Under the pieces are notes generated by a model, which worked only from the letters and a program-made list of their open reading frames with translations, ran no database searches and had not been told where the DNA came from. Of a DNA stretch of 64,000 nucleotides, positions 1 through 64,000 are shown in pieces. Position numbers and translations under genes: made by a program. This DNA comes from Cladocopium goreaui (Eukaryota > Sar > Dinophyceae > Suessiales > Symbiodiniaceae): contig CAMXCT020001112.1 of the NCBI GenBank assembly GCA_947184155.2, positions 2,172,501 through 2,236,500 of the forward strand. Reading direction: 5' to 3'. The number at the start of each line of letters is the position of its first letter. The stretch's first letter is position 1.

Positions 1-514
1 TGTGGGGAACCCTTGAGCAAATCCAACAGAGACTTGGGAACCGTTTTTTTCTCGGCTTAATGGATGAGATATCATGGTGAGTCTCGGCTTAACCAGAAGT
101 TAAACTCACCATGGAGCTGGGGAACCAACCAGTCATGGCATGCATCCACCGAAAAAAAAATAAAGCTTCCATGTAAGTGGGGGAATATCCACCATAGATT
201 CGAGCCTTTTCGGGTTCCAGCTTTCAGCAACTTTTGTTTTTTTTGAGCAAGAATGCTAAATTCATCTAAATTGTCAAAATTCTATCGCCATATTCACATG
301 GCCAATGACTTCGAAGTCATCATTGACCCCGAAAATCGCAACCCTCTGCCGATTTCTCAGGAGCTACAGGACTTCTGAAAGCTCGACCCAATCGACTCAG
401 TCCGAAAGTGCCGAAAGTGACAGGAAGGGATTCTTCTCTCGAGCCCTGGGAATGATCCACAAATTGAGGCCAGGGACGCGCTGGGCCATGGCTTCATCGC
501 TTTCGTTTTTTTTT

Positions 515-616
515 CTGGTTGGTGGTTTGGAACATGCTTTATTTTCCACAATATATGAGATAATCCTTCCCATTGACTTTCATATGTTTCAAGATGGTTA
601 TTGCACCACCAAGCAG
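515..616. mobile_element. Family B MITE-like element, old copy
   Basis: Starts CTGGTTGGTGGTTTGGAACA, ends CACCACCAAGCAG. The internal CCCATTGACTTTCATATGTTTCAAG has lost the CAG seen in younger copies. Confidence 0.75.
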
Positions 617-1430
617 TTTTTGTTTGGTTCAGAATGCACCAAGCGCTTAACAATTTCAAAATATTTCATAGATCATTGGCGACTTGTAGAAAGCCACGGG
701 AATGCTACACGTACATGTCTATATTATTATTCTATGTCCTATATATATATATTAATACACATATATATATATATAGTACAGTATTACAGTGCATGCGCAT
801 ACACTTGGGTAAATTATTACGACTTCACTGTTTTCCCTCACTCGAATACTGGTCAGTACAGGGGGAATTGTTTCAATAAAGCCGTACTTTTCATGTTAGT
901 GACATATTTTATCATTTGCCCAGGTCTCATTGAAATCCATGAAATCCCATGAACATCCCACTAGATGGCCTTTTCTGTCCTTATATTACTATAATTTACC
1001 AAGAAATATACAGAGATATGCCTACTGGGCGGTGCATCCCATTTAGTAAACGGTTTATACCCCCAGCATCCCCCAGCTATAATGGAATATCCCCACTTAT
1101 GTATATTATATATATATATATTGGACGAAATAATATGGGTTATGGGTTATATCTGGATTATTTTCAGCACTTACGATTCGTGGGATGCGCATCCAAGTAG
1201 AGTTCCACAAATGCAATAAATTCAAATTTGCAATTTTTCCCATTTTCTACAAATATATACATATAGATAAATAATATATATATAATATTTATGTACATAA
1301 ATAAATTCCATTATATATATATATATACAGACAAACTCTATATATATAATAGAGTTACAGTATTTTCATCATTTATTATTGTTATTATTTGCATTATATA
1401 ACTATTTTTGATAAAGAAATGCGACTGTCG
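617..1430. other. AT-rich non-coding stretch
   Basis: AT-dinucleotide runs (for example 738-775, 1106-1120, 1240-1345) and the first half of a family C element at about 808. The open frame 305-952 crosses a family B element and TATA runs and is not credible. Confidence 0.6.
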
Positions 1431-1439
1431 CACATCCAG

Positions 1440-1552
1440 GCATCCCAGCAGCGTTCGGCCTTTGGAGCAGCAGTTCACCAAGATTTCAGCGGATAAGCTG
1501 CGGAACCACCTGTGCCTTGGAAAACTGTGGAGCTGTCCGAGGTTTCGTGAAG
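1440..1552 (+). CDS. Isolated exon candidate
   Basis: GC-rich patch in very AT-rich DNA, bounded by CATCCAG|G and GTGAAG|GTACCC. The open frame reads HPSSVRPLEQQFTKISADKL and then RNHLCLGKLWSCPRFREG. Product not recognised. Confidence 0.4.
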
Positions 1553-2525
1553 GTACCCATTGGTAGCTGGATGGTTATGGAAAAATCCCAAAAAATATAT
1601 GCATGATAAAAGTATATGGATTTCACCAACAGCCTGTGATGAATAAAACCTGCCAAATGTGGGATAAAAACTGGAATTTCACTAGCCTAAATTCGGAAAA
1701 ATGAGGCGACAATTTTGTGATTTGTAACCCATCAAAGCTCGGGGAATTTGCTTGGGTTTTGACACTACTTGGTGATTGACAAAGTGATGGGTTTTGTTGA
1801 TAGTTGATGTTTAACAAACGCGGGTTAAACATAGTTTAACTAACTATACCACCCTGGATCTTAACTCGAAATCATCATACATGAATTGGGGTTTCCTATG
1901 ACGCCCTATGAAAATCTACTGAACCTTGAAAGAAAGTGGTCTTGACGATCAAAAGGGATGAGATATGCCAAAAATTGACGGTTGACTATGTCGTTTGGGG
2001 TTATAATACTAATCGACTGACATTTTTTATGGTGATTGTGGACATATTCAGTTAAGGAATCTCGATGAACACCCCTGCAGTGGGAAGATGAATGGCCAAA
2101 CATGGGCAACAATTCAACGAAATGTAAGGACACAATGACAATGTTCATTCTTTATCGTTGCTAACGACACAAAAGTTCAAGTCCATTGAGTAATGCAGTG
2201 CTTCATGGGTCAGACTGACCCATGGCTTTCAGGAATGAAGCAAGAGGAACCAGCCACTTGGATCGCAAGTGGCTTGACATATGCTGATATGTATATATAT
2301 ATGTGTGTGTGGTCAATGTATATCAATGTTTCAACGATGGCGGACAGCTCATGAACGCTTGTGAGATATGATGTGATATGATATGAGTCCTCATGTCCGA
2401 GTTGTGTACTGTAATTTGATTCGGCCCATTTGTTCAAGTGTGCTGAAGCCGTCAGCATACCAGTGCATGGAAAAGGGGTTGTCTGAAAATAGGGCGCCCC
2501 AAAACTCATGATTTTCTCATGAATA

Positions 2526-2630
2526 TACCCTCTGGCTATTTAACATAGCCATGGAACATGGCCCATTTATAGATGGTTTACCTATTAAAAATAGTGATTT
2601 TCCATGGCTATGTTAAATAGCCAGATGGTA
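2526..2630. mobile_element. Family A palindromic MITE-like element
   Basis: 105 bp with terminal inverted repeats of more than 30 bp: begins TACCCTCTGGCTATTTAACA, ends TGTTAAATAGCCAGATGGTA. The core is a GTTTACC / TTTTCCATGG stem. No coding capacity, so it would have to be mobilised in trans. Confidence 0.85.
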
Positions 2631-3145
2631 GCCATACATTGGCATTTCTTGGTAAGCCTCTGTGCTTGCGGATCTCGATGGACACACTCTGAAAGTTCGT
2701 AGTGAAGCTGAGCCCTGAAAAAGGTGTGAGCGGAGAAACTCTACTTCAAGAAAATGCTGCTTAGTGTATACGAGTTGTTTTTTTACAGAACTCCCCAAAT
2801 GGATAAAAGGCTTTGATTTACTGTTGACTTGTCCATGTTGGGGTAACATCAACCTCACAGATGCCAGCTCATCCCATCAACCCTATGGGAATGATGGTTA
2901 TTTTCAGGTTGGTGAATTCTTCCAATTTGACCGGATTTATAGCCGCTATATGTAGCTATGCCTTGGCCCTCAGTTCATCAATCTATATGCAATCTGTAAA
3001 AATGCATATCAAAGTACTGACACGAAAGGCCTAGATGGTCCCATGTTTCGCATGTGTTGATTGATGCTCCAAGGGCGGAAAGAGCGGAACTCGGCACCTG
3101 GCAAGCCCCTTGGAAGTCGAACAACGTAGGGGATGAAAAGGGAAG

Positions 3146-3241
3146 TATTTAACATAGCCATGGAACACGGCCATGGATATAGCAGCAAAATCATCTACAA
3201 ATGGGTTGCTTTCCATGGCTATGTTAAGCAACCAGAGGATA
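3146..3241. mobile_element. Family A element, diverged
   Basis: Inverted arms AACATAGCCATGGAA and CCATGGCTATGTT. The right end is CCAGAGGATAA; the left terminal CCCTCTGG is degraded. Confidence 0.7.
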
Positions 3242-3311
3242 ACAGAGGGTGCCATTGGTATGATGCATCGGGCATCTGATTTTACAGACAAAATGAGGGT
3301 GGTTTATGGCT

Positions 3312-3426
3312 TACCCTTTGGTAGAACAGTTTACCGTTTACCATGGACAATCACTTTTTTATTGCTAAGTTATCTATGGCTATTCTATAGCTCATGTTCA
3401 ATAGCTATGTTAAGTTACCAAAAGGT
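3312..3426. mobile_element. Family A element, diverged
   Basis: Ends TACCCTTTGGTA and ACCAAAAGGTA; the arms still pair. Third of four family A copies within about 1.1 kb. Confidence 0.7.
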
Positions 3427-3487
3427 ATTTGCCTGAATCCATTGGCTTGTCAACAAACGCTCCAGTACCCATGCTCCATGTATAGAA

Positions 3488-3592
3488 TACCCTCTTGTTA
3501 TTTAACATAGCCGTGGAAAATGGCCCATTTATACATGGTTTGCCTATTAAAATTGGTGACTTTCCATGGCTATGTTAAATAACCAGATGGTA
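3488..3592. mobile_element. Family A element
   Basis: TACCCTCTTGTTATTTAACA at left and TAAATAACCAGATGGTA at right. Closely resembles the copy at 2526-2630, including the GCCATACC/GCCATACA flank after the right end, so one may be a segmental copy of the other. Confidence 0.8.
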
Positions 3593-3699
3593 GCCATACC
3601 AACATGTACCCCATGAATGATCCAAATGCAGCAGCGAGAACCTCAGCGTGAGTATATAAAGCAAGCGCTGGCAAATACGGGATCCACCGGTCCCACACA

Positions 3700-3700
3700 C

Positions 3701-3742
<42 letters not shown>
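3700..3742. repeat. (ATAG)n microsatellite
   Basis: About ten ATAG units, followed by an ATA-rich tract to about 4120. Confidence 0.95.
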
Positions 3743-3743
<1 letters not shown>

Positions 3744-4734
3744 ATATACTAGAATATAATATAATAGAATAAAATAGGATATAATATATTAAAATATAAT
3801 ATGGTATACTATAACATTTAATTTCACATAATTTCATTCGGTATAATTCAACATAGCATCATATAGAATAATAGGATATAACATATAAAATAGTATAATA
3901 TTAATATACTACATTATAACATTTACACATATATGTATACGCATATTTATATATTGCTTACACATATATATATATAATACATATGACATATAACATTTGT
4001 ATTTATATATGTTATACATTATACATATTTAATTATGAATATATATATATATATTGTATACACATATGTGAGTATATTATATACCATATATATATATGGT
4101 ATATATAAATATTTATAGGCAGAGATCACTGATTTAAGTATGTTTAACTGTCCAAGAGTGGCGGATATCATCCCTGTTGAACACCATGATTCCTCGGCAG
4201 TTCGGCTAAGGATTGGGGGCCGTGGTTCGACTATGTCCAGACGCGTGGCCGCCATATACACCCTGAAGGCTAATTCAGAAATACACCAGAAAATCATGAA
4301 ACATCCTGAATGGAAAATGGAAAATCCATGAAAATCCTATGGTCCTATTAAAAAATTGGATGTTTTTTTAGGGTACCTATATTGTAGGAAACTGTGTAAA
4401 GATAGCAGTTTCCGATGGGAGTGACACAGCTCCATTTTCACTAGGGTTGGTGGCAATGACCTAACTAAAAAATTGGGGTGTAACTACACCAACTGACTGG
4501 GGGAGGGCCGACCTTGCAGGTGAAATTCACAGGCTTTCCTGGCCGCCAGGCATCAAGAAGCGGTGCACTTCTATCCTGGATGTACCAGCCCAACAAGTGA
4601 TAGAATGTCATGCGCAGGCTAGCGCAGTTCCACGAAGATCTTAGAAGATCTTAGTGGATTTGCGCAAATGAAATAATATGAAATAGCCCAGTTACATCCA
4701 GTCACAGTATATATCGTGATGGGGATATTCCCAG

Positions 4735-4822
4735 ATATTGGGGGCTGCTTTTTCGATCCGGTTCCGATGCACAAGGATTAGAGATCATCGCGGAAGATAC
4801 CGAGACGACCTTGTCACATCAG
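4735..4822 (+). CDS. Isolated exon candidate
   Basis: Bounded by TTCCCAG|A and CATCAG|GTGACG. The frame reads YWGLLFRSGSDAQGLEIIAE then DTETTLSHQ. The frame stays open further (FFTPSVVV), so the 3' border is uncertain. Not recognised. Confidence 0.35.
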
Positions 4823-5194
4823 GTGACGACCTCCGTGCCGGCCTTTTTCACACCATCGGTTGTGGTTTGTCAAATGGAGTATCATATATATATATATAAT
4901 TATATATATATATAACTATATATATAATTTATATATAATTATATATATTTATATATATAACCCCATGTGCTTGGCTATTTTACGCCATAAATTATGCCAT
5001 TTTTGCTAGGGTAGGATTTTAACACCATGGGGCACCCTAGTTTCAGATAATCCCGGATTGTTGCTGCAACTCTGGAAGAGGGTTACCCATACCATAGAAG
5101 TGGAGTCTGGATAAGCGCTGAAAGGTCATTTTCCACTTACTATTGTAGCAGTATCGCCCGTCTGTGCGACAGAGGACCCAGTTTCACCAGTTTT

Positions 5195-5266
5195 TACTCT
5201 CTGGTAATTTGATTTACCTATTAAAGATAGTGGTTTTCCATAGCTATGTTACTTTACCAGAGGGCA
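5195..5266. mobile_element. Family A element, internally deleted
   Basis: Left end TACTCTCTGGTAA, right end TTACCAGAGGGCA. Only about 72 bp, lacking part of the left arm. Confidence 0.6.
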
Positions 5267-5549
5267 GCGTTTTTTTGTGCCTTATACATTTACAGATGTC
5301 TAAACATAAAAAATATGTTACTGTTACCTGGGCATTGGTTACCACCCTGGAGGATAATTTGTTACAATGTACTATGGATAATCGCCATTAAAATAATAGA
5401 TAAATCATCTCCAAAGGGGCAAACTTCATCAAATGTCCATAGTTATTTTAAATGATTAAAGGATAGAATGATGTTTGTATATGTCTATGTTTAAGAATAA
5501 AAAAAACTGGCCGACATCGCATGAAATCTCCATGGGACTTTTCTGACAG

Positions 5550-5631
5550 GCCAATGATGTCATTCCACAAACTCCCCGAGCATATATTGCCGCCCTGCTG
5601 GAGACGACTGATTGCACCTTGACAGAATTTG
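5550..5631 (+). CDS. Isolated exon candidate
   Basis: Bounded by TTCTGACAG|G and GAATTTG|GTCTGG. The frame reads ANDVIPQTPRAYIAALLETT and TDCTLTEFG. A further patch at about 5822-5880 (QSFKVVQCLQKYGKGYFVNA after CATTCAG) may belong to the same gene. Product unknown. Confidence 0.35.
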
Positions 5632-6001
5632 GTCTGGCCCATAGGGCTGGCCCTGAATCTGTCGAAATTCCTCACACCGGATGTTTCGTCTATTGAAGGA
5701 GGGTTCCTGCTGAAAAATCATAGCTTGGAAAGAGTTTCCAGGGAGTTATGGGACATCCCAAATCGGAACCTCATCGAAGCATGAGTGCAGATTTTTAAGC
5801 CATCCATCTTAAGCACATTCAGCAATCGTTCAAGGTTGTTCAATGCCTTCAAAAGTACGGCAAGGGTTACTTTGTCAATGCATGACCATCGAATTCAGAT
5901 AACAAAAAGAGAAGGGGGTTCGTCCCTTGTTTCAAACGGATTGCATAGGACATATTTTGGGAAAACATGTGATATTTTCAGCTACCCTTTGCTAAACTGA
6001 C

Positions 6002-6113
6002 AGCTTTGCAAAATGGACCATTGATAGATGACTTAACTATTCAAACTGGTGATTTTCCATTGTAAACTTGTAAACTGTTATATAAATTATGTTAAATTAA
6101 TTTCCAGAGGGCA
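6002..6113. mobile_element. Family A remnant
   Basis: Recognisable core (TGGTGATTTTCCATTG) and right end TTTCCAGAGGGCA; left end eroded. Confidence 0.45.
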
Positions 6114-6559
6114 CGTGGGTACCACTTTCTTTTTTGCATTGCTCTGGGCCGTTGTTATTTTGCTTCACCCTGCCGTGAATATCCGCCTGATGAATGACCT
6201 GACAAGCCGTGTAACATTTGCTTTTTCCATGGATCAAAACTTATAGCAACCGGGAAAAAGGAAAGAACGGTAAAATCCTAGATGGTCATACCTCCATTAG
6301 AAACGGGAATTATTGCCAACGCGTTTGGATTCCCAATAAAAAGATGGGGGGATGACTAACCCACTATATATATACATATATAATCCCGTGTAAGTTGACT
6401 TTGGATGACTTTGGCACATGTTCAGAGTCAGCAAGGATTCTTTTCGTTGGGGGACCCATGTCCATGCGCCATCCCATTGAACTGAGGTGCTGAGTTTCAC
6501 CAGGCCCTCAGTAGGTCACATCTTGTGTCAGTCCACTGGATGTGTACAACAAATTTTGT

Positions 6560-6640
6560 TACCCTCCGGTAAACTAACATAAGTATGGAAATCACCATTT
6601 TCAATGGGAAAATCAACTATAAATGGTTGTTCTTGTTTCT
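6560..6640. mobile_element. Family A left half
   Basis: TACCCTCCGGTAAACTAACAT and the ATCACCATTTTCAATGGG core are present; no matching right end. Confidence 0.45.
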
Positions 6641-7478
6641 CCGAAAAGATGGTTTTGTATACCAAACCAACTGTGTAAAAAAAAGACAACAACGTGTAAC
6701 GTGTTCTTTTGTGCTAAGGGTATCCAAGATTGACCGTCTTCAGGCTGAGTTCATCAGCCTGAATCCTACCCTAAACTGACGTACGTGGAATGCTGGTCCG
6801 ACTGGTCCCTTGAGATTTTTAAGTGATGTGGGATTGTTTGCAAGTGGAGTATGGCAATATGTAGTATACCCCGTATATCATGTATATCCTCAAATCCCCT
6901 GGAATCCCCTGGTGGATGATCATATTTTACCATATTTCACCCATAAAAAAGCCATGGAATCAAAGATGGTTTGCCGAAGATATTTATGGATTCTTCAACA
7001 AACCAGTGAGATTTCCGAGCTCGCCATGTTCGGTGCGGATCCGGTGGCCACTCCAGTGATACGGAATGTCAATATCCATCAGCATGTCCAATATGTATAT
7101 ATATATAAACCAGCCTACAGCAGTGTTAAGCATGATTAACCATTGGACAATTATTATTATCAAGATTGATATTACTATGATTGACCAGTAATATCCATAG
7201 GTACCCCTTAAGTATGAAACGGATAATCTATATGATATAGTATTAGATGGTCATAAGTTAACCCCATTACCCATAAATGTTCTTCTTGTCATCATGAAAT
7301 CCATATTTACCACCATTAATATGATCATGTTGTTTACTGGTTTTCAATGTATATCAATGTCCATCTATATATCAATGATATCAATGAATAATTATTATGA
7401 TTTTACGTTCATCTTAAAATTTGGGACAATATCGAAATATCAATGTCCATACTGAGGATGCAAATCCTGCACCAAATA

Positions 7479-7610
7479 TATCCTCTGGTAAACATGTTCA
7501 GTTTGCTATTGAAAATGGCCATTTAAACATTTACTTCGTTGATTTACCCAGCTATAGTTTTTCTGTGGTGATGTTATACCCTTTGATATACCGTATTGAA
7601 AATGCTGATG
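7479..7610. mobile_element. Family A remnant
   Basis: Begins TATCCTCTGGTAAACATG and has the TATTGAAAATGGCCATTTA core; the right arm is scrambled. Confidence 0.4.
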
Positions 7611-8581
7611 TTCCATCGTTTTTTTGGAAACGTGAACGGGTAATGGGATGCTTGCTATCGCTATTACCAAGGCACTCTTCCATCCGAGATCGCCGAGCCT
7701 CTTGCCTCCGTGCGGGGGCTAAAAGGGAACAGGGCCGGCCATGGAACGGGTTTGGGCATGGTGAAATTGAGATTGATCAGAGAAAATTGATGTTAAACCA
7801 TAGAAACACAGGGAGTTCATAATATTTCATATGATTCATGGAAATTCACTATGATGTCATATGAGTTCATATTATTTAGCAGGATGTAAACACTGATGCA
7901 TATGGTTTTGAAATGGTTTGAACACGGCTCAATTGATGTTAAACATCCAGCAAACTACCCAAACAATTTGTGTATATAATTAGTTAACAACTGACAGTCA
8001 ACATATGATAGCCATGATAACAAACTGAATTGATGGGATATAATCCCTTCCCCCTAATACTAACCCCCCTCCCCCCAATAATAAACACCTCAGGTAGTTT
8101 TTATTATTAGGGGTGTATTTTTTTAAGGGAACCCTAGTAATAAATTGAAACCCTTAATAAGAAGAAACACTATTTTTTCGAATTCAAAATCAATTAAAAT
8201 TCCTTATATTAATATAACGCAATTACAAATATTACCAAAATTGGATTTCGAAGCGGACCCTATTAATAAATTGAAACAATTAATAAAAAAACTATTTTGA
8301 TCGATTTCAAAATCAATTAAATAACACATTTTGATGGGTTTCACCATCTAACCCGGGATGTTATGGGTATACAACAATGATGATTTGTTTGGGGGGGTTC
8401 AGATATTTGATACTGATTGTTTTTCAACCATACTTGGGATGTTGGTGGAGGGGATAAACATATTCTTGTGATGGGACAAAACCACAACCTGCATGCTTCC
8501 CTGGAAATCGTCCATAGTTTATTCATATTGTGTCTCGGATGCAGTGCATTAAGTATTGATTGGCTGAAGATGTTGTGTTGA

Positions 8582-8660
8582 TACCCTCTGGTGAAACAGT
8601 TTGCTATTGAACATGGCCATTTAGTTCGTTGATTTACCTATTGAAGATTGTGATTTTCCA
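8582..8660. mobile_element. Family A left half
   Basis: TACCCTCTGGTGAAACAG and the GATTTTCCA core, followed immediately by an unrelated GC-rich stretch (8665-8790); a degenerate ACCTGGTAA lies at about 8800. Confidence 0.45.
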
Positions 8661-8927
8661 GTTCGCAAGGGAATCTACCGTGATTCTCCGGGTTGTTCCG
8701 TTGTTCCGGCTTGTGGCGACTGAGGAAGGGTCATGCTGATGTGCCGATGTGGCCTGACGGATGCGGGGCTCGATCGTTCTTGTGGAATCAACAAATGTTA
8801 CCTGGTAATTAACAGTTCGACCCTGACAAAAAAACAATATTGGATATAACAATTTTGATATACCATCATTAATGGAACATGATATTTTTCTATTCCAGCA
8901 TAAGAATAATCATTATTCACATATATT

Positions 8928-9010
8928 GACCCTGAAAATGACCAATTTTTAGTGGAAACTAGTCTTCCACCCCCTATCTGCCAGGATCCATGTTAATTTA
9001 CTGGAGGGTA
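8928..9010. mobile_element. Family A hybrid element, left end lost
   Basis: Right end TTAATTTACTGGAGGGTA with an unusual core (GTGGAAACTAGTCTTCCA and CCCCTATCTGCCAGG) shared only with the copy at 9323-9420. Confidence 0.5.
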
Positions 9011-9322
9011 GAGGACAGTAATTGTTCAATCCCCTATTTGGCAGGGTGGGGGATAGCAATGCCCCATGGATCGCGAATTAAACAATTCAATCCACAACGT
9101 CACTTGATGGTTGGTAAGGGTAGCTACCCCGAAATGACACAGGATTTCAGGTTGGTGAATTCATATATATATATATATAAGTCACAACTCGGACTGCTGC
9201 CACACGCTGCGATTCTTGAATTCACGTTTTCGAGCGACACCAAGGTGATTTTTTTTGGGGGGTGCAAAGTGAGGTTATCGTAGGGTTATCAGTTTCAACA
9301 TGCTAGCTCGAACAGTTGCCAT

Positions 9323-9420
9323 TACCCTCTGGTAAATAAACATAGACCCTGAAAACAATGGAAACTAGTCTTCCAACCCCTATCTGCCAGGGTCTATATA
9401 TGTTAATTTACCAGAGGGTA
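9323..9420. mobile_element. Family A element with replaced core
   Basis: Ends TACCCTCTGGTAAATAAACAT and TTAATTTACCAGAGGGTA are intact, but the middle is the GGAAACTAGTCTTCCA block that is also seen at 8928-9010. Confidence 0.75.
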
Positions 9421-10505
9421 ACACCAACTAAGTTCAAGCCACGGCAATCGTTGACATCTATAGCCTTCGGCATGGCCATGGCCTTCAGGTCACCCAGATG
9501 GATCTGACAAAACTGAACTGGGATCGCTCCCATCGGATGTGGCCACGCGCTAACGGTTGACCCCCAGATGTTACACGATTTTGTATCATATGTGTATCAT
9601 CTATAGTTGATAAAATCCATAACCTTGAAACAACGGCTAAATTGATGATTTTGCTTTTATATAGCGCTGTCCGAAACTGTTGACAACCTCAACCAAGACT
9701 GATCAATACTGTGAGTAAGTGATCATAGATGGGACACACAAGGTACACACAACTCACCACTCGCCCCTCTATAATTTCTCTATTAAATCATTATTACTCA
9801 AGGACATTGTTGGGAGCTCATCCCAAATCAGCTCATAGGATGTTGCACTGCACTGATTGTCTATAATTGTCTTTGATTTTCAAAACTTGGGCCGTTTTCA
9901 AATTCCCTGTTTGTAAAGCCATAGTAAACTATCCCCAATTTTACAATTTTTTATGGTCCTATAAACCATCAAATAACCATCAACATATAGGCGGTTTATG
10001 ACATTGCTCAAATAACATTACATTAAATGTATGTGTTTCTTGGAAAGTGACCAGACATTGTTCTGTTGATTCATAGCTTCCTATGGATTGAGTCGTCATC
10101 ATCGCTGTTTGTTTGGCTTGGTCCCAGGCTAGAAAGCACCATAGAAAATTGAACAAGGATCTCATCAGAACCTAAACAGCCGGAGTTCAGTCGGAGTGTT
10201 TCCTTTTGGTCCTGTCCTTATCCAGTTGAAGGCAATCCATTGAAATGCGGAAATGCGAATCAACTGTTCGATTCGCGGCTGATCCATATGTCTCTTTCCG
10301 TCATGAACAAAATATTTTTTTTAAAAAATAACACAAATCTAGAGCGAATTCTGTCCTATGACGCGTGCCGTCCCCTGATGCTGGAGGGTTCCGACGCCTT
10401 TAGTTTAGGGCGTGCAAAAGGAGTTGCAGTCTGAACAACCCTCGAAGTGTTTATGAATTATAAAACAGTTGGCCTTTTGACGCACGGCTCCATGTGATGT
10501 TGCAG

Positions 10506-10672
10506 GGGTTCCTACTCCCACCAACCAAGACTCCAAGCAAGCTGAAACAGCTTTGATGAAACACGTCAAGTATTGCGTTTCCAGTCATGAGCAACCTTTG
10601 CAGCAAATGGATGCAAATGGATTGAATGATTATGTAGCAAGGAGAATCATTCGTAAATGGTTTCAGTGATTG
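10506..10672 (+). CDS. Exon candidate with stop codon
   Basis: After ATGTTGCAG|G an open frame of about 55 codons reads TPTNQDSKQAETALMKHVKY and then DANGLNDYVARRIIRKWFQ before TGA. The amino-acid mix looks coding. The minus strand is also open here. Product unknown. Confidence 0.35.
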
Positions 10673-11552
10673 AAGGATTACAGTACTCGTAGTAAGGGAT
10701 GTAAGGGGAATCATTCCCTGATGGCATTACTTTTCAGGTTATAGAGCTATTCTAATTCCACCCAGATTGAATGAATGATTTTCAGTTGGGAGTCTTTTAG
10801 TCCCCACTGGGCAACATCAGGTCTCGGTCTCACCTGCGTGTGACTGACCCAGCGTCCCTTTCTTCAACCTTCAATATTGGCTGCGAGCTGGGCTTGGCAC
10901 CAACAAAACCCCAGATTTTCATTTGGAGGTTTCCATAAATGGTGGTACCTCAAAATGTATGGTTTATATAAATGTTTATAAGGGAAAATCCCATTAAAAT
11001 GGAGAGAGAGAGAGAGAGAGAGAGGGGGGGTACCCCCATTTATGGACATCCCCAATTTGATTCAGGGTTCACCCCGAAACAAGTGCAGGTCCTTCAGATC
11101 CTTCAGGCACAATTTTAAGATCTGTTAAGCATTTGTTGACTTTGCAATGATCCGGGGTTCTTGAGCCATACAGTTGTCAGCTTTTGGCATAGGTCAAAAG
11201 CATTTAAACTTGGTTCCAGGCATGTATGCAGTCACAAATTAGCCAAACTTCAAGATTCAATCCAGTCTGTGAGTTTCAACATGCCGAGTGCTTGAGATTG
11301 TTAGCATTTGGCGTGTGGTGGATGTAAATGACCGTGAATATCCGTGAATACTATATGATCGTAATACTATTAATGATCGTAGCGGGAATGGATCAGAGAG
11401 CAACCTTTAACCCTTGAACATCTTCGCCTGGATTAGGTGAAGCCGGTGAAGCATAGCCCAAGTGTATCCCATCCCATACGGGATCCCGACCATGGCCAAT
11501 ACCACCCATAGACCAGGTAGTAGAACCCCCTATCATCACCAGTCAACATTGG

Positions 11553-11658
11553 TACCCTCTGGTAAACTAACATAGCTATTGAACATTGTCATTTATAGTG
11601 AGTTTTCCCATGAACAAATGTGATTTTCCATAGTCATGTAACAGTTTACCAGAGGGTA
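11553..11658. mobile_element. Family A element
   Basis: TACCCTCTGGTAAACTAACA at left and AGTTTACCAGAGGGTA at right, with a core of GTGAGTTTTCCC. Confidence 0.8.
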
Positions 11659-11801
11659 TGTTATAATGGGACATTGTGGTCATAAATGAATCCTGGATTG
11701 GATAGGCTCTGGAAGGCCCGGAAGGAACCCAGGCCCAGGTTTGAGCAAAGTGAAACCCCGGTTGGAAACGTTGTAAACGATTAAAAGGATATTGATATTA
11801 T

Positions 11802-11902
11802 CTGGTTTGTGGTTTCAAACATGTTTTATTTCCCATAATATATGGGATAATCCTTCCCATTGACTAATATTTTTCAAGATGATGGTTAAAACCACCAACC
11901 AG
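11802..11902. mobile_element. Family B element
   Basis: CTGGTTTGTGGTTTCAAACATG at left, AAAACCACCAACCAG at right; internal CCCATTGAC and TTTTTCAAG as in the copy at 515. Confidence 0.7.
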
Positions 11903-11916
11903 TTATGCAATTAGAA

Positions 11917-12111
11917 AAATACAGAAAGCTACAGATCGCTGGTACTGGGGACTGGGCACTGTCAATGTCATAAATGTCTGTCTTCCAATGGACTCTTGGG
12001 ATAGTTTGGGATCTCTAATTGTAAGAGCTGCCGACAGTCTTGGGACGCATGAGTCAGAGATGCGCCACATGATGCGTTCGACCGACTTTCTGCAGCACAA
12101 CTTCCGGCGTT
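11917..12111 (+). CDS. Exon candidate
   Basis: An open frame without a nearby ATG continues from a family B element at 11802-11902. It contains DRWYWGLGTVNVINVCLP, then IVRAADSLGTHESEMRHMM and STDFLQHNF. Boundaries are uncertain (possible acceptor GCTACAG, possible donor CCGGC|GTTCC). The minus strand is also open. Not recognised. Confidence 0.3.
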
Positions 12112-12490
12112 CCTATCATTGGCATTTTGTATGGTATTTTTTTAAAAGCATGTAACACTCAGAATGAATGAACCTCCAATGTTGGAGGGTTTATATCACC
12201 CATTTGTAAATAACTATGCACTATGCATGTTTTAAAAAAAGTGGGTTAAACAAAATTGGTTTCCGTGGTTTACCAATTTTGTTAGTTGGGTATATCCGGA
12301 CGGGATGCCGTTTACTGTTCGCAATTTTTGATGTGTACGCAGGTATATTCTATGCCGCATCGGCCCTGCTTTTCGTTTCCTACCTGGTATGGGTCGAAAT
12401 TGGGAAGCCACAGAAAAAGGTCAATATTGGTACAAGGTGAGGCCCCCAGTTATGAGTTGCTTCATAAACCCTGGTACTCGTATGGTTATG

Positions 12491-13237
12491 GTCACCGACA
12501 GAATTATGGAAAAAAAAAAACGTTCAACTTAGACAGGCGGCGCCTGCGTCCGATTTTTCCATAATTAGGTTTTTCCCCATAAGGGTTCAAAATATCCCGG
12601 AAGTGATCCGAACTTTTTTTTTCTCCATAATTCTTGGAGGTGGCCATTATTTCCATAATTGATTTTTCCTGTAAAATCAGGGGGCTAGGGCAGATTGACC
12701 GGTTTTTCCATAATTATTTTTTTCCATAATTATTTTTTCCATAATTATTTTTTCCATAATTAATGTTTGGGGCTCCACCTGTTGGACATGTCATGGATCT
12801 TTAGACACATATTTTCTATAATTCAATATTCCCCCTTAAAATGCATTCAAATTGCGAACATCACATGATATTATGTATATCAATGGAAGACTTAGGGGCA
12901 TATACCAGATCTTTAGACACATATTTTCTATAATTCAATATTCCCCCTTAAAATGCATTCAAATTGCGAACATCACATGATATTATGTATATCAATGGAA
13001 GACTTAGGGGCATATACCAGATCTTTAGACACATATTTTCTATAATTCCATATTCCCCCTTAAAATGCATTCAAATTGCGAATCGATGGACATACAGTCA
13101 CCGACAGAATTATGGAAAAAAAAATAATTATGGAAAAAATAATTATGGAAAAAAAAAGGTTCGTAACTTTTCTATCATAGACAGGCGGCGCCTGTAAATT
13201 GAAACGTTTTTTTTTTCTTCCATAATTCTGTCGGTTC
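12491..13237. mobile_element. Composite element with CCATAATT repeats
   Basis: Left end GTCACCGACAGAATTATGGA is inverted at the right end (TCCATAATTCTGTCGGT). A direct copy of the left end also occurs at 13097. Inside are many TTTTTCCATAATTA units (cluster at 12707-12762), two GACAGGCGGCGCCTG palindromes (12532 and 13180) and a 112-bp tandem repeat. Confidence 0.6.
12796..13082. repeat. 112-bp tandem repeat, about 2.6 copies
   Basis: Units start GATCTTTAGACACATATTTT at 12796, 12908 and 13020. Copies differ at one or two bases, so the duplication is recent. The last unit is cut short and joined to the CACCGACAG end. Confidence 0.85.
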
Positions 13238-13589
13238 CTGTATATCCCCCATAAATCATATAAAATAGCTAGGTCAACTTAGATATTTAGAGGGCCTCAC
13301 CGTGAGTACTAGCCACATCACCAAGAGCTGTGGTGTCTCATGGGTCTTTCTACATTTTGACCCATAGTCACGAATCAGCCACATCACCAGCTCGGCTCCC
13401 GAAGGGTGTAAGGTTTGTCATTTTCATGTGGATTAAGACATGATCATTCGGATTTCGTATATACAATGGGATGCGTTAAATAATTCAGTAAAGACCATGC
13501 CTCGACATGCCGCATGACCAATTGAAATCCAGTCATATAATGTCATATATTTATAGATTTCAAATAATTCACATGGATTTGGTGGGTGC

Positions 13590-13687
13590 AGCTTTCTCTA
13601 GCCATAGGTGTCGAAGGTTTCTTCATGGGGCCTGCTGGTTTTGGAAAACAAAAGCCTCAAGAGGGTGGCTGGGGTCGGAACTTCTAA
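13590..13687 (+). CDS. Possible C-terminal exon
   Basis: After TTTCTCTAG the frame reads IGVEGFFMGPAGFGKQKPQE then GGWGRNF and TAA. Glycine-rich tail. Weak evidence. Confidence 0.25.
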
Positions 13688-13709
13688 CCCCAAAAATGTC
13701 TGGTACCGG

Positions 13710-13816
13710 TACCCTCTGGGAATTCAACATAATAGCTATAGAGAGTTGCCGAATTATAGGTGGTTTGCCTTTAAACATGGTTATGTCCATTGTAACCTGT
13801 AAAATTACTAGAGAGG
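13710..13816. mobile_element. Family A element, degraded right end
   Basis: Begins TACCCTCTGGGAATTCAACA; the core GGTGGTTTGCCTTTAAACATGG matches, but the right end is ACTAGAGAGGA. Confidence 0.5.
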
Positions 13817-14451
13817 ACCCTCACTTTTGCATGAATTTTTGTCCACTGGACATAGATGTGGAAAACCCACTGTTTGTAGATCATTTTCCTAGGTTTCCCC
13901 TATGGGTTTTAAGCACATGTATGTAAACCTTTACCTGAGGCCAGATGTCTTGATATTTCAAGTTGCAACGGGGCGCGTTTTGCCAAGGGCAAACTGGGCC
14001 AGTTAAATTCTAACGAGATCATCAGGGCAACTGATATACCCATATGTCCCTTTCCTTGGCTGGTGCGTGGAGTGGTGTTGTTGGATTCAATTGGTTGTAG
14101 ACTTTAAAGAAAGACGACAAATGGCATTTGGTACCAGCCCCTCTCTGTTCCCAAAAGGGCATGATTGGATACTATTGCTTGGTCCGAAATAAGTGTACCG
14201 CATAATCCAATATAATCCAATGCTTTAAGACATCATTTTCTCATCAATTTCTCATAAGCAATGACATTTGGCGCAGCATTCTGAGCAAACCCATATTATG
14301 GGGTATGAACTCTGCACATCCATGAGGTACTGGACATTGACACTTTTAGTCTTTTGGTGCAGGATATCTAACCCTATGGATCCAAATGTAAGACTTTACA
14401 TGTGGGCCCAGTATATATTACCATAGAACTGTAGAAAAGCCAGTGTGGCTA

Positions 14452-15280
14452 TTTTTATATATATACTATATAATACTATAAAATACTATAAAATACTATA
14501 TGATACTATAAAATACTATATAATACTATATAATACTGTATCATACTATTTAATACTATATAATTTATAATACTATATAATACTATATAATACTATATCA
14601 TACTATATAATACTATATAATAATATTTAATACTATATAATACTACTAAACAAACTATATAATACTATATCATACTATATCATACTATATAATACTATAT
14701 AATACTATATACTACTATTTAATACTATATCATACTATATAATACTATATAATACTATATCATACTATATAATACTATATATATAAGACTATATAATACT
14801 ATATAATACTATATATATAAGACTATATAATACTATACATATAAGAATACATAAGACTACATAATACTATATAATACTATATAATACTATATAATACTAT
14901 ATAATACTATACATATAAGAATACATAAGACTACATAATACTATATAATACTATATAATACTATATAATACTATATAATACTATATAATACTATATCATA
15001 CTATATAGTACTATACAATAATATTTAATACTACATAATACTACTAAACAAACTATATAATACTATATCATACTACATCATACTATATAATACTATATAA
15101 TACTATATAATACTATATCATACTATATCATACTATATAATACTATATAGTAATATTTAATACTATATAATACTACTAAACAAACTATATAATACTATAT
15201 CATACTATATCATACTATATAATACTATATAATACTATTTAATACTATATAATACTATGTAATACTATATATACATACAT
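14452..15280. repeat. AT-rich satellite (TAATACTATA)n with higher-order units
   Basis: About 830 bp of 9-10 bp TAATACTATA units. Longer blocks recur: a segment containing TACTACTAAACAAACTATAT at about 14642, 15045 and 15173, and one containing ATAAGAATACATAAGACTAC at about 14839 and 14915. Non-coding. Confidence 0.9.
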
Positions 15281-15490
15281 ATGCATGGATATAGCGTATA
15301 GTATATGGGGAGATTGTATTAATCTGTCCATGATTGTTGACGACTCTCCCCAGATTGCCGGACTTGCCGGAATTTGTGGTTTTAAGCTTGGGAGAAAGCA
15401 GTGCGCATCGATGAGTGCGATGAGTGACCGCAAGGACTCCATCAGATTTGTATCGGGATTTTAGGTAGGGATTTGATGCTGAATTTATAG

Positions 15491-15510
15491 CTGGTTGGTG
15501 GTTTGGAACA
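15491..15510. mobile_element. Family B solo end
   Basis: Only CTGGTTGGTGGTTTGGAACA is present; no right half. A shorter remnant (CTGGTTGGAATAAGCCATG) is at about 21551. Confidence 0.5.
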
Positions 15511-15865
15511 AGCCGTGGGCTCAACACCTACCAGCTGGTGCGGCCGTCCCTGCTGAGCGTTGAGGGTTTCGTTCACGCTGTTGCCATGGTCCTTCATGGA
15601 ACCCTGTCTGGTTGAGAGCTTGCAGTGCCTCTCTGTTGTGGCTTGGGTGGTAGCCTGTGTTCTAGCTCGTCAGGAAGGGGACCCATGCGCTTTGCCTCTG
15701 TCCTTGGGACGGCAGTGTGGTTGCGACTCCAGGTTCTCATCTTGATCAGGGTCACGCCAGCTCGACATGATCCTTTTATTGGTCAGCAGTTGGAACAGTT
15801 TGTTGTCACCCCTGGCTTCAAGAAGGAAGGTGTGATTCAGGAATTGGTTCCTGACTGGCTGTGCG

Positions 15866-16375
15866 AACGTCACAGAGATTGGTGGGTGCTGTCTGACCCT
15901 TGTCTGGGCCACAGTGGCAGTACTGGGTGGTGCATGTGTGGGAAATCTCCACGGTTCGATGCCTCCTTCCGTACCTCCAGGCTAGCCTGGTGGGGTGCTG
16001 CTTTGGTGCTCTTTCTGATCAGTGGTGTTGTGATAATGGTTTGGACAGCCTCAATGTGGCCTGCAGTTCTGACTCCAGTGATCCTTTCGTTTGTCTGCAG
16101 GTGGCACAGCTTGGTGCCCTTTCAACAGTTGCGTATATGGACCTGGTGCCTGTCTGGCCATGCAGACGTCACAGCACGTGGTGGGTACGGTATGATCTTT
16201 GTCTGGGCCGGCATTACTGTATGGTTGAATGAGAGGGGTCTTCCCATGGTTCCATGCCTCATTCCGTGCATCGAGGAATGCCTGGTTGGGTGTTGCCCTG
16301 TTGCTCCTTCAGATTTGTGGTGTCATTACAACGGTTTGGACGGTCTCCGTGCAGCCTGTAGAACTGACGTACTTT
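15866..16375. repeat. Diverged 295-300 bp duplication in a G/T-rich block
   Basis: CGTCACAG...GGTGGGT...TTGTCTGGGCC at 15868 recurs at 16167, and the homology continues to GGTTTGGAC (16038 and 16333). The surrounding block (15540-16980) is unusually G+T-rich with long open frames, the longest 15625-16584 on plus. The duplicates align in different frames, and no protein was recognised. Confidence 0.6.
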
Positions 16376-16999
16376 CCATACAATGTGGACAGAACGGTTT
16401 GGCTTCCGCGGAGTTTGCGCTCAATGGAAATGGTGGACTGGGGACCTCCATCCACGATTCTCGTGTGGGTGGAGGACAGGCCATGTTTGTGAAGAAGCGC
16501 TGGCTGCCCATGGTTGTTTACACTAGTTTGGGGTCTTGTCCCGCACTGATTCATTGCAATGTCCTTGTGGCTGGCAAAGTTTAGCTCTTGACTTTTCTTT
16601 TGTTTTTCAGTGCGTGTAGGATTTGGTCCTGAGGGAGGCGATTCCAAGTTGGGGATTGGGGCTGCCTACCCTAAGGGGGTTTTGTGGCAAGGTGTTGAGA
16701 GAAATCCTGCATCATGCTGGTGTTCTTGTGCAGTCTCGCTATTGCAGACCGGCCAACCATGTGGTGTGCATGTTTGCTTGTTGCCTTGTGATGCCGTGGT
16801 GTGCCCAGTGGCTTGGTGCAGTCGACCGATGGCTGCAATTGTTTTCGGTAGGGCCCTTTCGTAGGCAGTCTTGGGAGTTTGATGGACTGCCCATACCAGT
16901 GGCGAAGGCGTCACGTTCACCGTAGTGTGTCCCACAGACAAGAGCGCTGTCTTCCTGACCCAAGGCAGTGCGTTGCGCAAAGCGGTACAAAGTACAAAG

Positions 17000-17109
17000 T
17001 GGTGGTTTGGAACATGGCTTCGTTTTTTCTCTTTTTTTCCATACATTGGGAAGAATCACCCCAACTGACAATCGAACATATTTTTCAGAGGGGCTCAACC
17101 ACCAACCAG
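17000..17109. mobile_element. Family B element
   Basis: TGGTGGTTTGGAACATGG at left (terminal CTGGT truncated or diverged), CAACCACCAACCAG at right. Internal CCCAACTGAC and ATATTTTTCAGAGGGG. Confidence 0.75.
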
Positions 17110-18098
17110 ATAGGGCTTAATGGAGATTAAATCAATGGTGATTGCATGTGATTGCAATGTTTTTTTTAACAATTCTGTTCCCAGTGGTCAATCCACCGGG
17201 GAATCTACACTCTGAACAGCTTTTTTTTCTGGCCTCTTTATGCAAGTTTCCCAGGTTTCCGCATCGCGAACTGGTCTACTATTATCCATATCCATATCCA
17301 ATGAGAGTATTGGCTTGAAACCCCTCTGCCCCTCTGTGAGATGCTCGGTTCAACGGTGAAACAAAACTCTTTGCTGCTTCTAGACACCTTAGACCGGAAT
17401 GACCGGAAATCCATTTTGGGATATGATTTACATGGCTTGAAACAAATCTTTGGGATACTCTGAAACTCAAAAAGAAAAGTCCACCTTGATTTCCGCGGAC
17501 GTGTTGGGCCGTGCGAACAATATGTAATGACAGATCTAAATTCAAGTTTGGTTTCACCGAACATCGAGCAAAATCTATGAGTTGGTCAACTTCCTTTTGT
17601 CTACTTGTCTACTTGGTGGTGTTCGCTGAAAATCTCTGAAACAACACTGAGACAAATCCGTATCTATTGTCTATATTACTAAATTATATCATGTATCAAA
17701 CCTCATATATGACATATCAAGCGTGCACCTTTGTACATCTCTGCAAGCATATATAATTATTATACATATGAAATTATATATACAGTATATAGCTGTATGA
17801 TGCTGTATGTATGATGATCGGATATGATCGGTTGCATCCTCGCTGGCCATCGTGATGGAGAAGGTTACTCAAGTTTTCGCGAAGAGCTAACGCCTAGCCA
17901 ATTGGGATGGACAACTCAGGCAGTGGCCCGTGCTCAATGCCAAATGTGAAACGTGGTATTTGAGAATTTGAGATAGGCTTCACAATTTGGTGATGCACAA
18001 TGCTTCACCAATCTATAGAATCCACATCTACGGATACCCAAAAAACGCCCTGGTGTTTGTAGATGTTTGTTCTCCTTGTTTTTTCAATGGTGTATCCA

Positions 18099-18182
18099 TG
18101 GGTATCCCAATGGAAAATCCATCAGCATGACACAACATAATGGGTATCCCAATGGAAAATCCATCAGCATGACACAACATAA
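18099..18182. repeat. 42-bp perfect tandem duplication
   Basis: TGGGTATCCCAATGGAAAAT and the following 22 bp occur twice, at 18099 and 18141, without mismatch. Confidence 0.9.
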
Positions 18183-18539
18183 ATTAATTAAGTATATATA
18201 TATATACTTATATATAATTACCATGTTTGCGCTGTCATGAGAATATATTTTGGGTATACGGTGGTTAATGGCGCCCCACGCCCTACTGCCTGCCATTCCT
18301 GGCTCGGGAGGGCCGTTCCCCACGTGCGCGGCCTCCAGACACTTTGATGGCATCGGGCAGAAAGCTATTGATGCCATGTGAATATGTGAATCGAAGCAGC
18401 TGCATTGACCATGAAACATGGTGAAACATGCATATTTCATAGGAAAAGAATGAAGATATGCATGCATGCATGCATCTATACATTCATACTTCCCTACATC
18501 CCTATATACATACCATCAAACCTACATACATGCATGCAT

Positions 18540-19446
18540 ACATACATACCTACCTACCTAGATACTACCTATCTACATAAATACATACATACATACATAC
18601 ATACATACATACATACATACATACACGTACATACACGTACATACACGTACATACACGTACATACACGTACATACACGTACATACACATACATACACATAC
18701 ATACACATACATGCACATACATGCACATACATACACATACTTACACATACATACACATACATACACATACATACACGTACATACACGTACATACACGTAC
18801 ATACACGTACATACACGTACATACACATACATACACATACATACACATACATGCACATACATACACATACTTACACATACATACACATACATACACATAC
18901 ATACACATTCATACACATTCATACACATACATACACATACATACACATACATACACATACATTTACATACAGATACATACATATACATACATGCATACAT
19001 ATACATACATATATATATATTTATTTATATGTATACATACATATACATACACATACATCAACATACATGCACATACATGCACATACATGCACATACACAT
19101 ACATTCACATACATGCACATACATGCACATACACATACATTCACATACATTCACATACATTCACATACATACACGTACATACACATACATACACATACAT
19201 AGACATACAGTACATACACATACATACACATACAAACACATACATACACATACATACACATACACAGACATACACAGACATACACATACATACACATACA
19301 TGCACATCCATGCACATCCATGCACCTACATACACCTACATACACATACATACACATACACACACATACATACACATACATACGCTCACATACGCATACA
19401 TACACATACATGCATAAATTACATACATACACATGCATACATACAT
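18540..19446. repeat. (CATA)n / (CACATA)n satellite, left block
   Basis: Tetra- to decanucleotide repeats with CACGTA, CACATA and CATGCACATA sub-blocks, which recur as higher-order units. The open frames on both strands here (Tyr/Thr/His- and Met/Cys/Val/Tyr-only) are repeat artefacts. Confidence 0.95.
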
Positions 19447-19557
19447 CTGGGTAAATTATAACGACCTCCCTGCGACCTCACTGGAATCATGGTTAGTAAG
19501 GGAAATGATCCCCAAATGGCCTTAATTCAGGTTGGTGAACTATTATAATTTACCCAG
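19447..19557. mobile_element. Family C MITE-like element inside satellite
   Basis: CTGGGTAAATTATAACGACC to ATTATAATTTACCCAG, a terminal inverted repeat of about 15 bp. Flanked on both sides by CATA repeats, so it inserted into the satellite. Related partial sequences are at about 808-960 and 27057-27082. Confidence 0.8.
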
Positions 19558-20615
19558 ATACATACATACACACATACATATACATACATATACATACACA
19601 TACATTTACATACACATACATACACATACATACACATACATACACATACATACACATACACATACATACGCATACATACACATACATACACATACATACA
19701 TACATACACACACACATACATACATACATTCATACATTCGTACATTCGTACATTCATACACTACATAAAGACATACAGGCATACAGACAGACATGCATAC
19801 ACACATGACATACATACATACATACAGACATACATACATACATACATAACTACATAACATACATACATACAGACATACAGACATACAGGCAAACATACAT
19901 ACACACATTACATACATACATACATACAAACATACATACATACATGCATACATACATACATACAGTACAGTACAGTACAGTACAGTACAGTACAGTACAG
20001 TACATTACATTACATTCCATACATACACGCACATACATACACATACATACACATACACATACATACACAGACATACACATACATACACATACATACACAT
20101 ACATGCACATACATACACAGACATACACAGACATACACAGACATACACAGACATACACGTACATACACGTACATACACATACATACATACACATACATAC
20201 ATACACGTACATACATACACGTACATACACATTCATACACATTCATACACATACATACACATACATACACATACATACATATACATATACATACACATAC
20301 ATACATATACACACATACATACACATACATACACATACATACACATACATACATACACATACATATACATACACATGTATACACATGCATACACATGCAT
20401 ACACATGCATACACATGCATACACATACATACACATACAGACACATACATACACATACAGACACATACATACACATACACATACACAAACATAAATACAC
20501 ATACATACATGCATGCATGCATACATACACATACATACATACATACGTACGTACATACATACATACATACAATCTACATACATACACACATACATATATA
20601 TATATATATATTGCT
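19558..20615. repeat. (CATA)n / (CACATA)n satellite, right block
   Basis: Same satellite continued beyond the family C insertion. Includes a (CAGTA)n run at 19961-20002, CATGCATACA units at about 20370-20420 and a terminal TATA run. Confidence 0.95.
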
Positions 20616-20879
20616 TACATACACAGATTTGGATATACTTTTTGTGTCACATCGATGATTCGGGTAATCAAGACCAATGTATATACGATCATGTTGTTAT
20701 GAACGATTTAAGAATAGCACAATGCATAATTTGGAAAAATGGACCATGACCCAAGCCGTCATAACGTCACTGGAATGCTGGGTAGGACCATTTGTTTCAG
20801 ATTGGTGATTTTTTTTAATCCATATAGGGTTCAACCAGCTATATTTATATATATATACAGTGGGTGATAAGCAGAGCAA

Positions 20880-22440
20880 CATGATGGCCGGAGATAGATT
20901 TGATCAACCCAAAAATCCTAATCACGGATGTATGAATCTATAGTGTTTAGGGCCAACGTGGCGCTTTGTGATATTTTCAGAATCAGAGGCGTAAACCCAT
21001 CAGAGATGATTAATTCTAAAGGATCTTCAATGATTTAATAGGTGAAAAACCATCAGAACTGCAAAGTACACAGTATACACAAGATTTTGAATGCAGATGT
21101 TGCATGATTTTAGCTGGAAGTATATAAATTCACGTATGTTTATCATATCTAGATCTGTGTCTCCCAGGTGGGGTGAACTGCCGTAGTTGATAGATCATGA
21201 TATATCGAACCAGTGGGATGAACATAAAGCTTAACTGCAACTAGGGGCCTACCGATAGCATCAGTCTTCGAACTGAGCGTAAGCATTTTTATAGCTGGAT
21301 GTTTTCGAAGTCAGTGTGGCTGCAAGTTAAGGTACCTTGCCATGGTCGTTTGGCACCTGACGTTTTGTCTCAGCTTCATCCAGCCCAGCGGCTGAAGATC
21401 GAAACCACAGAGCCCAGAAATGGATTGGAGGATCCTGACCCCTGACACATCCAAGCATACTCAAGCCGTGTTTGAGGGGCTGTCTTGGAGCACTTGGGAA
21501 GAGCACCGTTGGGAAAGTAACTCGTGAACGGTGAGGCCCCCAAACGATAGCTGGTTGGAATAAGCCATGAGCAATGTTTATTTTTAAATATATATATATA
21601 AATCTGTATATACCTACCACAAACATCCATAAACCATAGTTAATCTAGCTACTAGTTACCAAGTGGGGCGATGATCTAGGTAATGTTCACTTCTTGGTGA
21701 TCTTTTGACCAGCCACTACCTGTAGCAGGCCGTAGCAGGCCATAGCTGGCCCATCATTGGCATGTCATTGGTATTGTAGGAGTGATTGAAGGGTATGTTT
21801 CAAAGCCCTACAGCTAAAGCCAGATAGTCAGTTATATATTTTTTCTTCGCTTATTTCACGGTATTATAATTGTATGTAACTTGTACAGCCTGAGTTACAG
21901 GAGTTATGTCATCCCACTTGAAACGCTTAAGGGCCAAAACTGGTTGGCAACTTGGTGGTCAAAAAAAACCTGGGCCCAATTGGCGCCCAAGTTCCGGGAT
22001 GCCATCCTCGTATCGCTTAGATCATCTATGGGATGCCCCTGGGTATCCAGACTCATTACTGGGCGGTTTCAGAACTCTTTAAAAAGCAGCGCGAGTGAAA
22101 ATGTCGATGCTCGCACCACTCGTGCCGACTCGTCTTCACATTGCGATCTTCTGAACTAATTATGTGGAGACTACGTCCAAGTTATGAGAAGCTCGTGGTG
22201 TTTGAGTGGGTGATCACACCTGAGGGATTTTTTGAACGGCATATCCGTTCCCCAATTATGGGTCTCAACTATCCAATGTGGGTCTCACCCATTCAAAATT
22301 GCAAAGTAATGGATTACTTGGTTCAGGATTTCAACATATTTCAACATATTTCAACATAGTTCAACTATCCAGTGGCGGTTCGGAGCAGTTCGGAGCTCAA
22401 ATTTTGGTGTTTGTATAGACATGTCTAAACGACTTAAATT
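20880..22440. other. No feature recognised
   Basis: Mixed-composition DNA with a short family B remnant (about 21551) and an open frame at 21881-22159 without recognisable motifs. Nothing further can be supported. Confidence 0.4.
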
Positions 22441-22544
22441 AAACGATCAACTTGTATTTTGAGCACAAAATTAACCCCTTTCTGAACCAATGGTGTTTTT
22501 CCCCACCTGCCAGGTGAGGGTTGTTAGATTTTATCAGAGTTGTT

Positions 22545-22835
22545 CTTCTTCTCCTCCTTCTCCTCCTCCTCGTTCTCCACCACCTCTGCCTCCACTTCCA
22601 TGTCAACTTCCGCCTTGCCAACTCTTCGCCAAGCTCTTCGCCAACTTCCGCACGCAGTGGCCACTGCTGGACCTCAACTGCAAGGGTCTGAGCGCACTGG
22701 GCACCGCTGGACCTCAACCTGGGACCGTCCGAGCTCAGTGAGCACGGCTGGACCTCAACCTGGGACCCTCCCAGCTCAGTGAGCACCGCTGGAACTCAAC
22801 CTGGGACCCTCCGAGCTCAGTAAGCACCGCTGGAC
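22545..22835. repeat. Pyrimidine run plus 41-bp minisatellite
   Basis: TTCTCCTCC-rich stretch (about 22545-22600), then about four units of a 41-bp repeat containing CTGGACCTCAACCTGGGACC (from about 22660). GC-rich against an AT-rich background. Confidence 0.8.
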
Positions 22836-22839
22836 CCAG

Positions 22840-23366
22840 ATAGAATGCCAGAAGATATGCCAGATAGAACGCCAGATAGAATGTCAGAAAGAATGCCAGA
22901 AGATATGCCAGATAAAGTGCCAGAATGTTTGCCAGATAGAATGCCAGAAGATATGCCAGATAGAATGCCAGAAGGTATGCCAGATAGAATGTCAGATAGA
23001 ATGCCAGAAGGTATGCCAGATAAAGTGCCAAAATGTTTGCCAGATAGAACGGCAGAAGATTTGCCAGATAGAATGCCTGATAGAATGTCAAGAGATATGC
23101 CAGAAGATATGCCAGATAGAGTGCCAGAAGATATGCCAGAACATATGCCAGAAGATATGCCAGGTAGAATGCCAGAAGGTATGCCAGATAGAATGCCAGA
23201 AGATATGCCAGTTAAAATGCCAGATAGAATGCCAGAAGATATGCCAGAAGATATGCCAGATAGAATGCCAGAAGACATGCCAGAAGATATGCCAGATAGA
23301 ATGCCAGAAGACATGCCAGATAAAATGCCAGAAGATATGTCAGATAGAATGCCAGAAGATTTGCCA
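22840..23366. repeat. 12/24-bp repeat array, open on both strands
   Basis: About 44 twelve-nt units, mostly AGATATGCCAGATAGAATGC alternating with GAAGATATGCCA. All stay in frame on both strands: MPEDMPDR-type on plus (frame 22845-23531) and SGILSGIS-type on minus (22817-23569). No domain is recognisable. Confidence 0.8.
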
Positions 23367-23847
23367 GTAACAAAACGTATAGCTGTCATGGTGGGGATAA
23401 TTCGAAGTAATGCTTTTTTTTTGAACGGGGCTTCACCAAACATGAGAACAACATATGGTTTAACCATCCTGAAAAATGTGTATTCTTGGCCAACAATGTA
23501 TAGAATCCCGTCATGTGGGCCCCTGAAATGAAACCTGGTGAAAATCTCAGTTGATAGGCCCTGGACCAATAGAAACGGATCTATATTTGTAAATAGTAAA
23601 ATTGATATTATACTAGTTTTCTACATTTGTGCATAATATGACATCTCAACCAGTAGAACCCACCAGTGAGTTTTCCAACAGTTAAGTAGTGGCTGATTTT
23701 GCAGGTGTTGCCCCACCCATCACTCTGGTCAATAGCCTTTAGAGCACTCAAACTTTTGCAGAACACTGTGGTCGGAGCTGAGTTGTTTGGTGTTGGAGGG
23801 GGGTTCTGGGGTTGCAAACCGATAGATGAAACTACCAACTGCGATTT

Positions 23848-24216
23848 CTAAATTTGGCGTATGCAGCTAGCGCAGGCGATAGACATAACTTGCCATAACC
23901 CTGGATCGGGGTTGATTTTTTGAATTGTTTCTGCCTCTGCCCATATTTCTACACAGAAATTGTGAAGGATCATGAGAACTACATAGAATTCTCTATAGAT
24001 TTCGCAGCTCAACTCTGGATGCTTCACCGAAGCATCAGAGCTGGGGGGTCCTTTAGGAGATCTCAAGGTGGCGAATCCATGTTTCCGAGATGTAGATGAT
24101 GTATGATGATGGATCTGATTGGTCGGAAAAAACCGCGCCCCATATAAAGGTGACATATAATGGTGGCTATGCTGAAAAAACATGAACAACATGTCATGAT
24201 CAAGCCCCATCGTCAC
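23848..24216 (-). CDS. Weak minus-strand open frame
   Basis: Open frame of 122 codons; the C-terminal part (REFYVVLMILHNFCVEIWAE then GLWQVMSIACASCIRQI) looks coding-like. No family recognised, no splice evidence. Confidence 0.25.
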   Translation of the reverse strand: MTMGLDHDMLFMFFQHSHHYMSPLYGARFFPTNQIHHHTSSTSRKHGFATLRSPKGPPSSDASVKHPELSCEIYREFYVVLMILHNFCVEIWAEAETIQKINPDPGLWQVMSIACASCIRQI

Positions 24217-24405
24217 AGTGACTCATGGCTTGCAGCGAATAAGTCAAGATAAGTCAACATAAGATGGCCATAAACACTGTCCAGAAAATTTGAATGTGTC
24301 TATAATATTCTATAATACCTTCTATTTTTGGAACCATGCGCAATGCGACACCCTTGTTTCCCCGGAGATTGTGCTGTTGTGCGAAATTACATGTTCTTTC
24401 TACAG

Positions 24406-24534
24406 TGCTGTTTGGGAAAACAATGCTCCAACTACACCGCATTTCGCAACGAAAAACGTCGGAGGACGCAGAACTCTTTGCCGATTTTCCCGCATCGGAC
24501 TGTGAAACTAACTGCTTCCACTGCAATCGCAGCG
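24406..24534 (+). CDS. Exon candidate with perfect GTAAGG donor
   Basis: Acceptor TTTCTACAG, donor AGCG|GTAAGG (the best donor in the gene-poor half). The frame reads LQLHRISQRKTSEDAELFAD, then CETNCFHCNRSG with a cysteine cluster that could bind metal. Product unknown; no neighbouring exon identified. Confidence 0.45.
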
Positions 24535-24650
24535 GTAAGGCACCCACGCCGGTGTGGTTCTGTTCCACCAGGATCATCACAGTTTGAGTTTCCACCAGGA
24601 TCTTCACTGTCTAGAGATATTTGAGATAAGCCAAGATGATCCAAGATGTA

Positions 24651-24760
24651 CTGCTTGGTGGTTTGGAACATGTTTTATGACTTTCCATTTATTGGGAATG
24701 GAATAATCATCCCAACTGACGAACTCATATCTTCAGAGGGGTAGGTCAAGCACCAACCAG
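24651..24760. mobile_element. Family B element
   Basis: CTGCTTGGTGGTTTGGAACA to GCACCAACCAG; internal CCCAACTGAC, then ATATCTTCAGAGGGGTAGG. Confidence 0.8.
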
Positions 24761-25065
24761 CATCATCAACCACTATTCATAATAATAGTCATTGGTTCTT
24801 ATGGTTATTAACCACTATTGATGATGGATGATCATCTAAAACACACATAATTAGTCATATATATATATATTCATAATTAGTCTAGATAACCATCTAACAA
24901 CCAATGCCCATCCCATTAACCATTAGTCATTAACCCATGGTTGTTCTGTTTCAAAAACGGCCCCAACTCCAAAACCCCGTGACTCACTGTGACTAGTTAT
25001 GTTTAAGGGTGATCCCCAGGTTTTGCACATCCCGATGAAGTAGTGCTTAAATATGCTTAAGTATT

Positions 25066-25170
25066 TACCCTCTGGTTATTTAACATAGCCATGGAAAATC
25101 ACCATTTTTAATAGATAAACCACCTATAAATAGGCCATTTTCCATGGCTATGTTAAATAACCAGAGGGTA
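25066..25170. mobile_element. Family A element, perfect arms
   Basis: The cleanest copy: TACCCTCTGGTTATTTAACA pairs without mismatch with TGTTAAATAACCAGAGGGTA, and the arms continue through the ATAGCCATGGAAAAT block. Probably a recent insertion. Confidence 0.9.
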
Positions 25171-25383
25171 AGTCATGTTAAAATTATGATTCAAATGTGG
25201 GTAAAACAATCATAACCATCCCCCAGTCATCACCATTTTATAGTTTCTATAAACCATTCCCGGTCATGGGTGGTAAAAATGGCCTTGCTTTACCCACATC
25301 AATGGGCCTTGGGATTGGTGCCCACGATCAGTTTTTTCGCTCCTCCCATCACTTGACCATCAGTGTTGGTAAAGCAATGCCAT

Positions 25384-25505
25384 TAACCCCCTGGTAAACA
25401 TACAGAAAACTGATGGGAAAATCACCATTTTTTAATGGGAAAACTCGCGATTTCGACTGGGCCATTTTCAAGTTCGCAAACTGTAAACGTCATTACCAGG
25501 GGGTA
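25384..25505. mobile_element. Family A element, variant ends
   Basis: Ends TTAACCCCCTGGTAAACAT and TTACCAGGGGGTAA. CCCCCTGG has replaced CCCTCTGG on both sides, a coordinated change in the two arms. Confidence 0.65.
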
Positions 25506-27161
25506 ACCATCCATATGGATTGATGGTTTATAACACCAAAAATGGGTAAACATTGGTTAAAAAAATGGGGATAGTGGATGATATTGCTTTACCAACATTG
25601 GCAATGGCTCTAGGGTGGAGTTTTCAAGTACACCTTGGACGAACCGAGTTGATGTGGATTAGCCTAGGGTAATGCTTAGCCATTTCGACCGCTTGCTATG
25701 GAAAATGGTTCAGTAGTGGGTGATTTTTGATGATTGACCTACTGATTTTCAAAAGCTATATGTTAATTAAATAACCGGTGGGTATATACAATATTATTAT
25801 TTAATCGCTTGTTTTGTTGAATTGATTGGGATAATCGTATAATCAATGATTGTAGGGTAGGGTGTGCATTGATACTATAATTACCCAACTTATATAATTC
25901 TTGTGTTGTGTGACCTTTTGTGCATGACTCTAAGAACATCTGAAATTTGGGTGCCACGCGCAGATGGTTTCCTTGATCGACGCGTGCTTCAATGGCGATC
26001 GCGTCAGCTTCATACCGCTATGATATGTAAAAGAGAGAAATGTGCAGCTCATTGGAGGGCCCTTGATATTTCGGCCGTGGCCACAGTCTGATGATCACAT
26101 GTGTTGTGATGTCACAAACATGAGACACATGGGAAATGTGAAATGCTTTCCAAACAGTAAGATGAAGCAATGTGGAGATAGTGACTGATAGGCACATTAT
26201 TTCAGGGAGCTGAGGGGTTGCAAGCTGTTGAACCACCAGTTTTAGCACATACAGTTTGTTTGTCTCCGTAGGCGGCCACATTTTGTATAGGATGTCAGTG
26301 GCAAGACTGGCAAAGGTTAGCCGCTATAGCCCATACTCATTCATTTGGTTCAAAGGAAACTTTAGTCAGAAAACCCTGACAAGTTCAGCATTCTTGGCCG
26401 CTAGAAACAACGGTTTTTGTTCAAAGATGCCCTGAAAACCAATTCATTGAGAGAACTCATGTAGACCTGTCTCAAAATAGGGCGGCCCCAAATCCCATAG
26501 TTTATCAATATGTCAATTTTTCCCATCTTCCACATGACATCAGCCATTTGGCGGTACCCCTCAAGTTTATGCCGAATCCATATCATATCCGATGAATAAG
26601 TCACTGTTTTGATCCTTGAATCCACAGGTTGGTGACTTGATTAAACTAGTTTGCAACTGTTGATAGCATACATCTCAATTTGCTGCCATGTTTGTTACTT
26701 CACATCCCCTCCGGTACTTTAACATAGGGAAAAAATCGCGAAATCGATGACTAGCCGGCCATCTTGGCCATAATCCACAAGAAAAACAAGACAAAACACT
26801 GAACAACACTATATATTATATATATTTATATATATATAATATACCATAGACATCCATAGAACAATCATGTTGATTCACCATGGAAAACATAACCGTAAGC
26901 TCTGGCACATGACTGCCCCCGCCAGGCTCAACTCCTGAATCATTTTTTGGCTTCGAGACGGCAGAAACGACTGGAGCGATGCGTCGCGCCTGGGTGACCG
27001 GTGTTCATGGGTGAAACTTGGAGAGAGTTCACCAGCAAAGATCGGGATTTGCCATCGAACATTGGTTATTATAATTTACCCAGAACTATAGACTATGGAT
27101 AGTTAAATATAGTTAATAACAATGGTTAGTTTATAGCTGACATTAATGGTTAGTTAATAGC

Positions 27162-27266
27162 CTGGTTGGTGGTTTGGAACATGGCTTTTATTTTCCATAT
27201 ATTGGGAATAATCCTCCCAACTGACTTTCATATTTTTCAGAGGGGTAGGGCTCAACCACCAACCAG
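27162..27266. mobile_element. Family B element, intact
   Basis: CTGGTTGGTGGTTTGGAACA to CAACCACCAACCAG, with CCCAACTGACTTTCATATTT then TTCAGAGGGGTAGGG. Terminal inverted repeat of about 11 bp. Confidence 0.85.
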
Positions 27267-29251
27267 GAAAGGATTGAACTGGAAAATATTCGGGGTTCGC
27301 CAATTACGGAGTGATTTTGATTGTAAATGCCGGAGTGATTTGACATATTTAAGCAGCAAATCTAAGGATTTAATATGAGTAACTCAAATCATTGTAAATC
27401 ATCAAAGAATGGAAATAGATGTGCAAGATGGGCGATTTAGCCCAGTTCATGGCAAGGTTCCTGGAAAATGATCAGAAAATGAAAACCATTGGATTTTGTT
27501 TGGTTTCCCGTTTTGAGACCAGCCAGGCCAGTTGGCACAAGTTGCCAGGCCAGGATCCACCATTTTTTAAGCCGGTAAAAACCATCAATCCATTTTTGGA
27601 ATATACCAACATGAGTAAACACGTTAATTTATAGTTGTTACTAACAATAGTTGTTTAACAATACACCAATCAATCAATTTCTGTCAATAGTTGTCAATTT
27701 GTATATATATATATATATACAATTATAATATATATATATACAATTATAAATAAATAAATATCTATATATATATATACACAATTATATATATATATGTTTA
27801 TATATATATATATAAAAATGTATATATACATATATTCATTTATTTATTTGTAACGAGGACAGGTAAGTCCAACAAAAAGCACGGGGAAAACTTGGATACT
27901 ACTGTGTAAAACTATAAACAGTTTCTTTTTGGTTCATCAGGGATGTTTATGGATGTTTTGTATCCCATCAAATAAATGAATTTGTTTGGTGCTAGGTAAG
28001 ATTGGCCCTGATTTTATCAATCGGAATGGCGACAATTGTGGGGCAATCATGGGACGCAATTCGATCAGCAATCGATGAGTTTATCCATGAACAAATGGCC
28101 ATACTGCCATCATTATTTGAAGAAACCAATGTTTCGCTAAAAGGGTCTCAGAAAAAGGTTTGATCTAAGTATACTGTTCAGAGAGAGAAAGTATACTGTT
28201 CAGGTTTGACCTTCGCTGCATCTTTTTAGGGATTGCTTGAAATGGATCATAGTCTAATAGTGAATGATAGTTCAGATATTGTGGGAAAGACGCAGGGGCG
28301 AAACTAGAAATAGTTGGATAGACACCACATGCTGCACGTATTGTATTGTATATGAAAGTATGCTGACATTTCACCGCAACTTGCCCAAATGTTTGTGAAT
28401 ATAATATACCATACATGTAGCATAAGGGATTTTTTAATTCTAAATTATTTATATAGTCACCACATTACGTTTGTTTGAGGATCATTTTCCAAATGGGTTT
28501 CCCAAAAGGGGCTTTCCGCATCGACACGTGCATTTCCGGGTAAATATTGGCAAAATCCATTACTAATGAGTTCCATAAATGATGCTGTCCATAATAAAAA
28601 TCATCATTTTTTTCATAGGATTGCCATGGATTGTCCATGAAATAAATCAATATAAACCATCCAACTATTGGGGATTCCCCCATGGACCCCCCCCATTAGC
28701 CGGAAACCGTCACTAGGAGCCAGTGCGCGGTTGCGGACCTTGGGAGGAACACTTCACACAGGGACGCAGGCGGAGAAAGGGGACGTGACCGGTATCCAAG
28801 CCAAGAGTCGGGATGTAGCTCAGAACTCAGACCCATAAACTTATCATGTTTTGTTTCAATGGTTTGGATGGTTTGGATTCCAATCCAGTGATTGGAAACA
28901 ATTGGGAAGTATTGTGCCCACCAAAACTTAAGGGATTCAAACAGAAAGGGCGAAGTGTTCCTTTTTTATCTCTTTCACCAAGGCAAGGTAGGTAAAGGGG
29001 ATGCCGAACTTTGAAGCCCCCTAAATCCTCTGGTTTGTCATAGTTTATGACTTGTTCTCCTTGGAATAAGCTGGGGCTAAAACGGCAGGGACAACCTCAG
29101 GCTATACTGGAGCTGTGGATGTGACTGAAATGTGCTACCATCTCGGCAGTACGAGGAACAAAGTGTAAACTGAAAGCTGTTGGGAAGCCCTGACAGACTA
29201 AGACATGGGTATATTACGATTTGTTGGTGATATAATTATATATTTGTCCCA

Positions 29252-29557
29252 CTAGAATGACATGTTGGGGGTGTACTCTATGTTTCTTAACAGAGTGTAC
29301 CCCCAAATGCATTGGTAAATTATCATGTTTCCTTTAAGATTGATTTTTTGAGGCAGATCCCCATTTTCAGACAAACCCACACAGCCCGACGTATGTGACA
29401 CATCGTGGCAGCTGGGGCCATTCTTCGTTGCAGGTACTTCTACAACAACGTTGGGGAACCTGGTTGTCGCCCTCACGCTATCCATCAATATTTCCGCTGT
29501 AGCACCCTCCAATAAATAAGATAGAAACGCTGGAAACTGGAAATGATGGGCACGCAT
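29252..29557 (-). CDS. Weak minus-strand open frame
   Basis: Open frame of 101 codons including LLEGATAEILMDSVRATTRF and PNVVVEVPATKNGPSCHDVS. It may contain one or more exons; no family recognised. Confidence 0.25.
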   Translation of the reverse strand: MRAHHFQFPAFLSYLLEGATAEILMDSVRATTRFPNVVVEVPATKNGPSCHDVSHTSGCVGLSENGDLPQKINLKGNMIIYQCIWGYTLLRNIEYTPNMSF

Positions 29558-30604
29558 ACTCTATACCATCTCGGATTTTGTTCCAGACCTACTGTTCTTC
29601 AATCTCTAGTATCTCTATAGTTAAACCTCGGTTCAATAGATTAGCTGTTCTTTGCCGTATACGATGCAGCTGACCCAGCTAAGACTTACTGTCAGATATA
29701 TAAACCATGCTACCTGAAACATTTTGGAGCCTAAATGGTCGATGTGACTGGCGCGAAGGAAGGGCTCCACATTTTTAGCAGTCCGAGTGCGGGAAGTCCA
29801 AACACGTGCAAACATCATACACAATATTAATCAATATTATACATGTATATGCATATATGAAAAATGCATATATATATATACAGAAGTTGTGTGTGCGTGA
29901 ATAATATGATTAACGCACGCGAGTGATGACATGTCCTTCGACCTTGTTTTTTTTTTTCATGCGGATTTTTAACTTTTGCATGTTTCCAAAGGTGCTTAAA
30001 TGATATAAACCATCCCCAATGTTACCATAAATAGGTGGTAAGGTTCATCCCGATTCATCGTAGCTTTATGGCCTTGGATCCCACATGAGTGCAGGACACC
30101 CAACGTACGCAGTGGCACGTCCCTGCAGAGTGGTGTGATGAGGCTGGATTTCACCATCACCACCATAGCGTAGCAATATGTTTCACCATGATATATCATA
30201 TGTCATTGATAGACATATGTCGTACTTATTGATATAAATGTTGATATATATATATATTTATATACCATTGATTCACATTCTACATATTATACCATACCAT
30301 TACCATACTATTGATTCATACATAGACGGCATATAATGAGATGTATCAAGCAGAATAATATACCGTACCACCAGCAGCTCGACCTTGGCTGTTTGAAGAC
30401 TCCCTTCATCAAAAGAACAGCTATTGTCAGGGTCTATGCTAATTGGTATGTTATACAATTGCATTTATGAACCATTTGATGGTATGATGGGGATTGATAT
30501 ATATATATATACATATATCTATATATATAACTATACTATAATATGTATATATATATATATGCATATAACTATATACATATATGCAAATATATATGTATAT
30601 GATA

Positions 30605-30637
<33 letters not shown>

Positions 30638-31571
30638 CCAACGTGATCCGGTTTTTGGGTGTGTTTGCAAATTGAGTATACCCCGCTGAGTGGCTCATTG
30701 AACAGGGAAACTGATAATTCAGCAGTGGACAGTCAGGGTACCCAAGTTTCAGTACAGCCGATATCCCTGGGCCCTATGGGAAGCTAAAGAATTTCGTTGA
30801 CCCAAGCCACCATTGGATATTTGAGCGCAGGATACAGCGAGTCAGCTGAACATTATATAGCTATCGAAAATGGCTTGGTTGAATGATTATGATTGGGAAT
30901 ACTGCTGGGGTCATTGGGAATTATAACTAGCCCATAGTAGGGAAACCCAGCCACCAAGAAACGGGCTGCTGTTTTTTTGGGGCTCACAAGGTGGTGTTCT
31001 TGCGACAACTGGAGATTGATTTGACGAATTTGGATACTGCAACAACATGCGTCATGATTTGGAATTAGCTCACGAAAACGAACCTCTATGGACTGCTGTT
31101 GGGGGCAATTGGCGCTAGCGATATGCGAGTGTGTTGTCTCTCCAATTTTGGCTATCATGCTGAACTGCCATTTTGAGGTGATATTTGCAGGTTCTGTGGC
31201 TGTATCCCCTTTGTTAGCCCTTGCTTGCTTTAGACCACTAGTTGATGTCCTGTTTGTGCATATGCATATTCAGTTGTATATGTTTGTATGTGTATATACA
31301 TATGTATATATATATATGTATGTGTGTATGTATGCAATATATATATATATTTGCAAGTTTATTAATTTATTTGATAATTCATTTAGCAAGCCATTTAGCA
31401 AGCTTATGCACACACCTCTACATATGTGAATGTTGAGTACATTGCATGCACCGGAAATCATCCTCATGAGGATTCCAGGTTTCAATGGTTGGCAAGTGAC
31501 AGCCAGTTGGCAAGCGGATGCAAGCGGTTCATAATCATGGTTGCTTCACCTAACTAAGATATAATAGGATT

Positions 31572-31870
31572 TACATACATGCATGCATGCATTGTACATA
31601 CATGCATGCATACATACATGCATGCATACATACATACGTGCATGCATGCATGCATACATACATGCCTGCATGCATGCATGCATGCATACTTGCATGCATA
31701 CATACATGCATACATAAATACATGCATACATCGATGCATGCATACTTGCATGCATACATACATGCATGCATGCATGCATGCATACATACATGCATAGATA
31801 GTTAGATACATACATTGACATACATAGATACATACGTACATGGATGATTGCATGCATGCATGCTTACATA
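31572..31870. repeat. (CATG/CATA)n array
   Basis: About 300 bp of CATACATGCATGCATG-type units. Open frames here are artefacts. Confidence 0.95.
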
Positions 31871-32346
31871 TATACACACATATATATATAATATATACAT
31901 ATACCGTATGTATTTGTTTATTCCCGGACATATACCTGTCCGTCTCATAGTCGAAATTCCCATCCCTTGGCGCAGGCTGCCAAAGAACTAGTGCAGAGGC
32001 AAAAAAAATCCAAGAAACCTCTTGCGTGTCAGCTGGAGATGGGGACTGCAGATTTTGTAAATTTTGAGCCATTACTGTAGATTAGACCCATACCCAACTA
32101 GGGAATACTAGGGATGTTTTCAACATTTTTTGGGCTGGAATTTCTTGACCCAGTGATAGTTTGATACGAAATATCATCAGATCACCACAACTTTGGTGTT
32201 TGTTAGTAACCAATTTGTTTTAACATGATACCCACGTGGGCGTCCCCGCCCTTGTGGAGGTCATCTGGATCCTTTGGAGAAATCCAAAAAAGGGGCCTAT
32301 GGAGGGACGGTAATCAAACGTGGCTGGGAAATCCGGGAACTACATG

Positions 32347-32482
32347 GACATTTCAATGGATAAATACGGATAAATCATCGAACTAATTTCAGGATTTTCC
32401 CTTAAAATCATTAAACACATATGGTGGAAAATCCTGAAATTAGTTCGATGATTTATCCAGAAATATATTCATTGAAATGTCA
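32347..32482. mobile_element. Large palindrome (family D)
   Basis: GACATTTCAATGGATAAAT and the AAATCATCGAACTAATTTCA block pair with the right half (TGAAATTAGTTCGATGATTT ... ATTCATTGAAATGTC). Loop about 30 bp. The left flank (AATCAAACGTGGCTGGGAAA) is shared with the element at 43212. Confidence 0.7.
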
Positions 32483-33838
32483 AGATTTTCCATTGCCATG
32501 AACAGGAACTAAAGATTCTATATAATCCAAACGGTTTGGAGTTGGTCCGTGTTGATGTGGGCGATCGTAGGGTCGACACAAGCTACACACTGTGGTAACC
32601 TCAGTTTTTTTCGTCTGACTTATGATCCCAATTCAATCACCAACTTGAATCAAATGTGTGACAAAATAAGAAGGCCAATTGATTATATAAGCACCATGTA
32701 AGTGACAAAATGGACAATCATCTAGAAACAAATATGCTGTAATGTCGGTTTACGGCCTTTTTCCATCTCAGTCTAGACGCCTTTGATGCCTTTGATGTTT
32801 GTGACGCAGATCTGGTCGTTTTCTTATGGCTTTCGGCGAGGCTCTGTCCAACTTGGGGTCACCTTCAGAGAAACCACAAGACGGTGCCCCTGTTATATCT
32901 GTTATGTTGGTTTACAACCCCCATGAACATCCCATGAACTAGATTCTGTTTTCCCAAAATCCATCGAATTCACCTAGTGGACCCAAGCAACTAATTCTTG
33001 GGAGGCACATTGCAGCATGGTTCTTTCAATGAGCTGCAGGATTTTAGCACCGTTTGCATGCGAAATAGTTGAGTCCCAAGATCCGTATTCAACTGACCAG
33101 AAAGAACACAAGGCGGGGCCACCAAACAGTAGACAATGTTGTTTATTTAACATGTTAAATACATGTTATACCTGGGGTTTATGTCATGTTATGTTTGTTT
33201 ACTGTAGGTATGATTAGATATATGTGGGTTTTGCAACTAGAGTGGCCACATCCATGGCCATCAGAAAGATGACAAGTCCATGGACCAGAACCCACCAGCA
33301 GAACGCGTAATCCATGTTGACCCCACCATTTAGAGACAATTAGATTATTTCAGCGGCATTTCAGTGACTACATGTACTATATAATCTGTTACATTTGTTT
33401 ATATAATGTATCTAGCATATGATTTGAATGAACACACTATGATAGATTATTATCTATCATTATCTATCAATATCAATATCTATCATATATATATAGAGTC
33501 AAAAGAGTCAGCTCCACAGTCGCTATAGTCGCTAGCTGCGCTGCACCGTGAAGCTGTGGTGCAATTTCTGCCGATTTTCGCTGCGCTCTGCGCGCCCTGT
33601 AGCTGAAGCATGAGCAGTAGCAGGCTGGGGCATGTCACCATTTTTGGGCGGCCCCAGGCCCCAGGGAGAAAAGCAAATCAAAAGCATGGAGTCCAAGACG
33701 TATCACACATACACATTATTATTATTAATTATTATATATATATATTATTATCTATGATTTTATTTAAGTATCGATCAAATGAAAAGCAACACAAACTCCA
33801 ACACAAATGAATTTGAACAGTTTTTCATCGCAGCTCAG

Positions 33839-33887
33839 GTTCCAGATCCCGTTGCTGAGTGTGACGAATGTGAAGCCACGTTTGTTG
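33839..33887 (+). CDS. Exon candidate (CxxC)
   Basis: Bounded by CAGCTCAG|GT and TTTGTTG|GTGATT. Encodes VPDPVAECDECEATFVG, with a CxxC pair. Isolated. Confidence 0.35.
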
Positions 33888-34892
33888 GTGATTGGCGGAC
33901 AGTTTCTCGGAACTCGTCCCTTCAGAAATTCACGGTGATAAAAATGGGGAAGTTCATGAACTTAACCAACAAATGGTGGTGAATATTAGTTGATATATAT
34001 ATATATTATATATATGCATGTATATTAATATGGAAAAGACCCATCAGAAAAAGCAGGAAATTCTACAGTTGTGCACAGTTGGAGGCTGTTGATATGTTTT
34101 GATTTGACGATGCTTCTGGGCCCAGAGTTCCCCAGGTTTTCGGGCACCTTCGTTTGCCGAGAGTTGAGGTGCAAGTCTTTGGTCACCGGGCAGGGGTATA
34201 CTTGGGTTATTAGGACTTTACTGGACATAACATGCATATATATATATGTATATGTATTATATATATATATGGAAAGAGAGGGAGAGTTAGTAATCAATAT
34301 GATATATATATATATATATTGACATTGAGATAGGGATGCAACCGGGATATCATGACTACAATGGCTATACATATATATATATATATATGTATACACTCAT
34401 TCTAGAATGGGGATATAATGGGGATACGGTTGGGTGGATATATAGACAACCGTTCACTAGATTTGTGATGGCTCACGCCGACATTTGACTCAAGATCTGG
34501 GACGCGAAACTCATCCGAATGATGTCCCCAACTATGTGGTGTTTTGTCCAAGTTTTGGGCCAGCAACAAACCACCAGATGTTGGAGGTTTCGCAACTTGC
34601 AGGCGGGACTTTGAGATTACCTTAGTAGATGCTAAGGACTGCCGCCGAAACCAGGCTGGGAGGTCATTCTTCAAACAGCTTTGAAGTTTAATCGGAATCG
34701 CCCTTGTTTAACCGTTGTAACATCAATGTTGTGTTGCTTTATGTTTGGTTTCACCGGTTTCATCAGTTTCACCAGCTTCACCCACCCCCCAAAAAACATA
34801 GGTTTTCCAACCAACAAAAACATAGGTTTTCCCATGTTTTCCCATGTTTCTTTTACATCCAACGAAAGTTGAGATTCCCTCCACCAAGCCAG

Positions 34893-34955
34893 GAGTTTAT
34901 GGAGTTCACGCCTGGCATCTTACGAGCCTTTGTGCGTCTTGGCTTGCGGGGAAAT
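34893..34955 (+). CDS. Exon candidate (63 nt)
   Basis: Bounded by AAGCCAG|GAG and GGAAAT|GTAGGA. Twenty-one codons, phase 0: EFMEFTPGILRAFVRLGLRG N. Could pair with the exon at 35641-35697, which has the same phase. Confidence 0.35.
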
Positions 34956-35640
34956 GTAGGAAAATCTGTCCATGATAGACTAGAAATGTAGGTTTTGAAT
35001 GGGAACATCCACTATAAATGAAGATGTTCAATTGCTCAAATTGCCATGTTTGATTACCAGAGGAAAATGGAATCATCGGATGGGGATTTTGTTGAAAACC
35101 TCAGGGACAGCTCGCCTTCTGTTGATCTCTTTGGAGATGGCGATGGAGAGAGAGAGAGAGAGAGATATATATAATTCATTAAAATTCTATAAATCACCGT
35201 AGCGCAAATTATCACCATATATATATATATAAGTGCTAGGAATTTAGTGTTTGTTCATCTTTTTTTTGGCTATAACCATTGTTGGGTGATTTTAAAATGA
35301 TTTTGGTGGGTGTACGGTAAACCACCAGAAGTTGGGATATGGGGGCCCCATAACTATAGTTATGCAACCACTCAGTAACTGGTTAGTGTTACATGTGTCA
35401 TGCGGTACCCCCTTATAATTATAAAGGGATAATAGACTTCATTAAGGGACATATATATATATATAGGTTAGTTGCGAAGTACGAAATGGGTTCCCGTCTT
35501 GCGTTTAAACTGTGCGCAAATTAGGACAAGTCCATTTCCCATTGCTCAGTTGCGATTTCTATCCCATAGATGTGCCCATGCCGGGGCAGGCCATGCTCAG
35601 GCGCCCTTCTCATTTTGACTCCTTGAGTTTTACTCTTCAG

Positions 35641-35697
35641 CCGGTCATGGAGAAGATGGCGGTGAAGTTTGTGGCAGGCGTGGCAAATGTCGACCGT
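35641..35697 (+). CDS. Exon candidate (57 nt)
   Basis: Acceptor TTACTCTTCAG, donor GACCGT|GTGTAA. Nineteen codons: PVMEKMAVKFVAGVANVDR. It faintly recalls a thioredoxin-like strand, but that is not enough to name it. Confidence 0.35.
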
Positions 35698-36523
35698 GTG
35701 TAAATATAGAAAAGACCATGGCAAAACCGGAGAAATATGTTTCAATACATAGATGGCGCAAAGAAAAGATGGCTCAGGCAAGATCAATTGCCAATGCTGC
35801 TAATGCATGCTAATGCAATTTTTTGAAACTGTCCTATGGGTGTGATTATTGAGACTGGGTCAAGATGAAGACTTGCAAGACATACTCCTTTGTTGGGTGC
35901 ATGTTGGGTGATGGTGGTGCTCAAGTTTCAGCCCCTATGCATGTCAATGACCATACCTGGCATACCTTAAATGAAATTACTGTACTGTATATTAGGTCAT
36001 ATGCCATGTAGATATATCTGGATGGGTCTCCCTTGCACATAGCCGTACATGGTCTTCGCGCAGGTTCGGGACCTTTAAATTAGTTGCCTGGAAATTGTCA
36101 TAGACCATTTGGTGCGCTATTTGATCATATGTGTTCGTCTGAAAATAGTATACAGTACCTCTAAATCAACTCGCCCGCAACGGCCTATACAATGTGTCCA
36201 ATTGAAATTGCCATTTTGGGGGGTCAATCCTAAATTTTCAGACGCACGCACATGTGCCTCATATGCCCCTTGAAGGGCTGATTGGCCCACCACATTTTAG
36301 TTTTCACAGGAGAAGTGAAGAAGCTAAGCTTCGACACTTGGCTCATGCGGGGCAATAGATTGCGACTGTCAGTGTGAGATCTCCCAAGCTATCTCCTTGT
36401 GTTGGCTTCTTGTCCATTAGAGCCCGCATTGGTTGATGATATCCCCTGGATTTGGCCATTTGGCCGAGAAAATCTCATGTCTATCCGTGTCGTTTGTGCT
36501 GCTTTCGCTCTATTTTTGCCGTG

Positions 36524-36647
36524 TACCCGGCCATGTAAACGTTTACATAACTATGAAAAATCACCATGTTCAATGGGTAAATCCACTGTAATCCACTATA
36601 AATATCAACTTTCTCAATAGCAAACTGTTAGTCATTACCAGTGGGTA
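36524..36647. mobile_element. Family A element, diverged
   Basis: AAAAATCACCATGTTCAATGG core, right end ATTACCAGTGGGTA. Confidence 0.55.
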
Positions 36648-38730
36648 GATCTGCCAATCTTCCGATCATCAGGAGGATGGTGAAGTGCTGGCTGCTGTGA
36701 AAGTTTTAGATCCTGGTCCCTTGGATGGCCGGTGGTCGGTTTGGTGCTGATGAAATCCACATGCTCATTGAAGAAATTAGGTCATACAGGATGGTGTCCC
36801 CCAGTTATGTTTGTTGATTTATAAGCCCATCTCGATATCATTGTAAGATATTATAAGTTTTAAGTATAAGTATCATACACTTCATTGATTTGTTCTTCGA
36901 CCTTCCCATGTTGAGGGTTGTCCTTCTTGCCGTTCACCTTTGCGGATTTCCTATACACATTGTTTGGTTCCAAGTAACCTCCCAAGGCTGGGTGCGCCAC
37001 CATAAAAAAAAGGGGAATTGAAACAGCTAAGACTGAGGAGCGATGCAGAGGGCGCTGTTGACGAGTTCATTCTAAAACTTGATGTAATAGGAACTCACGG
37101 AAGTTTTTTTGTTTTTGTTTTTTTTCGCCGATTTTGAGATGCAGTTTCATCACTGTGCTCACGGAAGTGTTTTGTCCAATTCTTTGCGCCTGCATTTTGA
37201 TTCGAGATGATGTTCCATGTATGGAACATTTATTGACATGTACCCCCAAAAAAAACAAACAGTAGGTAAGTACATGTAAACATCAACATAAATACATCAT
37301 AGGTGGAGCATATCAACAGGTCGTCACATTGCAGGCCATTTACTCGATACAGATGGCTTCCGGTTTGGGAATAATGGATCTCATTATGGTATATAATCAT
37401 AACCCAACAATGATTGACTTGTGTTATGTGCATGTGTTTTCATCATGAGTGAGTTCTGGCTGGTCAAATCATGTTAAATCCAAGTTGTTGTTGGTAAAAT
37501 TCACAATTTGGTCTACGCCTACGTAATATGCCACAATTTCCATAGACTTCCTATTCGCCCCAAGGTCAGGGTACAGAAGTTGATTCGGAGGGCATGGCGC
37601 TGCTGAAGCTCGATGCAACTACATGATGCTAAATGTATATACCATGGGCAGCTTAAATGATGTTAGTACCACAATGTACAATGATTTTATCAAGTACGAT
37701 TTCACCTGTATTCACCTGTTGTTTTTTGTTTGGGAACTGCAGCAGTAGCAAGTAGGAACACATCATGTGTTTTTGTATTTCTGGTGCTGGCAGCGCTCAG
37801 AACATCTCATTACAAATGTTTGTTCTATCCCGTATTGCGAACACAATGGTTTCTGGGGGGTGGTTGATATGAATGGGGGAAGGATTTGTACATATGTAAT
37901 ATTATATATAATAATATCATATTGTTGGTTCATTGGCTATATCCAATTTAAGCCCATTTAAACCCCATATGTTGATGGTTAAATCCCATTAACATGATTA
38001 ACTCCCATTGAATCAGCGTTTGTTAGTTGACTCCCATGTTCCAATTGATTTAGTTCATCCACCATCTGGGGAAGCTACAGAGTCTTCGAAGTCACGCTTC
38101 CGCTTCCGAGGGCATTCGAGTACTGCGTGATTTGCTCCGGCTGTACCTTCGGCATTCGAACAACTACCCTCGGTCATCGATGGCATGGGAAATCCTCGGT
38201 ACCCAATGGTGGATTTGATCGGAAAATCATCGAAGGACTGGGGTAGGATCCTAATGGCATTCCATTGCCATGTTAGATTACCAGAGGGACTCACAGAAAC
38301 GTCCCATTTCACGGGACACCCATCCGATCATCCATGTTTTTGGTACAGGTGCATTTAACATCATTTACCATTCTTTAAGACACACACACATATATATGTA
38401 TATATATACATTTATGCCTCCCATAAAACATATAAAACAAGCAACTGTAGGTAAAATAGATTAGGGTTGGATAGAATTAGTGTGTAAACAAATGTTGATA
38501 CATGTAAATAGATGTAAACCTATGTCAATATACCATTAAACCAATCGTTGATCCCCATTGATCCCTGTGAACATCGCAGACTTTTGGCCCAAAGATATGG
38601 CTTTCCCAAAGCAAAAAGATCAAGTTGTTGAACCGGTTTGATCCCAGAGATGATGCACAGAACTAGGCATAGTAGTATAGTAGACATATATATTTTCCTT
38701 TCACAATCAGAATCAAAGATCTTGGCCAAC

Positions 38731-38878
38731 CATGGTACAATGGCCATGGCTGGAGCACATCAAGGATCCGGTGGTCGCTGATGGAGGTGCCAAAAAGCGC
38801 CGCTTACCCCGCTCAGAGTGCCTGGACTGTGCCAAAATTTGGGGAACCCATGATCCCATAATGTTTCTTCCTGATTAG
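38731..38878 (+). CDS. Weak open frame with CxxC
   Basis: Frame from an ATG at about 38732: MVQWPWLEHIKDPVVADGG, then RRLPRSECLDCAKIWGTHD and a stop. GC-rich relative to its surroundings. It could be an exon upstream of gene 1, but no join was found. Confidence 0.25.
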
Positions 38879-39032
38879 TGTGCGGTCCCCCACCTTCTCA
38901 AACAATAGCTATACCCTCTTTAAACTTGGGCGCCAAGAAAAATCTTCCCAGGAAAAAAACAAATCCGCACTGAAGTAAGGATTTCAATTGGCTACAATTG
39001 AAATCTAATTAAAACTGTTTTTTTGCCGATGA

Positions 39033-39116
39033 ACTTGTAGTACTTGTAGGACTTGTAGGACTTGTATTACTTGTAGTACTTGTAGTGCTTGTAGTACTTG
39101 TAGTACTTGTAGCAGC
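39033..39116. repeat. 9-bp ACTTGTAGT array
   Basis: About nine ACTTGTAGT/ACTTGTAGG units. Confidence 0.9.
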
Positions 39117-39169
39117 ATGTTGATTGCGTTACCTTTTCCACCTTAAGCTTTTTCCTTAATGAACCATGA

Positions 39170-39342
39170 AATAAGAGAAAGAGAAAGAAAAAGAAAAGAT
39201 AAAGGGAACGAGAGAAAGAGAAAGAGAGAGAGAGAGAGGGAGAGGAAGAAGAGGAAGAGAAAGAGAAAGAGAAAGGATAAGAGAAAGAGAAAGGATAAGA
39301 GAAAGAGAAAATAAAGAGAAAGGAAAAGAGAAAGAGAAAGAA
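39170..39342. repeat. Purine-only (GAAAGA)n tract
   Basis: About 170 bp, almost exclusively A and G on plus, from mixed GAAAGAG and GGATAAGAG units. Lies about 550 bp upstream of the first recognised gene 1 exon. Confidence 0.9.
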
Positions 39343-39885
39343 CAGGTTGCTTTTGCAGAAGGCTTTTCTTTCTTCTCTTGGCTCCAGGATCAGCTCTGGA
39401 AAAGTTTGCTGCAATTGTGAACCCTGCGAACAAACCTACTAAAGTGAATTGGACCATCTCATGGCCCAGTGCCTTGGAAATCTGTGGAAAAAACTGTTCT
39501 TTAATAAGGGTTTAATAAGCGGTCTGATTCTTTTGGGACAGGGAGAAAAGCAAGATTTTTTCAGAAAAACATGTTCATATTTTTGGACAAGACAAGTTGT
39601 GCCCCCAAGATTTCTTGCCACAATAGTGAACCTTCCAATTAATACATGGGTTCAGAATAATTCGGAAATTCTTGCCACAATAGCGAACCTAGCCACTAAT
39701 CAGGATACAACATTAAAAATTGTTAAGGATAAATTATGATCAACTTTAAAACCGGCCTCAAAAAAACCCTTGGTTCCGGCCTCAAAATTTGACCCATAGA
39801 CTTAAGTCTTTATGTAGGTTCTTTTTCCTGTAACGAGATGGGTCGTTAATCACACAATAATTCCCACAATCGGTAAACCGCCAAG

Positions 39886-39962
39886 GTCCATTAGTGCGCG
39901 CCTTGTTACACGTGAAATGGGCATCGTTGCTGCAGAAAGCCGGGAAGTATGACCGGGCAGAG
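39886..39962 (+). CDS. Gene 1 exon: TPR unit
   Basis: Acceptor CCAAG|G. Reads LLHVKWASLLQKAGKYDRAE, a TPR helix pair. The donor is GA (CAGAG|GAGCAC). Splicing to the next exon restores a canonical 18-residue TPR half (G..YDRAEEHF.QSLALLP). It is the first exon I can identify; earlier ones should exist. Confidence 0.6.
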
Positions 39963-42900
39963 GAGCACTGGGCCGGGGGACAGCTGAGAGCTGATGAAAC
40001 AAGAGAACCTTTGGAAACCAAACGTGGTGTGCTGGAAAATCAACCATTTACTTTAATGCTTTTCCCATTAAGACACATTAGAACCTCATTTACAGGGGAT
40101 TTCCGAGCTATATAGCCATTTTTGATTACCAGAGGCTACAACATACAGTTTTTCCTCGAAGAAGTGTAGGAAAAAACTCATGAATCAGTTGATGAGTTTT
40201 GGGGTGTGGAAGTCCGGATTCGTTCATTTTGAGGCTCTAAAAAGTAGGGGGCGCTGGTAGTTAGTGACAGTTAGTGCGATGGGATATGTTTCTTTCACAT
40301 AGATCTCCTTCAAAATATCTCTTGGAAATTTTGGAAAATGCTGATGTCATTTTTCAAGCTTCGGTATCTCCAGCAATGTTTCAATGGGTCGCTGCTACAA
40401 GGACCCCTGACATGCATAATAACCATCTTAATATGTTCCCATATATATTCCCCATATTTTCCCCAAATTTGCCCCATGGTTTTCACATCTGAATCCACCA
40501 CATCCGCCAAGGAGCACTTCGGCCAGTCCCTGGCGCTGCTACCCTCGGCCCGCGCGCACTTCGGGCGCGGCACCTGCCTGGCGGCGCTGCGACGGCGCGA
40601 GGAGGCCTTGGAGGAGCTGTCGGAGGCGGTGGCGATGTGTCCCACGATGGTGGGGGCCATCATCAACCTGGCAGGCCTGGTGGGTCTCACTCGAGGGGAG
40701 GGACTCCCATCCCAGCAATGTCAACCCCGGATTAATAAACCCCTGGGCTGTTTAATTGGGGGGTACCATTTCAGTAGCCATTTAGTACTATTTGGATCTA
40801 TTTGGGGGAACCACCACAGTTAATCAACCAGGGTTTATTAATCCGGGGTTGACCCGGGGTTGACATTAGAGATGATTGTATCTAAATTGAAGGGACTTAT
40901 GGACAGATTTAATAAGATCATTTAGAGATGATGATGTCTAGTTGGGGGATGGGGGCATGGGGGATGGGGGATGGAGGCCAGGCCTGGGCTGGATGACTCG
41001 GGCTCCCAGTGTCATTTGGAGATGAGTATATATCTAGTTAGATGGATGTGTATGATTTATATATGCATGTGTGGGAGGCGATTATATCTATAATGATGAT
41101 GATATCTAGATGATTTACAGATAATTAAATTATCCTCGTCTTGCAGGTGAATTTGAGGGCTTGAAACCGGGATTTTGCTGATGTTAAACTGTCTTGGGGG
41201 ATGGATTTTTGGGTGGACATACTTGAAATCTGACAGGTCTTTAGAGTTTTCGTTGTTGAGTACCATACCTGTTTGGTGGCCTGCACTGATTGTTACAAAG
41301 TGATGATAATGCCCAACCAGCCCGGAGGACAATTGCAGCCACCAGGTCAACATAGGTCAACAGAATTTTGCCACGTCACGGCGGTGATGTTTTTTGATGT
41401 TTAAATCGGCTAGCAATTTGAAACTTATTCCCGTTGGCTGGTGAAATCCCTCATTGTGCTTCTTGAACCCCGTGAAACCCCGAAAAAACACTTCTCAACT
41501 TATAATAAACAAAACTATATTCCATATCTCTAACTTACAAAACTTACAATTACACTGACTATGTGACTATATACTGTATATTGTTTATATTGGTATAATT
41601 TTGTATACATTTGTTTTCCCCACCACAACCAACGGTTACACAACACGTTGGTAGCTCCGGTGAGGCGTCCAGCTGGGCCTTGGTCGTTTCGACGAGGCGG
41701 AGCGCAACTGTCGTGAGGCCTTGCGCTTGGAACCGGAGAGCCGGGAGGCGGTGATGACGCCCGGCGCTTTCGGTGCTCGCAGTGCAAGAAGCCTATCAGG
41801 TCAAAAAATGGATAAAAATGCTACACTATCCATTTATGATATTTATGATCGTAGTGGGGATATGTTTCGGTAACTAAAAAAAACATTATAGTTTGTTTGT
41901 GCCAAAAAGATTAATATAGACAATGCTACTCAAGTAGTCTGGTCGGTGGTTTGGAACATTTTTTATGTTTCCATATATTGGGAATAGTGATCCCAACTGA
42001 CTAATATTTTTCAGAGGGGTTGAAGCCAACAAGCAGTAGTGGTCAATTCCTGTTCTTACGGTTTGATGGCTTGTCATAAGCATCTATGAAAATACATGGT
42101 GATCTCATGATTTACCGGAAATTGAATATCTAACATAGCTATGGAAAAACGTTGAAAAATAAAGCCATTTATAGATGATTTACATAATTTTACATCTATC
42201 AAAACTGATGATCGTCCAAAGTAAAGTGTTAACTTATGTTAACTTACCCTCGGATCATCAACTATGGCAATGATCAAGCTCCCATTACTGTAGCGCTCAT
42301 TTCCATGAATTTCCCAAACATATGAACCTCACCATTGAAAGGATCAGATTTTGGATCAGATTTTTCCATGGATTTTTCCACCAAACTGGTGGGCTGCTGG
42401 GTCCCAAATGGCTCCTGTGGCCGCCCAGGAACCTGGCGAACGCCATGCGCAACCTGGGCCGCCGCCGAGAGGCCGTGGAACTCGTCTGGCGCCACATCGG
42501 CGAAGCCGTGGACGGCGTGGATGTGGCGCAGCTGGCGCAGGTGGCGCAGGAGACGGTGAAGACGGAGAAGCTGGTGATTGCACCTGAATTTTGAAGGAGT
42601 TGGGTGATATGTTTGGATGAATCTTTGAATAATATCATATGATATCATCATATTAATTGAATTATCCATATATTAATTGAATTATAATCGTATTAATTGA
42701 ATTATCCATATATTAATTGAATTATCATCGTATTAATTGAATTATCCATATATTAATTGAATTATCCATTAAGGAGCTACTGATGGCTGATATATTTGTG
42801 GCTGATATTTTGGAGCTGTGTATGGGATATACTGGTAATTAATGGAAAAGTAATATGAATCAATGGGATAAGATGCACCTTTGGTTTTAGATGAGGGGGT

Positions 42901-45900
42901 GGGGATCTTTGATTGGTTTCTACAGGATGTCTATGGGATTTCTATGGGGTAACTATTGGTGATTGCACCTTGTGATTTGATGGGATTTGAATGGATTTGA
43001 AGGGGATTCAATGGTGATTTGATGGGGATTGAATGTGGGTATTGAATGTGGATTTCATGGTGATTTAATGGGGATGAAAAATTGGATATACTACCGGACA
43101 TGAATGGAATAGTCGTTTATACCACTTTGTTTACCAATGGAATAACGCCCCAAAAGAGATGGATTTGTTAGAATTTGAACACTATGGGGCCATGGGGTTT
43201 ACTCTCCGGTGTCAAACGTGACTAGCTGGGAAATTCCCTAACCAAGTTGGAGGTTTATAGCTGGGAAAATCATCGAACTCAGTAACTAGATGGGTGATTT
43301 TCCGGAAAAAACACGTTTGATTACTGCTTTTTAATGGAGATTTACTATGACCATGTTCAACTTATCAGATGGGGTCTTGTTTATCCCAAAACAGCTCCAA
43401 CGGGGTATTTGTCCCAGGTTTAACTACTCCGATGGGTCTTGACATTGTGGGTTTGAACATGTTTGAACAAATGCTGCTGGGATGGGGGTTATCATGGATT
43501 ATCCCTGACAATTACCTGAAATCACGGGAAAACTGGGGAGCTATAGCAGCTATAGGATGCTATAGGCATGCCTGAAATGGGGCCATCGCTACAGCGCGGA
43601 CTATGTGAACCGCCTGATGGCCTCCGCCCGTCGTCACTTGCCATCCGCGCACCTCGCTGAAGCGCAGTTCGTCTGCTTCACCGAGGATCCCAACGGCATC
43701 GATGAGTTTATAGAGACCAGGAGACGGGTGGTTGAGCCATGTGTTCTTTTTCCCATTTTTTTCCCATTTTGATCATTGATCAGAATTTCTTTGGAACAAC
43801 TTGACCTCAAAGTCATTTTAACATATTTTAACTATAAATCTTATAACATCTTATTACCTTATAACACTTTCATAACAGATGCTTTTCTCCACTTTGATCT
43901 TGTTTTTTGGTGGTATGGATCCTGGGATGAGGAGCCTACCGGACGGCTTCCACTTGTGGTGGGGGAAAGCCTTCCTCTTCAGCGCCGAGGCCACTCCGAA
44001 AAACACAAACGGAGATGGCGATGGAGAGAGAGAAACCAAAACAACTGGGATTCCAGTTTAACACATGTCCAAATATCATATATTACAGTAATAGTAATAA
44101 TTGATATATCTAATTATATATATATACAGTATTATATATAATATATATACAGTATTATGTGTGTATATATATACCCAGTATTATGTATATATATACCCAG
44201 TATTATGTATATATATATATATAAATTATAAGTATTTATCGCATACTATGTTACTAAACTTTATACTGTGCATCAATTCGCCAATCCACTGGATATCCAA
44301 ACCAGGCCGGTTTGGACGGCCATCGCGTTCTCTTCTTAGACTTGGATCAAGTGATCGTTGGCAGTTTGGAGCCGCTGCTGGCGTACCGAGGGCCCTTTGC
44401 AGTGCTGCACACGGTGCCCCGAAGCATTTTTTGGGGGTCTTAGCAGCAAAAATGGTGATAGTTCTAGGGATTTAACCATGAAGATAGGGACTGAACCATC
44501 AAACATGTGGATTTTTAACATTGAAAATTGGGATGTAACTTGATGTAACCAACAAAATATCCAGAAAAAAATGGATCTAACCAGCACAAGTACTGATTCA
44601 ACATGATTGACGCGCTGGATCCTGGAAATGGAATTCGAGGATTCAGCATGATTTAGCAATCCTTTTGGTGTTTCTGATGTGTTCCTGACTTTTGTTCAAA
44701 GTGGGAGGTGGTATGGCAATTTCCTGTTGTCTTCGATATTTGGGATTGGTATGTCAATGAGCCAGCAGCGGTTTGGTCTTCTGTGGCTTGGAATCGTGCG
44801 GGTACCACGTCTTTTGTTTCCCAGATGGCTACTGAAAGTTGAAAACTACTGGGATCATGTTTGTTACTTTTCATGATAATCTCCCTCTCCCTGAAATCCA
44901 GTGAGCAGGCGTTTCTTGTGTTGGAACACGTCCATCCGTCCATTCGGATGGTGAAGAGCTGGTTTCCTAATGATTTTAAGGTCCTAATGCTTGACTGGTT
45001 GGTGGTTTGGAACATGTTTTATTTTCCCATTCAGTTGGGAATGTCGTGATCCCAACTGACGAAATCATATTTTTTCAGAAGGGGTTCAAACCACCAACCA
45101 GTTGATATATTCTAGGTTATTCTAAGTGTAAATTTGGACTCTGGACGAAAAAAAACATCCATCAAGATCCATGAAGCTGAGTGGTTTATCATGATCCTTC
45201 TATACATGGCAAACTCAGTATTTTTGGATCTAAATATTTATCTAAATCAAACCGGGGATGGCCTTTTTTTTAAACGGCTTTGGGACATTTCCGACTTGGA
45301 GATTGCCTTGGATCAATCCATGAATGAATCTCAAAACAGCTGATGATGTATATATAGACTTGAAACTGCAATTTTTAGGGTGCACGAGTACGCTCACCAT
45401 TTGTGATGGTTTTAAATTCCATGTTTTTCAGCTTCAACTTCATGATAGTAAAAGTCACCACATGCTCAGAATTTGAAGAAGTTCAATAAGATTTTTACTT
45501 GCAATTTTCAAAGGTACACTCACCATTTGTGATAGTTCAATCCCACTTTTTGCAGCTGAAACTTTATATATGACTCTGAAATAATTGAATTTTCATCATG
45601 CTTGATTTTCATTTTGTTTCTTTGAAAAGGATCACCATCAAGTTGATCATTTTATCTGGATTTCCCCCGTTTTTTCCGCCGAGCTGCTCGAGCGGCTCGC
45701 GCAGGATGACATCGCCTGTGAGTTGGCCCCCGGGGGCTACAACTCCTCGGTGCTCTCCTGGCGCGGCGCGGAGGTTTTGCGGCCGCTCTTCGAGGCCTTG
45801 ACGCCTGCGGTGCTTCGAGACATGGCGGCACCGGTGGATCTGGACCCTGGCAGCCCTTGGAGCTATGAAAACTACCCCGGTTGACTGCTAACGGATTATA

Positions 45901-47359
45901 TATACCATCTACTTATATAACATAGCCATGGAAAATCACCATTTTTAATAGGTAAACCATCTATAAATGGGCCATTTTCCATGGCTATGTTAAATAACCA
46001 GAGGGTAGCTGGTTTAATATGATCTAATGAATCTAATGGGATAGAATTGTTCATGGCTCATTTAAACAAAATTAAAGCCGTGTCTATTCTGTATATTGGA
46101 AAAAACATATGAGTTATAATACATTATCAGCCACCTTTATCCATTTATCATCTATTTGTTCTCGTATCAAAAAGATAGTAGTTTACCCCAGTCTTAATTG
46201 AATTTTACTTGTCGGTTTCTTTTGGGGTTGCTACAAAAGGATAAAGATCGATATATATATATATACTGTATATATGTGTGTTTTTTCAAAGCCATCTGTA
46301 AACTGAACTGTGTGTTTCTGTTTCCGCCGATAGAGCTTGGATGGTTTCATTATACCAATAGCCTCAGCGGACCCCAAAACAATTGGTCTTTACACATAAC
46401 TGTGCGATTTGTTCACGTATTTATGGGCCAAATGGGGATTAAGATGATTAAGCTTTGTATGAGTGAGATTTAAGCAATGAATATGTCATGGACATTGTTT
46501 TTGTTTTTCTTTGAATTGGTTTGATGTATGTTGATGGGTTTTCATGGGCCGCTCTCCACCAGTAGATTGGCCATGCCCTGACTTACCAGGCTGTCTATCG
46601 ACTGTCAGTCTCTGAGTTTGGCTTATTTTCACATCAGCAGTGACCAAGAAACATTGTCTGGGAGGTTGGTTGTGCCACCTTTCAGCCTTCGTATTCCTTT
46701 TGTATGTAATAATTCTAGTTTTATAATATGTCATGCAACCTTTAGAAGTTGCATAAGATTCGCCCTTTCATCCTTTGGGAATTGCGCCAGTCGTTCTTTG
46801 CGCCGGTCGGATCACATGACTTCACATATATGTTGTGTTTGGTTTATTCCGGTGACGAACATGCATGCCCCAATAGATCACGTTTGCCTGTTTGCACCTT
46901 CCTCTCAGTTCTCCTTAGTTCTCCCTTTCTTGGAATGTTAGCAAAGCAATAGTAAAGCATCCCCAATTTTACCATTTTCATGGGTGGTATATATAAACCA
47001 TCAATCCATATGGCTGGTTTATTACATCTTACCGCCCCAACATTCTTTTATTTTCAGGATATGTCCATCGTTTCGACCATTGGTTGGAGATGATGTTGGG
47101 CACTACCGCAGACGTTTGGCAGCAGCTGGCACCGGGCGCCGTGGTCGACTACACCACCGTCTTCCGTGGCGGCCGCTGTCTGGGCTGCGACGACGACGGC
47201 GACGACGGCGCCTTCGCTGCCGGGGAGGACAACGGAACGGCCACGGCAACAGAGGTCGCGCTGCCGGCGGCGGCGGCGGTGGTGACGTTTCCCAGGAGTC
47301 CCAAACCGCATGAGGTGCTGGAGAAACACCAGTGGATCAGGGAACATTGGAGATGTTGA
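39886..47359 (+). CDS. Gene 1: TPR-repeat glycosyltransferase, multi-exon (5' end not found)
   Basis: Inferred exons: 39886-39962, 40512-40674, 41665-41755, 42429-42573, 43566-43720, 43932-43989, 44306-44413, 45684-45879 and 47058-47359 (TGA stop). All joins keep phase. The first four exons encode TPR repeats with canonical spacing (for example GKYDRAE then EHFGQSLALLP, and GRFDEAERNCREALRLEP). The rest encode a nucleotide-sugar glycosyltransferase of a type I recall from bacteria: CLKWGHRYSADYVNRL, FVCFTEDPNGID, LPDGFHLWWGKAFLFSAE, then VLFLDLDQVIVGSLEPLL with the DxD-type metal/nucleotide site, GGYNSSVLSW, RFDHWLEMML, and a C-terminal PKPHEV / W.REHW. TPRs usually bind a partner protein, so a protein or complex-bound acceptor is possible; donor and acceptor sugars are unknown. 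The upstream start, and any leader, were not found. Donors are GA, GC, GA, GT, GA, GC, GT, GT in order. Domain call is firm; exact boundaries are less so. Confidence 0.75.
40512..40674 (+). CDS. Gene 1 exon: TPR units
   Basis: GC-rich island in AT-rich DNA. Encodes EHFGQSLALLPSARAHFG, then CLAALRRREEALEELSEAV and AIINLAG, with TPR spacing. Acceptor CCAAG|GAG. The inferred donor is GC (GCAG|GCCTGG), chosen because it gives the correct 11-residue NL-to-GR spacing into the next exon. A GT donor 6 bp further on would shorten the repeat. Confidence 0.65.
40719..40865. mobile_element. Family E palindromic element
   Basis: TGTCAACCCCGGATTAATAA at left and TTATTAATCCGGGGTTGA at right, followed by a duplicated CCCGGGGTTGACA. 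Lies in the gene 1 intron, 45 bp after the donor at 40675. Confidence 0.75.
41665..41755 (+). CDS. Gene 1 exon: TPR unit
   Basis: Encodes QLGLGRFDEAERNCREALR followed by LEPESREAVM, a textbook TPR helix B. Acceptor GTGAG|GC. The donor is inferred as GA (GGTGAT|GACGCC), because this alone gives seven residues between the TPR proline and the following NL and matches the 3' phase. Confidence 0.65.
41939..42036. mobile_element. Family B element in gene 1 intron
   Basis: CTGGTCGGTGGTTTGGAACA to GCCAACAAGCAG; internal CCCAACTGACTAATATTTTT then CAGAGGGGT. Lies between exons 41665-41755 and 42429-42573. Confidence 0.8.
42429..42573 (+). CDS. Gene 1 exon: last TPR and linker
   Basis: Acceptor CGCCCAG|G. 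Encodes NLANAMRNLGRRREAVELVW and then a helical linker ending VAQETVKTEKL. The donor is GT (AAGCTG|GTGATT), phase 0, feeding directly into the conserved ACLKWG start of the glycosyltransferase domain. Confidence 0.65.
42625..42770. repeat. TATTAATTGAATTA minisatellite in gene 1 intron
   Basis: Alternating units ATCCATATATTAATTGAATT and ATCGTATTAATTGAATT, about seven copies. Confidence 0.85.
43212..43320. mobile_element. Family D element in gene 1 intron
   Basis: Begins TCAAACGTGACTAGCTGGGA, ends ACACGTTTGA; the interior AAATCATCGAACT block matches the palindrome at 32347-32482. Confidence 0.55.
43566..43720 (+). CDS. Gene 1 exon: glycosyltransferase N-terminus
   Basis: Acceptor CTATAG|GCATGC. 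Encodes ACLKWGHRYSADYVNRLMAS and later AEAQFVCFTEDPNGIDEF. The KWG..Y...YVN motif and the FVCFTEDP strand are the hallmarks of this bacterial-type family. The donor is inferred as GA (ACCAG|GAGACG), the only choice found that fits the next exon's phase. Confidence 0.7.
43932..43989 (+). CDS. Gene 1 exon: glycosyltransferase WW segment
   Basis: A short exon of 58 nt encoding SLPDGFHLWWGKAFLFSAE, the proline- and tryptophan-rich segment that precedes the DxD strand in this family. Acceptor GATGAG|GAG. GC donor (GCCGAG|GCCACT). AGGAG is repeated at both borders of the upstream intron. Confidence 0.65.
44306..44413 (+). CDS. Gene 1 exon: DxD strand
   Basis: Exactly 36 codons. Encodes GLDGHRVLFLDLDQVIVGSL, then LLAYRGPFAVLHT. 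DLD is the predicted metal-dependent nucleotide-sugar site. Acceptor AACCAG|GCC, donor GT (CACACG|GTGCCC). This is the most diagnostic exon of gene 1. Confidence 0.75.
44995..45101. mobile_element. Family B element in gene 1 intron
   Basis: CTGGTTGGTGGTTTGGAACA to ACCACCAACCAG; internal CCCAACTGACGAAATCATAT then TTTTTTCAGAAGGGG. Confidence 0.85.
45684..45879 (+). CDS. Gene 1 exon: glycosyltransferase core
   Basis: Encodes DDIACELAPGGYNSSVLSWR, with the conserved G(Y/F)NSSV segment, then a helical stretch ending SPWSYENYP. Donor GT (CCCCG|GTTGAC). A family A palindrome starts about 23 bp downstream of the donor. Confidence 0.7.
45903..46007. mobile_element. Family A element in gene 1 intron
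   Basis: Left end degraded (TACCATCTACTTATATAAC); right end TAAATAACCAGAGGGTA intact. Starts about 23 bp after the donor at 45880. Confidence 0.8.
47058..47359 (+). CDS. Gene 1 terminal exon: glycosyltransferase C-terminus
   Basis: Acceptor TTTTCAG|G. Encodes YVHRFDHWLEMMLG and APGAVVDYTT, then an acidic/alanine-rich insertion (positions about 47187-47280) absent from the bacterial proteins I remember, and the conserved end PKPHEV...W.REHWRC followed by TGA. The stop falls where the family normally ends. Confidence 0.7.
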
Positions 47360-48364
47360 TGACTTCAAGATGCTGAAAAAAAGTATGTTGTAAAGTGTTT
47401 TGGGGGAGAGATTCTAGAATATAGTTGGGGTGAAGTATTGGCAAACGGATTAGCCCAACATACTCAAAGTGTGGATGTTAAACGATGAAGATTATGAAGC
47501 CTAGCAAGTCTCAGAGCTCTTTTCAGAGATGTTGAAGCCCTTGACACCAACCGCGCACAGAGAGTTTTAAGATCAAACACTCAAAGCAGTGAGCGCTGTA
47601 AGTCCTGACAGCCTGGGAGAACAAAAGTTGATATGTGAAGTTGACGCTCAGCGGACGTGCTAAGGTCTAGCTGGGGGTGTTTCCGAATACGTTCAGATCC
47701 CTCGTAACTGTGACCCAGTGACAGAATTTGGCATGTTTTATCGTCCTCACAGTGACCTCGCATGAAATGATGGTTTGTGGAGGGAACCACTCCCAAGGTG
47801 GCTTTGTTTCCTACCCGCAATTGGAATGAATTCGCCCAGTTGATTTTCCCTGTTTCTAGTAATGCAATTCTTCATATCAAGATCTGCGTCCATGTTTTGC
47901 CCCTGAGGCAACTTTGGTCCTTTTTCCAAGCCGCTCAGCTCAAAAAGCCGGAGCATCCGCCCCACCGGGGGTATCCCCATCCCATGTGCTGACACATTCC
48001 CTGGAGAATTCCCAGGGATAGATGCTTTTTTTTTTGTTGCCCCATGGGTTTTTGCATAGGTTTTCCCCATGTTTGGCCGTAGATAACCATAGGTGGAACA
48101 ACGTGGAACATCATTTCGGAAAGAGCCATGGATTTCCGGCCGGCTATGTCTATGTTATAACTTACCGAAGGGGATCCCTAGTACAGAACTAACAGAACTG
48201 ACTCATGATTTATCCGAGTGAACAAATCCCGTTAAATGAAACATTGAAGCCAATTAAATCCCATTCAATCATATTAAATCCAATGTAAATCCCACCAAGT
48301 TTGTTCATGCTTAAACTCCATGCATTTCCCCATTCCCATGGGCCATCGGCTTGGGAAGCCGCAG

Positions 48365-48446
48365 GTGGGGTGAGTCCTTGTGGTTTCCGACCATCCACGA
48401 GGCTGCCAGGAAGGACGCGCCTGCGGCCAGTGTGATTTTCACTGCT
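48365..48446 (+). CDS. Unassigned exon candidate between genes 1 and 2
   Basis: GC-rich open stretch after CCGCAG|G. Encodes WGESLWFPTIHEAARKDAPA and ASVIFTA, then GT (ACTGCT|GTACTG). The composition and splice borders look genuine. The product is not recognised. A family B element starts 3 bp downstream of the donor. Confidence 0.45.
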
Positions 48447-48449
48447 GTA

Positions 48450-48561
48450 CTGGTTGGTGGTTTGGAACATGACTGGATTATGACTTTCCATATATTGGGA
48501 ATGTCATCATCCCAACTGACGAACTCATATTTTTCAGAGGGGTAGGTATACCACCAACCAG
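48450..48561. mobile_element. Family B element next to an exon candidate
   Basis: CTGGTTGGTGGTTTGGAACA to TACCACCAACCAG; internal CCCAACTGACGAACTCATAT then TTTTCAGAGGGGTAGG. Begins 3 bp after the predicted donor GT at 48447. Nearly identical to the copy at 51980. Confidence 0.85.
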
Positions 48562-48916
48562 GATATCTATAGATACTTATCCATTGAAATGTTAATCCAA
48601 TCTACTGACTTTTGTTTTTTGTTCTTGCTTTGATCCGTTTACAATTTTAACGTATTGATTCCATCGTGGTAGAACTAATCGTTGGATGTGTCCTGTTTAT
48701 GCAGTGGTTACGCAAATAGCCCATGCCCCCAAGGTTTCTTCTCTCTGTAACTGGGAAAATCACATCTGATGGAAGGAAATACTATAGAGAGAGAGAGAGA
48801 GCGGCGCTGCAAACAGGAAAATATGGTAAGTATACTTAGTACCCCAATAATAAACCCTTTATATCTTCAGAAATCGTTGGGTAATGTTGGCTCAGCATGA
48901 AAAAGTGGGTTTTGTC

Positions 48917-48959
48917 ACATGGTTTAACATGGTTTAACATGGTTTAACATGGTTTAACC
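48917..48959. repeat. ACATGGTTTA tandem repeat
   Basis: Four perfect decamers in a row. Confidence 0.95.
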
Positions 48960-49018
48960 ACACTAGTCCCATCCACCGTTCATTTTAAACACCCAAAAAC
49001 CATGGTTTACCTCGGGAG

Positions 49019-49121
49019 ATGGGACTGGGACATGGGACATGGGGACGACTGGCGACGCTGGTGGCCTTGGTGGCGACCAAGGAGAGCGAGTGGCCTGACA
49101 TCGACGAGCGATATCTCGAAG
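49019..49121 (+). CDS. Unassigned exon candidate
   Basis: Encodes LATLVALVATKESEWPDIDE then RYLEG, after CGGGAG|A and before GAAG|GTGGGG. It could precede gene 2 or be a separate gene. Its phase does not match the exon at 48365-48446 if that exon ends at 48446. Confidence 0.4.
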
Positions 49122-49156
49122 GTGGGGATCAAAGATGGATTGCTGAGAGAAAATGA

Positions 49157-49260
49157 TATCCTCTGGTGAACTAACATAGCAATGAAAAATGGCCATTTAT
49201 AGTGGATTTTCCCATTAAAAATGGTGATTTTCCATTGCTATGTTAGTTCACCAGAGGGTA
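49157..49260. mobile_element. Family A element, near-perfect arms
   Basis: TATCCTCTGGTGAACTAACA pairs with TGTTAGTTCACCAGAGGGTA. It lies about 35 bp after the putative exon donor at 49122. Confidence 0.85.
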
Positions 49261-49529
49261 TGGTGATCGATCTAAAGGTCCTTGTAAGGAGTTAAAAAAA
49301 TCCCGGATAAATGAATTTTGATCAACCAACATATAGTACTGTAATATTCAATATATAGATAATATAGATATTTCATAATTTTGTAGTGATAATAATAATG
49401 ATAATATGACAACTCTGTACATTTCTATAGTTCTTATTTTTTTTCCTGTCCTAAGTCTGAAGTCTCACTTTAATGTAACAATTCTGATTCTCCTTCCATT
49501 CGAATTTGAATCCATTCCAATTGAATTTG

Positions 49530-49625
49530 CTTCTATTCTATTCTATTCTATTCTATTTATTCTATTCTATTTATTCTATTCTCTGCTATTCTATTCTTTT
49601 CTCATCTAGTCTATTCTATTCGATT
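49530..49625. repeat. (TTCTA)n pyrimidine-rich repeat
   Basis: Pentamer TTCTA with TTTATTCTA variants, in the sequence upstream of the exon at 49876. Confidence 0.9.
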
Positions 49626-49875
49626 CGTTCAACTATTCAATGTTTATTCGCACGGGCCAGAAGTGACTGCAAGTCACCAATGCCCAGTGTCGGGATGCCC
49701 AGTCCATGGAGTTGGCCGGTTGCATCCCTCCAACCGCAGAAAAAGTGTGTCACTGGTATCCCAAAATGAGTCACTGATCCCAGTTTTGATTGCGTATAAT
49801 TTCATATCCCAATGTCACTTCATTTAAATCAAACTTATAATTAACTTATAACGCTGATATCCAAAAATTCCTCAG

Positions 49876-50002
49876 AGCAAGCAGTTTCACCCTTGGAGTG
49901 TTTCACATACGCACTCCTCCCGATTTCCGACGATATGTCCACATGGGTCTCCACTTCATGTTTGTCTTGCCGGAGGCCGAAGACGACATATCCTGGAGGC
50001 GG
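49876..50002 (+). CDS. Gene 2 upstream exon (assignment tentative)
   Basis: Acceptor CCTCAG|A. Open frame containing [20 protein letters not shown] and [18 protein letters not shown] donor (AGGCGG|GTTGAG). The phase-0 end fits the next exon. I do not recognise the sequence, and it does not contain an FAD-binding motif, so it could belong to another gene. Confidence 0.45.
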
Positions 50003-53000
50003 GTTGAGGGTTTCGAGGCCCTGCTGTTTTGGAATGTTTTGGATTCATGATCAGTAAACATCATGAGCTATATCAACTAGTTGCTAATAAGCAGCCAGCG
50101 AACATGTTCGTATAACAAGTTGTTCTATCACGAGTTCCGGGTTCTGTTTTCTCAGAATGAAGGGAAGGTCAGTTCATTTGGATCAGTTCATACGGACCTC
50201 ACGTCGCAACATCACTGTAATGATGCTTAGTAGGGTGTGTGACTAATATACCTTTACTGACCTTCACAAAGATAGAGCAGTTATTTATATATCTAGTTTA
50301 TTCTGATTTAGTATCCATATGCCGATATTATCTTTGGTTGCTATACTCATCATAAGAATCATAAGTGATTTGCAACATTAATGTTATCCTATAATTAAAA
50401 TCATCTAAACTCCATAATCCTTAGATATTTCCACACTTATTTATACAATTTCTACGTATTTTCTTCGTATTTTCTCCGTTTCTTCGAGGTGTTGCTGTTG
50501 AACGATCCGATCTCCTCCCAGGAACACGAGAAGCTGGCGGCACTGAATGCCAGGCTTGGGGCCACCAGGACGCCATGAAACATGGTGAGTGCTGGAAATA
50601 CATTAAAGACTTATAGTACAAGTGTGTATGTAAAAATATATGTATATATACAAAGTACACACACACGCACATATATATATATATATATATTATGTATATG
50701 TTGTATACATATGTGCGCATTTAATCATATGTACGCGTTGTTTGGTCTACATGTAGAATAATACGCCAGGTATATATATATATATACATATGTCTGTGTG
50801 TGTGCTGTGTGGTTCAAGCTTGTGATTTGTCCACCCATCATGATCCGTGAGGTTGGGAATAGCTGCGGGAAACCACCATGTTGCGCCCTTTAAAACTGGG
50901 ACATTGCACGGGATAAGTCCCGGATTGACAAACGTTTCTTTCTTCACCGAAGTGTAGTCCTTTACCATTCCAGCTTGCTAGTTAAGATACCGTATTCCAT
51001 TTCTTTTGCCTACATATTTGTCCAGTTCCACAAATAAACGATGGTTTCCCAGTTCCAAGCATTTCTTATGTAGGGATTGTGAGCCCTACCATATGGATTG
51101 GCAACTCTGGCGGATTCCCAGAATTAGATGCGAAAATTTCAGGACACCCGGACACCCCTATATGAAAACCCTGGTTTCTGGTTCAGCTTCTCCCTTTCAC
51201 CAATCCAATGAATATTTCTGCTCGGAGCTGAGGTTCCACACACACAGCATATATGTAACATATATCCCTAATTATCAATTCACCCCATTATGCACTCATG
51301 TTTGGTTGGTTAAATCCCTCATCAACATTTTTAATATATATATAATTATATATATATATAGTTTAGATGGTCAGTGGAGGCATCTCCATTGTTTGTTACT
51401 ACGTGTATAGTTGGCTACTATTAGTTTGTTACTATATCCATATATCCATAGTTATGATTGTAGTGTATGTTGGCTAGAGCTGATATATCCATACTGTATA
51501 TCCAATCCATTTTTCTCACTATAAACAGCTACAAACTTGCTGATATATTAATTGTTCTGACTATAAACATCTATAAACCTGGTGATATATCCTTTTTTCT
51601 TACTAAAAACATCTATAAACCATTATAAACCTGGTGATATATCCATTTTTCTTAGTATAAACACCATTGTTTGTTGGTGAGACCCTAGAAAGAAACCTTG
51701 CAGGCGCGCCGCTGTGCTGGTGGTGGGCGCCGGTTTCATCGGCGTCGAATGGGTCACGGAACTGCAGACGCTCGGTCGAAAGGATCCCAAAGGGATCCCC
51801 GGTACCGGGACGCTGGGAAATCCACCGGGAAAACCATGCAGAAAATGGACAAATGTAGCAGAAAACTATATAAAACTATCATATATTCATATATATATAT
51901 ATACATATAAAGATGATATGTCCATCATATTATTCCCATCATACATCATACATATGTATATATATATTATATATATATACTGGTTGGTTTGGAACATGAC
52001 TGGATTTTGACTTTCCTAATATATTGGGAATGTCATCATCCCAACTCACGAACTCATATTTTTCAGAGGGGTAGGTATACCACCAACCAGCTATGGTTTT
52101 TATGAAGAATCCATAGAACCTCCATGGAACATGGTAAACTGTTTAGCGGAGAAAATGATGGAAAAATTGGCATGGATGGAAAAACTGGTTGCATCACCAG
52201 ATGCAAAACTGGATTGGCACCTCCCGGCACCAGAAATTGGTGTACTACCGGTGCAACCATCATTCTCATAGCTTCAAATCACGCCGCAGGATTTATTGTA
52301 AAGTCTGCTGATTTTTGATCAGTGTTCCATGTTTGTCCAAGTAAATCATCCGGAAATTGAGTCAAGTGTGCCCTTGAGCCATACTGTACGTGCATGGGCA
52401 TTCACTTGGAATGGGCAACGCCCAGGCACTTTTTTCCTCAGCTTCAGCTGACTATCGTCGCTTGGGAATTGTTGTTTCAGCAGGAGATGTTTGATCTTTG
52501 GGGTGTCAAATGCAGTACATTGTACTGTATCTATCATCCCTTTTCCAATGTTTTTTTTTATGAATGATACTAGCTTTAGTCTCCAATGTAGTTGACTTTC
52601 TGTGGGATCACGTGGATCATGTGGGATCATAAAATATGTTAAATTGTTATCACATAAATTCACCCCGGCAAGATCATTTGTTATCACTCTTAATGCACAT
52701 AATTAGGTGATCTTGGCTAACTAACCGTGATGTGAAGGGTGATGTGATCTTACATGATGCACAATCACTAAGATTCAACACTTAATGCACATACTTGGGT
52801 GATCCTCCGACCGAGGAGTCTAGACACTGGACTGTTTCCAGCCTCGCTGCAGGTAGATGTTTTGCCCAGATGCTTGGGACCACTGCCGGAGCGTGCTGCC
52901 AAGTACTGCGAGAGATACATGAAACCTGGCAGAATTGGCAGAATTGCTGTTGGTCGAGTGAGTCGAGATGCTGTAAATTTGTTTGGTAAATATGTTGGAT

Positions 53001-53646
53001 ATTGATGGATGATGTTGGATATTTTGATGGATTTTCTTGGTTTCTTTTGTAGGATTATGTTGATTCAGCTTCAGCAATGGATAGTGGTGCCATCCACAGT
53101 CAGGGGCGATTTCAGTGGAGTGAGATGGAAAACCAATGAGATGACTGAGGTAAATCTCAGTTTAGTGATTTTGTTCTCAGATACTGTATATATAATATAC
53201 CCTCTGGTTATTTAACATAGCGAACTGGAACATGGCCCATAGAAATAGATGGTTTACCTAGCTGTAAAATGGTGGATCTGTCCATGGCAAACTGTTAAAT
53301 AACCAGATGGCACACACACACACATATATATATATCTATCTATCTATCTATCCATCCATCCATCCATCCATCCATCCATCCATCTATCCATCTATCCATC
53401 TATCCATCCATCCATCTATCCATCTATCTCCCTATCTATCTATCTATCTATCCATCCATCCATCCATCCATCTATCCATCTATCCATCTATCCATCTATC
53501 CATCTATCCATCTATCAATCTATCCATCTATCCATCTAATCTATCTATCTATCTAGTCTAATCTATCTATCTATCTCTCTATCTACCTATCTACCTATCT
53601 ACCTATCTACCTATCTACCTATCTACCTATCTACCTATCTACCTAT

Positions 53647-53680
<34 letters not shown>

Positions 53681-56600
53681 CCCTATCTCCCTATCTATCT
53701 GTCTGTCTATCTATCTATCTATCTATAGATAGCAGAAATCGTGCTAGATAGTGCTGGATATGTGATGAGTCAGAATCAATCAGATGCCAAGATCCCCGCG
53801 AGTTTCTTTTCATGTGCCATAATTGGGAAGAACAACTGCAGGGTCTAAATACCCTCTGGTAAATTAACATAGCTATTGAAAATGGCCATAGAAATAGTGG
53901 ATTGATTTACCCATTATGTTAGTCCATGTGGACGCAAAATTGTTTTGGAACAGGTTTAAACTTCAAGCCAATTAATCGGCCATTTCCAGTGGGCAGCTCA
54001 CAGGCTCACATCACCAGTTGCTGACTTCGTGGATCATCCAGGCATAGTTGCTCCGGATGGCTCCTCACCAGCCATTTTCGAAGATTGTTTTTGACACGAA
54101 ACCGCTTTGTGCCTTTCCAGCTGAGGAACAGAGTTGGCATCAAGTATCTTGGCATCAAAATTGTTTTCGGGGCATATGTTTTTTTTTGCAAATTGGCAGT
54201 GGCTAGTTGGCCCATTGCAAGGTTGATGGCTACTTCCGCCATGGAATCTGCATTTTCTTTTGGCTGCTTAATTGACCGGTGATACACCCATCAATACCCA
54301 TCAATCAACCAGTAGAATCAATCCGCAATGGGTGTGAGAAATTGCTTGAACTGAACAATTCCGATATCTGACGCTTTCCTGAAATCCTGAAAACCAGAAC
54401 CTTTTAATCAGAAAACAACGATTTTTATTGCCGGTTCTTCTTTTGCTCCCCCATGAGGAATACTTCTCTTGTTGTAAGCATGCACCTGCGTGTTTCAAGC
54501 TGTCCATGGGTGTATGGGTCACAGCTTCCCGAGTTTTCAGGACCACACAGGTATATTGGCCCCCAAAAAAATGCCCTTTCTTGTTTCACAAGAAAAACAG
54601 TGTTACGGATTGTTTCTGGTTCCATCATGTTCCATCCCTCATTTTGCACCCCATAAGTGGCCCCAAATCTGTGCATTGCGACATGACCAGACCATGGTTT
54701 CCGGTGCTGTCAGGGGGAAGGGATTGCTGGATCCTTGTGGGTTTTCATGTTGACCCTATGACAAGCCAAAGGCAGGTCTATGACATCAAGTATGACCCCG
54801 TGCCTTGGCGATTTGATGATGCGACTGGTGATTGGTGACTGGTGAATAGGCCATAGAAATATAGTACATGTTTATTTTTGACTGCAATGTGCCATAGAGT
54901 ACTAAAGCAAATGTGTATGAATGTATGCATAATTATGTATATAACTATATATATATATGTGTACATTAGTATGTATATATATAATATGCGTGTGTATCAT
55001 GTGTTTAAACAATATATACTTGGTATATATATATATATATACATACAGTATACATGTGTACGTGTATGTATGTATAAATATATGTGTGTTTATTTACATA
55101 TACACATATATATCTTATGTGTGTGCTATATACTTGTTGGTATTCAAAGATATGCCCAATTTTAAGCCTTGATCCTCATTTGTGCCCCTCGCAGCTCTGG
55201 CGCTGACCTTGAATATAGAAACTGTAGTTTTGATCATGTATCAAATGTATCATCGATAGGCATACTGATTCCTCTAGATCAATTCTTTACTGTAGTTACT
55301 CTCTTTGGCAGCCCTCAGGAACCAAGTGGAATAAGGGCTAGCCGATTGCTGCGCGTAGCTGTGCGGCCAAGGTCAGCCAGACCTTCTGGGATCAAGTAGG
55401 TTTACCTGCCAAGGCTGAGAAAACGTTTGTTTCTGGGCGTCGCCGCGTCGCCGCTGCGTTCTGGGGAATGGGTTGTAGATGGGGAAGCACAGGGTCAAAG
55501 GACAGGTAGATAAAAACTTCAAGATAGTTCAAGTTTGTGTAAAGTTTACAGGGGTGAATGCACATGTTCAGATTTGAATGCATCCAACTTCACATTTGGT
55601 CATGTGTATGATTAAAAATCATTGAACATCATGAAGGTCTTGGCACACCGCTGCCCGTCGCTGCCCCACACTGCAGTGCCGAGGTTTGTATCGGCGTGAA
55701 GGCGTCCAACTACTTCATGCCGCCCGAGACCTTGAGCTGCTCGGCGGCTTGCAGCGGCGGCGATGGCTGAATGTACTGGTAGATTTACAACACTAATGAG
55801 AGATGACTTATGACTTATTTAGTACTTAGATTTACTTAGTAATGAAAAGTAATGTTCGATTCATTTATAAATCTTAGTGAAAAGTAAGGATACACTCATT
55901 TTTTTGAAACTATGTCAATCCGATTGATCAAGTTTGTTGATGACATGGCCCATGTGTTCCTGTGAAGTTCAATCCCGTCACACCATTGATCAGAGGCTGG
56001 AAAGTTTCCAGATTTGTGAGCTGGTTGCCGCAAATCCTCCAGACACATGTTTCGGTGATATTTAATATATTTAAGATATTTCAATTGATGACTTGCAGTT
56101 CATCATTTTCAGTGTGCCATCCTCTTGTTTTTTTTCCAACATGGGAACATGTTTTCTGGTTTTGCTCCGTGTTTTGAATGCTATTCCCATCTTTAGTGAC
56201 TTCGAAAAGATAGAAACGTAAAATCTAACTAGAATAGTCATGATTTATAATGACTTACCCACCATTCCCACCATTTCCCACCTATTCCTTTCGTTTTTTC
56301 CCAATGGGGCTGGAAGCAGCCGATCCCGGCTAGGCGTACGCGGCCCAGGCTGCTGACTGCTGACCTGGTGGTTGTGGCTGGGAATTTCTGGGATTTGGGG
56401 TCAACAAGCAGAAATTACTATGGTTGATAGATAATAGATGGTTTTATCAATAGAAATTACATGAAATTACTGTTGTTATTTTGGGATGGTTGTGAAAGAT
56501 GATTCATATTGGTTGGTATCAATTAATTGGATGAAAAAGATGGTTAATATATGGTTAATATGATTGATAATAAACCAAATGGATTCTGAAATATACTACA

Positions 56601-59600
56601 CTACTATAGTGGCTAGTAGCACAGCAAATGTAGATGGTCAATATTAGTACTGTTCAATAGTACGGTTATTCATAGTATTGTGTTAGCAATATTTGCTTGA
56701 TACCAGCCATTGCTAGTAGTACAAGCCATCGGTTTCTTCTTGGATCAGTGGACTTTGGAAGCGTTTTAGAAGGAGAAAGATACCGAACCCCATGCCTTCC
56801 TGTAGATGTTTTCTGAAGCCACCCCAGTGATGGACATGTGTATGCTGAGTTTGCAATGTATCATGCACACACACACATGTATATATATATATATGTAGTA
56901 TTATGTATTATGATACGACATATGCATACATACATACTTTTGTAGTATATATATATTATAATATATCATATATCTCTGTGTGTGATTGTGTGTGTGCGCG
57001 TCTGTGCCAAGGTTAAAAGTTGGGGAACATGTCCATTGCTAGGACTCTTGGACCTAGCGCCAGGCGGTGGCGGCTGGATTCACTTCAATCAGAAGTTGCA
57101 GGCAGTGGATGGCAGCGATAGGGTCATGTTTTGGCAAAGCGCAGAGGAACATGGCCCCATCATGGCCCCATATATCGCAATGTGGCATTCTTTGATATTA
57201 TTTGAAGGAGTTGAGTTTCTGGATTGGAGAAACATGCACTGCATTCAACATCACACTTTGTGTTTGCATGTGATCTTGTGAAAAAACAACGCGCTTTGAT
57301 GGTTTAAGTAGGCAAAAAAGGCATCTTAAGAAAAAACATGGTGGCAATCCACATCCCCCTGAAAACAAGACATGTATAGCAGCAAAACAGTAATAATTAT
57401 AGTTACAATTCGCGATGATCTAGCTTCCAAAAGGACCCTGAAAAATAATACTAAAAACAGGACTTGGGGTGTTTGTTCATCTCGTGGATTTCTTCTCTGC
57501 TTTTGGACTTCTTCCCCTCATAGTTGCATCTCTGCTTGGATACTTTTGAACGAATACTTGCTTTCATGCCTAGCCGTGGTTATGATACTCATTTTCATCT
57601 AGACAAGTATGCCAATGCTCTATCTTTACACATTTTCACCTACATGTCAACCAATGTGGTGAAACCAATAATAAACCTATCATTTGGGGCTGGTTTATAC
57701 CACCAATTTATGGTGCTTTTGGGGATGTTTTATTCTTGGGTTGCAAACATTACCCTCCGGTAAACTAACATCGCTATTGAAAATTGCCACTTATAGTGGA
57801 TTTACCCATAAAAAATAGTGATTCTCCATGATTTTCCATAGCTATGTTAGTTTACCAGAGGGTATTTAGATCCGGCATCTGTGCCGCAGGTCACAGAGCG
57901 TCCCCGGGGTAACGACCCCATCGGAGAGCTCTGGGCCGAAGGACGAGTTTTCGCCGTGGGCGATTGCAACTATGGTTCCCCGCAACGTTGGGAATACCCT
58001 GTTGATTAATCGTTTAGCATAGCTCGGAAAGAATGGCCCAATTTATAGATGAGTTATATGAAGTTATATGAGGATTTACCTACAAAACATAGTGATTGTC
58101 CCATACATTTTGGTAATTTAACAAAATTTAATATAGCTATGAATGATCTTTAGATGGCCCATTTTCATCCATGCTATGTGAAATTGCCAGAAGCTACTGT
58201 GGTTTTATAGCTGGTGTATAGTTGTGAATCTATTGTACATACAGTTTGGGAAATATATGTATAATATTATATATATATATTTTATTGTATATGGCAAGCA
58301 ATTGTTCTTATTGCTGGCTTTAGCGACTACATGCGACTATCAACCAGCCATAATCAATATGGGTGTGTGTGTGTGTAGAGATGGGTTTCAATTGTATGTT
58401 TAAAGGGGCAACATGACTGTAAACAACCGGATTAGCTTGCAGTATACTTTAGATGGGTGCCGGCAACCTTTGATGGGCACTTTTGCAACTTATTTTTGTA
58501 TATGTTAGTGCAGATCTATGATATACATATATATAGTTATATGTATATTTATATATACACATAAACATCATAGATATATGCATGCTTACACATGCCACCC
58601 AGCCAAAAAGCACATTTTGTGCAGAGTACTGGTATCGATGGGTGATGATCGGGATTTCTTTACGCTACTGTGATCTCCGATGCTACCTGCTGAGGTTGCA
58701 TCGGAAACCCTCCCGACTGGATCATGGCGCCAGTGCCCAAGGTGCGGGGCACCGCTTATGGACCTTCCTGCTTTGAGACTGTTGTGGCAAGCTGCTCAAG
58801 AACAAGAGCTAGAAAGCTGTGCCACCCCAGATATGTTGGTTCATTGTTGTTTATTATTCATATTTATTCATATACTATATTATTATACCTACATTATACC
58901 TACTACCATAAGCATCCATAATCCAAACCCTCGGTAAGCTGTGTTAAGCTATATAGCTATGAAGAATAACAAACTTGGCAAAGTATGGGCCATCATGATA
59001 TGCAATGACCCATGCCATCCGCAGGTCTCCTTCCCTAGCGAAGAGCAAGCGGCGCACGCTTGCAGCAACTTGCGGACGATGACCAGCGGAAGCCCAAAGG
59101 ACGCACGACGCGAGTGCAGCCGATGGCGGCCATGGCGAAATGCCTGGCCGCTGTTTGATATATCATAACTTCCAAAGTTTGTGAAAAACTTATGATTTCA
59201 ATTCCACTTAGACCGCACTTTCAACTATATATATATATAACGTTCATAATTAACTATATATAGTTTCCAAGATAGCTCAAGAGTTCGATTATTTTTTTAG
59301 CCCCTTATTGCCCAAAACAGGGTGCTCTGTGGGTACCATTGGGTACCCAAAACCCTCAGGAGCTCAAAGATACCTACTGGCCCTGGGGTGCAGGCATGTT
59401 TGCCACCAGCCTTGGTCCTCGTAGCTTGGGATGATTTTGATGGGAATAGAATGGGAACATCGTTGCGGGAAACAAAACATGTTTTTGTTCATGAAAAGAT
59501 GATGTGCCCATCAAAAGAAGATAGTGCGTCACACCAATTTTGATGATTTTGTGAAAAAATGGAAGTGGATTGGGATGGTGAAACTGTTTGTGTCTATGGT

Positions 59601-61415
59601 TCACAGTGATTGGCACCATTTTGGAGTAGGATTCCTCAGCAAATGAGCCACAGTTTTGGGTTGGTTTTACCTATCATTTCCTATAAATGTATACAGTAAA
59701 TGTCCTGCATTTGACGTAGTTTCACCATTTGCAACATATTTTCCATTAAAGCATGGTGTAGGCCTAATTGTTGGGCACCATCTTTCTATAGGTATAATGT
59801 TTATCCCATTGGTTTTCGTAACAGTTGAATGAACAACCTACTCGTAACCAAACTACCAATCATGTCATGGCGATTTGAGGTGATGCGTGTTTCGTGGCGG
59901 GCGCCAACCATCAGAAAGGCTCTGGCTACATGGTGAATTGGTTCCTTGGCGGTGAGACTTTTGGGAAAGCGAAGTGTCGCCCTGCACCATAGTGGACCAT
60001 AGCAGCATGATGATGTGCCAAGTAATCAAGAATGTGGACACCTAATGCCGACACCTTGCATCCTGCCAAGCAGTAGAAGGAAACCAGTTTTGTGTTAATT
60101 GTTGGGGCTGAAACCAGGACTGACTTTCATCCCAGGTGGCTTCCTGCAGCCTGGCAGAAAGAACTCATTGAAAGGACTGGATCAGATCCATGGAATTTCT
60201 GGATGGTTGGCCGAAGGTACAGTATTTTAATTTTTGCATTTTTTGATGCTGTTTTCTGTTGAACATGGGACTTTCTAGGCACTACAACACCTGTATTTTC
60301 CACTTTGCGGCAGGATTTGCCAACGTGGATACGTTGACCTAATGCCCTTGCGCCGTTTTGCGACGCCAGGACGAAAATCATGGAATGCCCCTTGATTGGA
60401 TTGGCGCTACCAGTGTTTATGGTTGGTAAATAGGATCACTTCATTTTACGTGTTGCAGGTGATACTGTCGCATGATGCACTCATGGTTGGGCACTGTTGA
60501 GTTGTAATTGCAGATGACATTAGATAATTTTGATAAGTTGGAATTGTGAATGATGATCGTAGGTGATCGTCACAGTGTGACTTTTGAATACTTTTCTGTT
60601 TTCAGCTGAAGGTGCGTAGTGAACATGTTCGCATGGCGTAACTGCCAGCTTCAAAAAGCTCCCAAGGCCGTGATAACACCATCGGACGGGCAGCATTTTT
60701 GGCCGCAGAGCGGGGCTGTTGGTATGGGATTATCAGGCTGAAGCTAAGGCAACTCCATCCCCCGGGACATGAATCCCTACACATGGGGCACCAAAGGAAC
60801 ATTAAACATTTGGTGTAGTGGCGATGTTTATCTCACTGGTTCCCTTGGAAGTTTTCCGGGGTTTGCCCAGCATGTTTCAACCTTTCAGCAATCATCCCAG
60901 TTCGATTGTTCGGGCGTTTGAACCCGAGTCCTGCTTGCACTCTTGATAGAGCCCAAGCCTAAGTCAGATTCCATTTTGATTCATTTGGTAGAGCAACTGA
61001 GTCCAAAATTGGTAATTAATTTCAGGCCACATCCAAGCTAATGGTCAAGTGGATGCAGTTGGACAGGGCTTGCTTCCGAACACATGGTGACACATGCTAT
61101 ACATGGCTCAGCATTGGCTAAAAATCCAAGATCTTGGGCGCACCTGAGCACATCCGTATCTGCCACTATGTGCTCCAATATATTAACATCCAGATATTGA
61201 TATCCCATGGTATTTCCACTATTCCATCAATATCCCACCAATATAATCAGTCAAATTTGGGTGGTACGCACACGCACACACATATACAATTATCTATATA
61301 TAGTGTATATAACCCAATGATTTGCGGCTTATTTGTTTTATCCATTGATCGATGGCATCCTCCCGTGGCTTCCCAGGTTTGGCACTTCGTGCACCACCGA
61401 CCCTTCCTTCAGTAG
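49876..61415 (+). CDS. Gene 2: NAD(P)/FAD-dependent oxidoreductase (NDH-2-like), multi-exon
   Basis: Inferred exons: 49876-50002, 50489-50553, 51704-51782, 52442-52456, 52853-52920, 54126-54143, 54772-54799, 55372-55428, 55684-55756, 57064-57104, 57890-57974, 58695-58741, 59025-59099, 59360-59414, 59880-59940, 60136-about 60216, and 61377-61415 (TAG stop). The NAD(P)H Rossmann loop is [33 protein letters not shown] follows, then [18 protein letters not shown], and the second dinucleotide motif [13 protein letters not shown]-terminal motifs are [28 protein letters not shown] and WHFVHH. This is the pyridine nucleotide-disulfide / type II NADH dehydrogenase superfamily: FAD-linked oxidation of NAD(P)H, electron acceptor unknown. 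The usual N-terminal FAD-binding GxGxxG was not found. The join between the last two exons is unresolved. Confidence 0.8.
50489..50553 (+). CDS. Gene 2 exon before the Rossmann motif (tentative)
   Basis: Acceptor TTCGAG|GTG. Encodes [23 protein letters not shown] donor (GCCAG|GCTTGG) splices in phase to the Rossmann exon, giving [13 protein letters not shown]. The alternative is read-through to a TGA at about 50577, making this the end of another gene. AGGC occurs at both borders of the following intron. Confidence 0.5.
51704..51782 (+). CDS. Gene 2 exon: NAD(P)H-binding Rossmann motif
   Basis: Acceptor CTTGCAG|GCG. Encodes [20 protein letters not shown] followed by QTLGRK. The G-x-G-x-x-G and the following acidic residue are those of the pyridine nucleotide-disulfide oxidoreductase NAD(P)H domain. 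Inferred GA donor (CGAAAG|GATCCC), chosen because it joins the downstream microexon at the length I expect for the family. Confidence 0.75.
51980..52090. mobile_element. Family B element in gene 2 intron
   Basis: CTGGTTGGTTTGGAACATGA to TACCACCAACCAG, with CCCAACTCACGAACTCATAT then TTTTCAGAGGGG. Lies between exons 51704-51782 and 52442-52456. The 5' end lacks one GGTG unit. Confidence 0.8.
52442..52456 (+). CDS. Gene 2 15-nt microexon
   Basis: Five codons (LQLTI) between a pyrimidine-rich acceptor (TTTTTTCCTCAG) and a GT donor (ATC|GTCGCT). Including it gives [17 protein letters not shown], the expected beta strand after the Rossmann helix. Without it the strand would be missing. Confidence 0.55.
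52853..52920 (+). CDS. Gene 2 exon: LPRCLG segment
   Basis: Acceptor GCTGCAG|GTAG. Encodes [20 protein letters not shown] then RYM. The donor is either GA (TACAT|GAAACC), joined to 54126, or GT (GGTCGA|GTGAGT, at about 52962) joined to 54121. The first gives the more compact product expected of the family. Confidence 0.65.
53198..53310. mobile_element. Family A element beside a microsatellite
   Basis: TACCCTCTGGTTATTTAACA at left; right end TAAATAACCAGATGG runs straight into CACACA and a long (CTAT/CCAT)n array. Confidence 0.75.
53311..53728. repeat. (CTAT/CCAT/CTAC)n microsatellite in gene 2 intron
   Basis: About 420 bp of tetranucleotide repeats in blocks: CCAT, CTAT, then CTACCTAT, then CTAT. 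Within the intron between exons 52853 and 54126, bracketed by two family A copies. Confidence 0.95.
53850..53925. mobile_element. Family A left half
   Basis: TACCCTCTGGTAAATTAACA then AAAATGGCCATAGAAATAG. It lies on the far side of the CTAT array and shares the CCATAGAAATAG string with the copy at 53198-53310. Confidence 0.5.
54126..54143 (+). CDS. Gene 2 microexon (about 18 nt)
   Basis: Encodes NRVGIK when spliced. Acceptor CTGAG|G, or CCAG at 54120 if the exon starts at 54121. GT donor (ATCAA|GTATCT). The next exon then continues QVYDIKYDP, as expected for a strand in this family. Confidence 0.5.
54772..54799 (+). CDS. Gene 2 exon (28 nt)
   Basis: Acceptor CCAAAG|G. Encodes [10 protein letters not shown] together with the preceding exon. 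GT donor (GACCCC|GTGCCT), phase 0. Confidence 0.6.
55372..55428 (+). CDS. Gene 2 exon (57 nt)
   Basis: Nineteen codons: [19 protein letters not shown]. Acceptor GCCAAG|GTC, donor ACGTTT|GTTTCT. It joins to [11 protein letters not shown] without a phase break. GTTT is shared by both borders of the next intron. Confidence 0.7.
55684..55756 (+). CDS. Gene 2 exon: [11 protein letters not shown]
   Basis: Acceptor GCCGAG|GTT. Encodes [18 protein letters not shown] and a short cysteine/alanine stretch. Probable GC donor (CAGCG|GCGGCG). GGCGG is present at both ends of the following 1.3-kb intron. Confidence 0.7.
57064..57104 (+). CDS. Gene 2 exon (41 nt)
   Basis: Acceptor GCCAG|GC. Encodes [15 protein letters not shown] donor (CAGGCA|GTGGAT). 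The glycine-rich turn followed by a strand leads to the second dinucleotide-binding motif. Confidence 0.65.
57751..57864. mobile_element. Family A element in gene 2 intron
   Basis: TACCCTCCGGTAAACTAACA pairs with TGTTAGTTTACCAGAGGGTA. A short duplication of the TTTTCCAT core makes it 114 bp. It ends 25 bp before the acceptor at 57889. Confidence 0.85.
57890..57974 (+). CDS. Gene 2 exon: FAVGDC motif
   Basis: Acceptor GCCGCAG|GTC. Encodes [20 protein letters not shown] then [10 protein letters not shown](R)VFAVGD is the C-terminal FAD-contacting motif of this superfamily. GT donor (TATG|GTTCCC). A family A palindrome ends 25 bp before the acceptor. Confidence 0.75.
58695..58741 (+). CDS. Gene 2 exon (47 nt)
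   Basis: Acceptor CTGAG|GT. Encodes [15 protein letters not shown] directly after GDCNYG. GT donor (CCCAAG|GTGCGG), phase 0. Confidence 0.7.
59025..59099 (+). CDS. Gene 2 exon (75 nt)
   Basis: Acceptor CCGCAG|GTC. Encodes [17 protein letters not shown] and onward. Inferred GA donor (CCAAAG|GACGCA). It joins to [10 protein letters not shown], and AGGA is present at both intron ends. Confidence 0.65.
59360..59414 (+). CDS. Gene 2 exon: WPWGAGMF
   Basis: Acceptor CCTCAG|GAG. Encodes [21 protein letters not shown] donor (CTTG|GTCCTC) and an exact phase match to the next exon. Confidence 0.7.
59880..59940 (+). CDS. Gene 2 exon: GANHQKGSG
   Basis: Acceptor TTTGAG|GT. Encodes [20 protein letters not shown] across the two junctions. 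GT donor (AATTG|GTTCCT). The following intron is only 195 bp. Confidence 0.7.
60136..60216 (+). CDS. Gene 2 exon, 3' boundary uncertain
   Basis: Acceptor ATCCCAG|G. Encodes [14 protein letters not shown], continuing VNW. After this the frame runs on to a GT at 60217, but its phase does not match the last exon. A further microexon is therefore likely; a candidate lies just after the acceptor at about 61024 (TTTCAG|GCCACATC). Confidence 0.5.
61377..61415 (+). CDS. Gene 2 terminal exon
   Basis: Acceptor TTCCCAG|GTT. Encodes [12 protein letters not shown] and TAG. WHFVHH is, as I remember it, a C-terminal motif of the dinoflagellate members of this family. The stop overlaps a CTTCAG|TAG string that could itself be an acceptor, so the end is probable, not certain. 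Confidence 0.55.
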   Translation, partial: VWHFVHHRPFLQ

Positions 61416-61653
61416 AAAAGCACCGGCCAACCTGATGGTGACATGCCTTGTGCGACTTCGAAAACATCCAACTGGTACCACATATATATATATATATTAT
61501 AATATATATATAGCGAATCCATTTATGCAATGCAGTCTGTTTGTATGATATAGATCCACCTTCAAATTTCAGCTACGAAATGGGGAGGACTTGGGCTACA
61601 GTACAAATTGCCAGCCAGCATTTTTTTGTACAAACAGGAGGGGTTGTGCCCCC

Positions 61654-62926
61654 CATTTTGTATTTGGAATCATTTTGTAGTTGATTCCTTTCAAATCATG
61701 CATTTTCATTTTGTAGTTGTATATGTTGAGTTAGTTGAAGCATCCAACATAAAATTTCATCAGCATTTTGTAGTTGTACAAGTTGAATAGTTGAAGCATC
61801 CAACATAAAATCTCATTTGCATTTTGTAGCTGTACAGGTTGAATAGTTGAAGCATCCAACATAAAATCTCATTTGCATTCATGCTAAACATTCATTTGCA
61901 TCCAACACAAACAGATCGTGAAGCTACAGAATGCCATCTAACAAACTGCACGGGGTCAACACTTGATCCAACTAAATTCAATCATTGACAACTACAAAAT
62001 GTTCTCCGAATTTATGTTGGTCGGAACTTTGGATGGCAAAGACCCAACTACAAAATGTCATTGGGAAAAATCATGTTAGAAATTCCGACGTTCAGCTATT
62101 TTTTTGACTTCAGATGCATTGGATTTTGTAGTACTGGTTTTGAATTATTTTCCGAGCCAGAAAGAGTTATGTTCTTCATTTTGTAGCTGAAAAAAAGTAC
62201 ATGCACTTGCATTTTGTAGTTGTGCACCCTATGCATTCTGCTCTGTATCTACCAAAACCATCTGCACAACTCCTCCCCCCTTATCTGAACCCCGATTGAT
62301 ATAGAACTTGATAAAGTAAAACGTTGCAATATGTTACTGCAATGCCATTCGAAACTAGTTAGCTCGTTCCAGGATCCCCGTTTGAATTTCCACTACAGAA
62401 AGGGTGGACTTGTGATAAGTACAACCTGCTGTTTTGGGTCAATTGCAGGTTTTTAGATTGGGGTTGGTTGCCATTTTGTAGCAAACTGCACTTGGGCCAT
62501 ATCCAATTGTCATTTTGTAGTAACAGTTTTTTTTTTATTTTTGATAGTTATGTTAAAACCAAAACCCGTTTTGTAGCATTTTGGAGCTGTATGATTTGTA
62601 GTTGGTATTCCTTCTTTGTAGAAGTTGCATCTTGGATTTCAAGTTTGTAGTAAACATGCATTTATGCCGTGATGGATCGTGGCAATGTCATTTTGTAGTA
62701 ACTGAGCTTGTGTAGTGAAACTTGGGTTGGTTGCTACAAGATGGTTTGACCCGACGAGGAGGTCCTTGACTGCTGTGAGCGATCTTTACTTGACTTGAGA
62801 AGAACAATCCAATACTCATTTTGTAGCACTTGGAATCTTGAACTCTTATAGGCTTCCTCAGAAACGAATAGCCATTTTGTAGCAAAAGAAAATCTTACTT
62901 TTTGCATGAGACTATGGATTTTGTAG
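61654..62926. repeat. Cluster of the 10-mer CATTTTGTAG
   Basis: Exact plus-strand copies at 61671, 61707, 61764, 61820, 62177, 62210, 62472, 62511, 62689, 62817 and 62873; minus-strand copies at 61992 and 62048; one-mismatch variants at 61654, 62122, 62567 and 62917. The copies at 61707, 61764 and 61820 lie in a tandem repeat of 56-57 bp containing GTTGAAGCATCCAACATAAA. Starts about 240 bp after the gene 2 stop. Confidence 0.9.
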
Positions 62927-62999
62927 CCTGCTAGCTTGGGAAACTTTTCAGTACGTACAAAGAGACGGACCCAACTACATTAGGTTTATTCAAACGAGG

Positions 63000-63344
63000 A
63001 TGTTCCAGGTATTACTTTTCAACACGTTTTTTTTCATGATGGCGAAGGTCTCTATATACCACTGGCCATTTATATTTTTGCACCGCGGGATGGCATTGCA
63101 CACAGACGGCCACCGGCTGGCATTGGGAGTCCACATGTCGCATGTCCCCATCATTGGCCTGTATTGTCAGGGTCATCCAGGGTCCAATCATAAAAGAGAA
63201 GACAGCCTCAAAACGCTTCAGAGTCTAAAAAGAGAGGTTCCTTTTTTGACATACCCAAATGATGTTAGAACCTCTGTTAGAACCTCTTTGCAATTTTCGG
63301 CACAGCGACGACATCGCTCGACACAGGTCGGCATGTCGTCGTGA
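63000..63344 (+). CDS. Open frame of 114 codons, uncertain
   Basis: Contains HRGMALHTDGHRLALGVHMS and a basic C-terminal half. No domain recognised; the first 25 residues are hydrophobic/aromatic. It may be chance or part of a spliced gene. Confidence 0.2.
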   Translation: MFQVLLFNTFFFMMAKVSIYHWPFIFLHRGMALHTDGHRLALGVHMSHVPIIGLYCQGHPGSNHKREDSLKTLQSLKREVPFLTYPNDVRTSVRTSLQFSAQRRHRSTQVGMSS

Positions 63345-63702
63345 ACAGCTGCCATTCTGACCTGACAAATCCGCAACTTGTTGTCGGATAAAATGGCCAC
63401 AACTCTACAGGGACAACACAGGGACAGTTGGCAAACAGCTAACGGTTGGCAAACTGAAACTACAAGTTAGCACTGGGTTTCCACAAGACGTATGGGCCCC
63501 CGTTTTGAGTGGCACAGACAGGGAAAAAAACATGTTTGATGTTATGTTACTGTACATCATATTCCATTTGCCAATGGTTTGCCGCTTGTAGTAGTGCCAT
63601 GTAGTGGGCACAAGTACTGGTACTCACATCCTTGACGGGCCCCTATAACTTACAAACGGGCCAAAGAGGGGTATCAATGACACGGGATCACTGCCTCCAA
63701 CT

Positions 63703-63978
63703 ATGGTTAACTACCAGTTCAATGGGCCAGTAGAAGAATCAAAAACATGCAAGAACTGGGCGCAATCACAGGCAATCACTGTCGGATTTGCAACTGACGT
63801 GTTCGAATTACAAGCACGAATTGCTAGCACACGGTTTAATTACGAACATGAGATTGTAATTGCGAAAGTCATATCATATCATATCTTAACAGCGAAAGCC
63901 TTGAAATCACCTAACTGCGAAAAAGAAGGGTCTATTGCCATGGTCTGCAATTTAGCAGCTTCAAGTGACATGGTCTAG
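63703..63978 (+). CDS. Open frame of 91 codons, uncertain
   Basis: MVNYQFNGPVEESKTCKNWA followed by a helix-prone stretch ending LAASSDMV. No family recognised; may be chance. Confidence 0.2.
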   Translation: MVNYQFNGPVEESKTCKNWAQSQAITVGFATDVFELQARIASTRFNYEHEIVIAKVISYHILTAKALKSPNCEKEGSIAMVCNLAASSDMV

Positions 63979-64000
63979 AGCCTCCAGTCTACCTCCAAAC

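Follow-up and report, generated by a model that had tools for sequence, protein, structure and literature searches.

The locus analysed here raises the question of why a single 10-bp word, CATTTTGTAG, should be repeated densely in one short field of DNA downstream of a gene. The window, that is the whole 64-kb stretch of Cladocopium goreaui DNA under analysis, was scanned on both strands and 13 exact copies were found between positions 61671 and 62882, 11 on the plus strand and 2 on the minus strand. No exact copy was present in the window outside this interval. Chance expectation for the whole window is 0.37 copies and a count of 13 was reached in 0 of 100 shuffles. The scan thus reproduced the counts and strands given in a preliminary description of this DNA, the excess over chance and the confinement of exact matches to the field. 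Allowing up to one mismatch resulted in 29 matches in the window versus 7.87 expected, with 21 of these within 61573-62926 and 8 scattered over the rest. The number of one-mismatch copies inside the field is accordingly eight, and not four as had been counted earlier.

All 13 copies lie inside two elements, termed A and B, each flanked by its own target-site duplications. As eight copies fall within A and five within B, two separate insertions account for every one of them, and the field is almost certainly just that, namely two independent MITE-like insertions 77 bp apart. The suggestion that an ultra-short repeat is itself mobile was therefore pitched at the wrong scale, the mobile units being elements of 743 bp and 628 bp with 8-bp duplications. 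The features of element A and its immediate borders are as follows.

61546..61553, unstranded: left target-site duplication of A, TGATATAG
61554..62296, plus strand: element A, a 743-bp MITE-like insertion, ATCCACCTTCAAATTTCAG...CCCCTTATCTGAACCCCGAT, aligned to 13 two-ended copies elsewhere
61671..61680, plus strand: motif copy in A, exact match
61701..61879, plus strand: tandem repeat within A, 3.2 units of 56 bp, with three exact motifs
61707..61716, plus strand: motif copy in A, exact match
61764..61773, plus strand: motif copy in A, exact match
61820..61829, plus strand: motif copy in A, exact match
61992..62001, minus strand: motif copy in A, exact match
62048..62057, minus strand: motif copy in A, exact match
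62177..62186, plus strand: motif copy in A, exact match
62210..62219, plus strand: motif copy in A, exact match
62297..62304, unstranded: right target-site duplication of A, TGATATAG

The dispersal of A was evaluated in the assembly, which comprises 1.17 Gb in 6202 contigs. A 13-mer that extends the motif, CATTTTGTAGTTG, was found 442 times in forward and 448 times in reverse orientation, compared to 37 and 41 times for the reversed control word. Among the matches listed, many of these places cluster with a similar layout (for example + 35 + 57 + 204 - 56 - 165 + on C424) and others are single. Twenty clusters, chosen by the exact 13-mer, were retrieved for comparison and 13 of them contained a two-ended copy of A, giving 14 copies of 513-868 bp when the window copy is included. 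Alignment of their ends revealed sharp borders, ATCC[AT]CCTTCAAATTTCAG on the left and CTGAACCCYGAT on the right (one copy ends in C). The flanks differ from copy to copy, and each copy is bounded by directly duplicated target sequence. The duplication is a perfect 8 bp in 12 of the 14, the window copy included; in L011 it spans 9 bp and in L019 it matches at 7 of 8 positions. The terminal inverted repeats of A are poor, consisting of ATC plus scattered matches. The window copy carries six forward and two reverse motifs.

A genome search with A returned at least 64 matching stretches (40 scored of 234 first-look candidates). At least 15 of these span positions 1-743 among the 40 scored candidates, in which the nearest full-length copy to that of the window is 93% identical; over nearly its full length the window copy is 90-91% identical to L011, L012, L026 and L027. 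Pieces of L010, L014 and L017 match it at 98-99% identity, above the 90-93% of its nearest full-length copies, as if copies of A were mosaic or had exchanged sequence. Two diverged two-ended copies, L025 and L023, make up a subfamily A2 with imperfect duplications (7/8 and 6/8, respectively). At L015 and L018 only one end is fixed by the border words of A, and L022 and L028 provide the 5' end only. L020 was considered as a longer, autonomous form of A and ruled out, as it is a copy split by later DNA with its outer 8-bp duplication, CATTTGAG, intact.

Element B shows the same type of insertion with clear inverted ends.

62366..62373, unstranded: left target-site duplication of B, GTTCCAGG
62374..63001, plus strand: element B, a 628-bp MITE-like insertion with five exact motifs, all forward, inverted ends and a perfect duplication
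62374..62387, plus strand: left terminal inverted repeat of B, ATCCCCGTTTGAAT
62472..62481, plus strand: motif copy in B, exact match
62511..62520, plus strand: motif copy in B, exact match
62689..62698, plus strand: motif copy in B, exact match
62817..62826, plus strand: motif copy in B, exact match
62873..62882, plus strand: motif copy in B, exact match
62988..63001, minus strand: right terminal inverted repeat of B, ATTCAAACGAGGAT, 13/14 complementary
63002..63009, unstranded: right target-site duplication of B, GTTCCAGG

Searching the genome with B gave 28 matching stretches. These represent five full-length copies of 628-642 bp including that of the window, to which the other four are 91-92% identical, two internally deleted copies that account for two stretches apiece, a single isolated end and 18 stretches that cover just the first 41 bp or so. 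A perfect 8-bp duplication was seen in all seven two-ended copies, the window copy included, in a comparison made by eye. The first 54 bp of A and B are 76% identical and all remaining matches between the two are of at most 34 bp. Neither element overlaps an ORF of at least 150 aa; a 144-aa stop-to-stop frame that covers the right end of B and extends beyond it gave no Pfam match. A separate observation concerns the 18 places with the 5' end only, ten of which (L043, L044, L046, L048-L051 and L053-L055) have the left flank TTTGTAGCCTCAGT in common, implying that the 5' end is there nested in another amplified, motif-bearing repeat.

Two of the 18 stretches, on C4990 and C1351, proved to be the 5' ends of a much longer relative, element C. 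The two copies are 99.55% identical over 17.8 kb starting at the 5' end, and that on C1351 (L063) ends at a matching inverted end after 27,533 bp, the inverted ends agreeing at 19 of 22 positions as counted by eye. To the right of the C1351 copy stands ACTTATCC, identical to the 8 bp that border the C4990 copy on the left, while the left flank on C1351 is GTATACGG (flanks of L052, L063 and L045). This mismatch suggests that the assembly may have switched between near-identical copies; an 8-bp duplication of C is suggested by the same agreement between the right flank on C1351 and the left flank on C4990.

The commonest 10-mer of C is again CATTTTGTAG, which occurs 50 times, 45 of them in forward and 5 in reverse orientation, where 0.086 are expected. 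The 45 forward copies occur in 17 clearly different, independent contexts; three copies are spaced at 55 bp, and some lie within tandem repeats and others between open frames. The motifs run through the whole element, forward near both ends, and their forward sense is the direction of the frames judged to be coding. By eye, they often lie some tens of bases past an exon-like frame, and copies or pairs just after such frames were noted at 20199/20228, 20713, 21666/21696, 22171 and 23452/23481 of C. The few copies that fall inside the tails of raw open frames were taken for intron read-through.

Conservation of the motif was evaluated in the diverged copies of A by comparing motif blocks to other 10-bp blocks in a random-draw test that took in L025 and L023, with L015 and L018 left out. 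Against L025, the motif blocks of four A references were 97.5-98.6% identical versus 71-78% for the other blocks, a level reached in 2-6 of 20000 draws. Against L023 the values were 92.9% versus 75-77%, with 55-116 of 20000 draws as high. When the columns of the ascertained 13-mer were dropped, motif identity was 97.5% in L025, 87.5% in L023 and 66.5% in L018 versus 70.6% elsewhere, and pooling the three loci gave 82.0% versus 74.1%; L015 was left out of this set as it could not be trimmed. L018 accordingly shows no motif excess, and its failing motifs lie in a left part that is apparently non-homologous to A. Local alignment including L015 and L018 gave 96% versus 81% by a method that favours matching stretches, and among the 14 close copies the difference was small (98.8% versus 96.1%, permutation 0.02). 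In addition, CATTTTGTAG is exact in B and C although their interiors do not align with that of A. Motif constraint is thus shown in two diverged copies and, with the exception of L018, the earlier impression that the word is maintained holds between the subfamilies of A. The apparent constraint could in part reflect repeat homogenisation or the choice of loci by an exact 13-mer.

Element C also carries a multi-exon gene, recognised as a series of frames between 18.9 and 24.3 kb. One frame has a zinc-finger-like spacing, one contains FDATYV and CDSAGTH and one LSELSIEQHFG. Stretches of the kind FD.TYLT, D..GSH and S.EQHFG may resemble the acidic regions of P-type (DDE) transposases, which we take as a lead only. 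The frames gave no match beyond chance level in Pfam, NCBIfam (two frames) or PDB, and a three-sequence profile of the candidate exon gave none in PDB, single exons and a three-row profile being of low reach. The middle exon matches 59 genomic stretches at identities from 100% down to 22%. Two of these matches (46%), on C5926 and C3979, lie 15.9 and 15.8 kb downstream of a C-type 5' end on the same strand; both 5' ends had been found independently in the search with B and each is followed by two motif copies within 0.72 kb. These positions suggest that the C-type 5' end is linked to the candidate gene family. Two paralogs align over the whole candidate exon, leaving 67 invariant columns in the three-sequence alignment, D9, D123 and E179 among them. 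The multi-exon gene of C is regarded as the candidate transposase.

A further family, D (L039, L041 and L056), is approximately 460-602 bp in length, has a 5' end of the B type and 8-bp duplications in 3 of 3 copies. Its match to B spans about 41 bp only. No exact CATTTTGTAG occurs in family D, which instead carries an array of the variant [AC]ATTYTRTAG with the words AATTCTATAG, CATTCTATAG, CATTTTATAG and CATTCTGTAG. Judged from these words, D may have undergone a parallel change of its whole array.

Other repeats were observed in the window. A palindromic repeat of approximately 110 bp, CCCTCTGGTAAA...TTTACCAGAGGG, is present at 57753-57870, 49160-49261, 11555-11659, 25066-25168 and 45899-46005, several of the copies being near-complete, and also in 8 of the 20 retrieved motif clusters. 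One palindrome abuts a plausible exon near 57870 and for this reason looks like an introner or a MITE. Introner-like repeats, together with frames broken up by introns, would fit a dinoflagellate genome. A simple 9-bp repeat, ACTTGTAGT, forms a tandem array of 8.9 copies at 39033-39112 and has TTGTAG in common with the motif. Upstream of the field, a plus-strand multi-exon gene was delineated by eye at 54700-60393 with a stop near 60393. An identification of this gene, gene 2, as an FAD oxidoreductase, suspected by eye, was not confirmed by search.

The explanation that we consider most probable, at roughly 0.72, is that A, B and C belong to one cut-and-paste group that is characterised by an array of CATTTTGTAG and by similar 5' ends (ATCC...), the motif being a site for a mobilisation protein. 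C-like elements would supply the transposition proteins in trans and A and B would be their non-autonomous passengers. The motif would serve as a repeated recognition site for the mobilising protein, be it the transposase or an accessory factor, and non-autonomous copies that keep the array would keep being mobilised. Constraint on the motif where the elements have no coding capacity suggests that a protein provided in trans recognises the DNA. That this protein is a mobilisation protein reading the motif itself is a part of the explanation that we regard as fairly probable, and the protein-binding array, one of the options raised in the preliminary description, would be the best functional guess. 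Sites for a transposase or helper fit A and B. Same-sense motifs through the interior of C would fit better with an identity mark of the VANC kind or an RNA-level signal. A layout of 45 forward and 5 reverse copies is not the inverted arrangement expected of pure end marks.

Under an anti-silencing function of the VANC type the motif would recruit an element-encoded protein that lifts host silencing from every array-bearing copy, marking the element's identity in non-coding DNA rather than its ends. The spread of motifs over 27 kb of C, partly in tandem repeats and behind exon-like frames, is consistent with this, as is the changed array of the related family D; according to PMC5735166, the motifs of VANDAL21/VANC21 are likewise located in tandem repeats of introns and upstream regions and diverge between relatives. 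Pfam scans of C frames (part of C) returned no VANC-like domain, and the dense arrays kept by the short non-autonomous A and B are equally explained by mobilisation. We regard this function as rather unlikely. An RNA-level signal, with CAUUUUGUAG in sense transcripts helping to splice the RNAs of the element genes or to form their 3' ends, would account for the dominance of forward copies (6:2 in A, 5:0 in B and 45:5 in C) in the direction of the frames judged coding in C. As RNA the word is rich in U and has AG at its end; by eye, several copies come some tens of bases after frames. Yet non-coding A and B still keep the motif, with constraint measured for A, and the copies follow frames that a 3' splice site would precede. 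Furthermore, open frames were the sole basis for placing exon ends, and the TAG within the motif is a stop codon when read in one frame. Such a signal seems improbable on balance.

Decay of a 56-bp satellite, which would make the scattered copies remnants of tandem units, draws on six pairs of copies at 54-58 bp in A and B and on the 55-bp spacing of the three copies in C. The 56-bp tandem repeat with three motifs described earlier is indeed present at 61701-61879. Its spacer is common only to the tandem copies (z >7), whereas spacers outside the block in A and B align with the unit at z <=3.0, in agreement with the earlier statement that the flanks of the other copies are unrelated, and this origin is very unlikely. 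The notion that all copies are decayed units of one longer repeat thus fails for the 56-bp unit; it holds in the sense that every copy lies within a larger repeat, A or B. A host array for transcription-boundary formation or chromatin binding at the end of gene 2 is suggested by position, the field lying about 1.2 kb past the last plausible exon of the plus-strand gene. Against it stand the exact insertion borders with their target-site duplications and the dispersal of copies among other flanks; the field is inserted mobile DNA, the boundary element proposed earlier is without support and we consider such an array highly improbable. The motif has CATTTTG in common with the dinoflagellate spliced leader. 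A spliced-leader relic was ruled against, given that no leader copy occurs in the window within 5 mismatches and one occurs at 6. No Rfam match at gathering score was found in the window.

Under the preferred reading, a puzzling group of motifs becomes a transposon system that can be tested in a large, protist-like genome. The same short word links the non-autonomous copies to a 27.5-kb element that may be autonomous and to a diverse, unclassified gene family. Should the candidate gene truly be a transposase, its family would be one named in none of the libraries searched. A broader and doubtful interpretation is an undescribed superfamily of giant, intron-rich DNA transposons whose large transposase-like gene family has no match in Pfam, NCBIfam or PDB. 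Their non-coding DNA, including introns, would be packed with a family-specific 10-bp word, CATTTTGTAG in A, B and C and [AC]ATTYTRTAG in D, for an element-encoded protein to read, and A and B would survive as short freeloaders because they keep the word. Papers containing the 10-mer were retrieved, none of which concerns this element system by title among the matches listed. Literature searches found no report on short repeat motifs of dinoflagellates and none joining the P element or THAP9 with dinoflagellates. MITE-like insertions with target-site duplications are of an ordinary kind; as far as the literature search goes, the novelty lies in the element family, its array of words and a gene family that is unassigned.

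Among known systems, P elements generate 8-bp duplications, and the superfamily resembles the present elements in this respect; the candidate exons gave no Pfam or PDB match in searches of low reach. The ends of hAT elements are of the YAG/CAG type, unlike the 5' ends of A, B, C and D, which start with ATC. Similarity to the hAT elements Herves, Ac, Tol2 and Tag1, with their short subterminal transposase-binding motifs, lies in the 8-bp duplications and the several copies of a short motif. According to PMC3143072, both ends of Herves carry a short subterminal motif to which its transposase binds; in C, the motifs run through the whole element. The hAT dimerisation domain (PF05699) gave 11 matches in the genome, none at C or at the listed copies of A and B (part of the A copies), and none was found in the C frames scanned. 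A hAT partner was therefore rejected, since hAT genes are present in the genome with none linked to the listed copies of A, B or C. The VANDAL/VANC system of Arabidopsis is comparable in that its short motifs lie within introns and tandem repeats of the elements and diverge between related families (PMC5735166); the C frames scanned (part of C) gave no match to a VANC or MULE domain, and the duplication here is 8 bp. MITEs are close in overall form, A and B being likewise short and multi-copy with 8-bp duplications; inverted ends are clear in B and poor in A. What sets A and B apart from MITEs is that a single 10-bp motif is densely repeated in them, mostly in the same orientation, and is shared with a 27.5-kb relative.
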